A stretch of DNA of 52,339 nt from Planctomycetota bacterium. GTDB lineage: Bacteria > Planctomycetota > Planctomycetia > Planctomycetales > Planctomycetaceae. The position numbers and the translations under genes are program-made. The DNA lies in assembly GCA_018242565.1 (NCBI GenBank), contig JAFEBR010000529.1:1-52339 (forward strand), written 5' to 3'. Shown in pieces: positions 1 to 52,339 of this stretch; the first letter of the stretch is position 1, and each line of letters begins with the position of its first letter. The notes beneath the pieces are model-generated. The model was given only the letters and a program-made list of their open reading frames with translations, made no database searches and was not told the DNA's origin.

Positions 1-666
1 GCCACCGAAGACAATGGTTCCCGTACCCCCGAGAGTCTCTATGCCGTTGCAAAAAATAGTTCCCACGGTGCTGCCGTCTGCCGCCCCGACGTAGGCGGTG
101 CCGTTGAGGGTCAGGCCATTGGTGACGTAAAGATAGCTGTTGGCGGATTGCGTGGCATCCACGTCGCCATTGATGGTGACCCCGGCCAGCGTACCACTGC
201 CGTCTATGCGAATCGTCGTGTCGCTAGAGACGGTTGCGTTTGCCAGCGTTCCGCCGGCGAGGCTGAGACCGGCAGCATCGGTGAACGTCAAGGTGACATC
301 CAGAGTCCCGCCCGAGAGAGACAGGGGACTGTCTGCCGTGACGCTGCGAACGGTGTCGCTGTCGGCCGAATGGAAGATTGTTCCAAATCCGGCGCCGATG
401 ACGACGTCATCTTCGAATCCTGGAGTGCCGTTGGGGCCAGTGGCACCGCTCCAGTTCGCGGCTGTGCTCCAGTTCGAGTCATCCCCGTATCCGGTCCAGA
501 TGGCCGACAGCAGCATGCGTGCTTCCAGCACCAGGACCTGGGACGCAGCACACTCGGACCAACTGGGTGGGCGAAGATAGGAACGTGGGGTGCCGCGGTG
601 CCGCCGTCGACGAAATTGGCCAGTCAGTTTCTGTCCCAGTCCAGTCAGCCACGACGTCAGCAACAT
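1..666 (-). CDS. Planctomycete LEPR-motif surface protein, N-terminal part (runs off left edge)
   Basis: The frame is open from an ATG at 666 to the window edge (222 codons, no stop), so the C-terminus is missing. A GGAGG-type ribosome site lies about 9 bases upstream of the ATG. The N-terminus has a hydrophobic/basic stretch with an Arg run (residues 19-22), then LEARMLLSA at 47-55. That is a variant of the LEPRxLLSA motif at the start of many large planctomycete surface proteins. Directly after it comes a WTG..D.NWSTAANWSG pattern (about 57-73), typical of beta-strand repeat proteins, followed by Gly/Thr/Ser/Asn-rich sequence with short beta repeats. The likely role is a secreted or cell-surface beta-helical protein; its ligand is unknown. 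The LEPR motif is thought to take part in export or anchoring, but the mechanism is not settled. Family assignment is firm; function is inference. Confidence 0.85.
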   Translation of the reverse strand, partial: MLLTSWLTGLGQKLTGQFRRRRHRGTPRSYLRPPSWSECAASQVLVLEARMLLSAIWTGYGDDSNWSTAANWSGATGPNGTPGFEDDVVIGAGFGTIFHSADSDTVRSVTADSPLSLSGGTLDVTLTFTDAAGLSLAGGTLANATVSSDTTIRIDGSGTLAGVTINGDVDATQSANSYLYVTNGLTLNGTAYVGAADGSTVGTIFCNGIETLGGTGTIVFGG

Positions 667-1008
667 GGGCGAGCCCCTCCAGTGCAGATGCGAATTCCCT
701 ACAAAACGGAAGGCGAAAAAACCTGTCCGACAGAGCGCACGAATTCAGGGTTTTTCCGAAGCCGCGGGCCTTTTCGCGAAAGCGGACCGACCGGCGGTGC
801 GAAAGAACGCCGACAGACTGCTTGACTTTCCAGGAGTTTTGAGAAAGGATCGGAATATCAATTGTTTCCGATGTGTCCGGATGCGGAATCAATTTCCGGG
901 ACAGAACTTGAATAGAGAATCAATCAATCGAACGGGTTCTGCTCGGCTGAAAGTGACAGGCGGCGCGTTCGGTCATCCATTCGTGTGTTGAGCCTCTTTT
1001 CGATCGAA
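667..1008. other. Divergent intergenic region without a recognisable gene
   Basis: This 342-base gap separates the start of the surface protein (-) from the sigma factor (+). It is more AT-rich than the flanking genes, especially around 840-930, so it probably holds both promoters. I found no convincing -35/-10 pair, palindrome or small gene. The open frames crossing it on the plus strand are antisense continuations over the surface-protein gene. Confidence 0.6.
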
Positions 1009-1593
1009 ATGCCCACTAGCTCGCAAATTCTCGAATCTGCTCGTCCCAATGACGTGCCCGACCTGGAGCGGTTCCGCAGTTATCTGCGGTTGTTGGCGCG
1101 CCTGGACCTCGATCCCCGGCTGTTGGGAAAGCTGGATTTGTCGGGGGTGATTCAGGAGACGCTGTTTGAAGCCCATCGCGCACTTCCGGACTTTCGCGGT
1201 CAGGGGGATGACGCGCTGCTGCTCTGGTTGCGGCAGATTCTCGTGCGCAATCTGATTGATGAAATCCGCCGGTTACGCCGGGTCAAATCGGATGTGATTC
1301 GCGAAGAATGGCTTGACGATCTGTCGTCGGTGGCAGAAACGCGGCTGGCAGCGGCACATTCTTCTCCTCGCGCCCGTGCGATTCGAAATGAAGATCTGTT
1401 ACGCCTGGCCCGAGCTCTCGGTGAGCTTCCCGATGACCAGCAGACCGCCATTGTTCGGCACCATCTGCAGGGAGTTTCACTGGCGGATGTGGCGGTGGAA
1501 ATGTCCCGGACGAAGCCCGCGGTGGCTGGCCTGTTGCACCGCGGGATGTCTCGATTGCGCGATCTGTTGGGTGAAGATTCAGCCCGATTGTGA
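1009..1593 (+). CDS. ECF-type RNA polymerase sigma factor (planctomycete kinase-linked group)
   Basis: The 194-residue protein has sigma-70 region 2 at about 30-90, including VIQETLFEAHR and a DALLLWLRQILVRNL stretch, the usual core-binding and -10 recognition helices. Region 4 lies at about 130-190: LPDDQQTAIVRHHLQG, then a helix-turn-helix (SLADVAVEMSRTKPAVAGLLHRG). No anti-sigma gene adjoins it. Instead a Ser/Thr kinase with WD40 repeats follows 200 bases downstream, an arrangement common in Planctomycetes where kinase and sigma factor are thought to be linked by phosphorylation. ATG at 1009 is chosen because the family N-terminus begins about there; a GTG at 985 is an in-frame alternative. 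Neither start has a clear ribosome site. Target promoters cannot be told from sequence. Confidence 0.9.
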   Translation: MPTSSQILESARPNDVPDLERFRSYLRLLARLDLDPRLLGKLDLSGVIQETLFEAHRALPDFRGQGDDALLLWLRQILVRNLIDEIRRLRRVKSDVIREEWLDDLSSVAETRLAAAHSSPRARAIRNEDLLRLARALGELPDDQQTAIVRHHLQGVSLADVAVEMSRTKPAVAGLLHRGMSRLRDLLGEDSARL

Positions 1594-1793
1594 TTCCCAG
1601 GTACTGGCGGGCAGGGGGGATTCGGTTTGGTTTCCAGGAAATCCGCCGCTTGTGCGGTTCCGGGCAAAGGCGGCATCTCAGGAATCCAAAAATCCGAAAA
1701 GCTGGCGCGCTCTGTGACACGCGATTCCTCGCCCTTCCTGAAGGCGGTTGTGAACAAATGTGAATGGAGCAATATGGACTGCGATTCTGACTG

Positions 1794-4700
1794 ATGGGCA
1801 TCAGGAATCCGGGTGAAATGGCAGAGTCGATGTCAGAGATTGATGATCGCGAAACGCGGTTCCATGCCGTGCTGGCCGAATACCTGGAGGCCGCTGAATC
1901 TGGGACGCCGGCGCAAGATGCCACCTGGTTGAATCGTTTCCCCGACCTGGCCGAAGATCTCGAGCAGTTTTTCAGTGCCGTTCAGTCCGTAGAGGAATTC
2001 ACCGCCCCCTTTCGGAAGAAGACTGCGAAACGCGCCGCGGTTCTCGCGGGCCCACGTCGGATCGGCGATTATGAACTCCTGGAGGAAATCGGTCGCGGCG
2101 GCATGGGCGTTGTCTATCGGGCGCGGCAGTTGAGCCTGAAACGAGTCGTGGCTGTCAAAATGATCCGGGCGGCCTGGCTGGCAACCTCGGCTGATGCCGA
2201 GCGGTTTCGGGGCGAAGCCGAACTGGCCGCACGGCTCGATCACCCGGGCATTGTCCCGATCTACGAAGTGGGTGAAGTCGGGGGATGCCCCTATTTCAGT
2301 ATGAAGTTGATGGCCGGGGGGAACCTGGCGCAGCGCATTGGCGAGTTTCCAGACGACCCGCGGCGCGCTGTGGAACTGGTCATCAGTGTGGCCGGAGCCG
2401 TGGAACACGCTCATCAGCACGGCATCCTGCACCGCGACCTCAAGCCTTCGAATATTCTGCTCGATTCGGAGGGGCGGGCCCTGGTGGCCGACTTCGGCCT
2501 CGCGAAATGGCTCGAATCCGACCAGTCGCAGACCCAGACGGGGCTGCTGCTGGGGACTCCCATGTATATGGCTCCTGAGTTTGTGCACGCCCAACGGCAG
2601 GCGCAAACACTGCTGGCCACGACGGCCTGCGACGTCTATGGATTGGGGACGATTTTATATACTCTGCTCGCCGGTCGTGCTCCCTTTTTCGGACTGGCCC
2701 CGCTGGCCACCCTGCAGGCCGTCAGTGAGCTGGATCCCGAACCGCCGTCACGTCGGAATCCACGCGTCGATCGCGATCTGGAAACCATTTGCCTGAAATG
2801 CCTCGAGAAGAATCCCCATCGTCGCTATCGCTCGGCGGCCGACCTTGCCGACGAACTCCAGCGCTGGCAACGGGGCGATGTCATCCTGGCGCGTCCCGTG
2901 GGGACGTGTGAACGGCTCTACCGCTGGTGCCGGAAGAACCCGGTTCTGGCCGGCATGTCGCTGACGGCCGGGTTGCTGCTGGTGGGCCTGATCGTCGGCC
3001 TGGCGACCGGATACTGGATGGTCAGCGCCGCCCGTAATGAGGCGGATGCCCATCGCCGCGACGCGCAGCGCATCGCCGACAGTCTGCGCCAACAACTGTA
3101 TGCCAGTGAAATGATTCTCGGGTTTCGGCACGCCGAGCGGGGTGAGTTGGAAGAGCTTCGCGGTCTGGTTGAACATTATCGCCATGAAACCGATCTGCAG
3201 GGGTTTGAATGGCACTGGCTGGATGCCCAGGCGCGCCGGCGGCCCCTGGTGCTTACGTGTGTCGGGCATGAAGGCAAAGTGTATGCCGCCACGTGGTCGG
3301 CCGATGGAAGCCAGTTTGCCACCTGCAGTGAAGACCGCACGATTCGATTCTGGGATGGCACGACGGGCGCCCCGCGAGAGATCTGGCGTCCCCGTCCCGA
3401 AACGGCGTGGGAGCAGGTGCCTGGTCATCTGCACAAAGACGATGAGTTTGCCGTACGATTTTCGCCGGCGGGTCGGTCGCTGGCTTCCATCGGAGAAGAC
3501 GGCACGGTGCGTCTATGGGACCTCGCACTGCAGACCTGGCAGGCCTTGACCCCCGGGCACAGCCGTGAAGCCGTCTCGGTGGAGTTTTCACCCGATGGAC
3601 GCTGGCTGGTCACGGCTGGCTATGACGGACGGGTCCTGGTGTGGGATCTTGAACGCAGTGCCCCCTTGCCCGCTTTCACCGAGCATCAGACGGGCGTGCA
3701 CTATGCCAGTTTCTCGCCGGACGGAACACGGGTGGCCTCGGCGGACCATAACGGCAGGGTCCTGATCTGGGATCGTGAGCAACGCACGCTGGAACACACG
3801 ATTCAAGGTGGCGAGCACGTCTTCAGCGTGGCGTTTGCTCCCGATGGATCGCTGCTGGCGACCGGCGCCAACGGCGGTCAGGTACAACTCTGGAATCCTC
3901 ACACAGGCCAGCGCATCCGCAGTCTCGAACCGTTCACCGGAGATGTCCGGTCAGTCTGCTTTTCGCCCGATGGTTCCAGCCTGGCCGCCTCGAGTACCGA
4001 CGGGACCGTACGCATCTGGTCCGTGGCGGATGGAAACTCGCAGCATTACTTCAAGGCGCATTCCGGGCCAGTTTGGAGCGTGCGTTTTTCTGCCGATGGC
4101 GGTCGCTTATTAACCGCCAGCAGCGACAGAACAGCCCGCCTCTGGAAACTCCCGGCGCCGTTGCCTGCCAACCACTGGGTTGGGGGGCCGGCTAGTCCCG
4201 CCCGTCGCGTTCGCGTCTCGCCCGACGGCGACCGGTTTCTCGTGGTGACCGTTGATGAACGACTCCATCTGGGGTCTTTCAGTTCTCGGAATCCGCTGAC
4301 GACCCTGTCCGTTCGGACTTCGGACTGGACGGCGACACCGGTTTTTTCCCCGGACGGCAGGGAACTTGCGCTCGTGCAATCGGAACACCAGTTGCTCCGC
4401 TGGCGTCTGGAGGACGAACGCCCCCTGCCTCTCATTCGTCTCGATCAACCCGGGACCGGGGACGAGACTCCGTCGCCAAATCGTTTCCGCCAGTTTACTT
4501 ATACGGCGGATGGTCGATTCTGGATTCTGCGCCCCGACGGCGGGCTGCGGATCTATGACCGACAGCAGCAACGTGACGTGCGGTTGCCCGTGCGCAATCT
4601 TGAATGGCCAGTACTCCTGATGGCACTCCCGGGGGAAAACAAACTGTTGATCAGTGATGAATCGCACGAGCAGTTTCGGATCTGGAATACCCAAACTGAG

Positions 4701-5111
4701 CAATTCGAGTCGAATATGGCGTACCCGTACGTTCCCCAGTTTGTCACAGTTTCGGCCGATGGGAAATTTCTGGCGCTGGCATCCGGACAGGAGATTCACC
4801 TGCTGGAAATTGCCACGGCTAAATTACGGACCGATTTCATTCGTCACAATCTCGATGTGGGCTGGCTGGAATTCTCTCCCGACCGAAAAACGCTGGCGAG
4901 TGCCGGGAAGGATGGAACAGTCAGGCTGTGGCATGTGGCCACGGGGCAGGAACTGGCGGTTCTGGAAGATCGCCGAGTCCCCCTGTTCTCGGTCGCGTTT
5001 TCACCCGATGGGCGACGCTTGCTGGTCGCCGGTGAACCCGACCCAGACACCGGCAGCACGCTGACGGTTTACGAGATTCCTGCCTCCCCGGCGCCTCACA
5101 CATCGCATTAA
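1794..5111 (+). CDS. Membrane-anchored Ser/Thr protein kinase with WD40 beta-propeller
   Basis: A 1105-residue Hanks-type kinase. Residues 1-90 are a short helical region of a kind common before planctomycete kinases. The kinase domain is about 93-360: glycine loop IGRGGMGVVY (about 99-108), catalytic Lys122, HRDLKPSN at 213-220, DFG at 233-235 and GTPMYMAPE near 254-262. All catalytic residues are present, so it should be active. One transmembrane helix (about 386-410) separates it from a C-terminal region (about 490-1095) with many WD40 repeats of the FSPDG...LW type, probably folding into one or two propellers. With the kinase inside the cell, the propeller would lie across the membrane as sensor or scaffold; this is inference. 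It sits just downstream of the ECF sigma factor, probably its partner. Starts at 1818 and 1830 are also possible. Confidence 0.93.
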   Translation: MGIRNPGEMAESMSEIDDRETRFHAVLAEYLEAAESGTPAQDATWLNRFPDLAEDLEQFFSAVQSVEEFTAPFRKKTAKRAAVLAGPRRIGDYELLEEIGRGGMGVVYRARQLSLKRVVAVKMIRAAWLATSADAERFRGEAELAARLDHPGIVPIYEVGEVGGCPYFSMKLMAGGNLAQRIGEFPDDPRRAVELVISVAGAVEHAHQHGILHRDLKPSNILLDSEGRALVADFGLAKWLESDQSQTQTGLLLGTPMYMAPEFVHAQRQAQTLLATTACDVYGLGTILYTLLAGRAPFFGLAPLATLQAVSELDPEPPSRRNPRVDRDLETICLKCLEKNPHRRYRSAADLADELQRWQRGDVILARPVGTCERLYRWCRKNPVLAGMSLTAGLLLVGLIVGLATGYWMVSAARNEADAHRRDAQRIADSLRQQLYASEMILGFRHAERGELEELRGLVEHYRHETDLQGFEWHWLDAQARRRPLVLTCVGHEGKVYAATWSADGSQFATCSEDRTIRFWDGTTGAPREIWRPRPETAWEQVPGHLHKDDEFAVRFSPAGRSLASIGEDGTVRLWDLALQTWQALTPGHSREAVSVEFSPDGRWLVTAGYDGRVLVWDLERSAPLPAFTEHQTGVHYASFSPDGTRVASADHNGRVLIWDREQRTLEHTIQGGEHVFSVAFAPDGSLLATGANGGQVQLWNPHTGQRIRSLEPFTGDVRSVCFSPDGSSLAASSTDGTVRIWSVADGNSQHYFKAHSGPVWSVRFSADGGRLLTASSDRTARLWKLPAPLPANHWVGGPASPARRVRVSPDGDRFLVVTVDERLHLGSFSSRNPLTTLSVRTSDWTATPVFSPDGRELALVQSEHQLLRWRLEDERPLPLIRLDQPGTGDETPSPNRFRQFTYTADGRFWILRPDGGLRIYDRQQQRDVRLPVRNLEWPVLLMALPGENKLLISDESHEQFRIWNTQTEQFESNMAYPYVPQFVTVSADGKFLALASGQEIHLLEIATAKLRTDFIRHNLDVGWLEFSPDRKTLASAGKDGTVRLWHVATGQELAVLEDRRVPLFSVAFSPDGRRLLVAGEPDPDTGSTLTVYEIPASPAPHTSH

Positions 5112-5163
5112 CTGCAACCGCAATATGCGATCGGCCCGCGGGGAGTGTCTCGCGCCCACCGGA

Positions 5164-8100
5164 TCAATCGTCAGTCACCTGTTTTCGGAACTCGGCCCGG
5201 GCCTGACGGAAGATCGCTTCCACCTGCTGCCGGTCGGCGGCGCTGGCGTACCGGTTACGGGCCACGACGACCCGCAACAGTTGGTCGATCCAGTCGCAGA
5301 AAAACTCGGCATCGACTCGGCTCGTGAGGCGTTTCCCAGCCACGGTGACATAGATCGGGCTTGTATGGGCCCAGGCGGGACCGTCGAACAGTGTCGGGTG
5401 ATCGGGACCGCGGACTCGCAGTGCGATCCAACTGCTGCGCTCAATCGGTACCTCGACTTCGAACTGACGGTGATAAGGCCCCGTGGATTCGTCGTCGGGA
5501 ACTTCGTCATGCGCAACGACTTTGCCGCTCACGAGCAGTTCGATGTGTCGGAATGGCACGAGGCTTTCAACGGAAATGCTCGCACGCACGGTACCGGGAG
5601 CCGGCAGCGCGATCGTCTCTCCGGAGCCCTGACCTTGCACGGTGAGTCCCGGAATGGGGCCATTCGTCACCAGCGTGCGACCGTTCCGCAGACCTTCCAG
5701 CCAGTTGGACAGGGTCAGGGGACCTGTCGTTTTCACATAGACTCGACTGCCCCCCAGCGGATCGGTCGAGCGATCGAGCAAGGCATCGGTTCCGACGCAC
5801 GCCGACAATCGGATGCCACAATTGAGCAACTTGTACCAGAGCCCGGCGGACTGCTCTTCATCGCTGTTGTACGACATGAGGTCCATGGCCTGCACCACCC
5901 CCAGAATGGCATCGATGGGCAGTTCGCGTGCCGCGCCATTCGGCTTCTTCAAGTCGTCTTCGAAGGGAAATGGCTGACCGGTGAATAATGGGTGTCCATA
6001 GGTCACCACGCCCCCCTGTCGCACCGCCTCGGCCGCCATGCTATGATTCGCTGGAAAATCGAGGTGATTGGGGGTGTTGTCAAAGCCGGTGTATTGCGGC
6101 TCGACGAGTTTTCGAATTCCGAAGAATTGCATATGGCCATAGATCATGCTGCGCATTTCTTCGCCAAACACGACGATGTGCCTGTCGGTCGTCACCGGTG
6201 CGGGCTGGCCGGTAATCAGGTTGACGTCGCGCAGGTCATCGCCGACGTTGTTCGAGACACACAGGTTCGTGAAATTCAAACCCTCGGCACGGGCCGCGAC
6301 CAGGGCATCGGCCGTGGTGACCTCAATCGGGCCGCCGGTGTGCAGGTGGACGTGAGAATCTCCCGAGTACCAGCCTCGGGCCGCCATGTCGATCCACGGT
6401 TGCAGGTGCACGGTGATCTGCGCCGATTCGGTACCGCGGGAATTCACCGTCACCTTCCGGGGAATGGTTTCCAGTCCGCCCGACACGCTCAAGTGCGCAT
6501 TGCCTGGTGGCAACTTCACTTCACATGAGCCGTCGGCATAAAAATAACTCTCCCCCCGGCTGGTTTTGCGAACGGCAGCGCCCGCCGGCGCGAGGGGCTG
6601 GCGGTCAGGGCCGACAAGACTCAGGCGGGCCGCGGCCGGTACACCGTTCCGCAGAATGCGGATCTGCGCCGTGGTGGGCGGATCGACCGGAAACTCCGTC
6701 CCGTCGAGGTGCAGGCGATACACCGTCCCTTCGTAACCGACCAGCAGGAGTTCGCCATCGTGGTCGAGTCCGAACGAGGCAATGCGTTGTGGCGACTGCC
6801 CGATTTGGCGCACCTTCAGTAACTGTCGGTCGGCCTGGGTGAGCGCCCAGATTCGTTTGGATTCGAAATCGCCGAAGATGTAGGCACCGTAAAACGACGA
6901 TTCGCGCTTCGCGCGGTAGACATAGCCACCCGTGACAGAGACGCCGTCACGTCGGCGGTAGGCAAAAATCGGCGGGACGTAGCGTTCACCGGCGCGACGA
7001 TACCGATCAGAAAACCTGTGGAAGCCTTCGTAGACATTCCAGCCCTGGTTTTCACCGGCCCGGCAGATCAGGACCTTGTCGAACAGGTTCTGTCCGACGT
7101 CGCCAATCCACAGGTCGCTGGTGAGAGGATCGAAACTGAACCGCCACGGCATGCGCACCCCCGACGCCCAGATCTCGCGACGCGTGGGGGGCAGGGCGTG
7201 GCGGTAGGGATTGGTCTCCGGGATCGCGTACGGCAGATCGTCGGTCTGGTGGTCAACGTCGATTCTCAGAATCTTCCCGGCCAGCTGGCTCATGTCCTGG
7301 CTGTGCCCTTCCGGATCCTCCTGAGGCCCGGCATCGCCGGCGCCAATGTAGAGGTATCCATCAGGTCCAAATGCCAGCATGCCACCCCAGTGGATATCAG
7401 TGTTCTGGTGAATCTGCAGCAGTCGCCTGGATGGGAGGCCGGCATCTTTTCGCAGGTCGGCCGTTGCCTGCCGTTCGACAATCACCGGGGAAAAGAAGCT
7501 CCCCTGATTGCGGACATGATAGTTCACATAATATTTGCGGTTCTTCTGGAATTCGGGATGAAAGGCCAGGCAGACGACCCCTTCGAATTCGCCGGTCGTG
7601 GCTTCGGCGGAAAAGTCGGCGAACAGTTCCTTACGAACGTCGGTGCCGTCCGCATCGATCCGCCAGATCTGGCGGGTTTTCTGTTCGACGACCAGATGCG
7701 ATTGGGGATGGCCGGGCAAAGCGATCACCCAGACGGGAAAGTCAAAGCGGTTTTTTTCTGAGTGGAGTGGCACCAGGCGAATGGGCTGTGCCAAAGCGGG
7801 GATCTCGCTCGGCAGACCGGGATAAGGGGTGTCGCGATCCGACTGCTTCAGCGAGCCGAGATAGGCAATCAGGTCGGCGAATTGATCGGGGGGCACCTGT
7901 TTGTGAATGCCGGCCGGCATCAGGGATTCTGCCACCCGCTTTTCCTGCTCAATCTGGGCCAGGGGAATCTGCTGCGGCTTGCCCTCGGCGTCGTAGAACT
8001 GCAGGCTCTCGGCCGTCCGCTGAATCAAGACCCCGGCATGAACTTTGCCATCGTGCGTCGTGACCACCACGGTTCCGAAATCGGGGTGGACCGTGGCGCT

Positions 8101-8391
8101 GGGTTCGAGCACGGCTTGAATCAGTTGGTCGCGCGAGAGTTTGTCGCCAATGTAAGTCAGTTCCGGGCCCGCCTTCCGGGCTTCGCCCGCGAATGGGTGG
8201 CATTTCTGGCAACCCGCCGTCTGCGATTCGAACACGCGTTTACCCCGCGCGGCATCGCCGCCTTTCAGGGCCGCCTGACGATGCGCTGCCAGTTGCTGCG
8301 GGTCGACAGGCTGTGCCGATAGGCCACGGGGGGCCCCGACGATGACGTATGAAACGGCAAAAACGACAACAGCGATCCAGCGGCGCGACAT
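5164..8391 (-). CDS. Secreted fusion: cytochrome c, glucose/sorbosone dehydrogenase-like propeller, PHP-like (CehA/McbA-type) metallohydrolase
   Basis: A 1075-residue exported protein with three parts. A signal peptide (about 1-26) is followed by a haem c domain with CQKCH at 61-65. Residues about 200-565 form a six-bladed propeller resembling soluble glucose/sorbosone dehydrogenases (HWGGMLAFGPDGYLYIGAGD, GENQGWNVYEG). After a linker, residues about 670-1000 carry GDSHVHLH (His680, 682, 684), EEMRS, GHPLF and a GTDA motif, resembling the PHP-like CehA/McbA metallohydrolases. The cytochrome probably takes electrons from a PQQ-type oxidation in the propeller; the hydrolase may act on the same substrate. 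This is inference. ATG at 8391 has AGGA upstream; a TTG at 8409 is an alternative. It converges on the kinase gene with a 52-base gap. Confidence 0.85.
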   Translation of the reverse strand: MSRRWIAVVVFAVSYVIVGAPRGLSAQPVDPQQLAAHRQAALKGGDAARGKRVFESQTAGCQKCHPFAGEARKAGPELTYIGDKLSRDQLIQAVLEPSATVHPDFGTVVVTTHDGKVHAGVLIQRTAESLQFYDAEGKPQQIPLAQIEQEKRVAESLMPAGIHKQVPPDQFADLIAYLGSLKQSDRDTPYPGLPSEIPALAQPIRLVPLHSEKNRFDFPVWVIALPGHPQSHLVVEQKTRQIWRIDADGTDVRKELFADFSAEATTGEFEGVVCLAFHPEFQKNRKYYVNYHVRNQGSFFSPVIVERQATADLRKDAGLPSRRLLQIHQNTDIHWGGMLAFGPDGYLYIGAGDAGPQEDPEGHSQDMSQLAGKILRIDVDHQTDDLPYAIPETNPYRHALPPTRREIWASGVRMPWRFSFDPLTSDLWIGDVGQNLFDKVLICRAGENQGWNVYEGFHRFSDRYRRAGERYVPPIFAYRRRDGVSVTGGYVYRAKRESSFYGAYIFGDFESKRIWALTQADRQLLKVRQIGQSPQRIASFGLDHDGELLLVGYEGTVYRLHLDGTEFPVDPPTTAQIRILRNGVPAAARLSLVGPDRQPLAPAGAAVRKTSRGESYFYADGSCEVKLPPGNAHLSVSGGLETIPRKVTVNSRGTESAQITVHLQPWIDMAARGWYSGDSHVHLHTGGPIEVTTADALVAARAEGLNFTNLCVSNNVGDDLRDVNLITGQPAPVTTDRHIVVFGEEMRSMIYGHMQFFGIRKLVEPQYTGFDNTPNHLDFPANHSMAAEAVRQGGVVTYGHPLFTGQPFPFEDDLKKPNGAARELPIDAILGVVQAMDLMSYNSDEEQSAGLWYKLLNCGIRLSACVGTDALLDRSTDPLGGSRVYVKTTGPLTLSNWLEGLRNGRTLVTNGPIPGLTVQGQGSGETIALPAPGTVRASISVESLVPFRHIELLVSGKVVAHDEVPDDESTGPYHRQFEVEVPIERSSWIALRVRGPDHPTLFDGPAWAHTSPIYVTVAGKRLTSRVDAEFFCDWIDQLLRVVVARNRYASAADRQQVEAIFRQARAEFRKQVTDD

Positions 8392-8432
8392 GTATCGATT
8401 CCTGAACAAAGTGACTTGTCTGGCCAGGTGAT

Positions 8433-8460
8433 ATCATAGTGGGTCGGTCTGGACTGAGAA
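8433..8460 (-). promoter_or_regulatory. Candidate sigma-70-type promoter for the cytochrome/dehydrogenase fusion
   Basis: On the minus strand TTCTCA (8460-8455) lies 16 bases before TATGAT (8438-8433), four and five matches to the consensus hexamers. It would give a leader of about 35 bases before the ATG at 8391. The rest of this 324-base divergent gap holds the palindrome at 8657-8676 and no gene that I can see. Confidence 0.4.
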
Positions 8461-8656
8461 GTGCGCGAGCTGTCTCGTAGGTATCGTGTATGGATTGCCC
8501 GCAATGGGAGCGCCTGTCAATCGGCTGGAAAATCGCACGGCTGGCGGACTTGTTGGGCGTCTTATCGTGCCTGGAACCACAGGTGGCGACGATCGTCAGG
8601 AGTTCATGAGGCTGGTATCCTGATGAGAGTCGCTGTGCTGCTTGTTCCGCCAGAAT

Positions 8657-8676
8657 CCGCCTGAAGGTTCAGGCGG
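8657..8676. repeat. Perfect 9-bp inverted repeat upstream of the receiver-like gene
   Basis: CCGCCTGAA, a GG centre and TTCAGGCGG form an exact palindromic hairpin ending 39 bases before the ATG at 8716. No plus-strand gene ends just upstream, so a terminator role is unlikely. A repressor site or a structured 5' leader fits the position better. The two-base centre is too tight for a stable RNA loop without opening a pair, which slightly favours a DNA-binding site. Confidence 0.5.
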
Positions 8677-8715
8677 GCTGTTGGCTCTGAATGTCCTGTG
8701 GGGAATTTTGGCTTT

Positions 8716-9108
8716 ATGTCTGCTGTTGAACCGGCCACTTCTGTATTGATCAGTCGGGATCTGTTTTTTACGAGCAAGGTGACGGGCACGGCCCAGGCCT
8801 TGGGAATCTCGTTGCGTGTGGTCGGATCGGTCGCTCAAGCGTTGGAGTTGGTGGCAGAGCGACCGTGCCCGTGCGTGTTGGTCGATCTCGCCGATCCGGG
8901 GCTGGATGTGACGCAACTTGTGCAGCAACTTCCCAGTGCGCCCGGCCCGCGAGTTGTGGCCTTTGGTTCGCACGTGGCCACGGCTCGACTCGAAGAAGCG
9001 CGCTCCGCGGGATGTACCGAGGTCCTGCCGCGCAGTCGATTTTCTGCAGAGTTGCCCGAGTTGTTGAAAAAGTACGCCGGAGGATCGTCGCATGCCGCGC
9101 CGACTTAA
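8716..9108 (+). CDS. Response-regulator receiver-like protein
   Basis: A 130-residue single-domain protein with receiver (CheY-like) folding signs: an N-terminal strand (SVLISRDLFFTSKV), then VLVDLADPGLD, which holds Asp residues near 60 at the expected phospho-acceptor strand, then VVAFGSH and AGCTEVLPRSRF near the usual fourth and fifth strands. The acidic pair normally found after the first strand is replaced by SRD, and the conserved Lys after the fifth strand is not obvious. Phosphorylation is therefore doubtful; it may be a pseudo-receiver. There is no output domain. The last 17 bases overlap the start of the cyanophycinase-like gene, so the two are probably co-translated. ATG at 8716 is preferred to a GTG at 8698. 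Confidence 0.7.
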   Translation: MSAVEPATSVLISRDLFFTSKVTGTAQALGISLRVVGSVAQALELVAERPCPCVLVDLADPGLDVTQLVQQLPSAPGPRVVAFGSHVATARLEEARSAGCTEVLPRSRFSAELPELLKKYAGGSSHAAPT

Positions 9109-10900
9109 GAACCAGATCGTGCTGGTACTGTGGATCGTCCTTGAACTGTTTCTGGGAGCAGGGTCGGACTTCGCCCGGGGAGATGAAGGGGGTTCCGGGC
9201 GGCTGTTAATCATCGGCGGGGGGACGCGTCGGTCCAGCGTCGAGATTTACGAGCGCCTGATCGAAGGGGCCGGGGGACGGGAGCGGGCGCAGATTGGGAT
9301 TCTACCGACGGCCAGTCGTTCGCTGACCGGTTCACAGAAAATGGTCGATACGCTGTTGCGGTTCGGGTTGCAACCGAACCAGGTGGAGATTCTCGACCTG
9401 ACACCGTTCAACGCCAAAGAGCGCGCCTCCGATCCGCAACTGGTCGAACGTGTCCGCCGTTGTACGGGCATCTTCATCGCCGGGGGCGATCAGCGGCGCG
9501 TCACGGCGGCCCTGATCGGACCAGACGGCACCGACCGACCGGTCCTGCAGGCGATCCGTGACGTGTTTCGGCGCGGCGGGATCATCGCCGGTTCCAGTGC
9601 CGGGGCCGCCGTTCAGAGCGAACTGATGCTCGCCGTCTCTGGTTTGCCCGCCGACCTGACCGATGAAGGCTTCGACGCACTCGATTTTGGATTGTCAGAG
9701 CACGCGGCTCGGCGCGGTCTGCATGTCTCGCCCGGGTTGGGATTTCTCCAGAGCGGCATCATCGACCAGCATTTCAATCAATATCGCGGACGACTCGGCC
9801 GATTAGCCCGGGCGGCCATTGAACGGCAGTCGCGCCTGGCCTTCGGGGTGGACGAAAATACGGCTCTTGATGTCGGCCCGCAGGGTGAATTTGAAGTGGT
9901 CGGCACCGGATCTGTGGTGATTCTGAATACGGTACAGGCCAAAGCCAGCGATGGTCCGCTGGGGTGCCGGCTGTCGCAGGTCATTGTCTCGGCTCTGCAA
10001 CAGGGAGACCGTTTCAACCCACAGACGGGCGTCGCCACGATTCATCCCGGTAAGCGAGAGGTGGTTGCAGGCAAAGAAGACCTTAATGGCAATTACTTGA
10101 TCGCCGATATGGCGGGAGAAGGGGCCATCAACCACGCGCTCTTTACCGGCCTGGCGGAAAACACCAGTCGCACGCAAGTGGGGGTCATGCTCAAACATGA
10201 TGGGACGTTTGCGCACGGGTATCGATTCACATTCAGCAAGACCGCCGAGACCCGAGGGTACGAAGGCTATGTCCGCGATGAGTTCAGTAATGCGATTTTG
10301 AACGTGAGGCTGGATGTCGAACCCGTGGTGCTTGGCTTGCAGGCATCGGCGACCGCGGTGCCGCGCGACGTCTCTGGGGAAAAATCCGCGGCGGAACTGC
10401 AGGCGGTCTGGTTTCGTGGTCTGTTGGCCACCGATGCCTCCGGCCACTTGCGTCCCGAGGCCGCCATCACGCGGATCGAACTGGCAAGGGCATTGACCCG
10501 GCTGATTCATCTCGAATTGCCCAGAAAGGAAACTCAGCGGCCTGTCGATATGGACGAAGCACTGCCGGAAATGGAAGATGTATTGAAGGTGCTGGGGGCC
10601 GGACTGATGTCACTCGATGGACAGGGCCGATTTGCCGGCGAGGCGATCGTCAGTCGGCGTGACGCGGCAGGAATTCTGGTGCGGGCGTGCGAACGCTATC
10701 GTGGTGAAAAGCTGCCGGGAGCCGTTCAGGAACTTGAGGATTCTCAGGAAGAGAGTCCCGAATTGCAGGAAGCCATCTATGCCGCTGTCGAAGCCGGATT
10801 GCTGCCGGTGAATGGTCGGCGCTTCGATTCCGAGCGACCGGTCACCCGCAAGGAAGTGGCTGTAGCCCTCTGCCGGATCATCGAATTCTCGTGGGACTGA
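9092..10900 (+). CDS. Secreted cyanophycinase-like peptidase with SLH-like C-terminus
   Basis: A 602-residue protein. Residues 1-30 are a signal peptide. Residues about 37-300 match the cyanophycinase/peptidase S51 fold: RLLIIGGG near 37, FIAGGDQRR near 128, nucleophile motif GSSAG at 167-171 (Ser169) and GIIDQHFNQYRGRLGRL near 220. Cyanophycinases cut the arginine-aspartate polymer cyanophycin; related enzymes act on other beta-linked peptides. No cyanophycin synthetase is in this window, so the substrate is open. The last 150 residues contain two stretches resembling S-layer homology repeats (RPEAAITRIELARALTRLI, RPVTRKEVAVALCRII), suggesting envelope attachment. A GGAGG site precedes the ATG, which lies inside the end of the receiver-like gene. 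Confidence 0.83.
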   Translation: MPRRLKNQIVLVLWIVLELFLGAGSDFARGDEGGSGRLLIIGGGTRRSSVEIYERLIEGAGGRERAQIGILPTASRSLTGSQKMVDTLLRFGLQPNQVEILDLTPFNAKERASDPQLVERVRRCTGIFIAGGDQRRVTAALIGPDGTDRPVLQAIRDVFRRGGIIAGSSAGAAVQSELMLAVSGLPADLTDEGFDALDFGLSEHAARRGLHVSPGLGFLQSGIIDQHFNQYRGRLGRLARAAIERQSRLAFGVDENTALDVGPQGEFEVVGTGSVVILNTVQAKASDGPLGCRLSQVIVSALQQGDRFNPQTGVATIHPGKREVVAGKEDLNGNYLIADMAGEGAINHALFTGLAENTSRTQVGVMLKHDGTFAHGYRFTFSKTAETRGYEGYVRDEFSNAILNVRLDVEPVVLGLQASATAVPRDVSGEKSAAELQAVWFRGLLATDASGHLRPEAAITRIELARALTRLIHLELPRKETQRPVDMDEALPEMEDVLKVLGAGLMSLDGQGRFAGEAIVSRRDAAGILVRACERYRGEKLPGAVQELEDSQEESPELQEAIYAAVEAGLLPVNGRRFDSERPVTRKEVAVALCRIIEFSWD

Positions 10901-11137
10901 TCCGCCGCACGGCTTTCGGATTCGCCCCCCCCAAGTTGGAGTGGCAATCTGGCCAGACAGTGCAGATCGGCCCGTGCGCCATCTGTTGCCAGCGCGGGGT
11001 TCCCGGCGGTTGCTGCCTGGCAAATCTGGGGAGTTGATGTGCGCAGGGGACGCCGGGGAATTGGGCTATTCGCGAAGTTCCTGGTTGTGCTACATTCCGC
11101 CCCCATTTGACCGTCCTGGACGCGATGAGACCGCATT

Positions 11138-12262
11138 TTGCTTTCTTTTGCCCTGAAAACGCTGGCCTCGGACCGGGGTAAATTCTTCACTGGCGTGGCC
11201 GGTGTCGTGTTTGCGCTGGTCCTGATGAATATTCAGGGAGGGCTATATCTCGGCTTAATGAGCAAGGCGAGTCTGCTCGTGGACCACTGCGATGCCGATT
11301 TGTGGGTGGGCCAGAAGCGAGTGGATAATGTCGATCTGGCCCGGGACATCCCTGAGATTTGGATGAACCGGATTCGCGCTCTGCCGGATATTGATCGCGT
11401 CGAAGCCTATATCGTGGGCAAAGGGACAGCGACCTTGAAGGGGGGGCGTCTGGAAGACGTCTGGATTGTCGGGTCGCATCCCCGCAGCATGCTGGGGACG
11501 GCCTGGGGGTTTATTTCCGGATCTCCCGAAAGTCTCAAGCGACCCGATGCTGTCAGTTTCGACGAAGTTGACCTGAAAAAACTGGAAAACCCGCGGGTCG
11601 GGGAATGGCTGGAAGTCAACGGGCATCGTGCTCGGCTGGTGGCACAAACCAAGGGGATCACCGGGTTCATTACGATGCCGTACCTGTTTACGACGTTGGA
11701 GACAGCCCGCCGATTGTCCGACATGCGACCGGGGTTTTGTTCGTTCTTTCTGGTGCGGGCCGTTCCCGGCTGCGATAAGGAGCGACTGGCCGCCCAGGTT
11801 CGCCGTCGACTGCCGAATGCAGCGGTCTTCACTCCTCCGGAATTTGCACGCATCTCGCAGGATTACTGGATGGAGCGGACAGGCATTGGCATCAGTTTCG
11901 GAGCTTCTACCTGTCTGGGATTGCTGGTGGGATTGATGATGGTGGGGCAGAGTCTGTACGCACTGGCACTTGATCATCTGGCGGAGTTCGCCACCTTGAA
12001 AGCGATGGGGGCCGACGACAGTCAGGTCTGCCGGGTGATTTTGATTCAATCGTTGACGATGGCCGGAATCGGTGCCCTGGTGGGGGTGCTGATCGTGCTG
12101 GCCGTAGGAAAGTTATGGTACTCGCCACTGGCTCCGCTGGAGATTCGACCGAGCCTGCTGCTGGGATCGACTCTGGTCATTGCCGTCATTGGTCTCGCGG
12201 CTTCGTTGTTGCCCTATCTGAGAATCCGTCGGATTGACCCGGCGGTGGTGCTGCAAGGATGA
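11138..12262 (+). CDS. ABC exporter permease, DevC/MacB (FtsX-like) type
   Basis: A 374-residue inner-membrane permease. A transmembrane helix near 14-38 is followed by a large outer loop (about 40-245) and three more helices (about 250-275, 300-325, 340-362), the classic FtsX/MacB layout. A start of FALKTLASDRGKFFTG is usual for the DevC-like group. The frame opens just after a stop at 11126, and the only sensible initiators are TTG at 11138 or ATT at 11135; no ATG is available near the N-terminus. A TTG start implies modest translation. It is followed by the ATPase (12276) and the adaptor (13041), forming a complete exporter. DevBCA systems export glycolipids in cyanobacteria; the cargo here is unknown. 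Confidence 0.87.
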   Translation: MLSFALKTLASDRGKFFTGVAGVVFALVLMNIQGGLYLGLMSKASLLVDHCDADLWVGQKRVDNVDLARDIPEIWMNRIRALPDIDRVEAYIVGKGTATLKGGRLEDVWIVGSHPRSMLGTAWGFISGSPESLKRPDAVSFDEVDLKKLENPRVGEWLEVNGHRARLVAQTKGITGFITMPYLFTTLETARRLSDMRPGFCSFFLVRAVPGCDKERLAAQVRRRLPNAAVFTPPEFARISQDYWMERTGIGISFGASTCLGLLVGLMMVGQSLYALALDHLAEFATLKAMGADDSQVCRVILIQSLTMAGIGALVGVLIVLAVGKLWYSPLAPLEIRPSLLLGSTLVIAVIGLAASLLPYLRIRRIDPAVVLQG

Positions 12263-12275
12263 GAGAGAGGTTGTC

Positions 12276-12992
12276 ATGGATGATGCCTGTATTCGCGCCA
12301 GCGGCTTGAACAAAGCCTATGTCACGGGAGATTCGGTGACGCCGGTCCTGCAGGAAGTCGGCCTGGAAGTGACTCGGGGTGAATGCCTGTTTCTGGTCGG
12401 CCCTTCCGGGAGCGGCAAGACGACGCTGTTGTCGATCCTGGGGTGCATCCTGTCTCCCGATTCCGGTGCTCTGACCATCTGCGACACCGAGGTGTCGGCC
12501 TTTTCGTCGACCGAGCAAGCCCGGTTTCGTCGCGAAAAACTGGGATTCGTGTTCCAGAAGTTTCACTTGTTCGCGGCCCTGTCGGCCCTGGAAAACGTAC
12601 AGATCGCCTATGCACTGATCGGGACCAACAAGCTTGAATCTCGCCGCCAGTCGCTCGAATTGCTCGATCGCGTGGGGCTGGCTCACAAGGCGGGTTCGCA
12701 GGTACGGCACCTCAGCATGGGGCAGCGTCAGCGGGTGGCGTTGGCGCGGGCTTTGGCAGGTAATCCTGAGGTGATTCTCGCCGACGAACCGACCGCGTCG
12801 CTCGATGCCGAGGCCGGGATGAACGCCATGCACGTTCTGAAAGAACTGTGTCGCTCGCTGAACAAGACCGTGGTGGTGGTGACGCACGATTCGCGCATCT
12901 TTCCCATGGCGGATCGCATTCTGCGGTTGTCGAACGGTCGCATCGCTCCCGAACCTGTTCCGGAGACTCCCTATTCCACTTCCGCGGCGTGA
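12276..12992 (+). CDS. ABC exporter ATPase, DevA/LolD/MacB type
   Basis: The 238-residue ATP-binding subunit has Walker A GPSGSGKTT (about 44-52), a signature written LSMGQRQR instead of LSGGQ, Walker B VILADEPTASLD and the switch His in THD. ATG at 12276 is chosen because GAGAGAGG lies 6 bases upstream. It begins 13 bases after the permease stop. It drives the adjacent permease and adaptor; the short ATPase without membrane helices is typical of MacB-type split systems. Confidence 0.93.
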   Translation: MDDACIRASGLNKAYVTGDSVTPVLQEVGLEVTRGECLFLVGPSGSGKTTLLSILGCILSPDSGALTICDTEVSAFSSTEQARFRREKLGFVFQKFHLFAALSALENVQIAYALIGTNKLESRRQSLELLDRVGLAHKAGSQVRHLSMGQRQRVALARALAGNPEVILADEPTASLDAEAGMNAMHVLKELCRSLNKTVVVVTHDSRIFPMADRILRLSNGRIAPEPVPETPYSTSAA

Positions 12993-13040
12993 CAGGACAC
13001 TGACGTCCTCTTCGTTTCGATCCTTGCGAAAGTTCAGTTG

Positions 13041-13991
13041 ATGCGTGCGTGGAAACTGATGTTGGCCGTTCTACCAGCGACGGCGGCCGTCTGTCTGACC
13101 TGGTCGTACCTGGCGGAGCAAAACCGCCGTGCGGCGGCGCGCAGCAAAGCGGCGCAAGTCGAACCGTCCTCGGCGGGCATCAATCAGATTTACGCCAGCG
13201 GTCTCGTCGAGGGTGCCGGCCAACCGATGGCGTTGCAGTTTGAAGTGGCCGGTCGTCTGGATCGGATCCATGTGAAAGAGGGAGATGTCGTCGAAGCGGG
13301 AGCCGCGCTCGCGGAACTCGATGCCGAGTTGTGGGAATTGCGGGTCGCCGAAGCCGGAACACAGGTCAAATTGGCCCGTGCGGAACGCGAGCGGTTACTG
13401 GCGGCAGGAAAAACCCCGCGGCGTGAAGAATTGACCATCGCCGATTCGAAAGTGGCGCTGGCAGAAGGGGCCGTGCGACGCGAACGCCTGATGCTCGAAA
13501 AAGCCGTGCTGCGGGCGCCGACCAACGGGGTGATCTTGCGCGTACGGTGTGCGCAGGGCGAGATGACCGGTCCCAGTGATCCGCGGGAACTGATCGTGAT
13601 GGTCAATCGTGACGTGACCCGTGTTCGCGCGTATGTGGAAGAACTCGATGCCTTCAGTGTGTCGCCTGGGCAGCGCGCCACGGTGGCCGCCGACGGCATT
13701 CCAGGCCGACAGTTCACCGGCATTGTGCGCGCATGTGCTCCCGGAGTCGGTCCGAAAACGCAGATGCATCTGCGACCGGCTGAACGGGTTGATGTCCGGG
13801 TCCGCGAGATCCTGATCGATCTCAAAGATGGCAGCGATCTGTTGATCGGACTCCCCGTGGATGTGCTGGTGTCGGTGGAAAATCCCCTGCCCGATTATCC
13901 TGGTCCACCCGGACGCGGCAGCGAGCGCATGCCTGTGACGGGCAACGCGGGAACCATCATACCTGCCAGTCGGGAAACCGTGGATCGTTGA
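13041..13991 (+). CDS. Periplasmic adaptor (membrane fusion protein), HlyD/DevB type
   Basis: A 316-residue protein anchored by an N-terminal helix (about 6-25). Lipoyl/barrel-sandwich halves flank a coiled-coil hairpin: GRLDRIHVKEGDVVEAGAAL near 70-90, then an Ala/Glu/Arg-rich hairpin (about 95-155), then VLRAPTNGVILRV near 155-168. A beta-barrel domain follows (RAYVEELDAFSVSPGQRA). Such adaptors link an inner-membrane ABC pump to an outer-membrane duct. No TolC gene adjoins this one; the TolC-like genes at 28013-31050 belong to another operon but could be shared. TTG at 13038 directly before the ATG is an alternative start. Confidence 0.88.
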   Translation: MRAWKLMLAVLPATAAVCLTWSYLAEQNRRAAARSKAAQVEPSSAGINQIYASGLVEGAGQPMALQFEVAGRLDRIHVKEGDVVEAGAALAELDAELWELRVAEAGTQVKLARAERERLLAAGKTPRREELTIADSKVALAEGAVRRERLMLEKAVLRAPTNGVILRVRCAQGEMTGPSDPRELIVMVNRDVTRVRAYVEELDAFSVSPGQRATVAADGIPGRQFTGIVRACAPGVGPKTQMHLRPAERVDVRVREILIDLKDGSDLLIGLPVDVLVSVENPLPDYPGPPGRGSERMPVTGNAGTIIPASRETVDR

Positions 13992-14261
13992 GAATCCCAC
14001 GTGACGGTGGAGGTCGCCCGGACTGTGCCGTCACTGGGCGGCTGTGCAACCGGCGCGAAAATCCGAACAATTTTCGGAATTTGAAAAAATTCGCGCCCGT
14101 TTGTCGGATGAGTAACGCTTCACTTGCAGCCGGCAATGTGACGCGGTCATCGCCAGCGACTCAAACACTGGTAGCAAGTAGAGTCGGGTGTGCTTGCATC
14201 CCGAAGGGCTCGTTTGGACCGCCGCGAAGTACGATCTTCGAGTGATTGTCACCCAGAAAAC

Positions 14262-14291
14262 AGGCTGTCCGCCCTGAGGGGCGGACAGCCT
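14262..14291 (-). terminator. Rho-independent-type terminator for the DUF1598 gene
   Basis: A 12-bp perfect stem (AGGCTGTCCGCC with GGCGGACAGCCT, 6-base loop) is followed on the minus strand by GTTTTC. It sits 60 bases beyond the DUF1598 stop and also faces the end of the exporter operon, so it may stop transcripts from both sides. The rest of the 360-base convergent gap (13992-14351) has no gene I can support. Confidence 0.65.
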
Positions 14292-14351
14292 CACTGGAAT
14301 ACAATAAAATCGAGCAGCCACCAGTCCGAATTTGTCGGCCAGGTCGGAGGC

Positions 14352-16151
14352 CTATTCGGGTTCGCGAGCGTCCCACCACCAGCGGCTGGCCGGCAGTTTC
14401 GGCAGTTTGCCGCGTTCGCCCACCTGGGTTAGCCGTTGGTCTTCCCGGGCGAGTTTGGGGTCGCGGGCCACTGACAGCAGGTTTCCCTCGACGCCACCAG
14501 CGACCTGCACGACGAGGTTGGTTCCGTTGTAGACTTTGTGGTTGATGACCGATTCAATCACCGTTGGCGGCGGCACGACGGCCGGTTGATAGGCGCCATC
14601 GCGACCGAAGCTGCCCAGGTTCCAGCCTGCCCGGTCGTGCAGATGCTCTTCGCGGCACAAGGCGGCGACGAGTGCCATGTCGAACAGGTTGCGAAGTTCG
14701 GCGAACACCGGTTCGCGGCGGGCGAGTTGAGCGTAGTGTTGAGTAAAGTTCTGCGCGAACAACTGATTGACCGCTTCGGAAACACCCGTGGGGACATGCT
14801 GTCCGCGGGAATTGACGAACTGGTTTTCAGATTGCACCAGGACCGACGAGTCCTGGATCTCGAAGACATTGCGATTGGGATTATGGACGATCGCGCCGTA
14901 CTTCATCGTCAGCCACCAGCGCAGAGCTTCAAGCGGCGCGCCTTTGGTCTGGCCCGCCGCCTTGAGCAGCGCGAAGTAACTGGGGATGTCTTTGCCGCCG
15001 TCGAGTTTCTCGACGCCGATCAGTTTCATCCGGTAGTCCGCCTCGGCGACGATCTGGGCCACACGGGTGTTGGCGGGGACGCCAATGATCACGACATCCT
15101 GTTGACCGAGTCGACGTTGCAGTTCGCCCAGCCAGCGATCGCGAGCCCCTTTCCCTGGCGCCAGCGGGGTACGACTGGATTGCTCGACGAAATCGCGAAC
15201 GGCTTTCAGGTTGGCGTCGCGGGTGTTAATTGAGCAGCCGAATTCTCCGGGACCACCCGGTGCAAAGGTTCGCAGAATGACGACCAGGTCGTCGAGTTGC
15301 AGAGCCGGACGGGCCGACTCCCGACCGATCGCCCGGCCGGCGTTGTCGAACTTCCAGCCCTCGGCCGGGCCGCCGATTACGATGTCGTGATCGTCTGGGT
15401 AGACAAATACGTAGCGAATCTGCGTAAGGCCAGCCAGGTGCTGCATCGTCTCGAGAACCGGGCGACCGGCTTCCAGTCGACTGGCGACGGTCTGTTCGAG
15501 GCGTTTGAGTGAAACCAGCCGCAGGCTGCTGGGGCGCGCCATGTCGCTGTTGAGGTCCGCTTCGCGCACCCGCCGACCGAGCAGTTCCAGTTCGCCCTGG
15601 GTGTCTTCTTTCGTCAGCGTTCGCATCAGCCCATGCGGATCGACATAAACTCCCGTGCGATAGGGCATCATCGAACCGGGGCCACTGGATTCTTCCCAGC
15701 TTTCCGGTTGGACGGTGGTGGAAATCAACTGCATGAGCGAATTGAAATCGGCCTGGACCCCGCCACCCAGTGTGCCACGGTCACGCACGACATCGCCGCG
15801 CGTCCGCGATCGCTCTTCTTTCCGCGGAATCCGTGCGGCGGTGGCTGCGGCACCCTGCAGTTCTCCCTGGTCGCGCTGCGCATCGGCAATCTGTTTGAGA
15901 TAGCTGGAGCGCTCGGAGGGATCCGGGATCGCAGTCGCGGCATCGACCGCCGGTCCAAATTCGCCTGCCGCCAGGCGGGCATCGAGCAGGTCGGGTTTGG
16001 CAACCGCACCAGAGGCAGCGGGCTTGTCGGCGGCGCTGGCAAGTACGAGGCCGTGCAGCGTCAGGAGTGCCGTCAGGCACCCGCACTGCACGAGACGGAC
16101 ACAACGGGCGCGCATCGACGGCCCGGACACCGGAAACGAGACAGAGATCAT
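14352..16151 (-). CDS. Secreted DUF1598-family protein of unknown function
   Basis: A 599-residue exported protein. The N-terminus (about 10-45) is a long signal sequence. Residues 45-120 are Ala-rich and helical, with a TPR-like hint (ARLAAGEFGPAVDAA). The conserved core includes FAPGGPGEFGCSINT and VIIGVPANTRVAQIVAEADYRMKLIGV, which I recognise as typical of the planctomycete DUF1598 family; no biochemical role is known to me. The C-terminus is Trp-rich. ATG at 16151 has AGGA about 9 bases upstream; the open frame extends to 16241, but those residues do not look like a signal peptide. It is divergent from the HU gene and ends at a strong terminator. Confidence 0.78.
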   Translation of the reverse strand: MISVSFPVSGPSMRARCVRLVQCGCLTALLTLHGLVLASAADKPAASGAVAKPDLLDARLAAGEFGPAVDAATAIPDPSERSSYLKQIADAQRDQGELQGAAATAARIPRKEERSRTRGDVVRDRGTLGGGVQADFNSLMQLISTTVQPESWEESSGPGSMMPYRTGVYVDPHGLMRTLTKEDTQGELELLGRRVREADLNSDMARPSSLRLVSLKRLEQTVASRLEAGRPVLETMQHLAGLTQIRYVFVYPDDHDIVIGGPAEGWKFDNAGRAIGRESARPALQLDDLVVILRTFAPGGPGEFGCSINTRDANLKAVRDFVEQSSRTPLAPGKGARDRWLGELQRRLGQQDVVIIGVPANTRVAQIVAEADYRMKLIGVEKLDGGKDIPSYFALLKAAGQTKGAPLEALRWWLTMKYGAIVHNPNRNVFEIQDSSVLVQSENQFVNSRGQHVPTGVSEAVNQLFAQNFTQHYAQLARREPVFAELRNLFDMALVAALCREEHLHDRAGWNLGSFGRDGAYQPAVVPPPTVIESVINHKVYNGTNLVVQVAGGVEGNLLSVARDPKLAREDQRLTQVGERGKLPKLPASRWWWDAREPE

Positions 16152-16283
16152 GAGGGGGTCCTGTAAAAGTTCCCTAAGCTGCCCACAGTTCGAGAACTTC
16201 AGTTCTGCCTTCAGCATCGCGTGTGCGCTGCGAAAATTCAAGAAAAAACCTGAAATTTGTCGGGAAAAACGGGGTTCAGGTCA

Positions 16284-16312
16284 TTGACATTTACGGAACG
16301 TGCAAGTTTACT
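16284..16312 (+). promoter_or_regulatory. Sigma-70-type promoter of the HU gene
   Basis: A perfect -35 hexamer TTGACA (16284-16289) is separated by 17 bases from TTTACT (16307-16312; four of six consensus bases). Transcription would begin near 16319, giving a leader of about 90 bases before the HU start codon. The gap also serves the divergent DUF1598 gene, for which I see no clear hexamers. Confidence 0.5.
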
Positions 16313-16409
16313 ACCACCACAGACGCTCACGAACGGGCGAAAAACACAGAGTTTTCTGAAGGTTTCAGTAACTGTCACAGTACGTAGGACCCAGTTTCAG
16401 GAGGTAGAA

Positions 16410-16727
16410 ATGGCCGCAGCGAAGGCGAAATCAATCAGCAAGTCAGACATCATCAAGACGTTGGTCGAAGAGACTCAGCTCACGAAGAAGCAGGTCGTTT
16501 CGGTTCTTGATTCGCTGTCGGGTCTGGTGGCGAAAAACGTTGGTAAGAAGGGCCCTGGCGTGATTGCGCTGCCCGGCCTGGTGAAGATCAAGGTTGTCAA
16601 CAAGCCCGCACAGCCGGCCCGCAAGGGTGTGATGGTGCTGGGTCAGCTCCGCGATCTGCCCGCGAAACCTGCTTCCAAGAAGGTTCGCGTTCTGCCGCTC
16701 AAGGCGCTCAAGGACATGGTCAAGTAA
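16410..16727 (+). CDS. HU/IHF-family DNA-binding protein
   Basis: A 105-residue nucleoid protein. The N-terminus after a short Ala/Lys tail matches the HU helical part (SKSDIIKTLVEETQLTKKQVVSVLDSL, about 10-36). VIALPGLVKIKVV (about 50-62) fits the first strands of the saddle. The usual GRNP tip of the DNA-binding arm is replaced by an Ala/Pro/Lys-rich stretch (PAQPARKGVMV), as in the divergent planctomycete HU group. It probably bends or coats DNA as a dimer. An excellent AGGAGGT ribosome site lies 6 bases before the ATG, and it has its own promoter and terminator, so strong single-gene expression is likely. Confidence 0.85.
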   Translation: MAAAKAKSISKSDIIKTLVEETQLTKKQVVSVLDSLSGLVAKNVGKKGPGVIALPGLVKIKVVNKPAQPARKGVMVLGQLRDLPAKPASKKVRVLPLKALKDMVK

Positions 16728-16743
16728 TTCGGGGCTTTCCCGA

Positions 16744-16775
16744 TCAAGTCTCACCGTTTTCGCGGTGAGGCTTGA
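16744..16775 (+). terminator. Hairpin terminator after the HU gene
   Basis: A 13-bp stem with one G-T pair (TCAAGTCTCACCG with CGGTGAGGCTTGA, loop TTTTCG) begins 16 bases after the HU stop. An outer GGGGC/GCCCC pair can extend it. The downstream T-run is interrupted (ATTTGTTTG), so termination efficiency is uncertain. Confidence 0.6.
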
Positions 16776-16904
16776 TGCCCCGATTTGTTTGCGGACCTGT
16801 GCCCGCAGTGTTCAACCGGTTGTGATCGCGACATCAGGCGCAGCCTGCCAACGGTCTCTGCGACCAGACTTCAGGTGAACGGGTTCTAAGGCCAGACGCT
16901 TTTG

Positions 16905-16967
16905 CAAGAGGGCGAACTTTTCAGGATCGTTGCAGTCAGCACGGTCCGTGGAACGTTCGCCCTCTTG
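16905..16967. repeat. 13-bp perfect inverted repeat in the HU-cyclase intergenic region
   Basis: CAAGAGGGCGAAC (16905-16917) and its exact complement GTTCGCCCTCTTG (16955-16967) flank 37 bases. This lies in the 403-base gap 16728-17130, about 165 bases before the cyclase start, with no gene beside it. Transcribed, it would give a stable stem capped by a large loop, so it could be part of a leader, a small RNA, or a paired protein-binding site. Apart from the HU terminator I see nothing else in the gap. Confidence 0.6.
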
Positions 16968-17130
16968 TCATTTCATGCCCGCCCGAGGACGGTCAGTTCG
17001 TCTTGCGACAGCCGCAGAGTTTTTCCCGCGAGCGGCCGCTTACGGGTTTCTGCCAGCGGGCAACCTCCCGGGGTATCTGGTAACGTAGCAGTACTCGACT
17101 GAGAGAACTGTTCATGTCAGGACTGCCTCC

Positions 17131-19095
17131 ATGGGAAGAGAAATGCCATCCGAGACCCTCGATCGGGCCCGACTGCAGCGATGTTATGAGCAGTTGCGCG
17201 ACGGGTTGCTGGCGGCAAGAAACGCCCAGGGGCACTGGGAAGGGGAGTTGTCGACTTCGGCGTTGTCGACGGCCACCGCGGTGATGGCTCTGGAAATGGT
17301 CCGGCGGGCTTCGACTGCGAGACCTGGCGGTGAGTCCCCGTCGTCGGCACTTCTGCCGAACTTGATTGCTGGTGGAGTGGCCTGGCTCGCGCAGCACCAA
17401 AATGCCGATGGCGGTTGGGGCGATACGTGCCTCAGTTTCAGCAATATCTCGACCACCATGTTGTGTCACGCCGTGTTCCACGCCACCGGAACCGTCGAGC
17501 AGTACCCACAGGTTGTGGCGATGGCCGCGGCGTATCTCGACAAAGCGGGGGGAGTCGCGGCGCTGCGAGCCCGATACGGCAAAGATAAGACGTTCTCGAT
17601 TCCAATCCTGACACATTGTGCGCTGGCGGGACTGGTTCCCTGGCGCGAGGTTTCTCCGCTCCCCTTTGAGCTCGCCTGTATCCCGGCCCAATTCTACAAA
17701 TGGGTGCGTTTGCCGGTCGTCAGTTACGCGTTGCCTGCCCTGATCGCGATTGGCCAGGTGCGACACCATTTCCTCAAGCCGGCCAATCCGCTGATTCGTG
17801 GCATCCGCAATCTGGCCATTGAAAGCAGTCTGGCCAAGCTGACGCGCATTCAGCCCACGAGTGGGGGATTCCTGGAAGCGGTGCCACTGACTAGTTTTGT
17901 CACCATGAGTCTGGCAGGAATGGGACGTGCCGATCATCCCGTGGCGCAGCGCGGAATGGAATTTATCGTGCGTTCAGTGCGTGCCGATGGCAGTTGGCCG
18001 ATTGATACGAATCTGGCGACCTGGGTCACCACCCTCTCGATCAACGCCTTGCGCGACGATGTTCCGGTCGAGGCGCGCCCGGCGCTGGTCGACTGGTTAG
18101 TCGGCCAGCAGTATCGCGAAATCCACCCCTATACGAATGCGGCTCCGGGGGGCTGGGCCTGGACTGATCTTTCGGGTGGGGTTCCCGATGCGGATGACAC
18201 CCCGGGGGCCATGCTGGCACTGTTGGCATTGGATGACATCGGTGCGATTCTGGGCGACGAGTCTGAGTTCGATGACTCCGATCAAGCTTCTGCCGAGTTT
18301 CTGGACGAGTCTGACTCTGCGTCAGCGAATGAACCTGAGCCAAGTCCCGACCATCCCCGCATCGTGGCTGCCTTGGATCAGGCGGTGGGCTGGCTGCTCG
18401 ACCTGCAGAACTCAGACGGGGGCTGGCCCACGTTCTGCCGCGGATGGGGGACATTACCATTCGACCGCAGTTCCCCAGACCTGACCGCCCACGTGATTCG
18501 GGCCCTGGGGCGCTGGATTCAGTTTCAATTGCTGCGAGCCCTGCAGGGGGAAGTGGAGATTGAGGCCATCCAGAAGCACCCAGCCGGGAAGCGGATTCAA
18601 CGCACCATTTCCCGCGGTTTTCAGTTTCTACGGAAGGTTCAACGGCCTGACGGGGCCTGGATTCCGCTGTGGTTTGGAAATCAGCACGCGGCAGACGAAG
18701 AGAATCCGACGTACGGGACGTCGCGTGTTCTGGCAGCGTTTGTGGAACTGGGGGAGATGTGTGAGCCGGCCTGCCAAAAAGCTGTGCAATGGCTCGTGCA
18801 GGCTCAGAATTCCGATGGGGGCTGGAGCGGCAATGCGGGTGGGCCATCGAGTATTGAGGAAACGGCCTTGGCGACCGAGGCGTTATTGACGGTAAAATCG
18901 GAAAATCCCGAGATTTCCGGGGCTGCCCAGCGGGGAATCGCCTGGCTGTTGAACCGTTTTGACGCAGGGGGATTGGCTGATCCGTCGCCAATCGGCTTCT
19001 ATTTTGCTAAGCTGTGGTACTTTGAGAAACTTTATCCTGTCATATTTGCGACAGCTGCATTGCGGCGAGCCGTGAAGCAATTCACCGCCCGATAA
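17131..19095 (+). CDS. Squalene-hopene-cyclase-like terpene cyclase (diverged planctomycete type)
   Basis: A 654-residue protein of the normal length for squalene-hopene cyclases. The catalytic acid motif is DADD at 353-356 in VPDADDTPGAML, where the family has DxDD. Several QW-type repeats are present (GGWGDT, DGSWPIDTNL, GGWAWTD, GGWPTFCRGWG, DGAWIPLWFG, GGWSGNAGG), and FDRSSPDLTAHVIRAL matches the family well. The middle (about 170-230) diverges from canonical cyclases, and an acidic insertion of about 40 residues (Asp/Glu/Ser-rich, about 376-412) follows the catalytic motif. It would cyclise a polyprene at the membrane; squalene is the default substrate, but the divergence and the prenyl-synthase neighbour leave this open. 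The ATG at 17131 has AGGA upstream; the next gene follows within 130 bases. Confidence 0.85.
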   Translation: MGREMPSETLDRARLQRCYEQLRDGLLAARNAQGHWEGELSTSALSTATAVMALEMVRRASTARPGGESPSSALLPNLIAGGVAWLAQHQNADGGWGDTCLSFSNISTTMLCHAVFHATGTVEQYPQVVAMAAAYLDKAGGVAALRARYGKDKTFSIPILTHCALAGLVPWREVSPLPFELACIPAQFYKWVRLPVVSYALPALIAIGQVRHHFLKPANPLIRGIRNLAIESSLAKLTRIQPTSGGFLEAVPLTSFVTMSLAGMGRADHPVAQRGMEFIVRSVRADGSWPIDTNLATWVTTLSINALRDDVPVEARPALVDWLVGQQYREIHPYTNAAPGGWAWTDLSGGVPDADDTPGAMLALLALDDIGAILGDESEFDDSDQASAEFLDESDSASANEPEPSPDHPRIVAALDQAVGWLLDLQNSDGGWPTFCRGWGTLPFDRSSPDLTAHVIRALGRWIQFQLLRALQGEVEIEAIQKHPAGKRIQRTISRGFQFLRKVQRPDGAWIPLWFGNQHAADEENPTYGTSRVLAAFVELGEMCEPACQKAVQWLVQAQNSDGGWSGNAGGPSSIEETALATEALLTVKSENPEISGAAQRGIAWLLNRFDAGGLADPSPIGFYFAKLWYFEKLYPVIFATAALRRAVKQFTAR

Positions 19096-19224
19096 AAGAC
19101 GCTGACCTACGTTAACGACGGGAATTTGACGCGGGTGCTTACAGAGATCGTAAGTGCTTCTGCAGGTTCCCTTCCTCCGATAAAGCTCCCAATCTATCAA
19201 CCCGGTGTTGGGAAGGAGTTCGAA

Positions 19225-21126
19225 TTGACGCTTTCTTCGAATGGTTACGAAAGCCACGAGGACGACGGTGTGGCGACAGTCGCCAGCGTTTCTTCTGAAA
19301 CTGAGCCCGATGCTGCTGGAGATGACGTCGAAGCTGAACTGGTTCCGCGTAAACGCGAAAAGGTGCGGCGGAGTACCAGCCACCTGAAAGCGGTGCCCGA
19401 GACCCTGGCACATCGCGAACAGTTGAAAGCCGCGGCAGAGCGGTTTGCGCTGCGCCTCGACAAGAGCCAGCCGTTCTCCAAGGACGATCTGGAAGGATTT
19501 GGTCGCCAGTTGTTGACCGAGTTGGGCGAGCCAGAGAAGTTTCTCGGTTTCATCATGGTACTGATCGGGAACTTCTTCTGGAAGCAGCAGTTTCTGACGA
19601 TTCCGTTCAATCGGCGCATGCTCCTGTTGCCGCATTGCCTGAAGCATGCGGCCGGGTGTCCGGCCGACTACGATGAATTCGGGCTGGATTGCGAGAAATG
19701 CGGAGCCTGTTCGATTGCCGATTACAAAACTCGCGCTGAGCAACTGGGCTACAAAGTGCTGGTCGCCGAGGGCAGCCCGATTGTTCTGAAAATCATTGTC
19801 TCTGGACACATTGACGGCATCTTGGGCGTGGCGTGCCTGAACGTGCTGGAAAAGGCGATCGACAAAGTGCTGATCGCCGGCGTGCCGTCGTATGCGGTGC
19901 CTTTGCATTCCGGAGACTGCAAGAATACGACTCTGGACGAAGCGTGGGTGTGGGACGTGCTCGAAAAGTATGAAGAGCCACAGGGATCGACGACAGCGAG
20001 CTATGTACCGTTGATGCGGTCGGCGAACGAACTGTTTGATGTGCATTTTGAGCGGTTGTTGCCGCGGGTGCGCAGCAAAGGGGTGCCGCAGGATCTCGAT
20101 TCGGCGTTGTCGGCCACCGAGGCAGTCGCGTACGACTGGCTCAAGCATGGCGGCAAGCGGTTTCGGCCGTTCATCACGCTGGCGGCCTACGACGCCGCCC
20201 GGGGCGGGGCCGCGTCTTCGGCCGGACCGGGGGCGGTGCCACAGGTCTTTCCCGATTCTGTCAGTCGCGTGGCCATGGCGATCGAGGCCTTTCACAAGGC
20301 GTCGCTGGTGCATGACGACATCGAAGATGATGACTTGTTCCGGTACGGCCGGGAAACGCTGCATCGCAAGTTTGGCACGGGAACGGCCATCAACGTGGGG
20401 GATCACCTGATTGGTCTCGGTTACCGACTGGTGACGTCGATCCGTGGTGAAGTGGGGGCTGAAGCGGCAGCGGACATCGCCGATCGCATGGCGGCCGCGC
20501 ACATCAAGCTCTGTGACGGGCAGGGGGCAGAAATGCACTGGCATGGTTCGCCTGGCCAGATGCTCAAACCGATTGATGCGCTGCAGATTTATGCCCTGAA
20601 AACGTCACCTGCCTTCGAAGCGGCCTTGTATGCGGGACTGCGTCTGGCCGGTCCAATCGCCCCCTATGAAGAGATGATCCCCGTGTTCACCCGGCACCTG
20701 GGGGTGGGCTTCCAGATTCTGAACGACCTCAAAGACTGGCAGGGTGATCAGAACAACAAACTGGTCGCCGGTCAGGATGCCCAGTCGTTACGACCGACGC
20801 TGCTGTTGGCGCTGGCTTTTGAAGCGGCCTCCCCGGCGCACCGCGCTGAGTTGGATGCCATCGTGGCTGATTCGGGATCTGAAGCATTGCGAACAGGTCG
20901 CTTGCGGCGGATCTTCGAAGAATGTGGTGTCTTCGAGAAGGCTCAGTCGCTGGTTGAAAAGTCGCGTGCCCGAGCCGAGGCGCTGGCCGACGAGGTGCAG
21001 CCTGAATCGCTCCGGCAGTTGCTGTACTTCCTCGTCGACATGGTGCTGGCGCCCGAGATGGAAGAACCCCCCATCGCGAACGCCCACGCCCCACTGGTTT
21101 CACTGCCGGTCGTGGCCCTGTCGTAG
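19225..21126 (+). CDS. DUF116 domain fused to a polyprenyl diphosphate synthase
   Basis: A 633-residue fusion. Residues 1-75 are acidic and probably disordered. Residues about 100-250 match DUF116, with a Cys cluster ([10 protein letters not shown] then DCEKCGACS, about 136-160) that could bind metal. Residues about 280-630 form an all-helical isoprenoid synthase: KHGGKRFRP, first aspartate motif DDIEDDD at 364-370, and second motif NDLKD at 500-504, where Asn replaces the usual first Asp. It should condense allylic diphosphate with isopentenyl diphosphate; product length is unknown. No ATG exists near the N-terminus. TTG at 19225 has a strong AAGGAG site 6 bases upstream; TTG 19126 and GTG 19135 are longer alternatives. 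It follows the cyclase, so it probably supplies precursor. Confidence 0.83.
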
Positions 21127-21224
21127 TCAAGCTGAGTCGTCGTCTGGTCAGCCGATTTGCGATGACCTGACGTCTGCGGTATCAGTCTGGAATCGGCGCG
21201 CCCTCTGGGGCATTCCGACTATTG

Positions 21225-21290
21225 TTCCGCAGGCGGAATTGGCCGGGGCCACTGTTGATTCTGCAGAGAGTTCCTGCGAGATTCTGCAGA
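21225..21290. promoter_or_regulatory. Palindrome and direct-repeat cluster upstream of the ceramidase-like gene
   Basis: TTCCGC-AG-GCGGAA (21225-21238) is a 14-base palindrome. It is followed by two exact copies of GATTCTGCAGA (21257-21267 and 21280-21290) spaced 23 bases start to start, about two helix turns, each centred on CTGCAG. The second copy ends 51 bases before the start codon at 21342. Spacing on one helix face suggests cooperative binding of a regulator. No protein can be named. Confidence 0.45.
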
Positions 21291-21341
21291 TCCCGGAAGT
21301 CTGCGACAATCGCAGGCCGGGTCATGCTCTGCGAGGAAATC

Positions 21342-22814
21342 ATGAAAATCTCGACATGCCTGTGCAGCCTGGGTTGTGCCCTGCTGAGCCTCATTCTGGC
21401 GCCCACTGCGGCCTGGTCGGCGGATCGCGAATTTCGTGCGGGCGCCTTTGCCCAGCCGATTTCGCCGACGAAATTTCCAGCACCCGTGAATGGAAACATG
21501 AAAGGGGCCTTCGCGACCTCGATTCATGATCCGATGCATGCCCGCTGTCTGGCACTGCATGACGGGAAAACGGAAATCGTGTTCTGCATTGTGGATGCCT
21601 GCGCGATTCCCCGAGATGTCTGCGATCGCACGCGAGAACTGGCTTCGCAACAAACCGGGATTCCCGCCGACAACATCCTGATTTCCGCCACCCACACGCA
21701 CTCGGCGGCCGCGCTGACGCCCCTGTTTCAGAGTGCTCCGGATCCCGACTTTGTCGACGCCTTGCCCGAACGTCTGGCCGCTGGGATCGCACGGGCGCAC
21801 GCCCAACTCGAACCGGCCGAAATCGGCTGGGGGCAGGGCAGTGACCCGTCGCAGGTTTTCAATCGCCGCTGGCTCGTGAAGCCCGGCGAAGCCTATGAGA
21901 ACCCGTTTGGCGGGAAGACGGATCGCGCGCGGATGAATCCGGGTTATCAGAACCCCACCGTGAGTCGCTCGTTCGGGCGGGTCGACCCGGCAGTGGCCGT
22001 GCTGGCGGTGCGCTCCGCGGCCGACAAGCGTCCCCTGGCGCTGTTTGCCAACTACAGCCTGCATTACGTGGGTGGGTGGCCGGCGATTTCCGCCGATTAT
22101 TTTGCCGCTTTCGCTGCGGAAATCGGCCAGCGCCTGCACGCCGATGACGGGCGGTACGCGAATAAGCCGGCGTTCGTGGGGGCTATGTCGAACGGCACCA
22201 GTGGCGATATCAACAATGTGAATTTCGGCGGTCCGCCTCCGGGGCCGCGACAGCCGGGCGAACAGATTCAGGTGGTCGCACGCAGCGTCGCCGAGGCCGC
22301 GCTGCAGGCCTACGGGAAAATTCAGTTCAAGTCCCATGTGCCGCTGGATGTGCTTGCGGGTGAACTGGAACTGGAAGTCCGAAAACCCTCGGCGGACGAA
22401 TTGCAACAGGCCCGCGACCTGCTCGAGAAGACCCCCAAAGACTCTGACGGGCAATACGGCAGCATGCCGGCCATCTACGCCCGCGAAACCGTATTGCTCG
22501 AGGCTTATCCCGAGCGTGTCTCGGTGAAATTGCAGGTCCTGCGGATCGGCGACCTCAGCGTGGCGGCTATTCCCTCTGAGGTATTTGTCGACGTCGGTCT
22601 GGATCTGAAAAAGCGTACGCCATTCGCGCAGCATTTTACAATTTCGCTGGCGAATGGTTACAACGGTTACCTGCCGACGGCAGAGCACCACCAATATGGG
22701 GGCTACGAAACGTGGCGTGCCCGCAGCAGTTACCTGGAAGTGGACGCGGCGGCGAAGATCACCTTGCGATTGATCGAGTTGCTGAATGCGCTCGAGAAAC
22801 GGAAACCCCAATGA
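21342..22814 (+). CDS. Secreted neutral/alkaline ceramidase-like hydrolase
   Basis: A 490-residue protein with a signal peptide (about 1-26, ending in a TAAWSA-type site). It matches the N-terminal domain of neutral/alkaline non-lysosomal ceramidases: THTHSA (about 123-128) contributes zinc-binding His, NYSLHYVGG gives a further His, MSNGTSGDINN (about 286-296) holds the catalytic-Ser region of the family, and AIPSEVFVDVG lies near the end. Family enzymes hydrolyse the amide bond of ceramides; planctomycetes encode many such paralogues whose substrates are mostly unknown. The C-terminal immunoglobulin-like domain of classical ceramidases is absent. ATG at 21342 has GAGGAA upstream. It is convergent with the RND pump gene. 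Confidence 0.88.
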   Translation: MKISTCLCSLGCALLSLILAPTAAWSADREFRAGAFAQPISPTKFPAPVNGNMKGAFATSIHDPMHARCLALHDGKTEIVFCIVDACAIPRDVCDRTRELASQQTGIPADNILISATHTHSAAALTPLFQSAPDPDFVDALPERLAAGIARAHAQLEPAEIGWGQGSDPSQVFNRRWLVKPGEAYENPFGGKTDRARMNPGYQNPTVSRSFGRVDPAVAVLAVRSAADKRPLALFANYSLHYVGGWPAISADYFAAFAAEIGQRLHADDGRYANKPAFVGAMSNGTSGDINNVNFGGPPPGPRQPGEQIQVVARSVAEAALQAYGKIQFKSHVPLDVLAGELELEVRKPSADELQQARDLLEKTPKDSDGQYGSMPAIYARETVLLEAYPERVSVKLQVLRIGDLSVAAIPSEVFVDVGLDLKKRTPFAQHFTISLANGYNGYLPTAEHHQYGGYETWRARSSYLEVDAAAKITLRLIELLNALEKRKPQ

Positions 22815-22894
22815 TGCTCCTCCGGCGTCATCACCGCGTTGTCGTGGTGGCGCGAAGCCGGGGAATCAACGGCGATCAGTAATGACATCGCCTC

Positions 22895-25800
22895 TTAATG
22901 GGCCATATGTCCTGACGAGGCTGACGGTTCGCGGTGGCCATAGAAGCTGTACAGGACCGGCATCAAATACCGGGTCAGGAACAGCGTGGCCAGCATGCCC
23001 CCCACGACCACAATGGCCAGAGGCCGTTGAGTCTGGGCCCCAATCTTGGTGGAGAGCGCGGCGGGCAAGAGTCCAAAAATCGCGGTCAGGGCCGTCATCA
23101 TGACGGGCCGCACCCGTTTCTCGGCTCCCAGCAGAATTGCCTCTTCCAGGGGTTTGCCCAACAGACGCATCTGGTTGAAGTATGAAATCAACAGCAACCC
23201 GTCCATGATGGCCACGCCAAAGATCGAGATGAAACCGACGGCCGCCGAGATGCTGAAGTTTGTCTGAGTAATGAGCAGTGCCCAGACCCCCCCCATCGAA
23301 AGTGCCAACACGTTGGAAAACACCATGATCGCATCGAGCAGGTTGTGGAATGCCAAGTACAACAGGATGAATACCAGCACCAACGAGACGGGAACGATCA
23401 TCAGCAGGCGGTGTTCGGCCTCTTCCATTTCCTGGAATTCGCCGCTCCATTTGGCCGAGTACGGTGAAGTGAACAGGTCTTTCGTGGAGTTCTGGGCCTC
23501 GGCGACTGCACCCGCCAGGTCGCGTCCGCGTACGCTGAATTTGACCGCAATCAGTCGACTTTCGTTTTCGCGGTAAATGGTAGAGGCACCAGACCGGGCA
23601 AATTTCCCCTGCGGAGTCTGACGTCCCTTTTCATCGAGGGGCGTGACCAGGTCCCGGAGTCGCCGACGGGGCGTCGTGTCGACGACATTGAACGCACTGG
23701 TAATCTGGCTGCCTGCGAGCGCCAGATTGGGGGTATTGGCACCGGTGGCCGAGACCGCCTCTTTGGAACGCCCCGATTCATCTCCCTGCGGATTCGAGAG
23801 ATCGATGGGAATATTCAGAATCGCTTCTTCACTGCTGCGCAAGTCTTCGGGCCAGCGCAGGGTGATATCGAACCGACGTTCCCCTTCGATCATCGTTGAG
23901 ACGGGCTTACCGCCGACCGCGGTCTGAATGACGTCTTCGACGTCGGCGACACTCGCTCCCCACTTGCTGCATTTTTCGGGATCGATGGGAATTTCCAGAT
24001 TGGGCTGCCCCTTGGTGCGGAAGACCCCCACGCTTTCAATGCCCTTAATCGCGGACAGACGCGTTTTCACCTGCTCGGCGATCTGTTCGAGTTTGTCGAG
24101 ATCGGGGCCGAAGATTTTGACGGAATTGTCTCCCTTCACGCCGGACAGCGACTCCATGACGTTGTCGCGGATATTCTGCGAGAAGTTCCAGTTGACCCCC
24201 AGAATCTGTTCCGAGAGTTCTGCGTTCATCTCCGAAATCAGTTCCTCTTTCGTACGCGGGCGCCGTTCGCGGAACATCCGCATCCAGCCGAACTGCTCCT
24301 TGACCTCGGGCCATTCGCCTCGGGGTTTCAGTGGTACGAAGAACTCGCTGTTGTAAAAACCGGTCGGATCGGTTCCGTCATCGGGGCGTCCGGACTGCGA
24401 CACCACGACCTTCACTTCCGGGTATTTGCGCATCACGCGGCGGGCGACATCCACCTGTTTGGCGGCTTCCGCCAACGTGATATTGATCGGAAACGTACCC
24501 CGGATCCAGAGGTTGCCTTCTTCGAGTTCGGGCATGAATTCCCGTCCCAGGAAGGGGAGCATCAGTCCGGTGGCGACGACCATGGCGATCATCAGGCCCA
24601 CGGTCAGCCAGCGATGGTGCAGGCAGAATTTCAGGTTGCGGAGATAGCCCGTTTTCATCGAGCGGACGAGGGCATTATCCGGTGCGGGTTTGAGGTTTTT
24701 GAAAAAGTACAGACACAGAACCGGAGCCACGGTCAACGCCAGGACGAGAGCGCCACCCAGAGCGAAGGCGTAGGTGTCGGCCATGGGGCCGAAAATCTGT
24801 CCTTCCGGGCCCTGCATGGTGAACAGCGGCAGGAAGGCGCAGACCATGATGGCGGTCGTAAAGAACAGGCTGCGTTCCACCTCCTGCGTGGCCATCAGAA
24901 TCCGCTGTTTGAAAGTCAGTTCGACATGTTCCTCGGTGCTCAGATGGCGATAAATGTTCTCGACCATGATCACCGAGGAATCGACGATGATCCCGAAGTC
25001 AACCGCCCCGATCGACAGGAGATTGGCCGACATGCCCCGCAGGTACAGAACCGCGAACGCGAACAACAAGGCCAGGGGAATGTTGATGGCGACAATCAGG
25101 GCACTGCGCACATTGCTGAGAAACATCAGCAGAATCACGGTCACCAGCAGCATGCCCATCAACAGGTTTTCCCGCACGGTTTCGGTCGTGACGGCGATCA
25201 GTTCGGCCCGGTCGTAATAGGGTTCAATTTTCACGTCGGGCAGCATCCGCCCCTGTGATTCGTTGAGTTCCTTGATCTTGTCTTCGAGGTCATGCAGTGC
25301 GGGCAGTGAATGTTCCCCTTTGCGCAAGAGGACAATCCCCTGAACTTTTTCTGGTTCATCGACCCAGATGCGATTGCCGTTTTCGTCACGGAGTTCTTCT
25401 CCGGAATCATTCAGCACGGGATGACTGAGGCTGATGCGCCCCATGCGCGGTTGATTTCCCACCACGACGCCCCGGTTGACGAGATCGTCGTGATAACGCT
25501 CGGGGCCTCCTTCGACGACGTTTTCGACCCGTACCGGCAGATGTTCGATGGCCGTGATCACGGTTTGTCGAATGCGCTCGATCCGGCGTTGCTCTTCGGC
25601 TCGCAGGTAGCTGGCCGCCTCGCGGGCATCATGCGATTTCAAAACCGCCTCGGCCCGCATGGGATCGAGGCCTTCACCAATCAGTCCGATGCCGCGAACG
25701 TTGAGCATATTCTGCCCTAGGGCGAGATAGTCTCCGCCCACATTGGCGTTGCTGTCGCTGATGGCCTTGGTCAGTTGATCGAGCGTGATGCCGTAATGCA

Positions 25801-26398
25801 TTAACGATTCAGGGTCCGGGTGCACCTCGTACCGCTTCACGGTCCCGCCGGCGCTGACCAGATCGATGATCCGCGGCACCCGGCGGAATTGACGTTCGAG
25901 GAACCAGTCCTGCAGCGATTTCAGATCATTCAAGCTGTAGATTTCATTGCCCGCTGCATCTTTGGGGCTGCGCAGAGTGTAACGCAGAATCTCACCCGTC
26001 GGACTCTGGGGAGACAGACTGGGTTTGACTCCCGGGGGCAGATCGTCGACGAACTGCAGGCGGTTGATTACTTCTTGTCGGGCGGCGAAAAAGTCGATGC
26101 CGTACTCAAACTGATTCCGCAGGTGCGCGAGTCCGAAGAGCGATTTGCTGCGCGACGATTTCAAGCCGGGCATGCCTGACAGCGCGACTTCCAGTGGAAT
26201 CGTGACTTGCCTCTCGACTTCCTCGGCGCTGGCACCGGGGAACTTGGCAATGACTTCAACAATGGCCGGGGCCGGATCGGGATAAGCCTCGACGTTGACA
26301 TGAATGAAGGCGTAGCCCCCGAAGCAGGTCAGTGCCAGGGACAACAGAATGATGATCAGCGGATTGTCGAGGGCCCAGTGAATGAATTTGTGAATCAT
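22895..26398 (-). CDS. RND efflux pump, CzcA/CusA (heavy-metal) family
   Basis: A 1167-residue inner-membrane proton-driven pump with the usual twelve helices in two halves. The fourth helix carries DFGIIVDSSVIMVENIYRHL, in which Asp, Asp and Glu match the proton-relay triad of CzcA. Metal export is therefore plausible, but the ion cannot be read from sequence and lipophilic cargo is also possible. It is about 100 residues longer than typical members. The extra length lies in two porter-domain insertions: one before the KVQGIVLLRKGEHS stretch, and a Ser/Gly/Asn-rich one in the second half. ATG at 26398 has AGAAGAG upstream. It is the last gene of the operon that starts at 32279, 106 bases after the adaptor gene. 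Confidence 0.92.
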   Translation of the reverse strand: MIHKFIHWALDNPLIIILLSLALTCFGGYAFIHVNVEAYPDPAPAIVEVIAKFPGASAEEVERQVTIPLEVALSGMPGLKSSRSKSLFGLAHLRNQFEYGIDFFAARQEVINRLQFVDDLPPGVKPSLSPQSPTGEILRYTLRSPKDAAGNEIYSLNDLKSLQDWFLERQFRRVPRIIDLVSAGGTVKRYEVHPDPESLMHYGITLDQLTKAISDSNANVGGDYLALGQNMLNVRGIGLIGEGLDPMRAEAVLKSHDAREAASYLRAEEQRRIERIRQTVITAIEHLPVRVENVVEGGPERYHDDLVNRGVVVGNQPRMGRISLSHPVLNDSGEELRDENGNRIWVDEPEKVQGIVLLRKGEHSLPALHDLEDKIKELNESQGRMLPDVKIEPYYDRAELIAVTTETVRENLLMGMLLVTVILLMFLSNVRSALIVAINIPLALLFAFAVLYLRGMSANLLSIGAVDFGIIVDSSVIMVENIYRHLSTEEHVELTFKQRILMATQEVERSLFFTTAIMVCAFLPLFTMQGPEGQIFGPMADTYAFALGGALVLALTVAPVLCLYFFKNLKPAPDNALVRSMKTGYLRNLKFCLHHRWLTVGLMIAMVVATGLMLPFLGREFMPELEEGNLWIRGTFPINITLAEAAKQVDVARRVMRKYPEVKVVVSQSGRPDDGTDPTGFYNSEFFVPLKPRGEWPEVKEQFGWMRMFRERRPRTKEELISEMNAELSEQILGVNWNFSQNIRDNVMESLSGVKGDNSVKIFGPDLDKLEQIAEQVKTRLSAIKGIESVGVFRTKGQPNLEIPIDPEKCSKWGASVADVEDVIQTAVGGKPVSTMIEGERRFDITLRWPEDLRSSEEAILNIPIDLSNPQGDESGRSKEAVSATGANTPNLALAGSQITSAFNVVDTTPRRRLRDLVTPLDEKGRQTPQGKFARSGASTIYRENESRLIAVKFSVRGRDLAGAVAEAQNSTKDLFTSPYSAKWSGEFQEMEEAEHRLLMIVPVSLVLVFILLYLAFHNLLDAIMVFSNVLALSMGGVWALLITQTNFSISAAVGFISIFGVAIMDGLLLISYFNQMRLLGKPLEEAILLGAEKRVRPVMMTALTAIFGLLPAALSTKIGAQTQRPLAIVVVGGMLATLFLTRYLMPVLYSFYGHREPSASSGHMAH

Positions 26399-26504
26399 GT
26401 CGAACTCTTCTGCGTGCCTGATCCCGTGCTGCCCGTCCGCTTCAAAAATCCGATGCACCGTGCACACCACCCGCCCCGGCCTGGCGCGGTCGCGACCGGG
26501 ACCG

Positions 26505-27881
26505 TCAGGGGTCCTCTGGGGACCGGGCTTTGGCGGCTTCCAGTTCGGCCGACAGTTCGAGTGCCATAGTCGTGAGGATGCGTTCGCCGACGGTCAATGA
26601 CTGGCCGTTGCAGCCACGATCAGCGGCAGCCTGGTCGCCACAAACAAACACGGTTTGTCGCCCGCGGCGGGTGACCTGCACCTTACGGCGCGTGAATTCC
26701 AGTCGTTCGGCGTTCGTTTCCACGAATACGTAAGAGGCGTCCCCTTCTTCAATCAGAGCCACGGCGGGGATCACGACCAGGGTGGGGTCGGCGGTCAGTT
26801 CGACGGTGGCCGTGATGAATTGTCCGGCTGCGTGGTTGGTCTGCCGGTTGTCAATCCAGCCCAGCACGACCCCTGTGTGGACTTTGGGATCGATCACGGT
26901 GCCGATGAGGTCGAAGGTTCCCGGGACGGGGGGATCGTGCGGATCGGATTTCAGGTCGACCAGCCAGTTCCGATGTCCGGCGGGGAGTTGCCGCAGCATG
27001 GGCAGATCTTCTTCGTATACACTGGCCACCACCCGCAATTGGGTAACATCGGCGATTTTGAACAGATCGTCATCGGGATCGATCATGGCCCCTTCGTTGA
27101 AGTCTTTCTGGACGATCAGGCCGCTGATGGGCGCGCGAATTTCGAGTTCGGCCCAGGATTTGTCGTTGCTGGGGTTCGTCTCCCCCTTGCGGACATCTTC
27201 CGCCTCCTGGTAGACGGCCTGAATTTCGGATTCAGTCAACCGCCACGAACGCAGTGTGCGTTCAGCTTTGGAAAGGGCAATCCAATCGGCGTCCACGTTG
27301 CGTTTGGCCTCGACAATTCGCAGTTCGGCGACTGCTCCTTTGGCCGCACTTTCGAGGGCTTTCAAGGTGCGCCGATCAGCCTCCAGTTTCGAAAAGGCAT
27401 CGACCAGTTCGCTTTTCTTTTCGCCGATTTCCTTGCTCCAGACGACAGCCAGCAAATCATCCTTTTCGACGCGGTCCCCATACCGTAAGCGGCGCTGGCT
27501 GCCTTCGGCGCGGGCATCGCCAATTCGGATCAGTTCGCCGGTAAACCGCGAATGGACCTTGATCAATCGGTCTGGATCGAACTGTAGTGATCCCGGCAGG
27601 CGCAAGGGTTCCGGTGGTGGGGCCGGTTTGACGTCGACGGTCCGAATCTGCAGCTTCTCGTACGATTCCCGGGAAAAACGAATTGTATCGGTTTGGCCTC
27701 GAACGATTTCGACGTGATAGGTGGGGGCTCCCGTTTCGTCGGGGGCGCGGCGAATCCCGGTTAACTTCGCCAGGAATTGTCGTGGCAGACTGTCGGCCGG
27801 GCGTTGCCAGACGATGCCCGCCACGACGAGACACCCCAGCAGCACCAGACCCCCACCAATTTTTACCGTTCGCGTCATCAT
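26505..27881 (-). CDS. RND periplasmic adaptor, CusB/CzcB type
   Basis: A 458-residue adaptor with an N-terminal anchor (about 7-25). FTGELIRIG and the matching ELEIRAPISGLIVQKDFNEG (about 248-268) form the barrel-sandwich domain around a long helical hairpin (about 150-235). DVTQLRVVASVYEEDLPMLRQL begins the beta-barrel, and the membrane-proximal domain follows (VVIPAVALIEEGDASYVFVE). It bridges the RND pump and a TolC duct. Two ATGs are adjacent (27881, 27878) without a clear ribosome site. The 131-base gap upstream contains a TATAGT-like -10 on the minus strand, so an internal promoter is possible but weakly supported. Confidence 0.9.
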   Translation of the reverse strand: MMTRTVKIGGGLVLLGCLVVAGIVWQRPADSLPRQFLAKLTGIRRAPDETGAPTYHVEIVRGQTDTIRFSRESYEKLQIRTVDVKPAPPPEPLRLPGSLQFDPDRLIKVHSRFTGELIRIGDARAEGSQRRLRYGDRVEKDDLLAVVWSKEIGEKKSELVDAFSKLEADRRTLKALESAAKGAVAELRIVEAKRNVDADWIALSKAERTLRSWRLTESEIQAVYQEAEDVRKGETNPSNDKSWAELEIRAPISGLIVQKDFNEGAMIDPDDDLFKIADVTQLRVVASVYEEDLPMLRQLPAGHRNWLVDLKSDPHDPPVPGTFDLIGTVIDPKVHTGVVLGWIDNRQTNHAAGQFITATVELTADPTLVVIPAVALIEEGDASYVFVETNAERLEFTRRKVQVTRRGRQTVFVCGDQAAADRGCNGQSLTVGERILTTMALELSAELEAAKARSPEDP

Positions 27882-28012
27882 TGACGAATGTTCATCTCAT
27901 GCAGAGCGATCTGGGGGTAAATTGTCGGCCGCCTGGAACATCAAGGCATTTTTGCCACGTATTTTGCCCCAATTTCACTATATCGACGATCCCGAAGCGT
28001 TGAGAACATCAG

Positions 28013-29404
28013 TCAGGGAAACTGTTCCATTTGTAATAATCCGGAAACGATACTGGCGGTTGTCCAGACTTTTTCGAGTGCATCGACATAGTCCTGGGCG
28101 GCCTCAATCAGGGTGCGCTGTGACTGCAAGTACACCGAGAACGACAGGTCGCCGACGTCGTAACCGCTTTTCGCCAGGCGGAGCGACTCCCGTGATTCGG
28201 GCAGAATCTGGGTGCGAAACTGCTGGGCTTGCTTCACGGCCCCCTGGTGGGCACTGAACGCGTCGGCCAGTTTGCGCAGCAGATCAAGTTGGACTTGTCC
28301 CAGAGTTTCCATCGAATCTCTGACATTCGCGCGGGCCGATTCAATGTTGCCCTGATTCCGGTCGGAAACCGGTATCGTGAAAATGACATTGAACCAATAC
28401 TGCTCATTGCCACGGGTCAGATCGAACTGGTAGGCCGGTCCGATGGTCAGATTGGGATAGGGTTCGACCTGGGCGCGTTTCAACAGGATTTTCTGTTTAT
28501 CGATGTCCAGCAGGGCGATCTGGATCTGGGCATTTTCCGTCGTGACAAAGCGTTCCAGAAACGCTTCATCGAACAGCGGAGGTTTGGCGCCCAGTGAACC
28601 GGTTAAGTTGTCGTCAATGAGCCCCGGATACCCAACAAGGGCGGCCAGTTGGCGCCGTTGCCCTGCCAGCATCTGCGTGGCATTGGCCAGGCTGGCACGC
28701 ACCTTGTTGTCATCGATCTGCAGGAGCAGAACTTCCTGTTCGTCTGAGACCTTTGCTTTGAATCGTTCACGACCGGTTTCGACCGAGGCTTCGGTGACGG
28801 CCAGCAAGCGTTTCCAGACTTCCACGCGGGTTTGCGCTGCCAGGACGACGTAGAACTGACGGCGGACGGCGGCCAGGAGTTCGAATTTGTCCTGGATCAG
28901 GACGTTTTCGGATTGCTGTTGGGCCTTCAAAGCCGCGGCCCGATCCAGTCGCAGTTTGCCCTTTACCACAAGATCCATCTGAACGCCGGGGCGGAGCAGC
29001 GTATTTCTGCCGGCAAACACCTGCGGGTTGTTGGCGTTGAACATCAGGTTCGGATACAGGCCCTTTTGCAGAGCCTGACCAGCCGCCGATTCGATGCGAG
29101 CCTGATCACGTCGCAACACAGGGTGGTTTTCGACCGCCAGGCGCGACAACGTCTCCAGATCGAATTTCGGACGCTCGGTGTCGGAGTTTTGTGTCCCCGA
29201 GATCTCGCGTACCCCGGGTTCTGCATCGGGTTCGGCTCCCCGTACCACGGTTTTTGCTGCCCTGTTCGCCGACGGGATCCGGGGCGATTTCGGTTTCTGA
29301 CCGCCGGAGACTGCTGAATCGCGTGTCCGGACCGACTGCGCGTACGCCGGTGTCACCGAGGCGAACGCCAGCAGAACGATCAAAAACAGTTGTCTGCGGT
29401 CCAT
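28013..29404 (-). CDS. TolC-family outer-membrane efflux protein, second copy
   Basis: A 463-residue protein with a signal peptide (about 1-23). It shows two repeats of the TolC-type helical hairpin and strand pattern: LSRLAVENHPVLRRDQARI near 85-103, LYPNLMFNANNP, VVKGKLRLDRAAALKAQQQ, then in the second half EPYPNLTIGPAYQ and SVYLQSQRTLIEAAQDYV. It forms the outer duct for the adaptor and pump downstream. It is clearly a paralogue of the preceding gene, sharing most of these motifs almost word for word. ATG at 29404 is chosen for its signal peptide; a TTG at 29473 would add 23 residues. The gap to the upstream copy is 71 bases. Confidence 0.9.
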   Translation of the reverse strand: MDRRQLFLIVLLAFASVTPAYAQSVRTRDSAVSGGQKPKSPRIPSANRAAKTVVRGAEPDAEPGVREISGTQNSDTERPKFDLETLSRLAVENHPVLRRDQARIESAAGQALQKGLYPNLMFNANNPQVFAGRNTLLRPGVQMDLVVKGKLRLDRAAALKAQQQSENVLIQDKFELLAAVRRQFYVVLAAQTRVEVWKRLLAVTEASVETGRERFKAKVSDEQEVLLLQIDDNKVRASLANATQMLAGQRRQLAALVGYPGLIDDNLTGSLGAKPPLFDEAFLERFVTTENAQIQIALLDIDKQKILLKRAQVEPYPNLTIGPAYQFDLTRGNEQYWFNVIFTIPVSDRNQGNIESARANVRDSMETLGQVQLDLLRKLADAFSAHQGAVKQAQQFRTQILPESRESLRLAKSGYDVGDLSFSVYLQSQRTLIEAAQDYVDALEKVWTTASIVSGLLQMEQFP

Positions 29405-29475
29405 GACAAGACTGAGGGATTTGAGAATGCGAAGTATTTTGTTGAGGGTTGAAAGTGATCGACCTGCGTTCAAAG

Positions 29476-31050
29476 TTACGGAAATTCATCCATCTGCATC
29501 AGGCCTGACAGGTCTGAGGCACTGGTCCAGACTTTTTCCAGAATATTCACGTAGTCCTGGGTGGCTTCCATCAGCGTGCGCTGGGCCTGCAGGTAGACCG
29601 AAAACTCCAGGACTCCGGCGTCGTAGGCGCTCTTGGCCAGTCGCAAGGTCTCGCGGGCTTCGGGGATGATTCGGGTTTTGTACTTGTCCGCCTGCTCCAA
29701 AGCGCCGCGGTGTGTGCTTAAGGCGTCGGCCATCCGTCGCAGCAGGTCAAGTTGTACGGTGCTGATGGTTTCCACCGCGTCACGAATATCGGCGCGGGCC
29801 GAGCTGATATTGCCCTGATTGCGGTTCGAAACCGGAATCGGGAACACGACTGTGACCCAGTACTGTTCCTGGGTTTTGTTCAGGCCGTATTGGTAGGCCG
29901 GCCCAATGGTTACATTGGGGTACGGTTCCACCTCCGCGCGTTTCAACAGAATCTTGTTGCGGTCCACTTCGAGTTTGGCAATCTGGACGAGTGCGTTCTC
30001 GGACGTGAGGAACTGTTCCATCGCCTCTTCGTTGAATTGGGGTGGGTCCGCCGTCAGCGAACCGATGACCCGTGCGTCGACCAGACCCGGGTAGCCCACA
30101 ATCGCGGCCAGTTGCTTGCGTTCGCCTTCCAGGATCTTGATCGCGTTTTCCAGGCCGGCTTTGACCCGGTTGTAGTCGATCTCGAGCAGCAGCAGTTCCT
30201 GGCGGTCGGCGATCGTGGCCTTCACGCGTTCCTCACCGGTTTTCATCGAGGCTTCAGTGATACTCAACAGTTGGGTGAGCACATCCACGCGGAACTGGGC
30301 GGCCAGGGTCTGGTAAAACTGATTGCGAACCTCGGCCAGGAGTGTGTAGCGGTCCAGGATGTATGCCAGTTCGGCCTGTTGCTGAGCCCGCAACGCGGCG
30401 GCCCGGTCGAGACGGAGTTTGCCTTTGACGACGATTTCCTGTTGGAACCCAACGTTGAACGCCGTTCCCAGGGGGCCGGCGAAAATCTGCGGATTATTCG
30501 TGTCAAAAACCGGGTTGGGATAAAGCCCGGCCTGCAGTGCCTGCCCGGCCGCCGAGGCGATGCGTGCCTGATCTCGTCGCAGAATCGGATGGTTCTCGGT
30601 TGCCAGTCGCGACAGGTAGCTCAAAGTGAGTTTCGAGCGTCCTCCGGTAGGCAGTTCACTGCCGGGGGCGGCGGCCGTCGTGTCTTCATCCGGGGCGACA
30701 CCTCGGACAAGTCGCAGTTCGGCCAGTTCCAGTTCGGGAGCTTCGACTGCTGCAGGCAGCGCGGGGGGTTCAGATTGAGATGGCTCGGCTTCGACCACCG
30801 TGTTGGGTGTCATCCTCGTGTGATGAATCGTCTCTGCCGAGTCTGTGTGACTGGTCTGGACGATGGGCGAATCCGTGGACGATGGGCCGGATGACCTGTT
30901 TCGCGGGACTGCAGCGACAGCCTGTTGCGAGACCTCGGTCGAGGGGTGATGTGAGATCGTGTCTCGGGGAATTCCACCCGGCTGCGCGCACCCTGATGCC
31001 ATCGCGGTCGCGACCGCGATCGACAGCAGGGTGCAGCACCAGCGGGACAT
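29476..31050 (-). CDS. TolC-family outer-membrane efflux lipoprotein, first copy
   Basis: A 524-residue TolC-like protein whose N-terminus is a lipoprotein signal: a hydrophobic segment ending in ASGC (Cys at about 21), so it is probably lipid-anchored. A long Ser/Pro/Thr-rich linker (about 25-150) precedes the duct domain, which repeats the motifs of the neighbouring copy (LSRLATENHPILRRDQARI, EPYPNVTIGPAYQ, SVYLQAQRTLMEATQDYV). ATG at 31050 has GGAG about 10 bases upstream; an open frame extends to 31149 without a credible signal. It follows the barrel protein by 86 bases. Two ducts with one pump suggests a mixed trimer or condition-specific use. Confidence 0.9.
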   Translation of the reverse strand: MSRWCCTLLSIAVATAMASGCAQPGGIPRDTISHHPSTEVSQQAVAAVPRNRSSGPSSTDSPIVQTSHTDSAETIHHTRMTPNTVVEAEPSQSEPPALPAAVEAPELELAELRLVRGVAPDEDTTAAAPGSELPTGGRSKLTLSYLSRLATENHPILRRDQARIASAAGQALQAGLYPNPVFDTNNPQIFAGPLGTAFNVGFQQEIVVKGKLRLDRAAALRAQQQAELAYILDRYTLLAEVRNQFYQTLAAQFRVDVLTQLLSITEASMKTGEERVKATIADRQELLLLEIDYNRVKAGLENAIKILEGERKQLAAIVGYPGLVDARVIGSLTADPPQFNEEAMEQFLTSENALVQIAKLEVDRNKILLKRAEVEPYPNVTIGPAYQYGLNKTQEQYWVTVVFPIPVSNRNQGNISSARADIRDAVETISTVQLDLLRRMADALSTHRGALEQADKYKTRIIPEARETLRLAKSAYDAGVLEFSVYLQAQRTLMEATQDYVNILEKVWTSASDLSGLMQMDEFP

Positions 31051-31136
31051 CGTCAAGACTCCAAAAAATTGATTGATGGACTTAGGGGCAGGGAATAGAA
31101 GGCGTCGAGGTGAGGGGCGTTTGCTGGAGTTCAGGC

Positions 31137-32279
31137 TTACCAGCGCCATTCGCCCCGCACGAAGGGGCCTTGTAAGGTCAGTTCATTCTGTCCACCCGTG
31201 TCGGTCATGTCCCACCAGCGCTCCCAACGGTAACCGGCCGTAAATCGCAGGTTTTGTTCCCCCCAGTCGGGGACCCAGGCGAGCCCGCCCCAAACTGTCA
31301 GGATGGCGATCCCCGTACCCGTTCCATCAGTCCGTCCGCGTGCGACATTGACCGATCCGGGCAACAGGGCGGTTTCCGAAAAGCGGAGGTAGTGGAAGCC
31401 ACCCAGGCCGGCGACATCGAAGCCGCCGTTGAAAGTCAGTGATTCATTCCGGGTCAGCCAGGTCCAGTCGTATTGCAGCACCGGACCACCCCCTTCGAAG
31501 ACACTGCCGGCCTGCTCTGAGAGTGTCTGCTGGCCGTTCGCCGTGGTGTCGAAGATCCAGGTCGCGGCCCGCAAACCCAGGCCCCATCGCCGAATGACGG
31601 GAAAGAACCAGGGCAGACCATCGACGCGATCGGTAACGCCATAGACGACATCGAGTACATGGGCCTGGGTGGTCGTTTTGAACCGTCCCGCCCCCAGCGC
31701 GTCAAAATTCTGAATGGTACCGCCGGCTTGTGAATAGAAGCCCCGATAGCTGGTGATCAATTCGCCCATTCCGTTTTCGAACCGGTAGCCCAGTGAAATC
31801 TTGGGCATGACGGTCCAGTCGAGGCTCCCTTCGTCGCTGGCGCTGCCGCCGGTACCAAAGGGGAGTTGCGTTGAATTCGTAAACGTGCCGTTGTACGGAT
31901 CGCCCGGTCCGAGAACCGAGTTGTTCACCTGACTGGAGATTTGGGGGCGGACGACATTGAGGTCCACTGCGGCAAACCAGCCCACCGAGATTCCGGGGCG
32001 CTCGCGATACGGGTCGTAACCGGGAGGAAACGGGTCGCTCTCATCGAGGTACTGGTCGTTCTGGTCGAGCCAGCGGGGGGGATTGTATCCCGGATCAAGA
32101 CGAGATTGATCACCCGCTTCTGGTTCAAAATTGGGGAGCAGGCTCTCTGGTTTGGGAGCCAGGTTTTCCAAGGGGGATTCCGTTGGTCGTTCGCGTTGAT
32201 CTTGAGCGAGGCTGCTGGCGCTGCGACCCAGTCCGCACAAAATCGCAACAAGCGCGAAGATGCGAAGTTTGCGATTCAT
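31137..32279 (-). CDS. Outer-membrane beta-barrel protein, first gene of the RND operon
   Basis: A 380-residue exported protein with a signal peptide (about 1-25, ending SSLAQ). Residues 26-95 are Pro/Asp/Glu-rich and probably disordered. The rest shows alternating hydrophobic strands and aromatic girdle residues (SLGYRFENGMGELITSYRG, LRFTAGYRWERWWDM), ending in GEWRW; a C-terminal aromatic residue is typical for barrels inserted by the Bam complex. It resembles the pore-forming barrels often seen in planctomycetes, but I cannot name a family with certainty. GGAGC precedes the ATG. Its place at the head of the efflux operon suggests a role in outer-membrane passage of the same cargo. Confidence 0.75.
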   Translation of the reverse strand: MNRKLRIFALVAILCGLGRSASSLAQDQRERPTESPLENLAPKPESLLPNFEPEAGDQSRLDPGYNPPRWLDQNDQYLDESDPFPPGYDPYRERPGISVGWFAAVDLNVVRPQISSQVNNSVLGPGDPYNGTFTNSTQLPFGTGGSASDEGSLDWTVMPKISLGYRFENGMGELITSYRGFYSQAGGTIQNFDALGAGRFKTTTQAHVLDVVYGVTDRVDGLPWFFPVIRRWGLGLRAATWIFDTTANGQQTLSEQAGSVFEGGGPVLQYDWTWLTRNESLTFNGGFDVAGLGGFHYLRFSETALLPGSVNVARGRTDGTGTGIAILTVWGGLAWVPDWGEQNLRFTAGYRWERWWDMTDTGGQNELTLQGPFVRGEWRW

Positions 32280-32525
32280 GGGAAGCTCCGGGGGACTGTC
32301 GACGAGAAGTGAAGGCGCAATGTGAGAGTGGATTGACTCTGACGGTTGTATCGGATGTAGCGAATCTGCCAGTTTGGTAATTCTTCGTCATTCAACGGAA
32401 GGGACGGAAAATGATTAGGTAATTGCCTCGGCTGACCCAAAAATCCTGGAAAAGGCTGTCGGTTTTGTAAGGACCGGGTCGTCTGGTTCTCGAACCGGTC
32501 AATGGCTTTGAGCAGGCAAAACGCC

Positions 32526-32554
32526 TTTACCCAAAATCAAAAACTGCCTATATC
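32526..32554 (+). promoter_or_regulatory. Candidate promoter of the patatin lipoprotein gene
   Basis: TTTACC (32526-32531), a 17-base spacer and TATATC (32549-32554) give four of six matches in each hexamer, 39 bases before the ATG at 32594. The 314-base divergent gap (32280-32593) must also hold the promoter of the RND operon. I could not identify that with confidence; the AT-rich stretch 32360-32430 is the likely place. Confidence 0.4.
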
Positions 32555-32593
32555 TCCCGCCGCACTCTCGGATCACTCCCTTCTTGTTCTGTT

Positions 32594-33904
32594 ATGAACA
32601 TCCCACGACTGCCCCATGATCTGCGCAGCGCGCGATCGGTCTGCCGGTTGCGCTGGGCCAGCGTATGGTTGTTGATCATCTGGGGAGTCGTCGCGATGTC
32701 CGGGTGCGCGACATTGCGTGAGCATCCCGCCCCCAATCTGCCTCGCGACGTGCGCCTGATTGATCGGCCCCACAGCGGAAATCAGGAACGGACCACCGAC
32801 GATATGATCATGCCGGCCAGCGGTATTGCCGCGAGCAAGCTCGAGCATGTGCTGGTACTGTCGGGAGGCGGCATGAACGGCGCCTTTCCGGCGGGCTTGT
32901 TAAAAGGCTGGTCCGAATCCGGGACTCGTCCCAAATTTGACGTCGTCACTGGAATCAGTACGGGTGCCCTGATCGCTCCGTATGCGTTCCTGGGACCGGA
33001 ATGTGACGCCGATCTCGAACGTGCCTACACCACCGTCAAACCGGGCGAGATCTTTCGGCCACGGTTTCTGCTGTCGTTGCCGTGGTCCGACGCGCTGGCC
33101 GATTCTGAGCCCTTGCGGCACCGGATCAAAAAAGAAGTCACCGCTGACATGTTGATGCGGATCGCCCAGGAGCATCGGGAAGGTCGGCGACTGTACGTGG
33201 GCACGACGAACCTCGACAACCAGGAACTGGTGGTCTGGGATATGGGAGCGATTGCTGCGGGCGACGATCCCCAGAAACTCGCACTGTTTCAGGAAATCCT
33301 CCTGGCGTCGTGTTCAATTCCCGGGTTGCTGCCTCCGGTGGAAATTCACATCACGATCGATGGCCGAAGTTACAGTGAACTGCACGCCGACGGCAATGTT
33401 GGGGCGTCGCTGTTCCTGCCTTCGCAACTGCAAAGTCTGCGTTCGCGACTCCCTGATGAGGCCGAGGCGGGGCGCAGCAACGTCTACGTGGTCATCGCCG
33501 GAAAGCTCGCTCCCGAGCGCACGACCGTTCCGAAACGTCTGTACCAGGTGACAGACGTGTCGCTGCGCGGTTTGATGCAGTCACAGATGGAAAGCGACCT
33601 GCAGCGGGTGTTTCTGCTGACACGCATGACGGGATCGAATTTCCACCTCGCCGCGATTCCGGACGATGTGCCGCTGCCGTCCAGTTCACTGTCCTTTGAC
33701 CCGAAGACGATGCGTACTGTCTTCGAATCGGGTCGACAATTCGGCCGCAAGAACAGTCGCTGGCAGGCCGTGCCGCCTGGTATCGACCCGGCCGACTGGA
33801 AGTCGCCGCGAGTCGGGACGGCCTTCATGCAGCAGGAGTTCGCGAGACCGCGTGAAGTGCGGGCCCCACACCGTGCCGGTCCGCAGCGGGAACCGTCAGA
33901 ATGA
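32594..33904 (+). CDS. Patatin-like phospholipase lipoprotein
   Basis: A 436-residue protein. The N-terminus has a basic stretch, a hydrophobic segment and a lipobox MSGC with Cys38, so it is lipid-anchored. The patatin domain (about 85-330) contains the oxyanion loop GGGMNG at 91-96, the nucleophile motif GISTG at 120-124 (Ser122) and a DGN triplet (HADGNVGAS) in place of the usual DGG/DGA for the catalytic Asp. It is expected to hydrolyse acyl esters of lipids at the membrane. The tail (about 400-436) is basic and Pro/Arg-rich. It is divergent from the RND operon and may share regulation with it. Confidence 0.88.
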   Translation: MNIPRLPHDLRSARSVCRLRWASVWLLIIWGVVAMSGCATLREHPAPNLPRDVRLIDRPHSGNQERTTDDMIMPASGIAASKLEHVLVLSGGGMNGAFPAGLLKGWSESGTRPKFDVVTGISTGALIAPYAFLGPECDADLERAYTTVKPGEIFRPRFLLSLPWSDALADSEPLRHRIKKEVTADMLMRIAQEHREGRRLYVGTTNLDNQELVVWDMGAIAAGDDPQKLALFQEILLASCSIPGLLPPVEIHITIDGRSYSELHADGNVGASLFLPSQLQSLRSRLPDEAEAGRSNVYVVIAGKLAPERTTVPKRLYQVTDVSLRGLMQSQMESDLQRVFLLTRMTGSNFHLAAIPDDVPLPSSSLSFDPKTMRTVFESGRQFGRKNSRWQAVPPGIDPADWKSPRVGTAFMQQEFARPREVRAPHRAGPQREPSE

Positions 33905-33957
33905 CCGTCCGGTAACGTGGTCATTATTTACCCGATTCGGGACTCTCCATCTGAGAC

Positions 33958-34377
33958 TTATATCTGCCGCGGGATCTCGGCCTGCGGTGTGGCAGTTAAC
34001 GCTGTGGCTGCTTCGCGAATCAGTCGACCGAGTACCGAGCGGTGACACTGTGACTCGTCAGCACAGTAGCAGGCCACTGCCAACGGGGTGACGTATGCCA
34101 ACTGGGCCAGCAGTTCGATCGTCTGTCGCGCGTCGGTTTCGTGCATTTCACGTTCGTACCGCTTAAAGAATTTCGCCTGGGGCAGGGTTCCCTTGCGAAA
34201 CTCGTCCAATAGTTCTCGACTGGGGGACAGAATCGGCAACCACAGGTCGAAGAGATCTCGCTGACGATATTCGGTCTTGGGAACGCCCCGTGGTAAGAAG
34301 CGCACCGTTCCAATCCGCAGTCCCTCTCCCGCCGTCCGTGGCGATCCGATCTGCACTGTTCGGAAGAGGAGCGGCAT
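33958..34377 (-). CDS. DUF488-family protein
   Basis: A 139-residue cytosolic protein. LRIGTVRFLPRGVPK near 21-35 and CYCADESQCHRSVLGRLI near 103-120 are the conserved blocks of DUF488, including the Cys-x5-CHR signature. The family's function is unknown; it is often taken to be a small nucleic-acid- or metal-associated protein. It is convergent with the patatin gene (53-base gap) and lies upstream of nothing on its strand, while the aminotransferase ends 99 bases before its start. Co-transcription with that gene is possible. Confidence 0.8.
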   Translation of the reverse strand: MPLLFRTVQIGSPRTAGEGLRIGTVRFLPRGVPKTEYRQRDLFDLWLPILSPSRELLDEFRKGTLPQAKFFKRYEREMHETDARQTIELLAQLAYVTPLAVACYCADESQCHRSVLGRLIREAATALTATPQAEIPRQI

Positions 34378-34476
34378 GACGTGGTCTCGTTGAAATTGGA
34401 AATCGTGGTTTGCCTGGACCGGCGCTGGGCCCGGCAGACCACGATTGGGGGACTTTAAGCGTTTGGTGTCAGGATC

Positions 34477-35823
34477 TTACTCGTGACTTTCTGCTTCTGT
34501 TAGGGCTCTTTCGAGAATGGCAAGTGCCGTATCGCATTCTTCCTGAGTCACGACGAGTGCCGGACAGAATCGAATCGAGCTTTCGCCACATCCGAGCAGC
34601 ACGAGTCCCTGCTGAAAACAGCTCTGCAGAATGGCATCGCGAGTTTCCGGTGCGGGGGTTCGTCGATCATGACTCTGCACAAACTCAGCCCCGACCATCA
34701 GTCCCAGGCCGCGGACGTCACCGATCGAGGGGTGTCGGCCGGCGAGTTCGCGCAGGTGTTGCTGGAAATAGGCTCCCATCTCAGCCGCGTTCTGCATCAG
34801 GTTTTCTTCGACAAGGGCGATCGTCTCGAGTGCGGCAGCGCAGGCCACTGGGTTTCCGCCAAATGTGCTGGCATGTGATCCGGGAATCCAGTCCATGATC
34901 TCCGAACGGGCAATCATGGCACCCAGGGGGAGGCCAGACGCCAGTCCCTTGGCGGTGCAGACGATGTCCGGCTCGACCCCCCAGTGTTCGATCGCCCACA
35001 TTTTTCCGGTCCGTCCGATGCCCGATTGCACCTCGTCGGCCACAAACAAAATCCCATGCCGTTCGGCCAGTGCTTTTAATTCGCGATGATACTCCGGTGG
35101 CGGGACAACATAACCCCCTTCTCCCTGGATGGGCTCGACAATGATGGCCGCGACTTCTTCCGGGGGCAGGCGGGTTTTGAAGAGTTTGTGTTCAATCTGG
35201 GAGACACATTCGATCTGACATCCTGGATACTCCCGATTCAAGGGGCAGCGGAAGCAGTGGCCATATCCAACATGGGTGACTTCGGGCAACAGTGGTTCGA
35301 AGCGGCGACGTTGATTGACTTTGCTGGCTGTCAGCGACAGTGCTCCCATCGTCCGTCCATGAAAGGCTCCATAAAAGGCGATGATGTGGGGCCGACGCGT
35401 GTGGTAGCGCGCAAGTTTAATCGCCGCCTCAATGGCTTCCGCTCCGGAATTCGTGAACAGCACCCGTTTTTCTGAAGGACCGGGCGCAATCTCAGCCAGC
35501 TTGGCCGCCAGGTCGCGGAGCGGCGGATAATAAAAGTCGGCCCCGCACATGTGGAGCAGTTGCGTGGCCTGCTCCTGAATGGCCTGCACGACCCGTGGGT
35601 GGCAGTGTCCCGTGGCACAGACGGCGATTCCCGCCGTAAAGTCCAGAAACAGGTTGCCATCCATGTCTTCCAGGACGCAGCCCCGACCACTTTTGATGGC
35701 CAGTGGGTAAAATCGCGTGTACGAGGGGGAGACGTAGCGTTCGTCCGTTTCAATCAACCGACGGGAACGTGGCCCCGGTGGGGGCGATATGATGCAAGGG
35801 ACTTGCTGAACGGCCGCAGTCAT
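34477..35823 (-). CDS. Class III PLP-dependent aminotransferase (acetylornithine/GABA transaminase group)
   Basis: A 448-residue enzyme. NSGAEA at 125-130 binds the cofactor phosphate, VADEVQSGIGRTG at 261-273 supplies the Asp that pairs with the pyridine nitrogen (Asp263), and Lys292 in CTAKGLASG forms the Schiff base. A Cys-rich insertion, HCFRCPLNREYPGCQIEC with Cys190, 193, 202 and 206, is spaced like a small zinc site and occurs, to my recollection, in a branch of this family that includes archaeal racemase/transaminase proteins. Substrate could be acetylornithine, ornithine, GABA or another omega-amino acid; no arginine-pathway genes adjoin it. A strong AGGAGGTG ribosome site precedes the ATG. 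Confidence 0.88.
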   Translation of the reverse strand: MTAAVQQVPCIISPPPGPRSRRLIETDERYVSPSYTRFYPLAIKSGRGCVLEDMDGNLFLDFTAGIAVCATGHCHPRVVQAIQEQATQLLHMCGADFYYPPLRDLAAKLAEIAPGPSEKRVLFTNSGAEAIEAAIKLARYHTRRPHIIAFYGAFHGRTMGALSLTASKVNQRRRFEPLLPEVTHVGYGHCFRCPLNREYPGCQIECVSQIEHKLFKTRLPPEEVAAIIVEPIQGEGGYVVPPPEYHRELKALAERHGILFVADEVQSGIGRTGKMWAIEHWGVEPDIVCTAKGLASGLPLGAMIARSEIMDWIPGSHASTFGGNPVACAAALETIALVEENLMQNAAEMGAYFQQHLRELAGRHPSIGDVRGLGLMVGAEFVQSHDRRTPAPETRDAILQSCFQQGLVLLGCGESSIRFCPALVVTQEECDTALAILERALTEAESHE

Positions 35824-35875
35824 GAGGCACCTCCTGGGGCAAGAACTGCTGGAGAGGAGTCGACCTGCTGGCGGA

Positions 35876-35904
35876 ATTATACGGCGGTTCTCGTTTTCGG
35901 GAAT
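35876..35904 (-). promoter_or_regulatory. Candidate promoter of the aminotransferase gene
   Basis: A perfect TATAAT (minus strand, 35881-35876) lies about 50 bases before the ATG. With a 16- or 17-base spacer the -35 would be TTCCCG or ATTCCC, a poor match, so an activator or another sigma factor may be needed. The remainder of the 404-base divergent gap (35824-36227) shows only a weak CCCGG/CCGGG hairpin near 36075-36089 and no gene I can support. Confidence 0.45.
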
Positions 35905-36227
35905 GGGGCTGGTCCTCGGATTTTTTCGCGCCTAAAGCCCCGTCTTCATACTGCGGGGATTTGTCCATTCCATCAGTCGGCGACATCGTTCACGCCATCA
36001 AGTTTTGAAGGCCACAACTCCTGACATCACTTAATTTTGGCCGGCGCAAGTTTGCCTGGGCTGGATGTGGGGTTCCCGGGTCAACCGGGCTTTCATCGAG
36101 GTGGATGGGTCCCAAGGAAACTGATTCTGCGGGTAAAAACACGCCCGGAAAACAGGCCAGCTTGCCAAACGGCGCGCACGGCACTTAAGATTTGGCAAGA
36201 CGTTTTGCGAGATCGGGAGTGCAGGGA

Positions 36228-36704
36228 ATGGGAAATTGGCCGTATATCATCGCCGCCCTCGGGTTTCTGGCCGCCGCCGCGCTGCTGTTGCGAAAGCCGG
36301 TGCGGTCGTGGCGCGAACGGCGCGAAGCGCAGCGGGCTCGCAGTGAGTTCCGGCGTCATCGAGAAGTCTTAGAGGCGAAGTTCTTTGATCTGGCGGCCGC
36401 GTCGGGCAAGCCTCGGGGTCTCCGCTGGATCGATTGTGATTGGCTCGAAGCGGTCACATTCGCCCGCGATCGGCAGACGGGACTGTTGACAGCCTTCGTG
36501 GCGGTCAACATTCGGTTTGAGGCGATTGAGGGGGGCGATATGGAGGACGTTGCCGCCGTTGGCAATATCCGCGACGCCGCGGCCGTATTTCACTATGAAC
36601 ACGGTGCCTGGGGAACGGGCGGCCGTGCCTTATTTAATATGAACCCGGCTGACGCGATCGCACGGCTGGGGGCGCAATTTGAACCCGTGCCGCAGTGTCA
36701 ATAA
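36228..36704 (+). CDS. Small membrane-anchored protein of unknown function
   Basis: A 158-residue protein that I do not recognise as a named family. An N-terminal helix (about 5-23, WPYIIAALGFLAAAALLL) is followed by a very basic linker (RKPVRSWRERREAQRARSEF). The C-terminal domain (about 50-158) is mixed, with LRWIDCDWLEAVTFARDRQTG and a series of beta strands (LLTAFVAVNIRFEAI). The basic stretch after the helix implies that the domain is cytosolic. An ATG at 36228 with GCAGGGA upstream is chosen so the membrane helix begins at once. The next gene starts 150 bases later on the same strand. Confidence 0.7.
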   Translation: MGNWPYIIAALGFLAAAALLLRKPVRSWRERREAQRARSEFRRHREVLEAKFFDLAAASGKPRGLRWIDCDWLEAVTFARDRQTGLLTAFVAVNIRFEAIEGGDMEDVAAVGNIRDAAAVFHYEHGAWGTGGRALFNMNPADAIARLGAQFEPVPQCQ

Positions 36705-36854
36705 GTCTCCTTTCAATCAGTCAATTCGGCATGCAAACTGCTTCTGCCGTCCAGACAGTGAACGTCAAATCGGCGATTGGGAAATACAACCGGACCTGCA
36801 TCGGGCCAGGTCGGGCGTGAGATTTCGTTGTTTCTTCATCCAGAGATTCACACC

Positions 36855-38891
36855 ATGTACATGAAATTGCGACTGACGATTGGTTTGTTCTCGGGAGTGC
36901 TGCTGGCACTTTCGATTCTGGCACCGGGATATTCCGCGGATGCAGTGTCCGAATCGCAATCCCGCCTGCTGACTGACATCAAGTATCTGGCGTCAGATGA
37001 CCTCGAAGGTCGTGGTGTGGGGCTCAAGGGGTTGGATTCTGCCGCGGATTACATTCGCGATGAATTCGGAAAATGCGGACTCAAGCTCGACGCCGTGCAG
37101 GGGGGGCCTTTCCAGAATTTCACCATGAATACCGGCTCGGTGCTGGGTCCGGTGAACACTCTGGTAATTAACGGTCCCGTAGGGAAGACCTTGGCGTTGA
37201 CCCTCAATACCGATTTCACGACTCAGTCGTTCGGTGGTGCAGGGGCTTTTACAGGCGATCTCGTCTTCTGTGGTTACGGTATCGAGGCCGCCGACAAAAA
37301 CTACGACGATTTTGCCGGGATCGACCTCAAGGGAAAGGTCGCCATTATCATGCGTCGCGTGCCGCAGCAGGGGCTCCCGAATGCGGTCTTTCCGATTTCC
37401 GGGCGCGGTAACGTGCCCAGTCACGGCGAATTGCGGTCGAAACTCGACCGCGCTTTTGCCAAGGGAGCCAGCGGTGTGCTGTTTGTGAATGACCCCTACT
37501 CCGGACGGCAAGATCTGGAGAAAGCTCGCAAGGCAGTCGCCGAGCTGGCTGAAAAAGTGGCAGTCGCCGCCGTCGAATTTGAAGCAGCCGACCCGACCAA
37601 TGCAGAAAAACTGGCCGCCGCTCGCAAGAAACTGACTGAAGAAGTAGCCAATTACAAAGCGGGCAAAGGCCATTTGAGTGATACCGAGCCCGACAACCTC
37701 ATGAAGTTCGGCTACTTCAGCGATGAGATGGTGCGGAATATCCCCGCTATGCACATCACCCGTGCCGTGTGTGATCAGATTCTGAAAGGCGCGTTGAACA
37801 AGACGCTGGCCGACCTCGAAGCCGAGATCGACAAAGAATTCAAACCGCAAAGCGTTGTGCTCGCGGGCTGGAATGCTCAGGGGACGGTGTCGATTGAACG
37901 CAAAGTGGCCCCGGTGAAAAACGTGATCGCGGTCCTGGAAGGTGCGGGACCTCACGCCGATGAAACCGTCGTGATTGGTGCTCACTACGATCACGTCGGC
38001 CGTGGCGGTAAAGGTTCGTTCGTTCCGAACAGCAACGAAGTTCATAACGGTGCCGACGACAACGCCTCGGGCGCCGTCAGCCTGCTCGAAGTCGCTCGTC
38101 GCCTGAGTGCCCGCAAAGAGAAGTTGCCCCGGCGGATTGTGTTCATTGCCTTCACCGGTGAAGAAATGGGTTTGATCGGCTCGGCTCGTTATACGCAAGA
38201 ACCGGTCTTTCCCCTGGAAAAGACCATAGCCATGTTGAACATGGACATGGTTGGCCGTCTGCGCGATGACAAGCTGACGATTTTTGGTGTGGGGACTTCG
38301 CCCGTCTGGGAAGGTATGATTAACCGCCTGGCCAAAGACGATCACTTCGAACTCAGTCTCAAGCCCGAAGGCATGGGGCCCAGCGATCATCAGTCGTTCT
38401 TTATGAAGCAGGTTCCGGTACTGCACTTCTTTACGGGCACCCATGGCGATTACCACCGTCCCTCGGATGACTGGGATAAGATCAACATTCCCGGCGCCGA
38501 GCGGATTGTGAATCTGGTCGAAAAGATCGCCGTCGATGTCGCGACCTTGCCCGAACGCCCCGAGTACATTGCGGTGAAGGGGACCGCCCAGATCGAAGAA
38601 CGACGCGGCGAAGGGAGCAGCCGCCCCTATTTCGGCAGCGTTCCCGATTTCGGTGGCAACAAGCCGGGTTATCTGCTGGGGGGCGTGGCCCCGGGCGGTC
38701 CGGCGGAGAAAGCCGGACTCAAAGCGGGTGATCGCATCATCCAACTCGGGAAAAGCCAGGTCGAGAATCTGGCCGATTTCGATACGGCACTGCGGGCCTT
38801 TTCGGCCGGTCAGACCGTCGAAGTCGTGGTCATGCGTGGCGATGAACGAGTGACCGTGAAGGTTTTGCTCGAAAAGCCTCGCGGAGGTTGA
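36855..38891 (+). CDS. Secreted M28-family zinc aminopeptidase with PA and PDZ domains
   Basis: A 678-residue exported peptidase. Signal peptide about 1-28. A PA-type lid domain (about 100-330) interrupts the start of the peptidase. The M28 catalytic part (about 355-580) shows His377 in GAHYDHVG, Asp401 in NGADDNASG, the Glu pair in FTGEEMGL, Asp in LNMDMVGR and His in THGDYHRPSDD, a complete two-zinc set. A PDZ domain (about 600-675, GYLLGGVAPGGPAEKAGLKAGD) closes the protein and probably binds peptide termini. It would trim peptides outside the cytoplasm. The amine oxidase begins 17 bases after its stop, so the two are likely one operon. Confidence 0.93.
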   Translation: MYMKLRLTIGLFSGVLLALSILAPGYSADAVSESQSRLLTDIKYLASDDLEGRGVGLKGLDSAADYIRDEFGKCGLKLDAVQGGPFQNFTMNTGSVLGPVNTLVINGPVGKTLALTLNTDFTTQSFGGAGAFTGDLVFCGYGIEAADKNYDDFAGIDLKGKVAIIMRRVPQQGLPNAVFPISGRGNVPSHGELRSKLDRAFAKGASGVLFVNDPYSGRQDLEKARKAVAELAEKVAVAAVEFEAADPTNAEKLAAARKKLTEEVANYKAGKGHLSDTEPDNLMKFGYFSDEMVRNIPAMHITRAVCDQILKGALNKTLADLEAEIDKEFKPQSVVLAGWNAQGTVSIERKVAPVKNVIAVLEGAGPHADETVVIGAHYDHVGRGGKGSFVPNSNEVHNGADDNASGAVSLLEVARRLSARKEKLPRRIVFIAFTGEEMGLIGSARYTQEPVFPLEKTIAMLNMDMVGRLRDDKLTIFGVGTSPVWEGMINRLAKDDHFELSLKPEGMGPSDHQSFFMKQVPVLHFFTGTHGDYHRPSDDWDKINIPGAERIVNLVEKIAVDVATLPERPEYIAVKGTAQIEERRGEGSSRPYFGSVPDFGGNKPGYLLGGVAPGGPAEKAGLKAGDRIIQLGKSQVENLADFDTALRAFSAGQTVEVVVMRGDERVTVKVLLEKPRGG

Positions 38892-38908
38892 TACCGAAAG
38901 GTTCTTGT

Positions 38909-40384
38909 ATGCCGTTGAACCTGTTCCAGATGCTGGAGCGTCGCTTCGGGGGATTCGATTCGGGAATCTCCCGTCGCGACATGTTACGGGCATCTGTGGC
39001 CGCCGGGGCGGGGTTGCTGCTGTCGCAGCAGCAGACTCGCGCTGAGGAAACCGAGTCTGGTCGACGAGTTATTGTCGTCGGTGCTGGACTTGCCGGTTTG
39101 TCCGTTGCCTATGAATTAAAGAGCGTTGGTTACGAAGTCACGGTCATTGAGGCCCGCGAACGCGTCGGGGGACGGGTTCGAACACTCGAGCGATTTGTCA
39201 AAGACAAAACGGTCGAGTCCGGCGGGGAAATGGTCGGGGCCAACCATCCCGTGTTCGCGGCGTATGCTCAACGGTTCGGCATTCAGTTTCGCGAAATCGT
39301 GTATGACCCCGATGCCGACTCGCCGATTTTGTTTGGTGGCGAACGGCTCAATCCGGGAGCGGCCCGCCAGTTGTGGCGGGAAATGCGCGAGGCCCTGTCG
39401 CAAATGAACGGCGATGCGACCGCAGTGCATGCGTTTCGCCCGTGGACCAGCCCCGACGCCGAGAAACTCGACCGCCGCACGACCGCCCAGTGGATTGAAA
39501 GCCTGCAGGTTTCGGACCAGTGTAAGCAGGCGATTGCGATCCAGCTTACGGCGATCAATGGCGTGCTGCCTGCCTGGCAGAGTTACCTGGGAAACCTGGC
39601 AATGGTCAAGGGGGGCGGTCTGGCCGATTACTGGACCAAGACCGACTTCTACCACTGCGTGGATGGCAACCAGTTGCTGGCGGATGAGATGTCCGACGAA
39701 ATCGGCGGAGACGATTTCCTCCTTTCAATGCCGGTGCGGGCGATCAAGGTGACCGACAAAGGTGTTGCCGTCACGATCAATGATGGACGCACCCTCGAAG
39801 CCGACGATGTGATTGTCACCGTTCCCTGCAGTACCTGGAACCGAATCGCGTTCGATCCGCCATTGCCGGCAATTCTGACTCCGCAAATGGGCACGACCAC
39901 CAAGTTCCTGGTCGCTGTGAAAAACCGATTCTGGGAACCGGAACAACTGTCCCCCCGCAGTTTGACCGACGGCCCGATCAACCTCACCTGGGAAGATACC
40001 AACAGCCAGCCCGGAAAAATCGGGGCCTGTCTGACGGCCTACTCGGGCGGCACCATGGCCGATCTGGCCATGGCCTGGTCGAACGAAGATCGGCAGGAGC
40101 GCTACCTGGCGATTCTTGAGCAGCTCTACCCGGGCCTGCAACGCGAGTTCGATAAATCGTTGTTTGTCAATTGGCATAACGACCCCCTGGCGCGAGGTTC
40201 GTATTCTTTCCCCGCTCCCGGTCAGGTGACCACGATTGGTCCCATCCTGGAGACCGGTCTGGGCCGTCTGCACTTCGCGGGCGAACATTGTTGCCCCGCG
40301 TTTGTCGGCTACATGGAGGGGGCTTTGCAGTCCGGTGTCCGGCTGGCCCAAAAGCTGGCCCAGCGCGACGGCATCAAAGCCTGA
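38909..40384 (+). CDS. Tat-exported FAD-dependent amine oxidase
   Basis: A 491-residue flavoprotein. The N-terminus has a twin-arginine signal (SRRDMLRAS, about 22-30, then an Ala/Gly-rich core), so it is exported folded with its cofactor. The dinucleotide motif VVGAGLAGLSVAYEL (about 56-70) with ARERVGGRV marks the flavin monoamine oxidase group. The C-terminal FAGEHCCPAFVGYMEGALQSG carries the FAD-contact sequence of that group. The usual C-terminal Cys for covalent flavin is not obvious. Substrate could be an amine or amino acid; being 17 bases downstream of the peptidase suggests use of peptide-derived amines, an inference. Confidence 0.88.
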   Translation: MPLNLFQMLERRFGGFDSGISRRDMLRASVAAGAGLLLSQQQTRAEETESGRRVIVVGAGLAGLSVAYELKSVGYEVTVIEARERVGGRVRTLERFVKDKTVESGGEMVGANHPVFAAYAQRFGIQFREIVYDPDADSPILFGGERLNPGAARQLWREMREALSQMNGDATAVHAFRPWTSPDAEKLDRRTTAQWIESLQVSDQCKQAIAIQLTAINGVLPAWQSYLGNLAMVKGGGLADYWTKTDFYHCVDGNQLLADEMSDEIGGDDFLLSMPVRAIKVTDKGVAVTINDGRTLEADDVIVTVPCSTWNRIAFDPPLPAILTPQMGTTTKFLVAVKNRFWEPEQLSPRSLTDGPINLTWEDTNSQPGKIGACLTAYSGGTMADLAMAWSNEDRQERYLAILEQLYPGLQREFDKSLFVNWHNDPLARGSYSFPAPGQVTTIGPILETGLGRLHFAGEHCCPAFVGYMEGALQSGVRLAQKLAQRDGIKA

Positions 40385-40545
40385 CGTCCTGGGACCTGCT
40401 CTGGACACGCTGGCTGTTCGAAGGCGTCTGTTCCGCAGTGTATTCCCGTCCTCCGAATTTCAGAACCAGCGGTCTGGCGCCCCGAATTCTGCGGAAACTG
40501 ACGGGTTCTTCCCGTATCACCAGCCCGGTCGGGACATCGTCCGGC

Positions 40546-40574
40546 GTGACACCCGTTGCCGATCCCCCTAAAAT
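40546..40574 (+). promoter_or_regulatory. Strong candidate promoter of the CrtI-like gene
   Basis: GTGACA (40546-40551), a 17-base spacer and TAAAAT (40569-40574) each match five of six consensus bases. It would start transcription near 40581, with a leader of about 37 bases before the GTG at 40618. This separates the desaturase unit from the peptidase-amine oxidase pair. Confidence 0.55.
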
Positions 40575-40617
40575 GCCCAGACAGTCTTAGTAACTCACAT
40601 TGACTTTGGGGGATCGA

Positions 40618-42162
40618 GTGGCAGCTTCGCGTGCCGAGGTGAGTATTATCGGTGCCGGGCCAGGCGGGCTGGCAGCCGCTTTGCTGCTGGCCAAAGCAGG
40701 GGCCCGCGTCCGTTTGTTCGAATCGCAGTCGCGAGTTGGTGGCCGCACCGCAGCCATTGAACAAGATGGATACCGGTTCGACCTGGGGCCCACCTTTTTT
40801 CTCTATCCGCGAATTCTCTCTGAGATCTTCACTGCGATCGGTCGCAATCTCGAAACCGAGATTCCGCTGACCAAACTCGACCCCCAGTATCGACTCGTCT
40901 TCGGGGCGGGGGGGCACCTCGATGCCACCCCCAATCTGACCGAGATGGACCGCCAGATTGCCGCCCTGTCGCCACAGGATGCCGGCGCGTTTCAACGGTT
41001 CATGAACGAAAACCGGGTGAAGCTGGCCAAGCTGCGCCCGCTGCTTGAATCGCCCTTCTGCTCGATGGCCGATTTGTTGTCACCCGCCGTGTTTGAATCC
41101 CTCCCCTGGTTGCGCGTGTGGCGTTCTCTGGGCGGGGAATTGCAGCGGTTCTTTACTGATCCTCGGCTGGTGGTCGCCTTTACGTTTCAGTCGAAGTACC
41201 TGGGCATGTCCCCCTTTCGCTGCCCCAGTGTGTTTTCGATCCTGTCATTTCTGGAATATGAATACGGCATCTTTCATCCCCAGGGAGGGTGCAGCGCCAT
41301 CATGGAACGGATGGCGGAGATCGCAACCGAGATGGGGGTCGAAATCCATCTCAATGAACCGGTCGAGCAAATCGAGTTCCGGGGCAAACGGGCGGTCGGC
41401 GTCCAGACCCGGCAAGATCGGTATGCCTGTGATTCGCTGGTGGTGAATGCCGACTTTTCTCACGCCATGACTCGGCTGGTTCCCGATCATCTCCGCCGTC
41501 GGTGGACCGATCGCAAACTCGAACAAAAGCGCTACTCGTGTTCGACGTTCATGCTCTATCTGGGGATCGAGGGGCGCTACGACGATTTGCCCCACCATAC
41601 GATTTATATCGCCAAAGACTACCAGCAGAATCTGGCCGACATCGAAACCCGACAGGTGTTGTCAGTCGACCCCTCGTTCTATGTGCAGAATGCCTGCGTG
41701 ACCGACCCCGGGTTGGCACCGCAGGGGTGCAGTACCCTGTATGTGCTGGTGCCTGTCCCCCATCGCAACGATCATCTGGACTGGTCCGTCGAACGCGACC
41801 GGTTCCGTCAGGTCGCTCTGCGGCAGTTGCACAAAATCGGATTACACGACGTCGAACGTCGTATTCGCGTCGAAAAGATGGTCACGCCGCACGATTGGGA
41901 ACAGCAATACGCGGTCCATAAGGGGGCCACGTTTAATTTGGCGCATAACCTCGGCCAGATGCTGCACCGTCGGCCCAACAACCGGTTCGAAGACCTCGAT
42001 GGCGTGTACCTCGTCGGAGGGGGGACGCACCCGGGAAGCGGTCTGCCGGTCATTTTCGAATCGGCTCGAATCTCGACCAAGCTGTTAGCGCATGACCTGG
42101 GCCTTCCTGACCCGACCGGCGTGCCGGCCAACCATCAGACTTTGACGGCCCTCCCCAGCTAA
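40618..42162 (+). CDS. Carotenoid desaturase-like FAD oxidoreductase (CrtI/CrtN family)
   Basis: A 514-residue flavoprotein with an N-terminal FAD motif VSIIGAGPGGLAAALLLAKAG, then SRVGGRTAAIEQDGYRFDLGPTFF typical of CrtI-type phytoene and squalene desaturases. The C-terminal block DGVYLVGGGTHPGSGLPVIFESAR is the family signature. It would remove hydrogens from a C30 or C40 isoprenoid chain in the membrane. Planctomycetes are reported to make C30 carotenoids from squalene, so a CrtN-like role is plausible. GTG at 40618 is preferred because GGGGGA lies 4 bases upstream; a TTG at 40600 is an alternative. An ABC exporter pair follows 182 bases downstream. Confidence 0.85.
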   Translation: MAASRAEVSIIGAGPGGLAAALLLAKAGARVRLFESQSRVGGRTAAIEQDGYRFDLGPTFFLYPRILSEIFTAIGRNLETEIPLTKLDPQYRLVFGAGGHLDATPNLTEMDRQIAALSPQDAGAFQRFMNENRVKLAKLRPLLESPFCSMADLLSPAVFESLPWLRVWRSLGGELQRFFTDPRLVVAFTFQSKYLGMSPFRCPSVFSILSFLEYEYGIFHPQGGCSAIMERMAEIATEMGVEIHLNEPVEQIEFRGKRAVGVQTRQDRYACDSLVVNADFSHAMTRLVPDHLRRRWTDRKLEQKRYSCSTFMLYLGIEGRYDDLPHHTIYIAKDYQQNLADIETRQVLSVDPSFYVQNACVTDPGLAPQGCSTLYVLVPVPHRNDHLDWSVERDRFRQVALRQLHKIGLHDVERRIRVEKMVTPHDWEQQYAVHKGATFNLAHNLGQMLHRRPNNRFEDLDGVYLVGGGTHPGSGLPVIFESARISTKLLAHDLGLPDPTGVPANHQTLTALPS

Positions 42163-42344
42163 ATGAACTCCGCCACGCCACCCCAGGCTTTCCTTCGAGT
42201 GCCCGTCTGGTTCACAGCGCCGGTCCTCAAATTGGTCGTGCGTGCGGATAGGTTGTCCTCGCTGCCTTGCCCGTCGGCGAACACGCGGTGGAAGCAATCC
42301 TGGGACTACCGCTTGTGGACCACTCGGCTCCTGCGACTTTTGTA

Positions 42345-43268
42345 ATGTCTGAACGCCCGCCTGTGCTTGCGATTCGCGACGCCCGCAAGGCGTTTGGGAC
42401 TCGCGCTGCGCTGCAGGGAGTGACTTTTGACCTGCATCCGGGTGAGTTTCTCGCTCTGCTTGGTCCCAACGGGGCTGGTAAGACGACCTTGATTCGGGCG
42501 CTGTGTGGCCGAACTCGTCTCGACGCCGGAGACATCCTGGTGCTGGGGGCCCGGGCTGGAGACCTGGCCGCACGAGCCCGATTGGGATTCGTCCCGCAGG
42601 AACTGGCCCTGTATTCCGATCTCACTGCTCGAGAAAACCTGATGATCTTCGGGCGTCTGCAAGGGGTCGCCGGGACCCAACTGCAGGAACGGGTAGAACA
42701 AGCTCTGGAATGGATCGGATTGGCGGATCGGGCGACGGCATTTGTTCGGACATTTTCCGGCGGCATGAAGCGTCGGCTGAATGTCGCCTGTGCCGTGCTG
42801 CATCGACCCCAGGTGCTGCTGCTCGACGAACCCACCGTGGGAGTCGATCCCCAAAGCCGGGCCCGCATCTTTGAAATGATTGCTGAATTGCGTGCTGACG
42901 GGACTTCGATCTTGTTGACCACCCATCAACTGGAAGACGCCGAGGTCCACAGTGACCGCATCCTGATTCTGGACCATGGCCGGATCATCGCCGGCGGCAC
43001 CCTCTCGGAATTGATCGCCAGCACGATCGGTCCGTCGTATCGAGCGGTGGTCCGGTTGGTGCATCGGCCGTCGACCGTTGTGACTGGCTTCCAGGAAACG
43101 GCCGACGCTCGGACCTGGGCCGCCGCCGTAACCGACCCGGCGACGGAAGTGCCCCAGTTGCTGGCCCGGTTGACGGCTGCCGGTTGCGGGGTCGATGATC
43201 TGCACATCCAGCGTCCCAGTCTGCACGATGTGTTTCTACATTTGACGGGAAGGGTGTTGCGCGAATGA
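42345..43268 (+). CDS. ABC-2 type exporter ATPase
   Basis: A 307-residue ATPase. Walker [10 protein letters not shown] (about 43-51), signature FSGGMKRRL, Walker [12 protein letters not shown] and switch-His segment TTHQLEDAE are all present. The C-terminal 90 residues after [11 protein letters not shown] form the extension typical of CcmA/NodI-type drug and polymer exporters. The final four bases (ATGA) overlap the permease start, so the two are translationally coupled. ATG at 42345 is used; the frame is open further upstream, but those residues do not resemble the family. Confidence 0.93.
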
Positions 43269-44518
43269 TCGGCGTGGTGTTGCGAACGAGCCTGTTGCGA
43301 CTCTGGCACAACCGCCTGGATCTGACCCTGGCGTTTGTCGTCCCGATTATCTTCTTCAGCATTTTCGCGCTGATTTTCGGTGGACACGTGGGGCGCAACC
43401 TGATGACCGTGAAACTGGCTGTGGTTGATCAGGACCGCACCGACTTCAGTCGGCAGATCGTGGCCGATCTGGAAGCGACCCCCGGGTTGACCGTCCTGCA
43501 GCAGGCGGGGCGTGGTCCCCGGTCTGGACCGCTGCAGCCTGATGCAGCGCGATTACTGGTGCAGCAGGGACAGGCCGCGGTGGCGGTGGTTTTGCCCGCC
43601 GGTCTGTTCGAGTCTGTGACTGGCGCGACGGAGACCGCCGCGGTTGTCGAACTGCTGGCCGACAGTTCCGAACCGGTCGCCCCGCAGTGGATTACGGGCC
43701 GCCTGCGCGAAGCGGTCATGGTCCATCAGGGAGAGTACCTGGCCAGTCAAGGCGCCCGCCGGGCTCGTGCTGCCAAGCTGGCGTTAAGATTGGCACGAGG
43801 TCGTCGTGAGCCCGCCGATGACTCGGACGACCCCGACGACATCGAGGAATTCTCGGCCGCCTTGTCGTCGGGGTGGACACTGGAAACGATCGACGTGCTG
43901 GGTTCGCGGCAGACGAACCCGACGGTGTCCATGTACGCCGCGGGAATCGCCGTCTTGTTTCTGCTGTTCTCGACGACGAACGCAGCCGGTTCCCTGCTGG
44001 ATGAAGAAGAAGCGGGCACGCTGGAACGACTGCTCACCAGCCAGTTGACACTCAATCAATTGCTGGCCGGGAAATGGCTCTGGACCTGGGGGCTGGCCTG
44101 CGCCCAGACGACTGCCATGTTCGTCTACGCCTGGCTGGTCTTTGGTGTCAATTTTCCGGCGCACATTCCCGGATTTTGCGTGATGACCGCGTGTACGACC
44201 GCCGCGGCGTCCAGCCTGGCGCTGTGCCTGGCCACGCTCTGCCGTACGCGACAGCAACTCACCGGGGTCTCGACGATCGTGATCCTCAGCATGTCGGCTC
44301 TGGGGGGCAGCATGGTCCCCCGCTTCGTCATGAGTGAGTCACTGCAGCGTGTCGGACTCTTCACGTTCAATGCCTGGGCGCTGGATGGATACAACAAAGT
44401 CTTCTGGCGACAGCTCCCCGTGTCGGCCCTGGGGCCGCAAGTGGGCGTGCTGCTGGGGATCGCCGTAGGCTTTTTCGCGATCGCCCGCTGGCTGTCCCGC
44501 CGCTGGAGTGAGCACTGA
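43265..44518 (+). CDS. ABC-2 type exporter permease
   Basis: A 417-residue permease. The first helix (about 18-40) is followed by a large outer domain (about 45-215) that contains an acidic patch (DDSDDPDDIEE, near 185-197). Five further helices follow in the C-terminal half (MYAAGIAVLFLLFSTTNAAGS onward), ending in a helix close to the last residues. This is the ABC-2 / YhgE-like arrangement used to export drugs, lipids or polymers. It pairs with the overlapping ATPase. Its position behind the CrtI-like gene hints at an isoprenoid or membrane-lipid cargo, which is inference only. Confidence 0.9.
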   Translation: MIGVVLRTSLLRLWHNRLDLTLAFVVPIIFFSIFALIFGGHVGRNLMTVKLAVVDQDRTDFSRQIVADLEATPGLTVLQQAGRGPRSGPLQPDAARLLVQQGQAAVAVVLPAGLFESVTGATETAAVVELLADSSEPVAPQWITGRLREAVMVHQGEYLASQGARRARAAKLALRLARGRREPADDSDDPDDIEEFSAALSSGWTLETIDVLGSRQTNPTVSMYAAGIAVLFLLFSTTNAAGSLLDEEEAGTLERLLTSQLTLNQLLAGKWLWTWGLACAQTTAMFVYAWLVFGVNFPAHIPGFCVMTACTTAAASSLALCLATLCRTRQQLTGVSTIVILSMSALGGSMVPRFVMSESLQRVGLFTFNAWALDGYNKVFWRQLPVSALGPQVGVLLGIAVGFFAIARWLSRRWSEH

Positions 44519-44918
44519 CCGCCGGCTCTCCGGGTTCGGTTTTCTGAGACGAGTTTCGAGATCAGTTAAATCGACCGGCAGTGACCCTGTTGGGCCCAGA
44601 TGTGTTCGGTGCCTTACCCGTCCGTTATGAGCATTGGTACCAGTGTTCCGCAGACAGGCCTCAAAAGGGGACATGTTTGCCCATTTGTGGCTCGGCAAAG
44701 CGAATGACTGTTGTCAACGCACACAATTTAAATGCATGTAAAAGCTTTGATGTGACTGTCAAGCAAACAAAATCAATATTTTGTATTTGGGATTCTGCAT
44801 GCCAGCGCCGTAGATTCTGAGAGTCGGGGAAGCTACGGGCCATTCCCGGCAAGGGTTCTCGTGACATGGTTGTGTGCTCAATAGATTCGCGAAACCAGTC
44901 TTTGTGGAGAAACAACAG
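44519..44918. other. AT-rich intergenic region upstream of the PEP-CTERM gene
   Basis: No gene is visible in these 400 bases. A weak nested CCGG/ACCG hairpin lies at 44519-44545 with TTTTC after it, possibly a terminator for the exporter. The stretch 44700-44800 is far more AT-rich than its surroundings and probably holds the promoter of the PEP-CTERM gene, but several overlapping hexamer pairs score alike and I cannot choose one. I found no GG-N10-GC sigma-54 site. Confidence 0.5.
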
Positions 44919-46016
44919 ATGCGGACCAGAATCAATTTGTCGCTCCGGTATTCGACAGTCTGTTCAGTCGCATTGGGCGTCGGTGGATTCCTTACGGCCA
45001 CCCAGCCGCTCGCAGCCAGCGTCGTGTTTTCGACATTTATCAACGGTTCCGACATCCAGTCGGCCACCGGGCAAAACTCGACGATCAGCATCACCTACGC
45101 GGGTAACAAATTTGTGGGTGGACTCTATTTCGGAACGGGCAACAATCAGCTGTATCAGAGCAATTTGACTGGTGGCGGGGTGACGACGTTTGGTGCACCC
45201 ATTCCGGGGGCCTCCGGAGAAGTTGTTGTCGGAGCGTCGCTCAATCGGGGCGGTTTTGGCACTGGCGAGATCTTCGCGGGATCCCAGGCAGGCACCCAGA
45301 TTTACCATTTTCAGAACGATGGATCTGGGCAGTCGCTGTTCACCACCCTGCCCACGGGGGGTGATATTCGCCAGATCTTCTTCGATCCCGGGAACAGTTT
45401 TGGTGGCAAAATGATTGTGACCACCGCGAGTGGCGACATCTACACCGTGAATTCTTCCGGCACGGCCACTTTGCTGGCGAGCATCGGCGAAGATACCGAG
45501 GGTCTGGACATTGCCCCCAGTTCCTGGGGACCATTTGCCGGCCAATTGCTCGTGGCGTCAGAGGGAAGCGGAGCCCTGCGTTTCGTGAGTAATGCGGGTG
45601 TGGTGACGAATTCCGGAATTGCAATTCCGGCGGCGGAAACCGTCAGCTTTGTACCCGCGAACCTGGGGCTCTCCGGAAACCCCCTGGAGGGTTTTTATGT
45701 GGCGAACTACCCAGTCGACATCCAGAAGGCCGGTGCGAGCCAGTTTGCAGGTCTGCAAAACCATGCCATCGTCACCAGTGAAGATGGAGGCAACGCTCGG
45801 GTCTGGGATTTGATCTTCAATGGCACCAATCTGGTCAACAACGGAGTTGTCGGCAACCTGCCCAATCAATCTGAAGATGGGATCTTCGTGACGGCAGAAC
45901 GAATCAACGACGTCACCGTTCCCGAGCCAGGCAGCCTGACGCTGCTCAGCCTCGGATTGCTCACGGTCGCGGGCATGACGTGTTGGCAGAAACGGCAGAC
46001 AGCCCCCCTCTTGTAA
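44919..46016 (+). CDS. PEP-CTERM sorted extracellular protein
   Basis: A 365-residue exported protein. The signal peptide spans about 1-33 (ending PLAAS). The body (about 34-325) is rich in Gly, Asn, Ser and Thr and has repeated beta-strand units resembling a propeller (GGDIRQIFFDPGNSFGG, GDIYTVNSSG). The C-terminus is a full PEP-CTERM tail: VPEPGS, a hydrophobic helix (LTLLSLGLLTVAGM) and a basic end (WQKRQ). Such tails are cut by an exosortase, none of which lies in this window. GGAGAAA precedes the ATG. Ligand unknown; the role is probably in extracellular matrix or surface. Confidence 0.9.
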   Translation: MRTRINLSLRYSTVCSVALGVGGFLTATQPLAASVVFSTFINGSDIQSATGQNSTISITYAGNKFVGGLYFGTGNNQLYQSNLTGGGVTTFGAPIPGASGEVVVGASLNRGGFGTGEIFAGSQAGTQIYHFQNDGSGQSLFTTLPTGGDIRQIFFDPGNSFGGKMIVTTASGDIYTVNSSGTATLLASIGEDTEGLDIAPSSWGPFAGQLLVASEGSGALRFVSNAGVVTNSGIAIPAAETVSFVPANLGLSGNPLEGFYVANYPVDIQKAGASQFAGLQNHAIVTSEDGGNARVWDLIFNGTNLVNNGVVGNLPNQSEDGIFVTAERINDVTVPEPGSLTLLSLGLLTVAGMTCWQKRQTAPLL

Positions 46017-46050
46017 GGCCGCCGCGTCCGCCCAATCATCGCGCAGCCAG

Positions 46051-46078
46051 CACACCCCGTTACCGCGGACGGGGTGTG
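46051..46078 (+). terminator. Hairpin terminator after the PEP-CTERM gene
   Basis: A 10-bp perfect stem (CACACCCCGT with ACGGGGTGTG, 8-base loop) starts 34 bases after the stop codon. There is no real T-run on either strand, so it may work with Rho or as a two-way barrier between the convergent genes. Confidence 0.5.
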
Positions 46079-46128
46079 TGTGCGTTCTGCGAATGCGCGC
46101 AGGACCCACAGTCGGGCGGAGAGACGGA

Positions 46129-46473
46129 CTAGTCTTGCTCCGACCAGAGATGGCGGACGAGTCCTCTGGCGTCGGATCGCGAGTTGTCCTCCTCAAAGGT
46201 CCCCAGATCGGCGAAGTGGGCCCGCACCTCGCGCAGCTCTTTGTCGTTCGGCCGCCGCGTCGGGGCTTCGTGCGGATCGCTGCTCGCAGCGAACGATACC
46301 GAAATGTGTGTGACTCGCCCCTCGTGCGTGTCGGACATTTCTGTCCCCACCGTCAAGCGCAAGAAACCGTCGCGGCGGGCGACGGCAAACATTTCCAGTT
46401 CGGCTCCCCCCGCCTGTTCGTGGAGTGCGAGGACCTCGGCAGGCACCGAAACGGGTTCGAGCTTTAATGACAT
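46129..46473 (-). CDS. Small hypothetical protein (DUF7694-like pattern)
   Basis: A 114-residue protein. The C-terminal half reads HISVSF, PTRRPNDKELREVRAHF, FEEDN and finally RHLWSEQD. This order (ISVS, then a PTxxEL helix followed by an aromatic, then a terminal HLW) resembles the DUF7694 family as I know it, which has no known function. The N-terminal half is a mixed strand/helix region (VLALHEQAGGAELEMFAVAR). ATG at 46473 has AGAAGAG 7 bases upstream. It is convergent with the PEP-CTERM gene. The family link is tentative; the ORF itself looks real because its composition is balanced. Confidence 0.6.
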   Translation of the reverse strand: MSLKLEPVSVPAEVLALHEQAGGAELEMFAVARRDGFLRLTVGTEMSDTHEGRVTHISVSFAASSDPHEAPTRRPNDKELREVRAHFADLGTFEEDNSRSDARGLVRHLWSEQD

Positions 46474-46526
46474 CAATCACTCTTCTGGCAAGACGCGATT
46501 CGGGCAACATCCACGATGTGAGTCTA

Positions 46527-46934
46527 TCAGAAATTGCCCGCCAACCCCGGATGGGTCAAAAAAGAAAAACCCCTCGGGCCGATCTGCCCGCGACGGACGC
46601 AAAAGGCGGGGCACTGATCTCGCCCTGTCAACAGGTCGCCCAAAGCCCTGTGCCGGCCGAAATCGGACCAGCTTGTGCCTGGCGTGGCCCGTCGCATGAT
46701 GCGCACGCGGTCTCGACCGGCCTGGGTGATCCATGCCAGGTCTCGGCGGAGCACACCGTAGTCGCGGACAGCAGACGCTTCTTCCCGGGCAGCCTGACGG
46801 ATAACATGCGGAGCAGTGTCCTGCACGAAGCTCTCGGCGGCGGTTCGCAAGATTCGACGCGACGCTTCTGGGGCACGGATATTCCGCCAAATGGCAACGC
46901 ATACCAACTCATCACGGCAAATCTGTGCCAACAT
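46527..46934 (-). CDS. Possible small hypothetical protein, head-to-head with the hydrolase-like gene
   Basis: The 135-codon frame looks protein-like for its first 100 residues: amphipathic helices such as RDELVCVAIWRNI and HVIRQAAREEASAVRDYGVLRRDLAW. The last 30 codons run through a terminator-like hairpin and look unlike protein, so either the true end is different, the gene has decayed, or it is not coding. It starts at 46934 and so overlaps the ATG (46933) of the plus-strand gene, which is unusual. I do not recognise a family. It is the only candidate in the 459-base stretch 46474-46932. Confidence 0.35.
   Translation of the reverse strand: MLAQICRDELVCVAIWRNIRAPEASRRILRTAAESFVQDTAPHVIRQAAREEASAVRDYGVLRRDLAWITQAGRDRVRIMRRATPGTSWSDFGRHRALGDLLTGRDQCPAFCVRRGQIGPRGFSFLTHPGLAGNF
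46558..46590 (-). terminator. Terminator-like hairpin with T-run on the minus strand
   Basis: On the minus strand CGGGC-AGATCG-GCCCG (46590-46575) is followed by AGGGG and then TTTTTCTTTTTT. The long T-run is exceptional for this GC-rich region. It implies that some transcript ends here, coming from the 46600-46934 region. Confidence 0.5.
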
Positions 46935-49755
46935 GCATATTCTCCGAATGGTCTCACTGGGGCTGTTACTGGGCCTGGTCTTTCCGATGGCTGGTTTTGG
47001 TCAAGAGGGACGCACCAAGTCCCGGCTGCTCTATTCTTTTGAAGCTCACAGCGAAGTCGCCGAGTTGCAGAAAGCGGCCGAGAAGAGCGATCTCATCGTG
47101 GTCGCCGACAACGGCGTGACACATGGTAAGAACTGTGTGCGGTGGGTGGCACGCAAAGGCGCGTCGTGGAGCACGCTCGAGCTCGGGACGACGGCCCGTC
47201 AGGACTGGCGTGATTTCGACTATTTTGCCATCGACATCTTCATCGAACCGGAGGGGCCGACCGCCTTTACGTTGGAACTCTGGGACCCGCTGACCAAAGG
47301 GTTTCCCACGCGGTGCACCTTCGATGGACTGCGGTTGCGGCCCGGCCGACAGACGGTGCTTGTCCCCATCAATCGGGCCCGCCGCAATGGCAAAGAGGGG
47401 CGCGATTGGAATGAGCTGGAACCGAAAGACAAAATCGACCTGGCCAAGCTCACCAAAGTCAAATTGTTCTTGACGCCCCCCAAGGATCGCGACGCCGTCC
47501 TGTGGATTGACAACCTGCGACTTCTGCAGGAAGACGCAGCGAAGCCGAAACTGCGCGTGCCGTTGCCCAAGGGGGCCGTGGCCTTCAAATTCGGCTCGGC
47601 GGGCGAAAGCCTGCCCGGTTTCACGACGATCGCCCCGGAAGCCAAAGGTCTCGTCGGCACAGGCATCACCCACGGTGGCACGGGTTGGCCTGACGCCCTT
47701 TCGGGCACCTTTGTTCTGGCCCCCGAGGGGGAAAGGTTCTCATTCAGTGCGCCCCTGCCGAACGGGGCTTATGCCGCATGGCTGCTGGCCGGTCCCATTT
47801 ATCGGCGGTCATCGGCGAACCGGGTGTTTCGATTGAAACTCAACGGTCAGGTCGTCGTGGACGAATCCCCCACGCTGGACGAATACTATTCCGAGAAACA
47901 TCTGTATCGATTTCTTCCGGTGGATCACGATGGCGACCCGACTCAACTGTGGCCCGATTACCTGGCGCGGATGTACCCGGCTCAGCAGGCCACGCTCGAG
48001 ATTACGGACGGAACTTTGCGACTGGAAGCGGTCAATCATTTCGTGTCGGCCCTGGTCCTCGTGCCGCAGGGGCAGGGGGGCGATTTCGTCCCGCCAATCG
48101 AAACCGCACGGCGTCAGGCCTTTGAAAAGACGCTGCCTCCGATCAAACGAAACTGGCCCACGCGCGCCGCGGGGGCGGGGCCCGCTGTCGCCTGGTTGCC
48201 CGCCCCTGGCGAACGGATCTGGCCGTGGAGTCTGCCACGCCGTGACAAACCGGCCGCCTGGTCTCTCGGCGTCGCTCCGGGGCAAGTGCTGCATTTGAAT
48301 CTGGGCCTCACGGCCTTCGTGGCGGACGATGTCAAAATCTCCTGCCACCTGCCAGGAGACGCGACGGCTTCACACTTCGATCAGCGGCTGCGCTTCGATG
48401 GCGACGACGCGTCGGAGATGGTGTTGCTGCCTGCCGATCACGTCCGCACCCGTCCCGGTCGGACGCGCAGCCTGTGGATTCAGGCTCAAGTTCCGAAGAC
48501 GCTGCCGGCGGGTGTACACGAAGGCACGATTCGCCTTGCAGGGGCTGAGTTCCAGTTGCAAATTCCGGTACGCTGGGAGGTGCAGCCGATCACGCTGCAG
48601 GAGGTGTTGCCACTGTCGCTGGGGATGTATTACACCCCGCGTCCAATTGCCGGACTGGATCCCGTTCGGCAGCGGGCCCTGTTTAAAGCCCAGTTCGAGT
48701 TCATGCGCTCGGTCGGGCTGACCGCAGTGCCGATCGGATCGGGGACCATTACCGGCCTGCCGGCTCGCGGGCAGACAAGCGTGAGGTTTGATCCGACCTT
48801 TTGCGAACTGGCCCGAGAGGTAGGCTTTGGTCGGCATCCGCGGCAGTACCAGATGGGGACTACGCTGGGCATGGGGCGCGCGATCGGCCGGCGTCTGGGA
48901 GATCTCGGGGCGGCGGTCGATCGCAATCCGGGCGTCGAATTGAAACAGGCGGGCTTCCGCGAACATCATCTGGACGCGCTGCGGCAGTATCGCGCATTCC
49001 TCGAACAGCAGAAATTGCCCGTCGCCGTCGAAGTGGTCGATGAACCTCGCGAGGTTCCCAATCCGTGGAACCGGAACCTCGCCGACACGCTGGCCTACGC
49101 CGCGATGGTCCGGGAAGCCGGTTTGACCGGATTCGTGACACCGATGAGCGACACGAATTCCGGCAAGGACTACAGCATCCTGGCAGACCAGGTGGACATT
49201 CTCAGTGTGCATGGCTGGAAGGCTTCGGCCAAGCTCATGGCCCGGGCCGCGGAACAGAAGCGAACCATGTGGCTCTACAACACCGGCATGGATCGTTTCT
49301 CGTGGGGATTCTATGCCTGGCGTGTCGGTGCCGTGGGACGCTGGGAATGGCATTTCAGTTGGCCCGAGGATCAGGGCCGCGGCGGGTATCCCGGACGCGA
49401 ATGGTTCAATCCGTTCACATCGAGTCACGGACTGGCCAGCGACGCGCCTCTGAGCTACCCCGGCGGCATTCTCTACCAGTCGGCATTTCTGGAAGTCTCC
49501 GAAGGCATCACCGATTACGCCTACCTGCTCACGCTTGAAACGGCGCTGGGGAACCAGCAGTCTCCCCAGGCCAAAGAGGCCCGGGAGTTTCTGCAGGGCT
49601 TGAAAAAGGCGATCCCGCAATTCCCAGAATTACAGGGCCTGGCCGATCCGGGGGCCGGTGCCCTGGTCGGTATGGGAATTAAGGACGAGGCCCGCTTGCA
49701 GGCACCCGCCTGGCGCGCCCGCCTCGCCCAATACATCGCCGCGCTGTCGAAGTGA
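46933..49755 (+). CDS. Large secreted glycoside-hydrolase-like protein (GH123/DUF4091-like)
   Basis: A 940-residue exported protein with a short signal peptide (about 1-22, ending AGFGQ). Residues about 30-200 form a beta-sandwich like carbohydrate-binding domains (FDYFAIDIFIE, DAVLWIDNLRL). A second sandwich follows (about 210-390), then a linker and another beta domain. The C-terminal 380 residues look like a TIM barrel: LGMYYTPRPIAG, VEVVDEPREVPNP (about 702-714, with candidate acidic catalytic residues) and WGFYAWRVGAVGRWEWHF (about 794-811), reminiscent of GH123/DUF4091 enzymes. It probably degrades or binds a complex polysaccharide. The catalytic pair is not proven. ATG at 46933 gives a clean signal peptide; the gene is followed by a hairpin. 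Confidence 0.75.
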   Translation: MHILRMVSLGLLLGLVFPMAGFGQEGRTKSRLLYSFEAHSEVAELQKAAEKSDLIVVADNGVTHGKNCVRWVARKGASWSTLELGTTARQDWRDFDYFAIDIFIEPEGPTAFTLELWDPLTKGFPTRCTFDGLRLRPGRQTVLVPINRARRNGKEGRDWNELEPKDKIDLAKLTKVKLFLTPPKDRDAVLWIDNLRLLQEDAAKPKLRVPLPKGAVAFKFGSAGESLPGFTTIAPEAKGLVGTGITHGGTGWPDALSGTFVLAPEGERFSFSAPLPNGAYAAWLLAGPIYRRSSANRVFRLKLNGQVVVDESPTLDEYYSEKHLYRFLPVDHDGDPTQLWPDYLARMYPAQQATLEITDGTLRLEAVNHFVSALVLVPQGQGGDFVPPIETARRQAFEKTLPPIKRNWPTRAAGAGPAVAWLPAPGERIWPWSLPRRDKPAAWSLGVAPGQVLHLNLGLTAFVADDVKISCHLPGDATASHFDQRLRFDGDDASEMVLLPADHVRTRPGRTRSLWIQAQVPKTLPAGVHEGTIRLAGAEFQLQIPVRWEVQPITLQEVLPLSLGMYYTPRPIAGLDPVRQRALFKAQFEFMRSVGLTAVPIGSGTITGLPARGQTSVRFDPTFCELAREVGFGRHPRQYQMGTTLGMGRAIGRRLGDLGAAVDRNPGVELKQAGFREHHLDALRQYRAFLEQQKLPVAVEVVDEPREVPNPWNRNLADTLAYAAMVREAGLTGFVTPMSDTNSGKDYSILADQVDILSVHGWKASAKLMARAAEQKRTMWLYNTGMDRFSWGFYAWRVGAVGRWEWHFSWPEDQGRGGYPGREWFNPFTSSHGLASDAPLSYPGGILYQSAFLEVSEGITDYAYLLTLETALGNQQSPQAKEAREFLQGLKKAIPQFPELQGLADPGAGALVGMGIKDEARLQAPAWRARLAQYIAALSK

Positions 49756-49758
49756 ACG

Positions 49759-49785
49759 CGGTGCGCCCTCTCCAGGGCCGCACCG
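49759..49785 (+). terminator. Hairpin directly after the glycoside-hydrolase-like gene
   Basis: An 11-bp stem with one bulged base (CGGTGCG-CCCT with AGGG-C-CGCACCG, loop CTCC) begins 4 bases after the stop. No T-run follows, so it may protect the 3' end or cause Rho-assisted termination. Confidence 0.5.
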
Positions 49786-49950
49786 TGAACGATCTTACTC
49801 TTGGAGCGAAACGACCTAAAAAGGCTCAGCCCCGTGCGTCACCGCCCCCTGCGCCACCCACACAGCGTCTCCCTCCCCCCTTTCGAAGTGGGCGCCACGG
49901 GAGGGATAACCGCACGTCTCAGCGCCCGCCCAGCAACCAACGCCAGCGAG

Positions 49951-49971
49951 CCGCCGGGTTCATCCCGGCGG
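49951..49971. terminator. Second hairpin between convergent genes
   Basis: CCGCCGGG-TTCAT-CCCGGCGG, an 8-bp perfect stem followed by TTTCC on the plus strand. It probably backs up the first hairpin for the plus-strand gene, and could also act on the minus-strand propeller gene that ends at 50096. The remainder of the 340-base gap (49756-50095) shows no gene. Confidence 0.45.
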
Positions 49972-50095
49972 TTTCCGCGTCCCTTCCCAACACCGGATGA
50001 AGCTGCCCATCGACTCCGCCAAGACGCCTCCCCGCGTCCGCGCGCGATCGGTGCGCCGCTTCCCAGTGTGTACTGACGCGCTCGACCGGCCTGGG

Positions 50096-51196
50096 TTACG
50101 CCAGGCGCGTCAGCTTCGAAACTCGACCTGTTCCGACCCACTCGGCGACAAAGATGCTGCCGTCATGGCCGAAACAGGCATCGTGCGGGTGGACGAATTT
50201 TCCGGGGAGCCACTGGTTGCGATCACCACGGATTCCGCCGCCATCTTTCCCCGTCACGCGCGCCACGTCGTCACCCAATCGGGCGACCACCTCGTTCTTG
50301 GCGTTCAGCAGCGTCAGCCGGGCTTTCAGTTCGGGGATCACGAGCAGGTCCTTCCAGGTCTCCGCGTTCGCGGGCAGGCCATAACCCTTGAGCGTTTCGA
50401 TGTATTCGCCATCCATCGTGAAATACTGCAGCGTGTCGTGGGCTCGGTCGCAGACCACGATCGACGGTTCCCGGCCAGGTCGGCCGTCGATCCACAAGCC
50501 GTGAGGCGTGTTGAACTTGCCGGCGCCCTCGCCCGGGCCGCCGAAACACGAAACCCATTTACCGTTTTTGTCGTAGCGGTGGATGTAGAACGCACCGTAA
50601 CCGTCGGCGAGCAGAAAACCGCCGTCGTCCAGAAAGGCGAAATTCGTGGGCATAAACCGGTCCCGCCCCCAGGCCCCGTTGGGTTTGGTGTCTTCGTTCG
50701 GAGCATAGACCCCCGATTCCATCGGCGCAAACTGCTGCCAGACCGTTTCGCCTTTCAGGTCGAGCTTGGCGAACGTCTTCAGGTGCTGGTAAGCACAGAC
50801 ATACAGAAATTCCTGGCCGCCTTCCTGCCGGATTTCGATGCCATGGCCGCCCCCCTGAAATTGTTTGCCGAAAGAACGAATGTACTTGCCGGTGGAATCG
50901 AACACGAAAATGGAGGGATGGTCGGCGAGTTCTTTACGGCCTTCATGAATGACGTACACGTTGCCCGCTTTATCGACCGCCACATTGTGCGTCGTCTGCC
51001 AGGAGAATTCAGCGGGGAGTTGGGGCCATTCGTGGGTGACTTCGTATTTGTAATCCCCGTCACCGAGAATGGTCTTCGCATCGGTCTTGCTGGCGGTGAT
51101 GACGGCTGGGGCCGCGACCAGGGCCGCCGCCCCGGCGGTCGCCGTCGTCAGGAATTTCCGGCGCGAGACAGGGGCCGTGGAACGATTCGATTTCAT
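50096..51196 (-). CDS. Tat-exported NHL-repeat beta-propeller protein
   Basis: A 366-residue protein. The N-terminus has a twin-arginine motif (SRRKFLTTA, about 10-18) and a hydrophobic Ala-rich core, so it is exported folded. The body contains five or six NHL-like blades (NVAVDKAGNVYVIHEG, SIFVFDSTGKYIRSFG, FNTPHGLWIDG, HPHDACFGHDGSIFVAEW), a six-bladed propeller similar to peptidyl-alpha-hydroxyglycine lyase and related planctomycete proteins. Whether it is an enzyme or a binding protein cannot be told. ATG at 51196 has AAGGAG 8 bases upstream; an open frame extends to 51283 without a signal. Confidence 0.85.
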   Translation of the reverse strand: MKSNRSTAPVSRRKFLTTATAGAAALVAAPAVITASKTDAKTILGDGDYKYEVTHEWPQLPAEFSWQTTHNVAVDKAGNVYVIHEGRKELADHPSIFVFDSTGKYIRSFGKQFQGGGHGIEIRQEGGQEFLYVCAYQHLKTFAKLDLKGETVWQQFAPMESGVYAPNEDTKPNGAWGRDRFMPTNFAFLDDGGFLLADGYGAFYIHRYDKNGKWVSCFGGPGEGAGKFNTPHGLWIDGRPGREPSIVVCDRAHDTLQYFTMDGEYIETLKGYGLPANAETWKDLLVIPELKARLTLLNAKNEVVARLGDDVARVTGKDGGGIRGDRNQWLPGKFVHPHDACFGHDGSIFVAEWVGTGRVSKLTRLA

Positions 51197-52098
51197 CAGA
51201 GAACTCCTTGGAGCGCGACAGGATGACGGGATGCCAGGGCGGTTCAGCCAGGCTGCCGACCGCCTGCCCGCATTGTGCTGCAATCCCGATCCGAGAGCAA
51301 GGAAATGACAAGTACCTTGCTCCCCCGTGCGACAATTCGGTCCCGCTCGAAGCCGGGACGTGGTGCATGCCTGGGCACTCAGCGGGACGGATCACCGCGA
51401 ACTCGGGTGGGAATGACAGCCGGCGGATCCTTGGCGAACGGCCAGTGTGAGCTGGCTGGTGGATCGGCATGGCACGCCAGAATCGCGTGGCGCAAAGCCG
51501 TCGGCGTTGTCTTGGGGGCAACCGTCACGATGGCGAGATTTGCCGTCAAGCATCAAATACCCAGAGGCTGTCGCCCGTATTCGTCAGCGGTGCGCGTGCG
51601 CTGCAGGCAAAGCGCGCGTCAACGATCCTGGGCCTTGGGCGCGTCCTGACAATGACCGAATCCCCCGATCAGTTTTGGCTTCACGGTCGAGGAGAGTCGA
51701 GGACTGCGAAAACGGGCGCGCCGCTTGAATTCCCTGTTCGCAGAGTTGCATCGCCTGCCCGGGGCTCGATTTAGCGCCGCCAGACTTCGGCAGTCCGATT
51801 TGCCAGCCGCAGTTTGGCGGGGGCTGGTCGGCTCGCCTCACCCTCCCGGATGACAGTAGCTCCTGCCGGCGCGATGCCCCTGGCCGTGAGTCTCACGTCC
51901 TTGATGGCGTGAATGCGTGCGACAGCAAGAGCGCTCCCCCGCGCGTAGCCCGGGACCGCGGGGGGAGCAGCGATGGACTGGTGATCGCCGTGAAGCGGCG
52001 AGCACCGGTACTCCGTGATATCAACACATTGGTCCGGTTGGAGTGACTACCCGGAGCCAGATCTGGCCACGTGGACCGCCTGACGGCCAGCCTGTAGG
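51197..52098. other. Long region without a recognisable gene
   Basis: In these 902 bases none of the open frames resembles a protein: they are Arg/Pro/Ser-rich and lack family motifs. I see no transposase remnant, tRNA or repeat apart from the strong hairpin at 51933-51968. It separates the propeller gene start from the end of the PEP-CTERM gene, both on the minus strand. It may hold the propeller promoter, a small RNA, or decayed coding sequence. Confidence 0.5.
51933..51968. terminator. Strong GC-rich hairpin after the right-edge PEP-CTERM gene
   Basis: GCTCCCCC-GCG pairs with CGC-G-GGGGGAGC (11 pairs, one bulged G) around a 13-base loop that itself contains CCCGGG. It lies 131 bases beyond the stop of the minus-strand PEP-CTERM gene. 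There is no T-run, so a terminator role is likely but not certain. Confidence 0.45.
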
Positions 52099-52339
52099 TT
52101 ATTGGCCCGACGACCGACTCCGACGGCGGGAATGGACAACCAGAGTTCCGACCAGGCTGGCGACACTGAAAAAAGCCAGCGAACTCGGCTCGGGAACGGG
52201 GGCCGCATCGACCCGGATGCTGCCCAGGCCCACTCGGTCGCCCCCGACCCCCCCGCCACCGTATCCGATGGTGTCGTGATAGTTGGAGGTTAATGTCAGT
52301 TCGACATACCGCGCGGTGACACCTGAAATATCGAAGCCC
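52099..52339 (-). CDS. PEP-CTERM protein, C-terminal end (enters from right edge)
   Basis: The minus-strand frame is open from the window edge to a TAA at 52101-52099 (80 codons). It encodes GVTARYVELTLTSNY and DRVGLGSIRVDA, typical of the last strands of a discoidin (F5/8 type C)-like domain in planctomycete surface proteins. A complete sorting tail follows: VPEPSS, a hydrophobic helix (LAFFSVASLVGTLVV) and a basic end (HSRRRSRSSGQ). The N-terminus lies outside the window. It is presumably exported and cut by an exosortase, like the protein at 44919-46016, with which it shares only the tail type. Confidence 0.88.
   Translation of the reverse strand, partial: GFDISGVTARYVELTLTSNYHDTIGYGGGGVGGDRVGLGSIRVDAAPVPEPSSLAFFSVASLVGTLVVHSRRRSRSSGQ

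Follow-up and report, generated by a model that had tools for sequence, protein, structure and literature searches.

Planctomycetes and verrucomicrobia export numerous proteins with haem domains whose function is unknown (cited sections of PMC5615132). For the diheme cytochrome Kustd1711, the cited sections of PMC11791136 give M292 as a distal haem ligand, and tentatively assign its His/Met haems, with calcium, to +355 and +385 mV. The fungal enzyme CcPDH joins a haem domain, a PQQ propeller and a binding domain in a single chain and, as far as the cited sections of PMC4133262 and PMC6881789 describe it, binds PQQ through a partly different set of residues; the latter source also covers, in part, the roles of the side chains that contact PQQ and the dependence of E. 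coli on external PQQ.

The window that we analysed, a stretch of 52,339 nucleotides from a Planctomycetota bacterium, encodes a single chain in which a haem-propeller unit precedes a CehA/McbA family metallohydrolase.

A three-part chain encoded by one gene

An initial annotation had described positions 5164-8391 as a three-part secreted fusion of haem, propeller and metallohydrolase. These coordinates are correct, the gene lies on the minus strand of the window, and it reads as a 1075-aa frame without an internal stop, in which a likely signal peptide is followed by a TIGR02603 c-haem domain, a six-bladed GSDH propeller and a CehA/McbA (PHP-fold) metallohydrolase. All three parts were borne out, since TIGR02603, PF07995 and NF038032 match the same chain above their cut-offs.

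5164..8391, minus strand: whole gene, 1075 aa, with ATG at 8391 and stop at 5164-5166; it recurs in five other genomes
8314..8391, minus strand: probable Sec signal peptide, residues 1-26, with a hydropathy peak near residue 8, a helix at residues 4-18 in the model and a cleavage site placed by eye

Searching for the same domain order, we found the full chain in six of the 397 sampled genomes of the class, the window's own included, spread over two families; the other five fusions are 63-69% identical to it over the whole chain and 62-70% per half. Because the frame is unbroken and the full architecture stands in five other genomes, this three-part fusion is neither a chance product nor the result of a chimaeric contig: it is real, uncommon and common to several species. 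No further full fusion was detected among 392 genomes of the phylum, nor among 288 from the phylum to which a Verrucomicrobiales relative belongs; with scoring limited to the two best candidates of each genome, the absence counts of all three surveys are soft. Among plasmids, 181 records matched by tblastn, none with a single place covering 80% of the query, and a literature search that covered few subscription journals found no publication describing a haem-propeller-hydrolase architecture.

The protein is probably secreted, as judged from its N-terminal hydrophobic stretch: the 19-residue windows starting at residues 5-8 are the only ones of the chain above the hydropathy threshold. The architecture claimed earlier thus stands, while its word "secreted" covers the periplasm as a destination just as well as the outside of the cell. 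The whole-chain model reached a pTM of 0.67, versus 0.93 for the hydrolase half alone.

The haem domain keeps its ligands

7852..8259, minus strand: TIGR02603 c-haem domain, residues 45-180; a beta insertion occupies the place of the Kustd1711 "nose" (E 5.2e-29; aligned to 7zs0 176-316)
8197..8211, minus strand: CQKCH haem-c motif, residues 61-65, the CxxCH of the initial annotation; C61, C64 and H65 are present in 25/25 aligned proteins, including that of the window
7918..7920, minus strand: Met158, probable distal haem ligand, kept in 25/25 aligned proteins

The N-terminal domain scores 100.9 bits against the NCBIfam cut-off of 68.15 for TIGR02603 and carries the CxxCH motif, and its Met158 aligns with Met292 of Kustd1711 in the 7zs0 alignment. 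The haem ligands are never lost among the 25 aligned haem-propeller proteins. The genome of the window contains 29 further places that match the haem-domain part of the fusion protein.

The propeller has an altered PQQ site

6694..7791, minus strand: six-bladed GSDH/HHIP-type beta-propeller, residues about 201-566 (Pfam PF07995; VIA Z 38.5 to 7cgz, 37.8 to 2g8s and 37.4 to HHIP 7pgm)
7390..7392, minus strand: His334, counterpart of the catalytic His of PQQ sugar dehydrogenases, present in 25/25 aligned proteins
7150..7155, minus strand: Arg413-Met414, Arg-Asn in E. coli YliI (aligned to YliI GIRNPQG)

The propeller belongs to the GSDH family, both by its PF07995 match at residues 229-551 (E 2.3e-30; 106.5 bits against a gathering cut-off of 25) and by the six-bladed fold of its model, which gave Z 37.0-38.5 to the bacterial aldose/glucose dehydrogenases 7cgz, 7cdy, 2g8s, 2ism and 3a9g. 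It scores 42.7 bits with TIGR03606, below the cut-off of 434.55, and it departs from the YliI/sGDH type, defined by a catalytic His with Arg, Asn, Lys, Arg and Arg contacts: on alignment, three of the six PQQ-site side chains of E. coli YliI are absent, while His334, Arg413 and Arg536 remain. The initial annotation had proposed that a propeller lacking its key catalytic residues would be left with a structural role only; what alignment gave is a mixed site, with the catalytic His and first Arg kept and others lost.

This pattern extends to the 25 aligned haem-propeller proteins. The first PQQ-binding Arg is kept in all of them, 24 have Met, Glu or Gln in place of the Asn, the Lys is Glu, Asn or Thr in 25 and the second C-terminal Arg is lost in 25; among the six fused proteins, five have Arg at the R406-like position and one has Lys. 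The Met or Glu stands in the place of the Asn that touches the reactive quinone oxygen in PQQ enzymes. In 13 GSDH homologues without a TIGR02603 haem domain, the Asn is kept in 12, and the Lys and the second Arg are gone in 13/13. A change from Asn to Met or Glu would mark the GSDH branch that has an N-terminal TIGR02603 haem domain. The broader statement that all cytochrome-linked GSDH propellers have lost this Asn was rejected: in six of the 13 comparison proteins the propeller is followed by two CxxCH motifs, and five of these six have the Asn, the exception (L004) having Gln.

Concerning the cofactor, PqqC was found in 0/9 genomes with a working positive control, and the PqqE profile gave only below-cut-off matches in 9/9 genomes and likewise in 14/14 controls, so that PqqE carries little weight. 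Since E. coli relies on PQQ from outside, the missing PqqC is mild evidence against PQQ use. Dehydrogenase activity of the propeller is doubtful because three of the six PQQ-site side chains are missing; since His334, Arg413 and Arg536 remain, a working site with scavenged PQQ or an altered binding mode is possible.

These observations bear on two explanations. The first is a bifunctional quinohaem-hydrolase, in which the propeller, with PQQ or a related quinone, would oxidise an alcohol or sugar moiety that the hydrolase either sets free or requires, and the electrons would exit through the built-in haem. The invariant His and first Arg, the mostly conserved R406-like Arg, a fold equally similar to HHIP and to PQQ sugar dehydrogenases, conservation of the fusion in six genomes and the existence of a comparable chain in CcPDH all speak for it. 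Set against this are the Asn, Lys and second Arg replacements, of which the latter two are also seen in the homologues that lack this haem domain and mostly keep the Asn, as well as the mild PqqC result and the occurrence of the halves apart in other genomes, and we consider this explanation unlikely. In the second, to which we give slightly more credit while still holding it rather improbable, the propeller would have no enzymatic role and, like human HHIP, would be a platform for binding or docking that holds a substrate or partner beside the hydrolase, and the haem would serve electron transfer or be a structural leftover from the cytochrome repertoire of planctomycetes. It would account for HHIP being the top match by sequence and by Foldseek, for the eroded PQQ contacts, for the propellers of another kind on other CehA relatives (see below) and for the many haem-domain matches of the genome; however, haem ligands kept in every aligned protein argue for redox use, and VIA puts bacterial glucose dehydrogenases level with HHIP.

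The hydrolase half has a complete set of predicted metal ligands

6391..6675, minus strand: transthyretin/CnaB-like beta-sandwich, residues about 573-667 (C-half model; Z 9.3, rmsd 1.9, 76 aligned to 5aq0, a carboxypeptidase D domain)
5347..6375, minus strand: CehA/McbA family metallohydrolase, residues 673-1015 (NF038032 E 3.3e-57; PHP fold)
6340..6363, minus strand: GDSHVHLH, residues 677-684, with probable metal ligands D678, H680 and H682, in 10/10 close proteins including the window's and in Sphingobium CehA
5785..6159, minus strand: further probable metal ligands E745, H753, H800 and D869, in 10/10 close proteins and aligned in Sphingobium CehA

The NF038032 score (NCBIfam, CehA/McbA) is 194.3 bits against a cut-off of 80. 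A sequence search with this half gave no PDB chain up to an E of 1, and fold comparison alone gave matches: the C-half model adopts a PHP fold, with Z 16.1, rmsd 3.4 and 232 aligned residues to 3e38, and Z 14.5, rmsd 3.1 and 198 aligned to 2anu. The predicted PHP-type metal ligand set is complete in all ten close proteins. The nearest further relatives of the hydrolase carry a PD40/TolB-type propeller (6/6 scanned planctomycete proteins of 785-865 aa, plus one from Gemmatirosa); a related 739-aa hydrolase (L100) has no propeller by NCBIfam, so that a propeller is not universal.

The two halves also occur apart

In one genome (G198), the two halves are adjacent genes, in the same order as in the fusion and 31 bp apart. 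Another (G757) has both on different contigs, its haem-propeller gene being broken by a TAG. In G007, G247, G346, G363, G366, G381 and G402, a haem-propeller gene stands without any close counterpart of the hydrolase; a 125-aa frame in G007 matches the hydrolase at 42%, under the limit set for a close half. G186 and G193 show the converse, a hydrolase half but no close haem-propeller gene. The G193 protein keeps the signal peptide and first haem-domain residues of the fused protein and then jumps to the hydrolase (score 132, whereas 500 shuffles reached at most 49); this one draft genome, with a listed contamination of 9%, appears to have deleted the redox half and retained the hydrolase. Taken together, these occurrences suggest that the redox half is dispensable for the hydrolase. 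The coupled oxidation and hydrolysis of one substrate that had been proposed for this protein is unsupported, given the halves standing alone in relatives, the apparent deletion in G193 and the three lost PQQ-site residues. Conversely, fusion in six genomes and adjacency in G198 argue for a functional link between the halves.

Trees were built from ORFs covering a query half nearly whole (25 haem-propeller and 32 hydrolase rows, contained duplicates removed), leaving out partial ORFs, among them L069 and L104, and the interrupted G757 gene. In the hydrolase tree used for AU tests (17 of the 32 rows, with a distant outgroup and several forks unresolved), stand-alone forms nest within fused ones, the fused proteins as one clade giving p 0.0023 and the fused plus G193 p 0.040. 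This nesting would tentatively speak for a fused ancestor that lost one half, more than for a recent joining, and the tree does not favour the G198 pair as ancestor of the fusion. In the haem-propeller tree, the fused rows do form a single branch (95/96).

A third explanation, in which neighbouring genes of an operon were joined neutrally or locally and nothing follows for the mechanism, would fit the G198 pair and the apparent loss in G193; retention across two families with all ligands intact and the nested position of the stand-alone hydrolases make it very unlikely.

Some of the loci are flanked by DUF1501, PSCyt/PSD and sulfatase genes. The remaining neighbourhood recurrences are pairs of loci, some from sister genomes, such as the kinase-WD40 gene of the window and a gene beside the G247 haem-propeller gene (L086).

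Proposed function

The explanation that we prefer, and to which we give about even chances, is that of an exported CehA/McbA-type metal-dependent hydrolase whose N-terminal accessory module combines a haem-c domain with a GSDH-type propeller. Outside the cytoplasm, the hydrolase would cleave a small compound resembling an ester, carbamate or amide; the propeller would hold either substrate or cofactor; and the haem, by analogy with Kustd1711, would be of high potential and feed electrons into the respiratory chain. Rather than forming one concerted catalyst, the halves would most likely take successive steps of one degradation pathway or be co-located for it. Retention of the fusion across two families runs counter to an accessory role, as it would be odd if the redox half were useless to the hydrolase. 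A bolder proposal, which we regard as distinctly improbable, is that a single-chain enzyme splits an organic compound by hydrolysis and uses its own propeller, with an undescribed cofactor or PQQ-binding mode, to oxidise the product, the electrons leaving through a built-in high-potential haem.

The fusion, the adjacent pair and the apparent deletion tie the haem-propeller unit to a hydrolase family that includes carbamate-pesticide hydrolases, so that the substrate of the hydrolase, if found, could be the first substrate lead for haem-propeller proteins. The altered PQQ site also poses a clear yes/no question on PQQ use by the haem-linked propeller branch.

Comparison with known systems

The human HHIP propeller, the best PDB match to ours by sequence and Foldseek, belongs to an animal signalling protein that, to our knowledge, is not an enzyme. 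The PD40/TolB-propeller CehA proteins (L026, L027, L071, L072, L074, L113 and Gemmatirosa L127) also place a propeller before the CehA part, with 34-37% identity for the six planctomycete ones; their propeller is of an unrelated family and no haem domain was found in them. PVC-type haem-GSDH proteins (TIGR02603 plus PF07995), such as Verrucomicrobiales L022, share the first 570 residues (48-61% identity in close ones) and have identical haem and propeller residues, and stop where the hydrolase of the fusion begins; the same literature search found no characterised member. The C-terminal domain of Kustd1711 (7zs0) is 35% identical in the Foldseek alignment, with CxxCH, the equivalent distal Met and an alignment that runs through the beta insertion, whereas Kustd1711 itself comes from an anammox organism and has neither propeller nor hydrolase. 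The Coprinopsis cinerea pyranose dehydrogenase (AA8-AA12-CBM1) is likewise a secreted chain of haem, six-bladed propeller and third domain; in the cited sections of PMC4133262 and PMC6881789 it is, unlike our protein, a proven PQQ enzyme with haem b instead of c, and its third domain binds cellulose without hydrolysis. Finally, the annotated CehA (carbaryl hydrolase) of Sphingobium sp. CFD-1, whose first ~235 residues have no significant match in the fusion protein, is 26% identical to it over 548 aligned columns, with the metal-site residues aligned.

The three-part fusion is a recurrent chain

The fusion gene runs on the minus strand from window position 8391 down to 5164 and encodes 1,075 residues with zero internal stops.

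Domains of the fusion protein
Residues 45-180: TIGR02603 c-haem domain, above the curated cut-off (NCBIfam)
Residues 229-551: GSDH propeller, above the cut-off (Pfam)
Residues 673-1015: CehA/McbA metallohydrolase, above the cut-off (NCBIfam)

An AlphaFold2 model of the whole chain (36 sequences) had a mean pLDDT of 87 and a pTM of 0.67, and the hydrolase half modelled alone (25 sequences) reached a pLDDT of 92 and a pTM of 0.93. Structure comparisons of these models matched the propeller fold to sugar dehydrogenases and to HHIP (Z 33-38.5), and resolved the hydrolase half into a transthyretin-like sandwich, a PHP barrel (Z 16.1, rmsd 3.4 and 232 aligned against 3e38) and an Ig-like sandwich close to the C-terminus.

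The full chain was found in 6/397 genomes examined in the class, its own genome counted and the other five at 63-69% identity; one of these five, G214, appears to be the genome holding locus L021 of the GTDB scan. When the best two candidates per genome were scored, no further full fusion was found among 392 genomes of the phylum (a sample overlapping that of the class) or among 288 genomes of the phylum of a Verrucomicrobiales relative. Because the same chain recurs in this way, the fusion is not an accident, and the three-part architecture described in the initial annotation is borne out by one open frame, three domains above cut-offs and its presence in other genomes.

The two halves also occur paired or apart

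Ten genomes were found to carry a close relative of the hydrolase half, which is fused in six of them. In G198, a separate hydrolase gene lies 31 bp downstream of a haem-propeller gene; in G757, the two are on different contigs; and genome searches of G186 and G193 returned no haem-propeller match at E values up to 1e-60. In the draft assembly of G757, an in-frame TAG breaks the haem-propeller gene (L119, contig C225), through pseudogenization or sequencing error. A haem-propeller gene at 53-60% identity is found without a close hydrolase half in seven genomes (G007, G247, G346, G363, G366, G381 and G402), among which G247 has paralogues at 33-38% and G007 a 125-aa frame matching the hydrolase at 42%.

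In the haem-propeller tree, rows from fused proteins formed one branch (95/96). The G198 haem-propeller gene falls outside it and is therefore not the lost half of the neighbouring hydrolase gene. The stand-alone trio of the hydrolase tree was a single branch (100/99 in one tree, 99/96 in the outgroup-rooted tree). With an outgroup of six PD40-type proteins and L100, a further hydrolase relative, this branch nested among the fused rows. An AU test counted against the fused rows as one clade (p 0.0023, or 0.040 with G193 added). The hydrolase tree would be consistent with a single fusion and subsequent redox-half losses, but its outgroup is distant, several of its forks are unresolved, and the G198 haem-propeller gene sits apart from the fused branch. 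The G193 protein opens like a fused relative from G050, sharing its signal peptide and initial residues, and then jumps to the hydrolase. The best reading is that the redox half was deleted in frame, although this draft genome has a listed contamination of 9%.

Among the next hydrolase relatives, a PD40/TolB propeller was found in 6/6 planctomycete proteins scanned at 785-865 aa, plus Gemmatirosa, the 397-genome class sample holding about ten more of similar size; NCBIfam models found no propeller in L100. This propeller type joined to a CehA/McbA-type hydrolase is a recurrent fusion in planctomycetes and Gemmatirosa (L026, L027, L071, L072, L074, L113 and L127). Four haem-propeller proteins (L062, L065, L066 and L067) have an extra C-terminal tail of about 160-170 residues, with zero Pfam matches in the three scanned. 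Because hydrolase relatives carry PD40/TolB propellers and haem-propeller proteins other C-terminal tails, each half behaves as an exchangeable module.

Gene neighbourhoods

He et al. report that sulfatase genes are often close to planctomycete-type cytochrome genes and suggest a role in carbohydrate metabolism (PMC5615132). Two of the genes studied here have a sulfatase gene immediately upstream.

Sulfatase genes, each on the same strand as the downstream gene
L097, 3613-5043: upstream of the fused gene of G132
L094, 3670-5145: upstream of the haem-propeller-only gene of G346

PSCyt/PSD or DUF1501 genes lie nearby in G186, G198, G007 and G327. In G198 (L085, 4122-9015, contig C85), the haem-propeller, CehA and DUF1501 genes follow one another on the same strand, and DUF1552 and PSCyt/PSD genes lie upstream of them.

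Other genes in the window
985-1593: sigma-70-like factor
1794-5111, plus strand: WD40-repeat protein kinase, its gene convergent with that of the fusion protein
9092-10900, plus strand: cyanophycinase-like Peptidase S51 joined in one protein to an S-layer homology region

A gene similar to the kinase-WD40 gene adjoins the haem-propeller gene of G247 (L086).

The propeller keeps part of the PQQ site

Residue counts across aligned proteins all include the fusion protein itself. In an alignment to the E. coli PQQ sugar dehydrogenase YliI, neither the catalytic His nor the first Arg is lost in any of the 25 haem-propeller proteins. Where YliI has an Asn after this Arg (residue 414 of the fusion protein, window 7150-7152), 13 of them have Met, 10 Glu, one Gln and one Asn, so that Met, Glu or Gln stands there in 24/25 GSDH propellers with an N-terminal TIGR02603 haem domain. 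The YliI Lys position holds Glu, Asn or Thr in 25/25, and two places further on there is a Lys, Arg or His, and of the C-terminal Arg pair, one is Arg or Lys in 19/25 and the other is gone throughout. Thus, of the catalytic residues on which the initial annotation had made more than a structural role for the propeller depend, the His and first Arg stand in 25/25, but the Lys and one C-terminal Arg are replaced in 25/25 and the Asn in 24/25. Since HHIP also keeps this His (PMC4133262), the His alone is weak evidence. In a fungal PQQ enzyme, an Asn next to the conserved Arg contacts the quinone O-4 (PMC6881789), and this Asn is probably equivalent to that of YliI. Thirteen GSDH homologues without the TIGR02603 domain have the Asn in 12/13 and likewise lack the Lys and second Arg. 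Two CxxCH motifs lie C-terminal to the propeller in 6/13 of these homologues; L003, L004, L077, L078, L082 and L083 are GSDH proteins with this order, the reverse of that in the fusion protein.

PqqC was found in 0/9 genomes by a search that detects it on S. meliloti pSymB, and PqqE was above the cut-off in 0/9, with the controls likewise all below it. Because E. coli depends on external PQQ (PMC6881789), the missing synthesis genes are only mild evidence against PQQ use.

Haem and hydrolase sites

Concerted oxidation and hydrolysis of one substrate outside the cell, as proposed in the initial annotation, is possible, yet unsupported. We give most weight to the protein being an exported hydrolase in which the haem-propeller module is accessory and possibly linked to it by pathway. 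C61, C64, H65 and Met158 are conserved in 25/25 haem-propeller proteins. When the haem domain is aligned with the C-terminal domain of the anammox diheme cytochrome c Kustd1711, Met158 falls on Met292, a distal haem ligand in that protein, whose calcium-bound potentials of +355 and +385 mV are tentatively assigned (PMC11791136). Seven putative metal-site residues of the hydrolase are kept in 10/10 close proteins, and several are missing from three distant rows (L034, L039 and L042) among 32; the same seven align with those of the annotated carbaryl hydrolase CehA.
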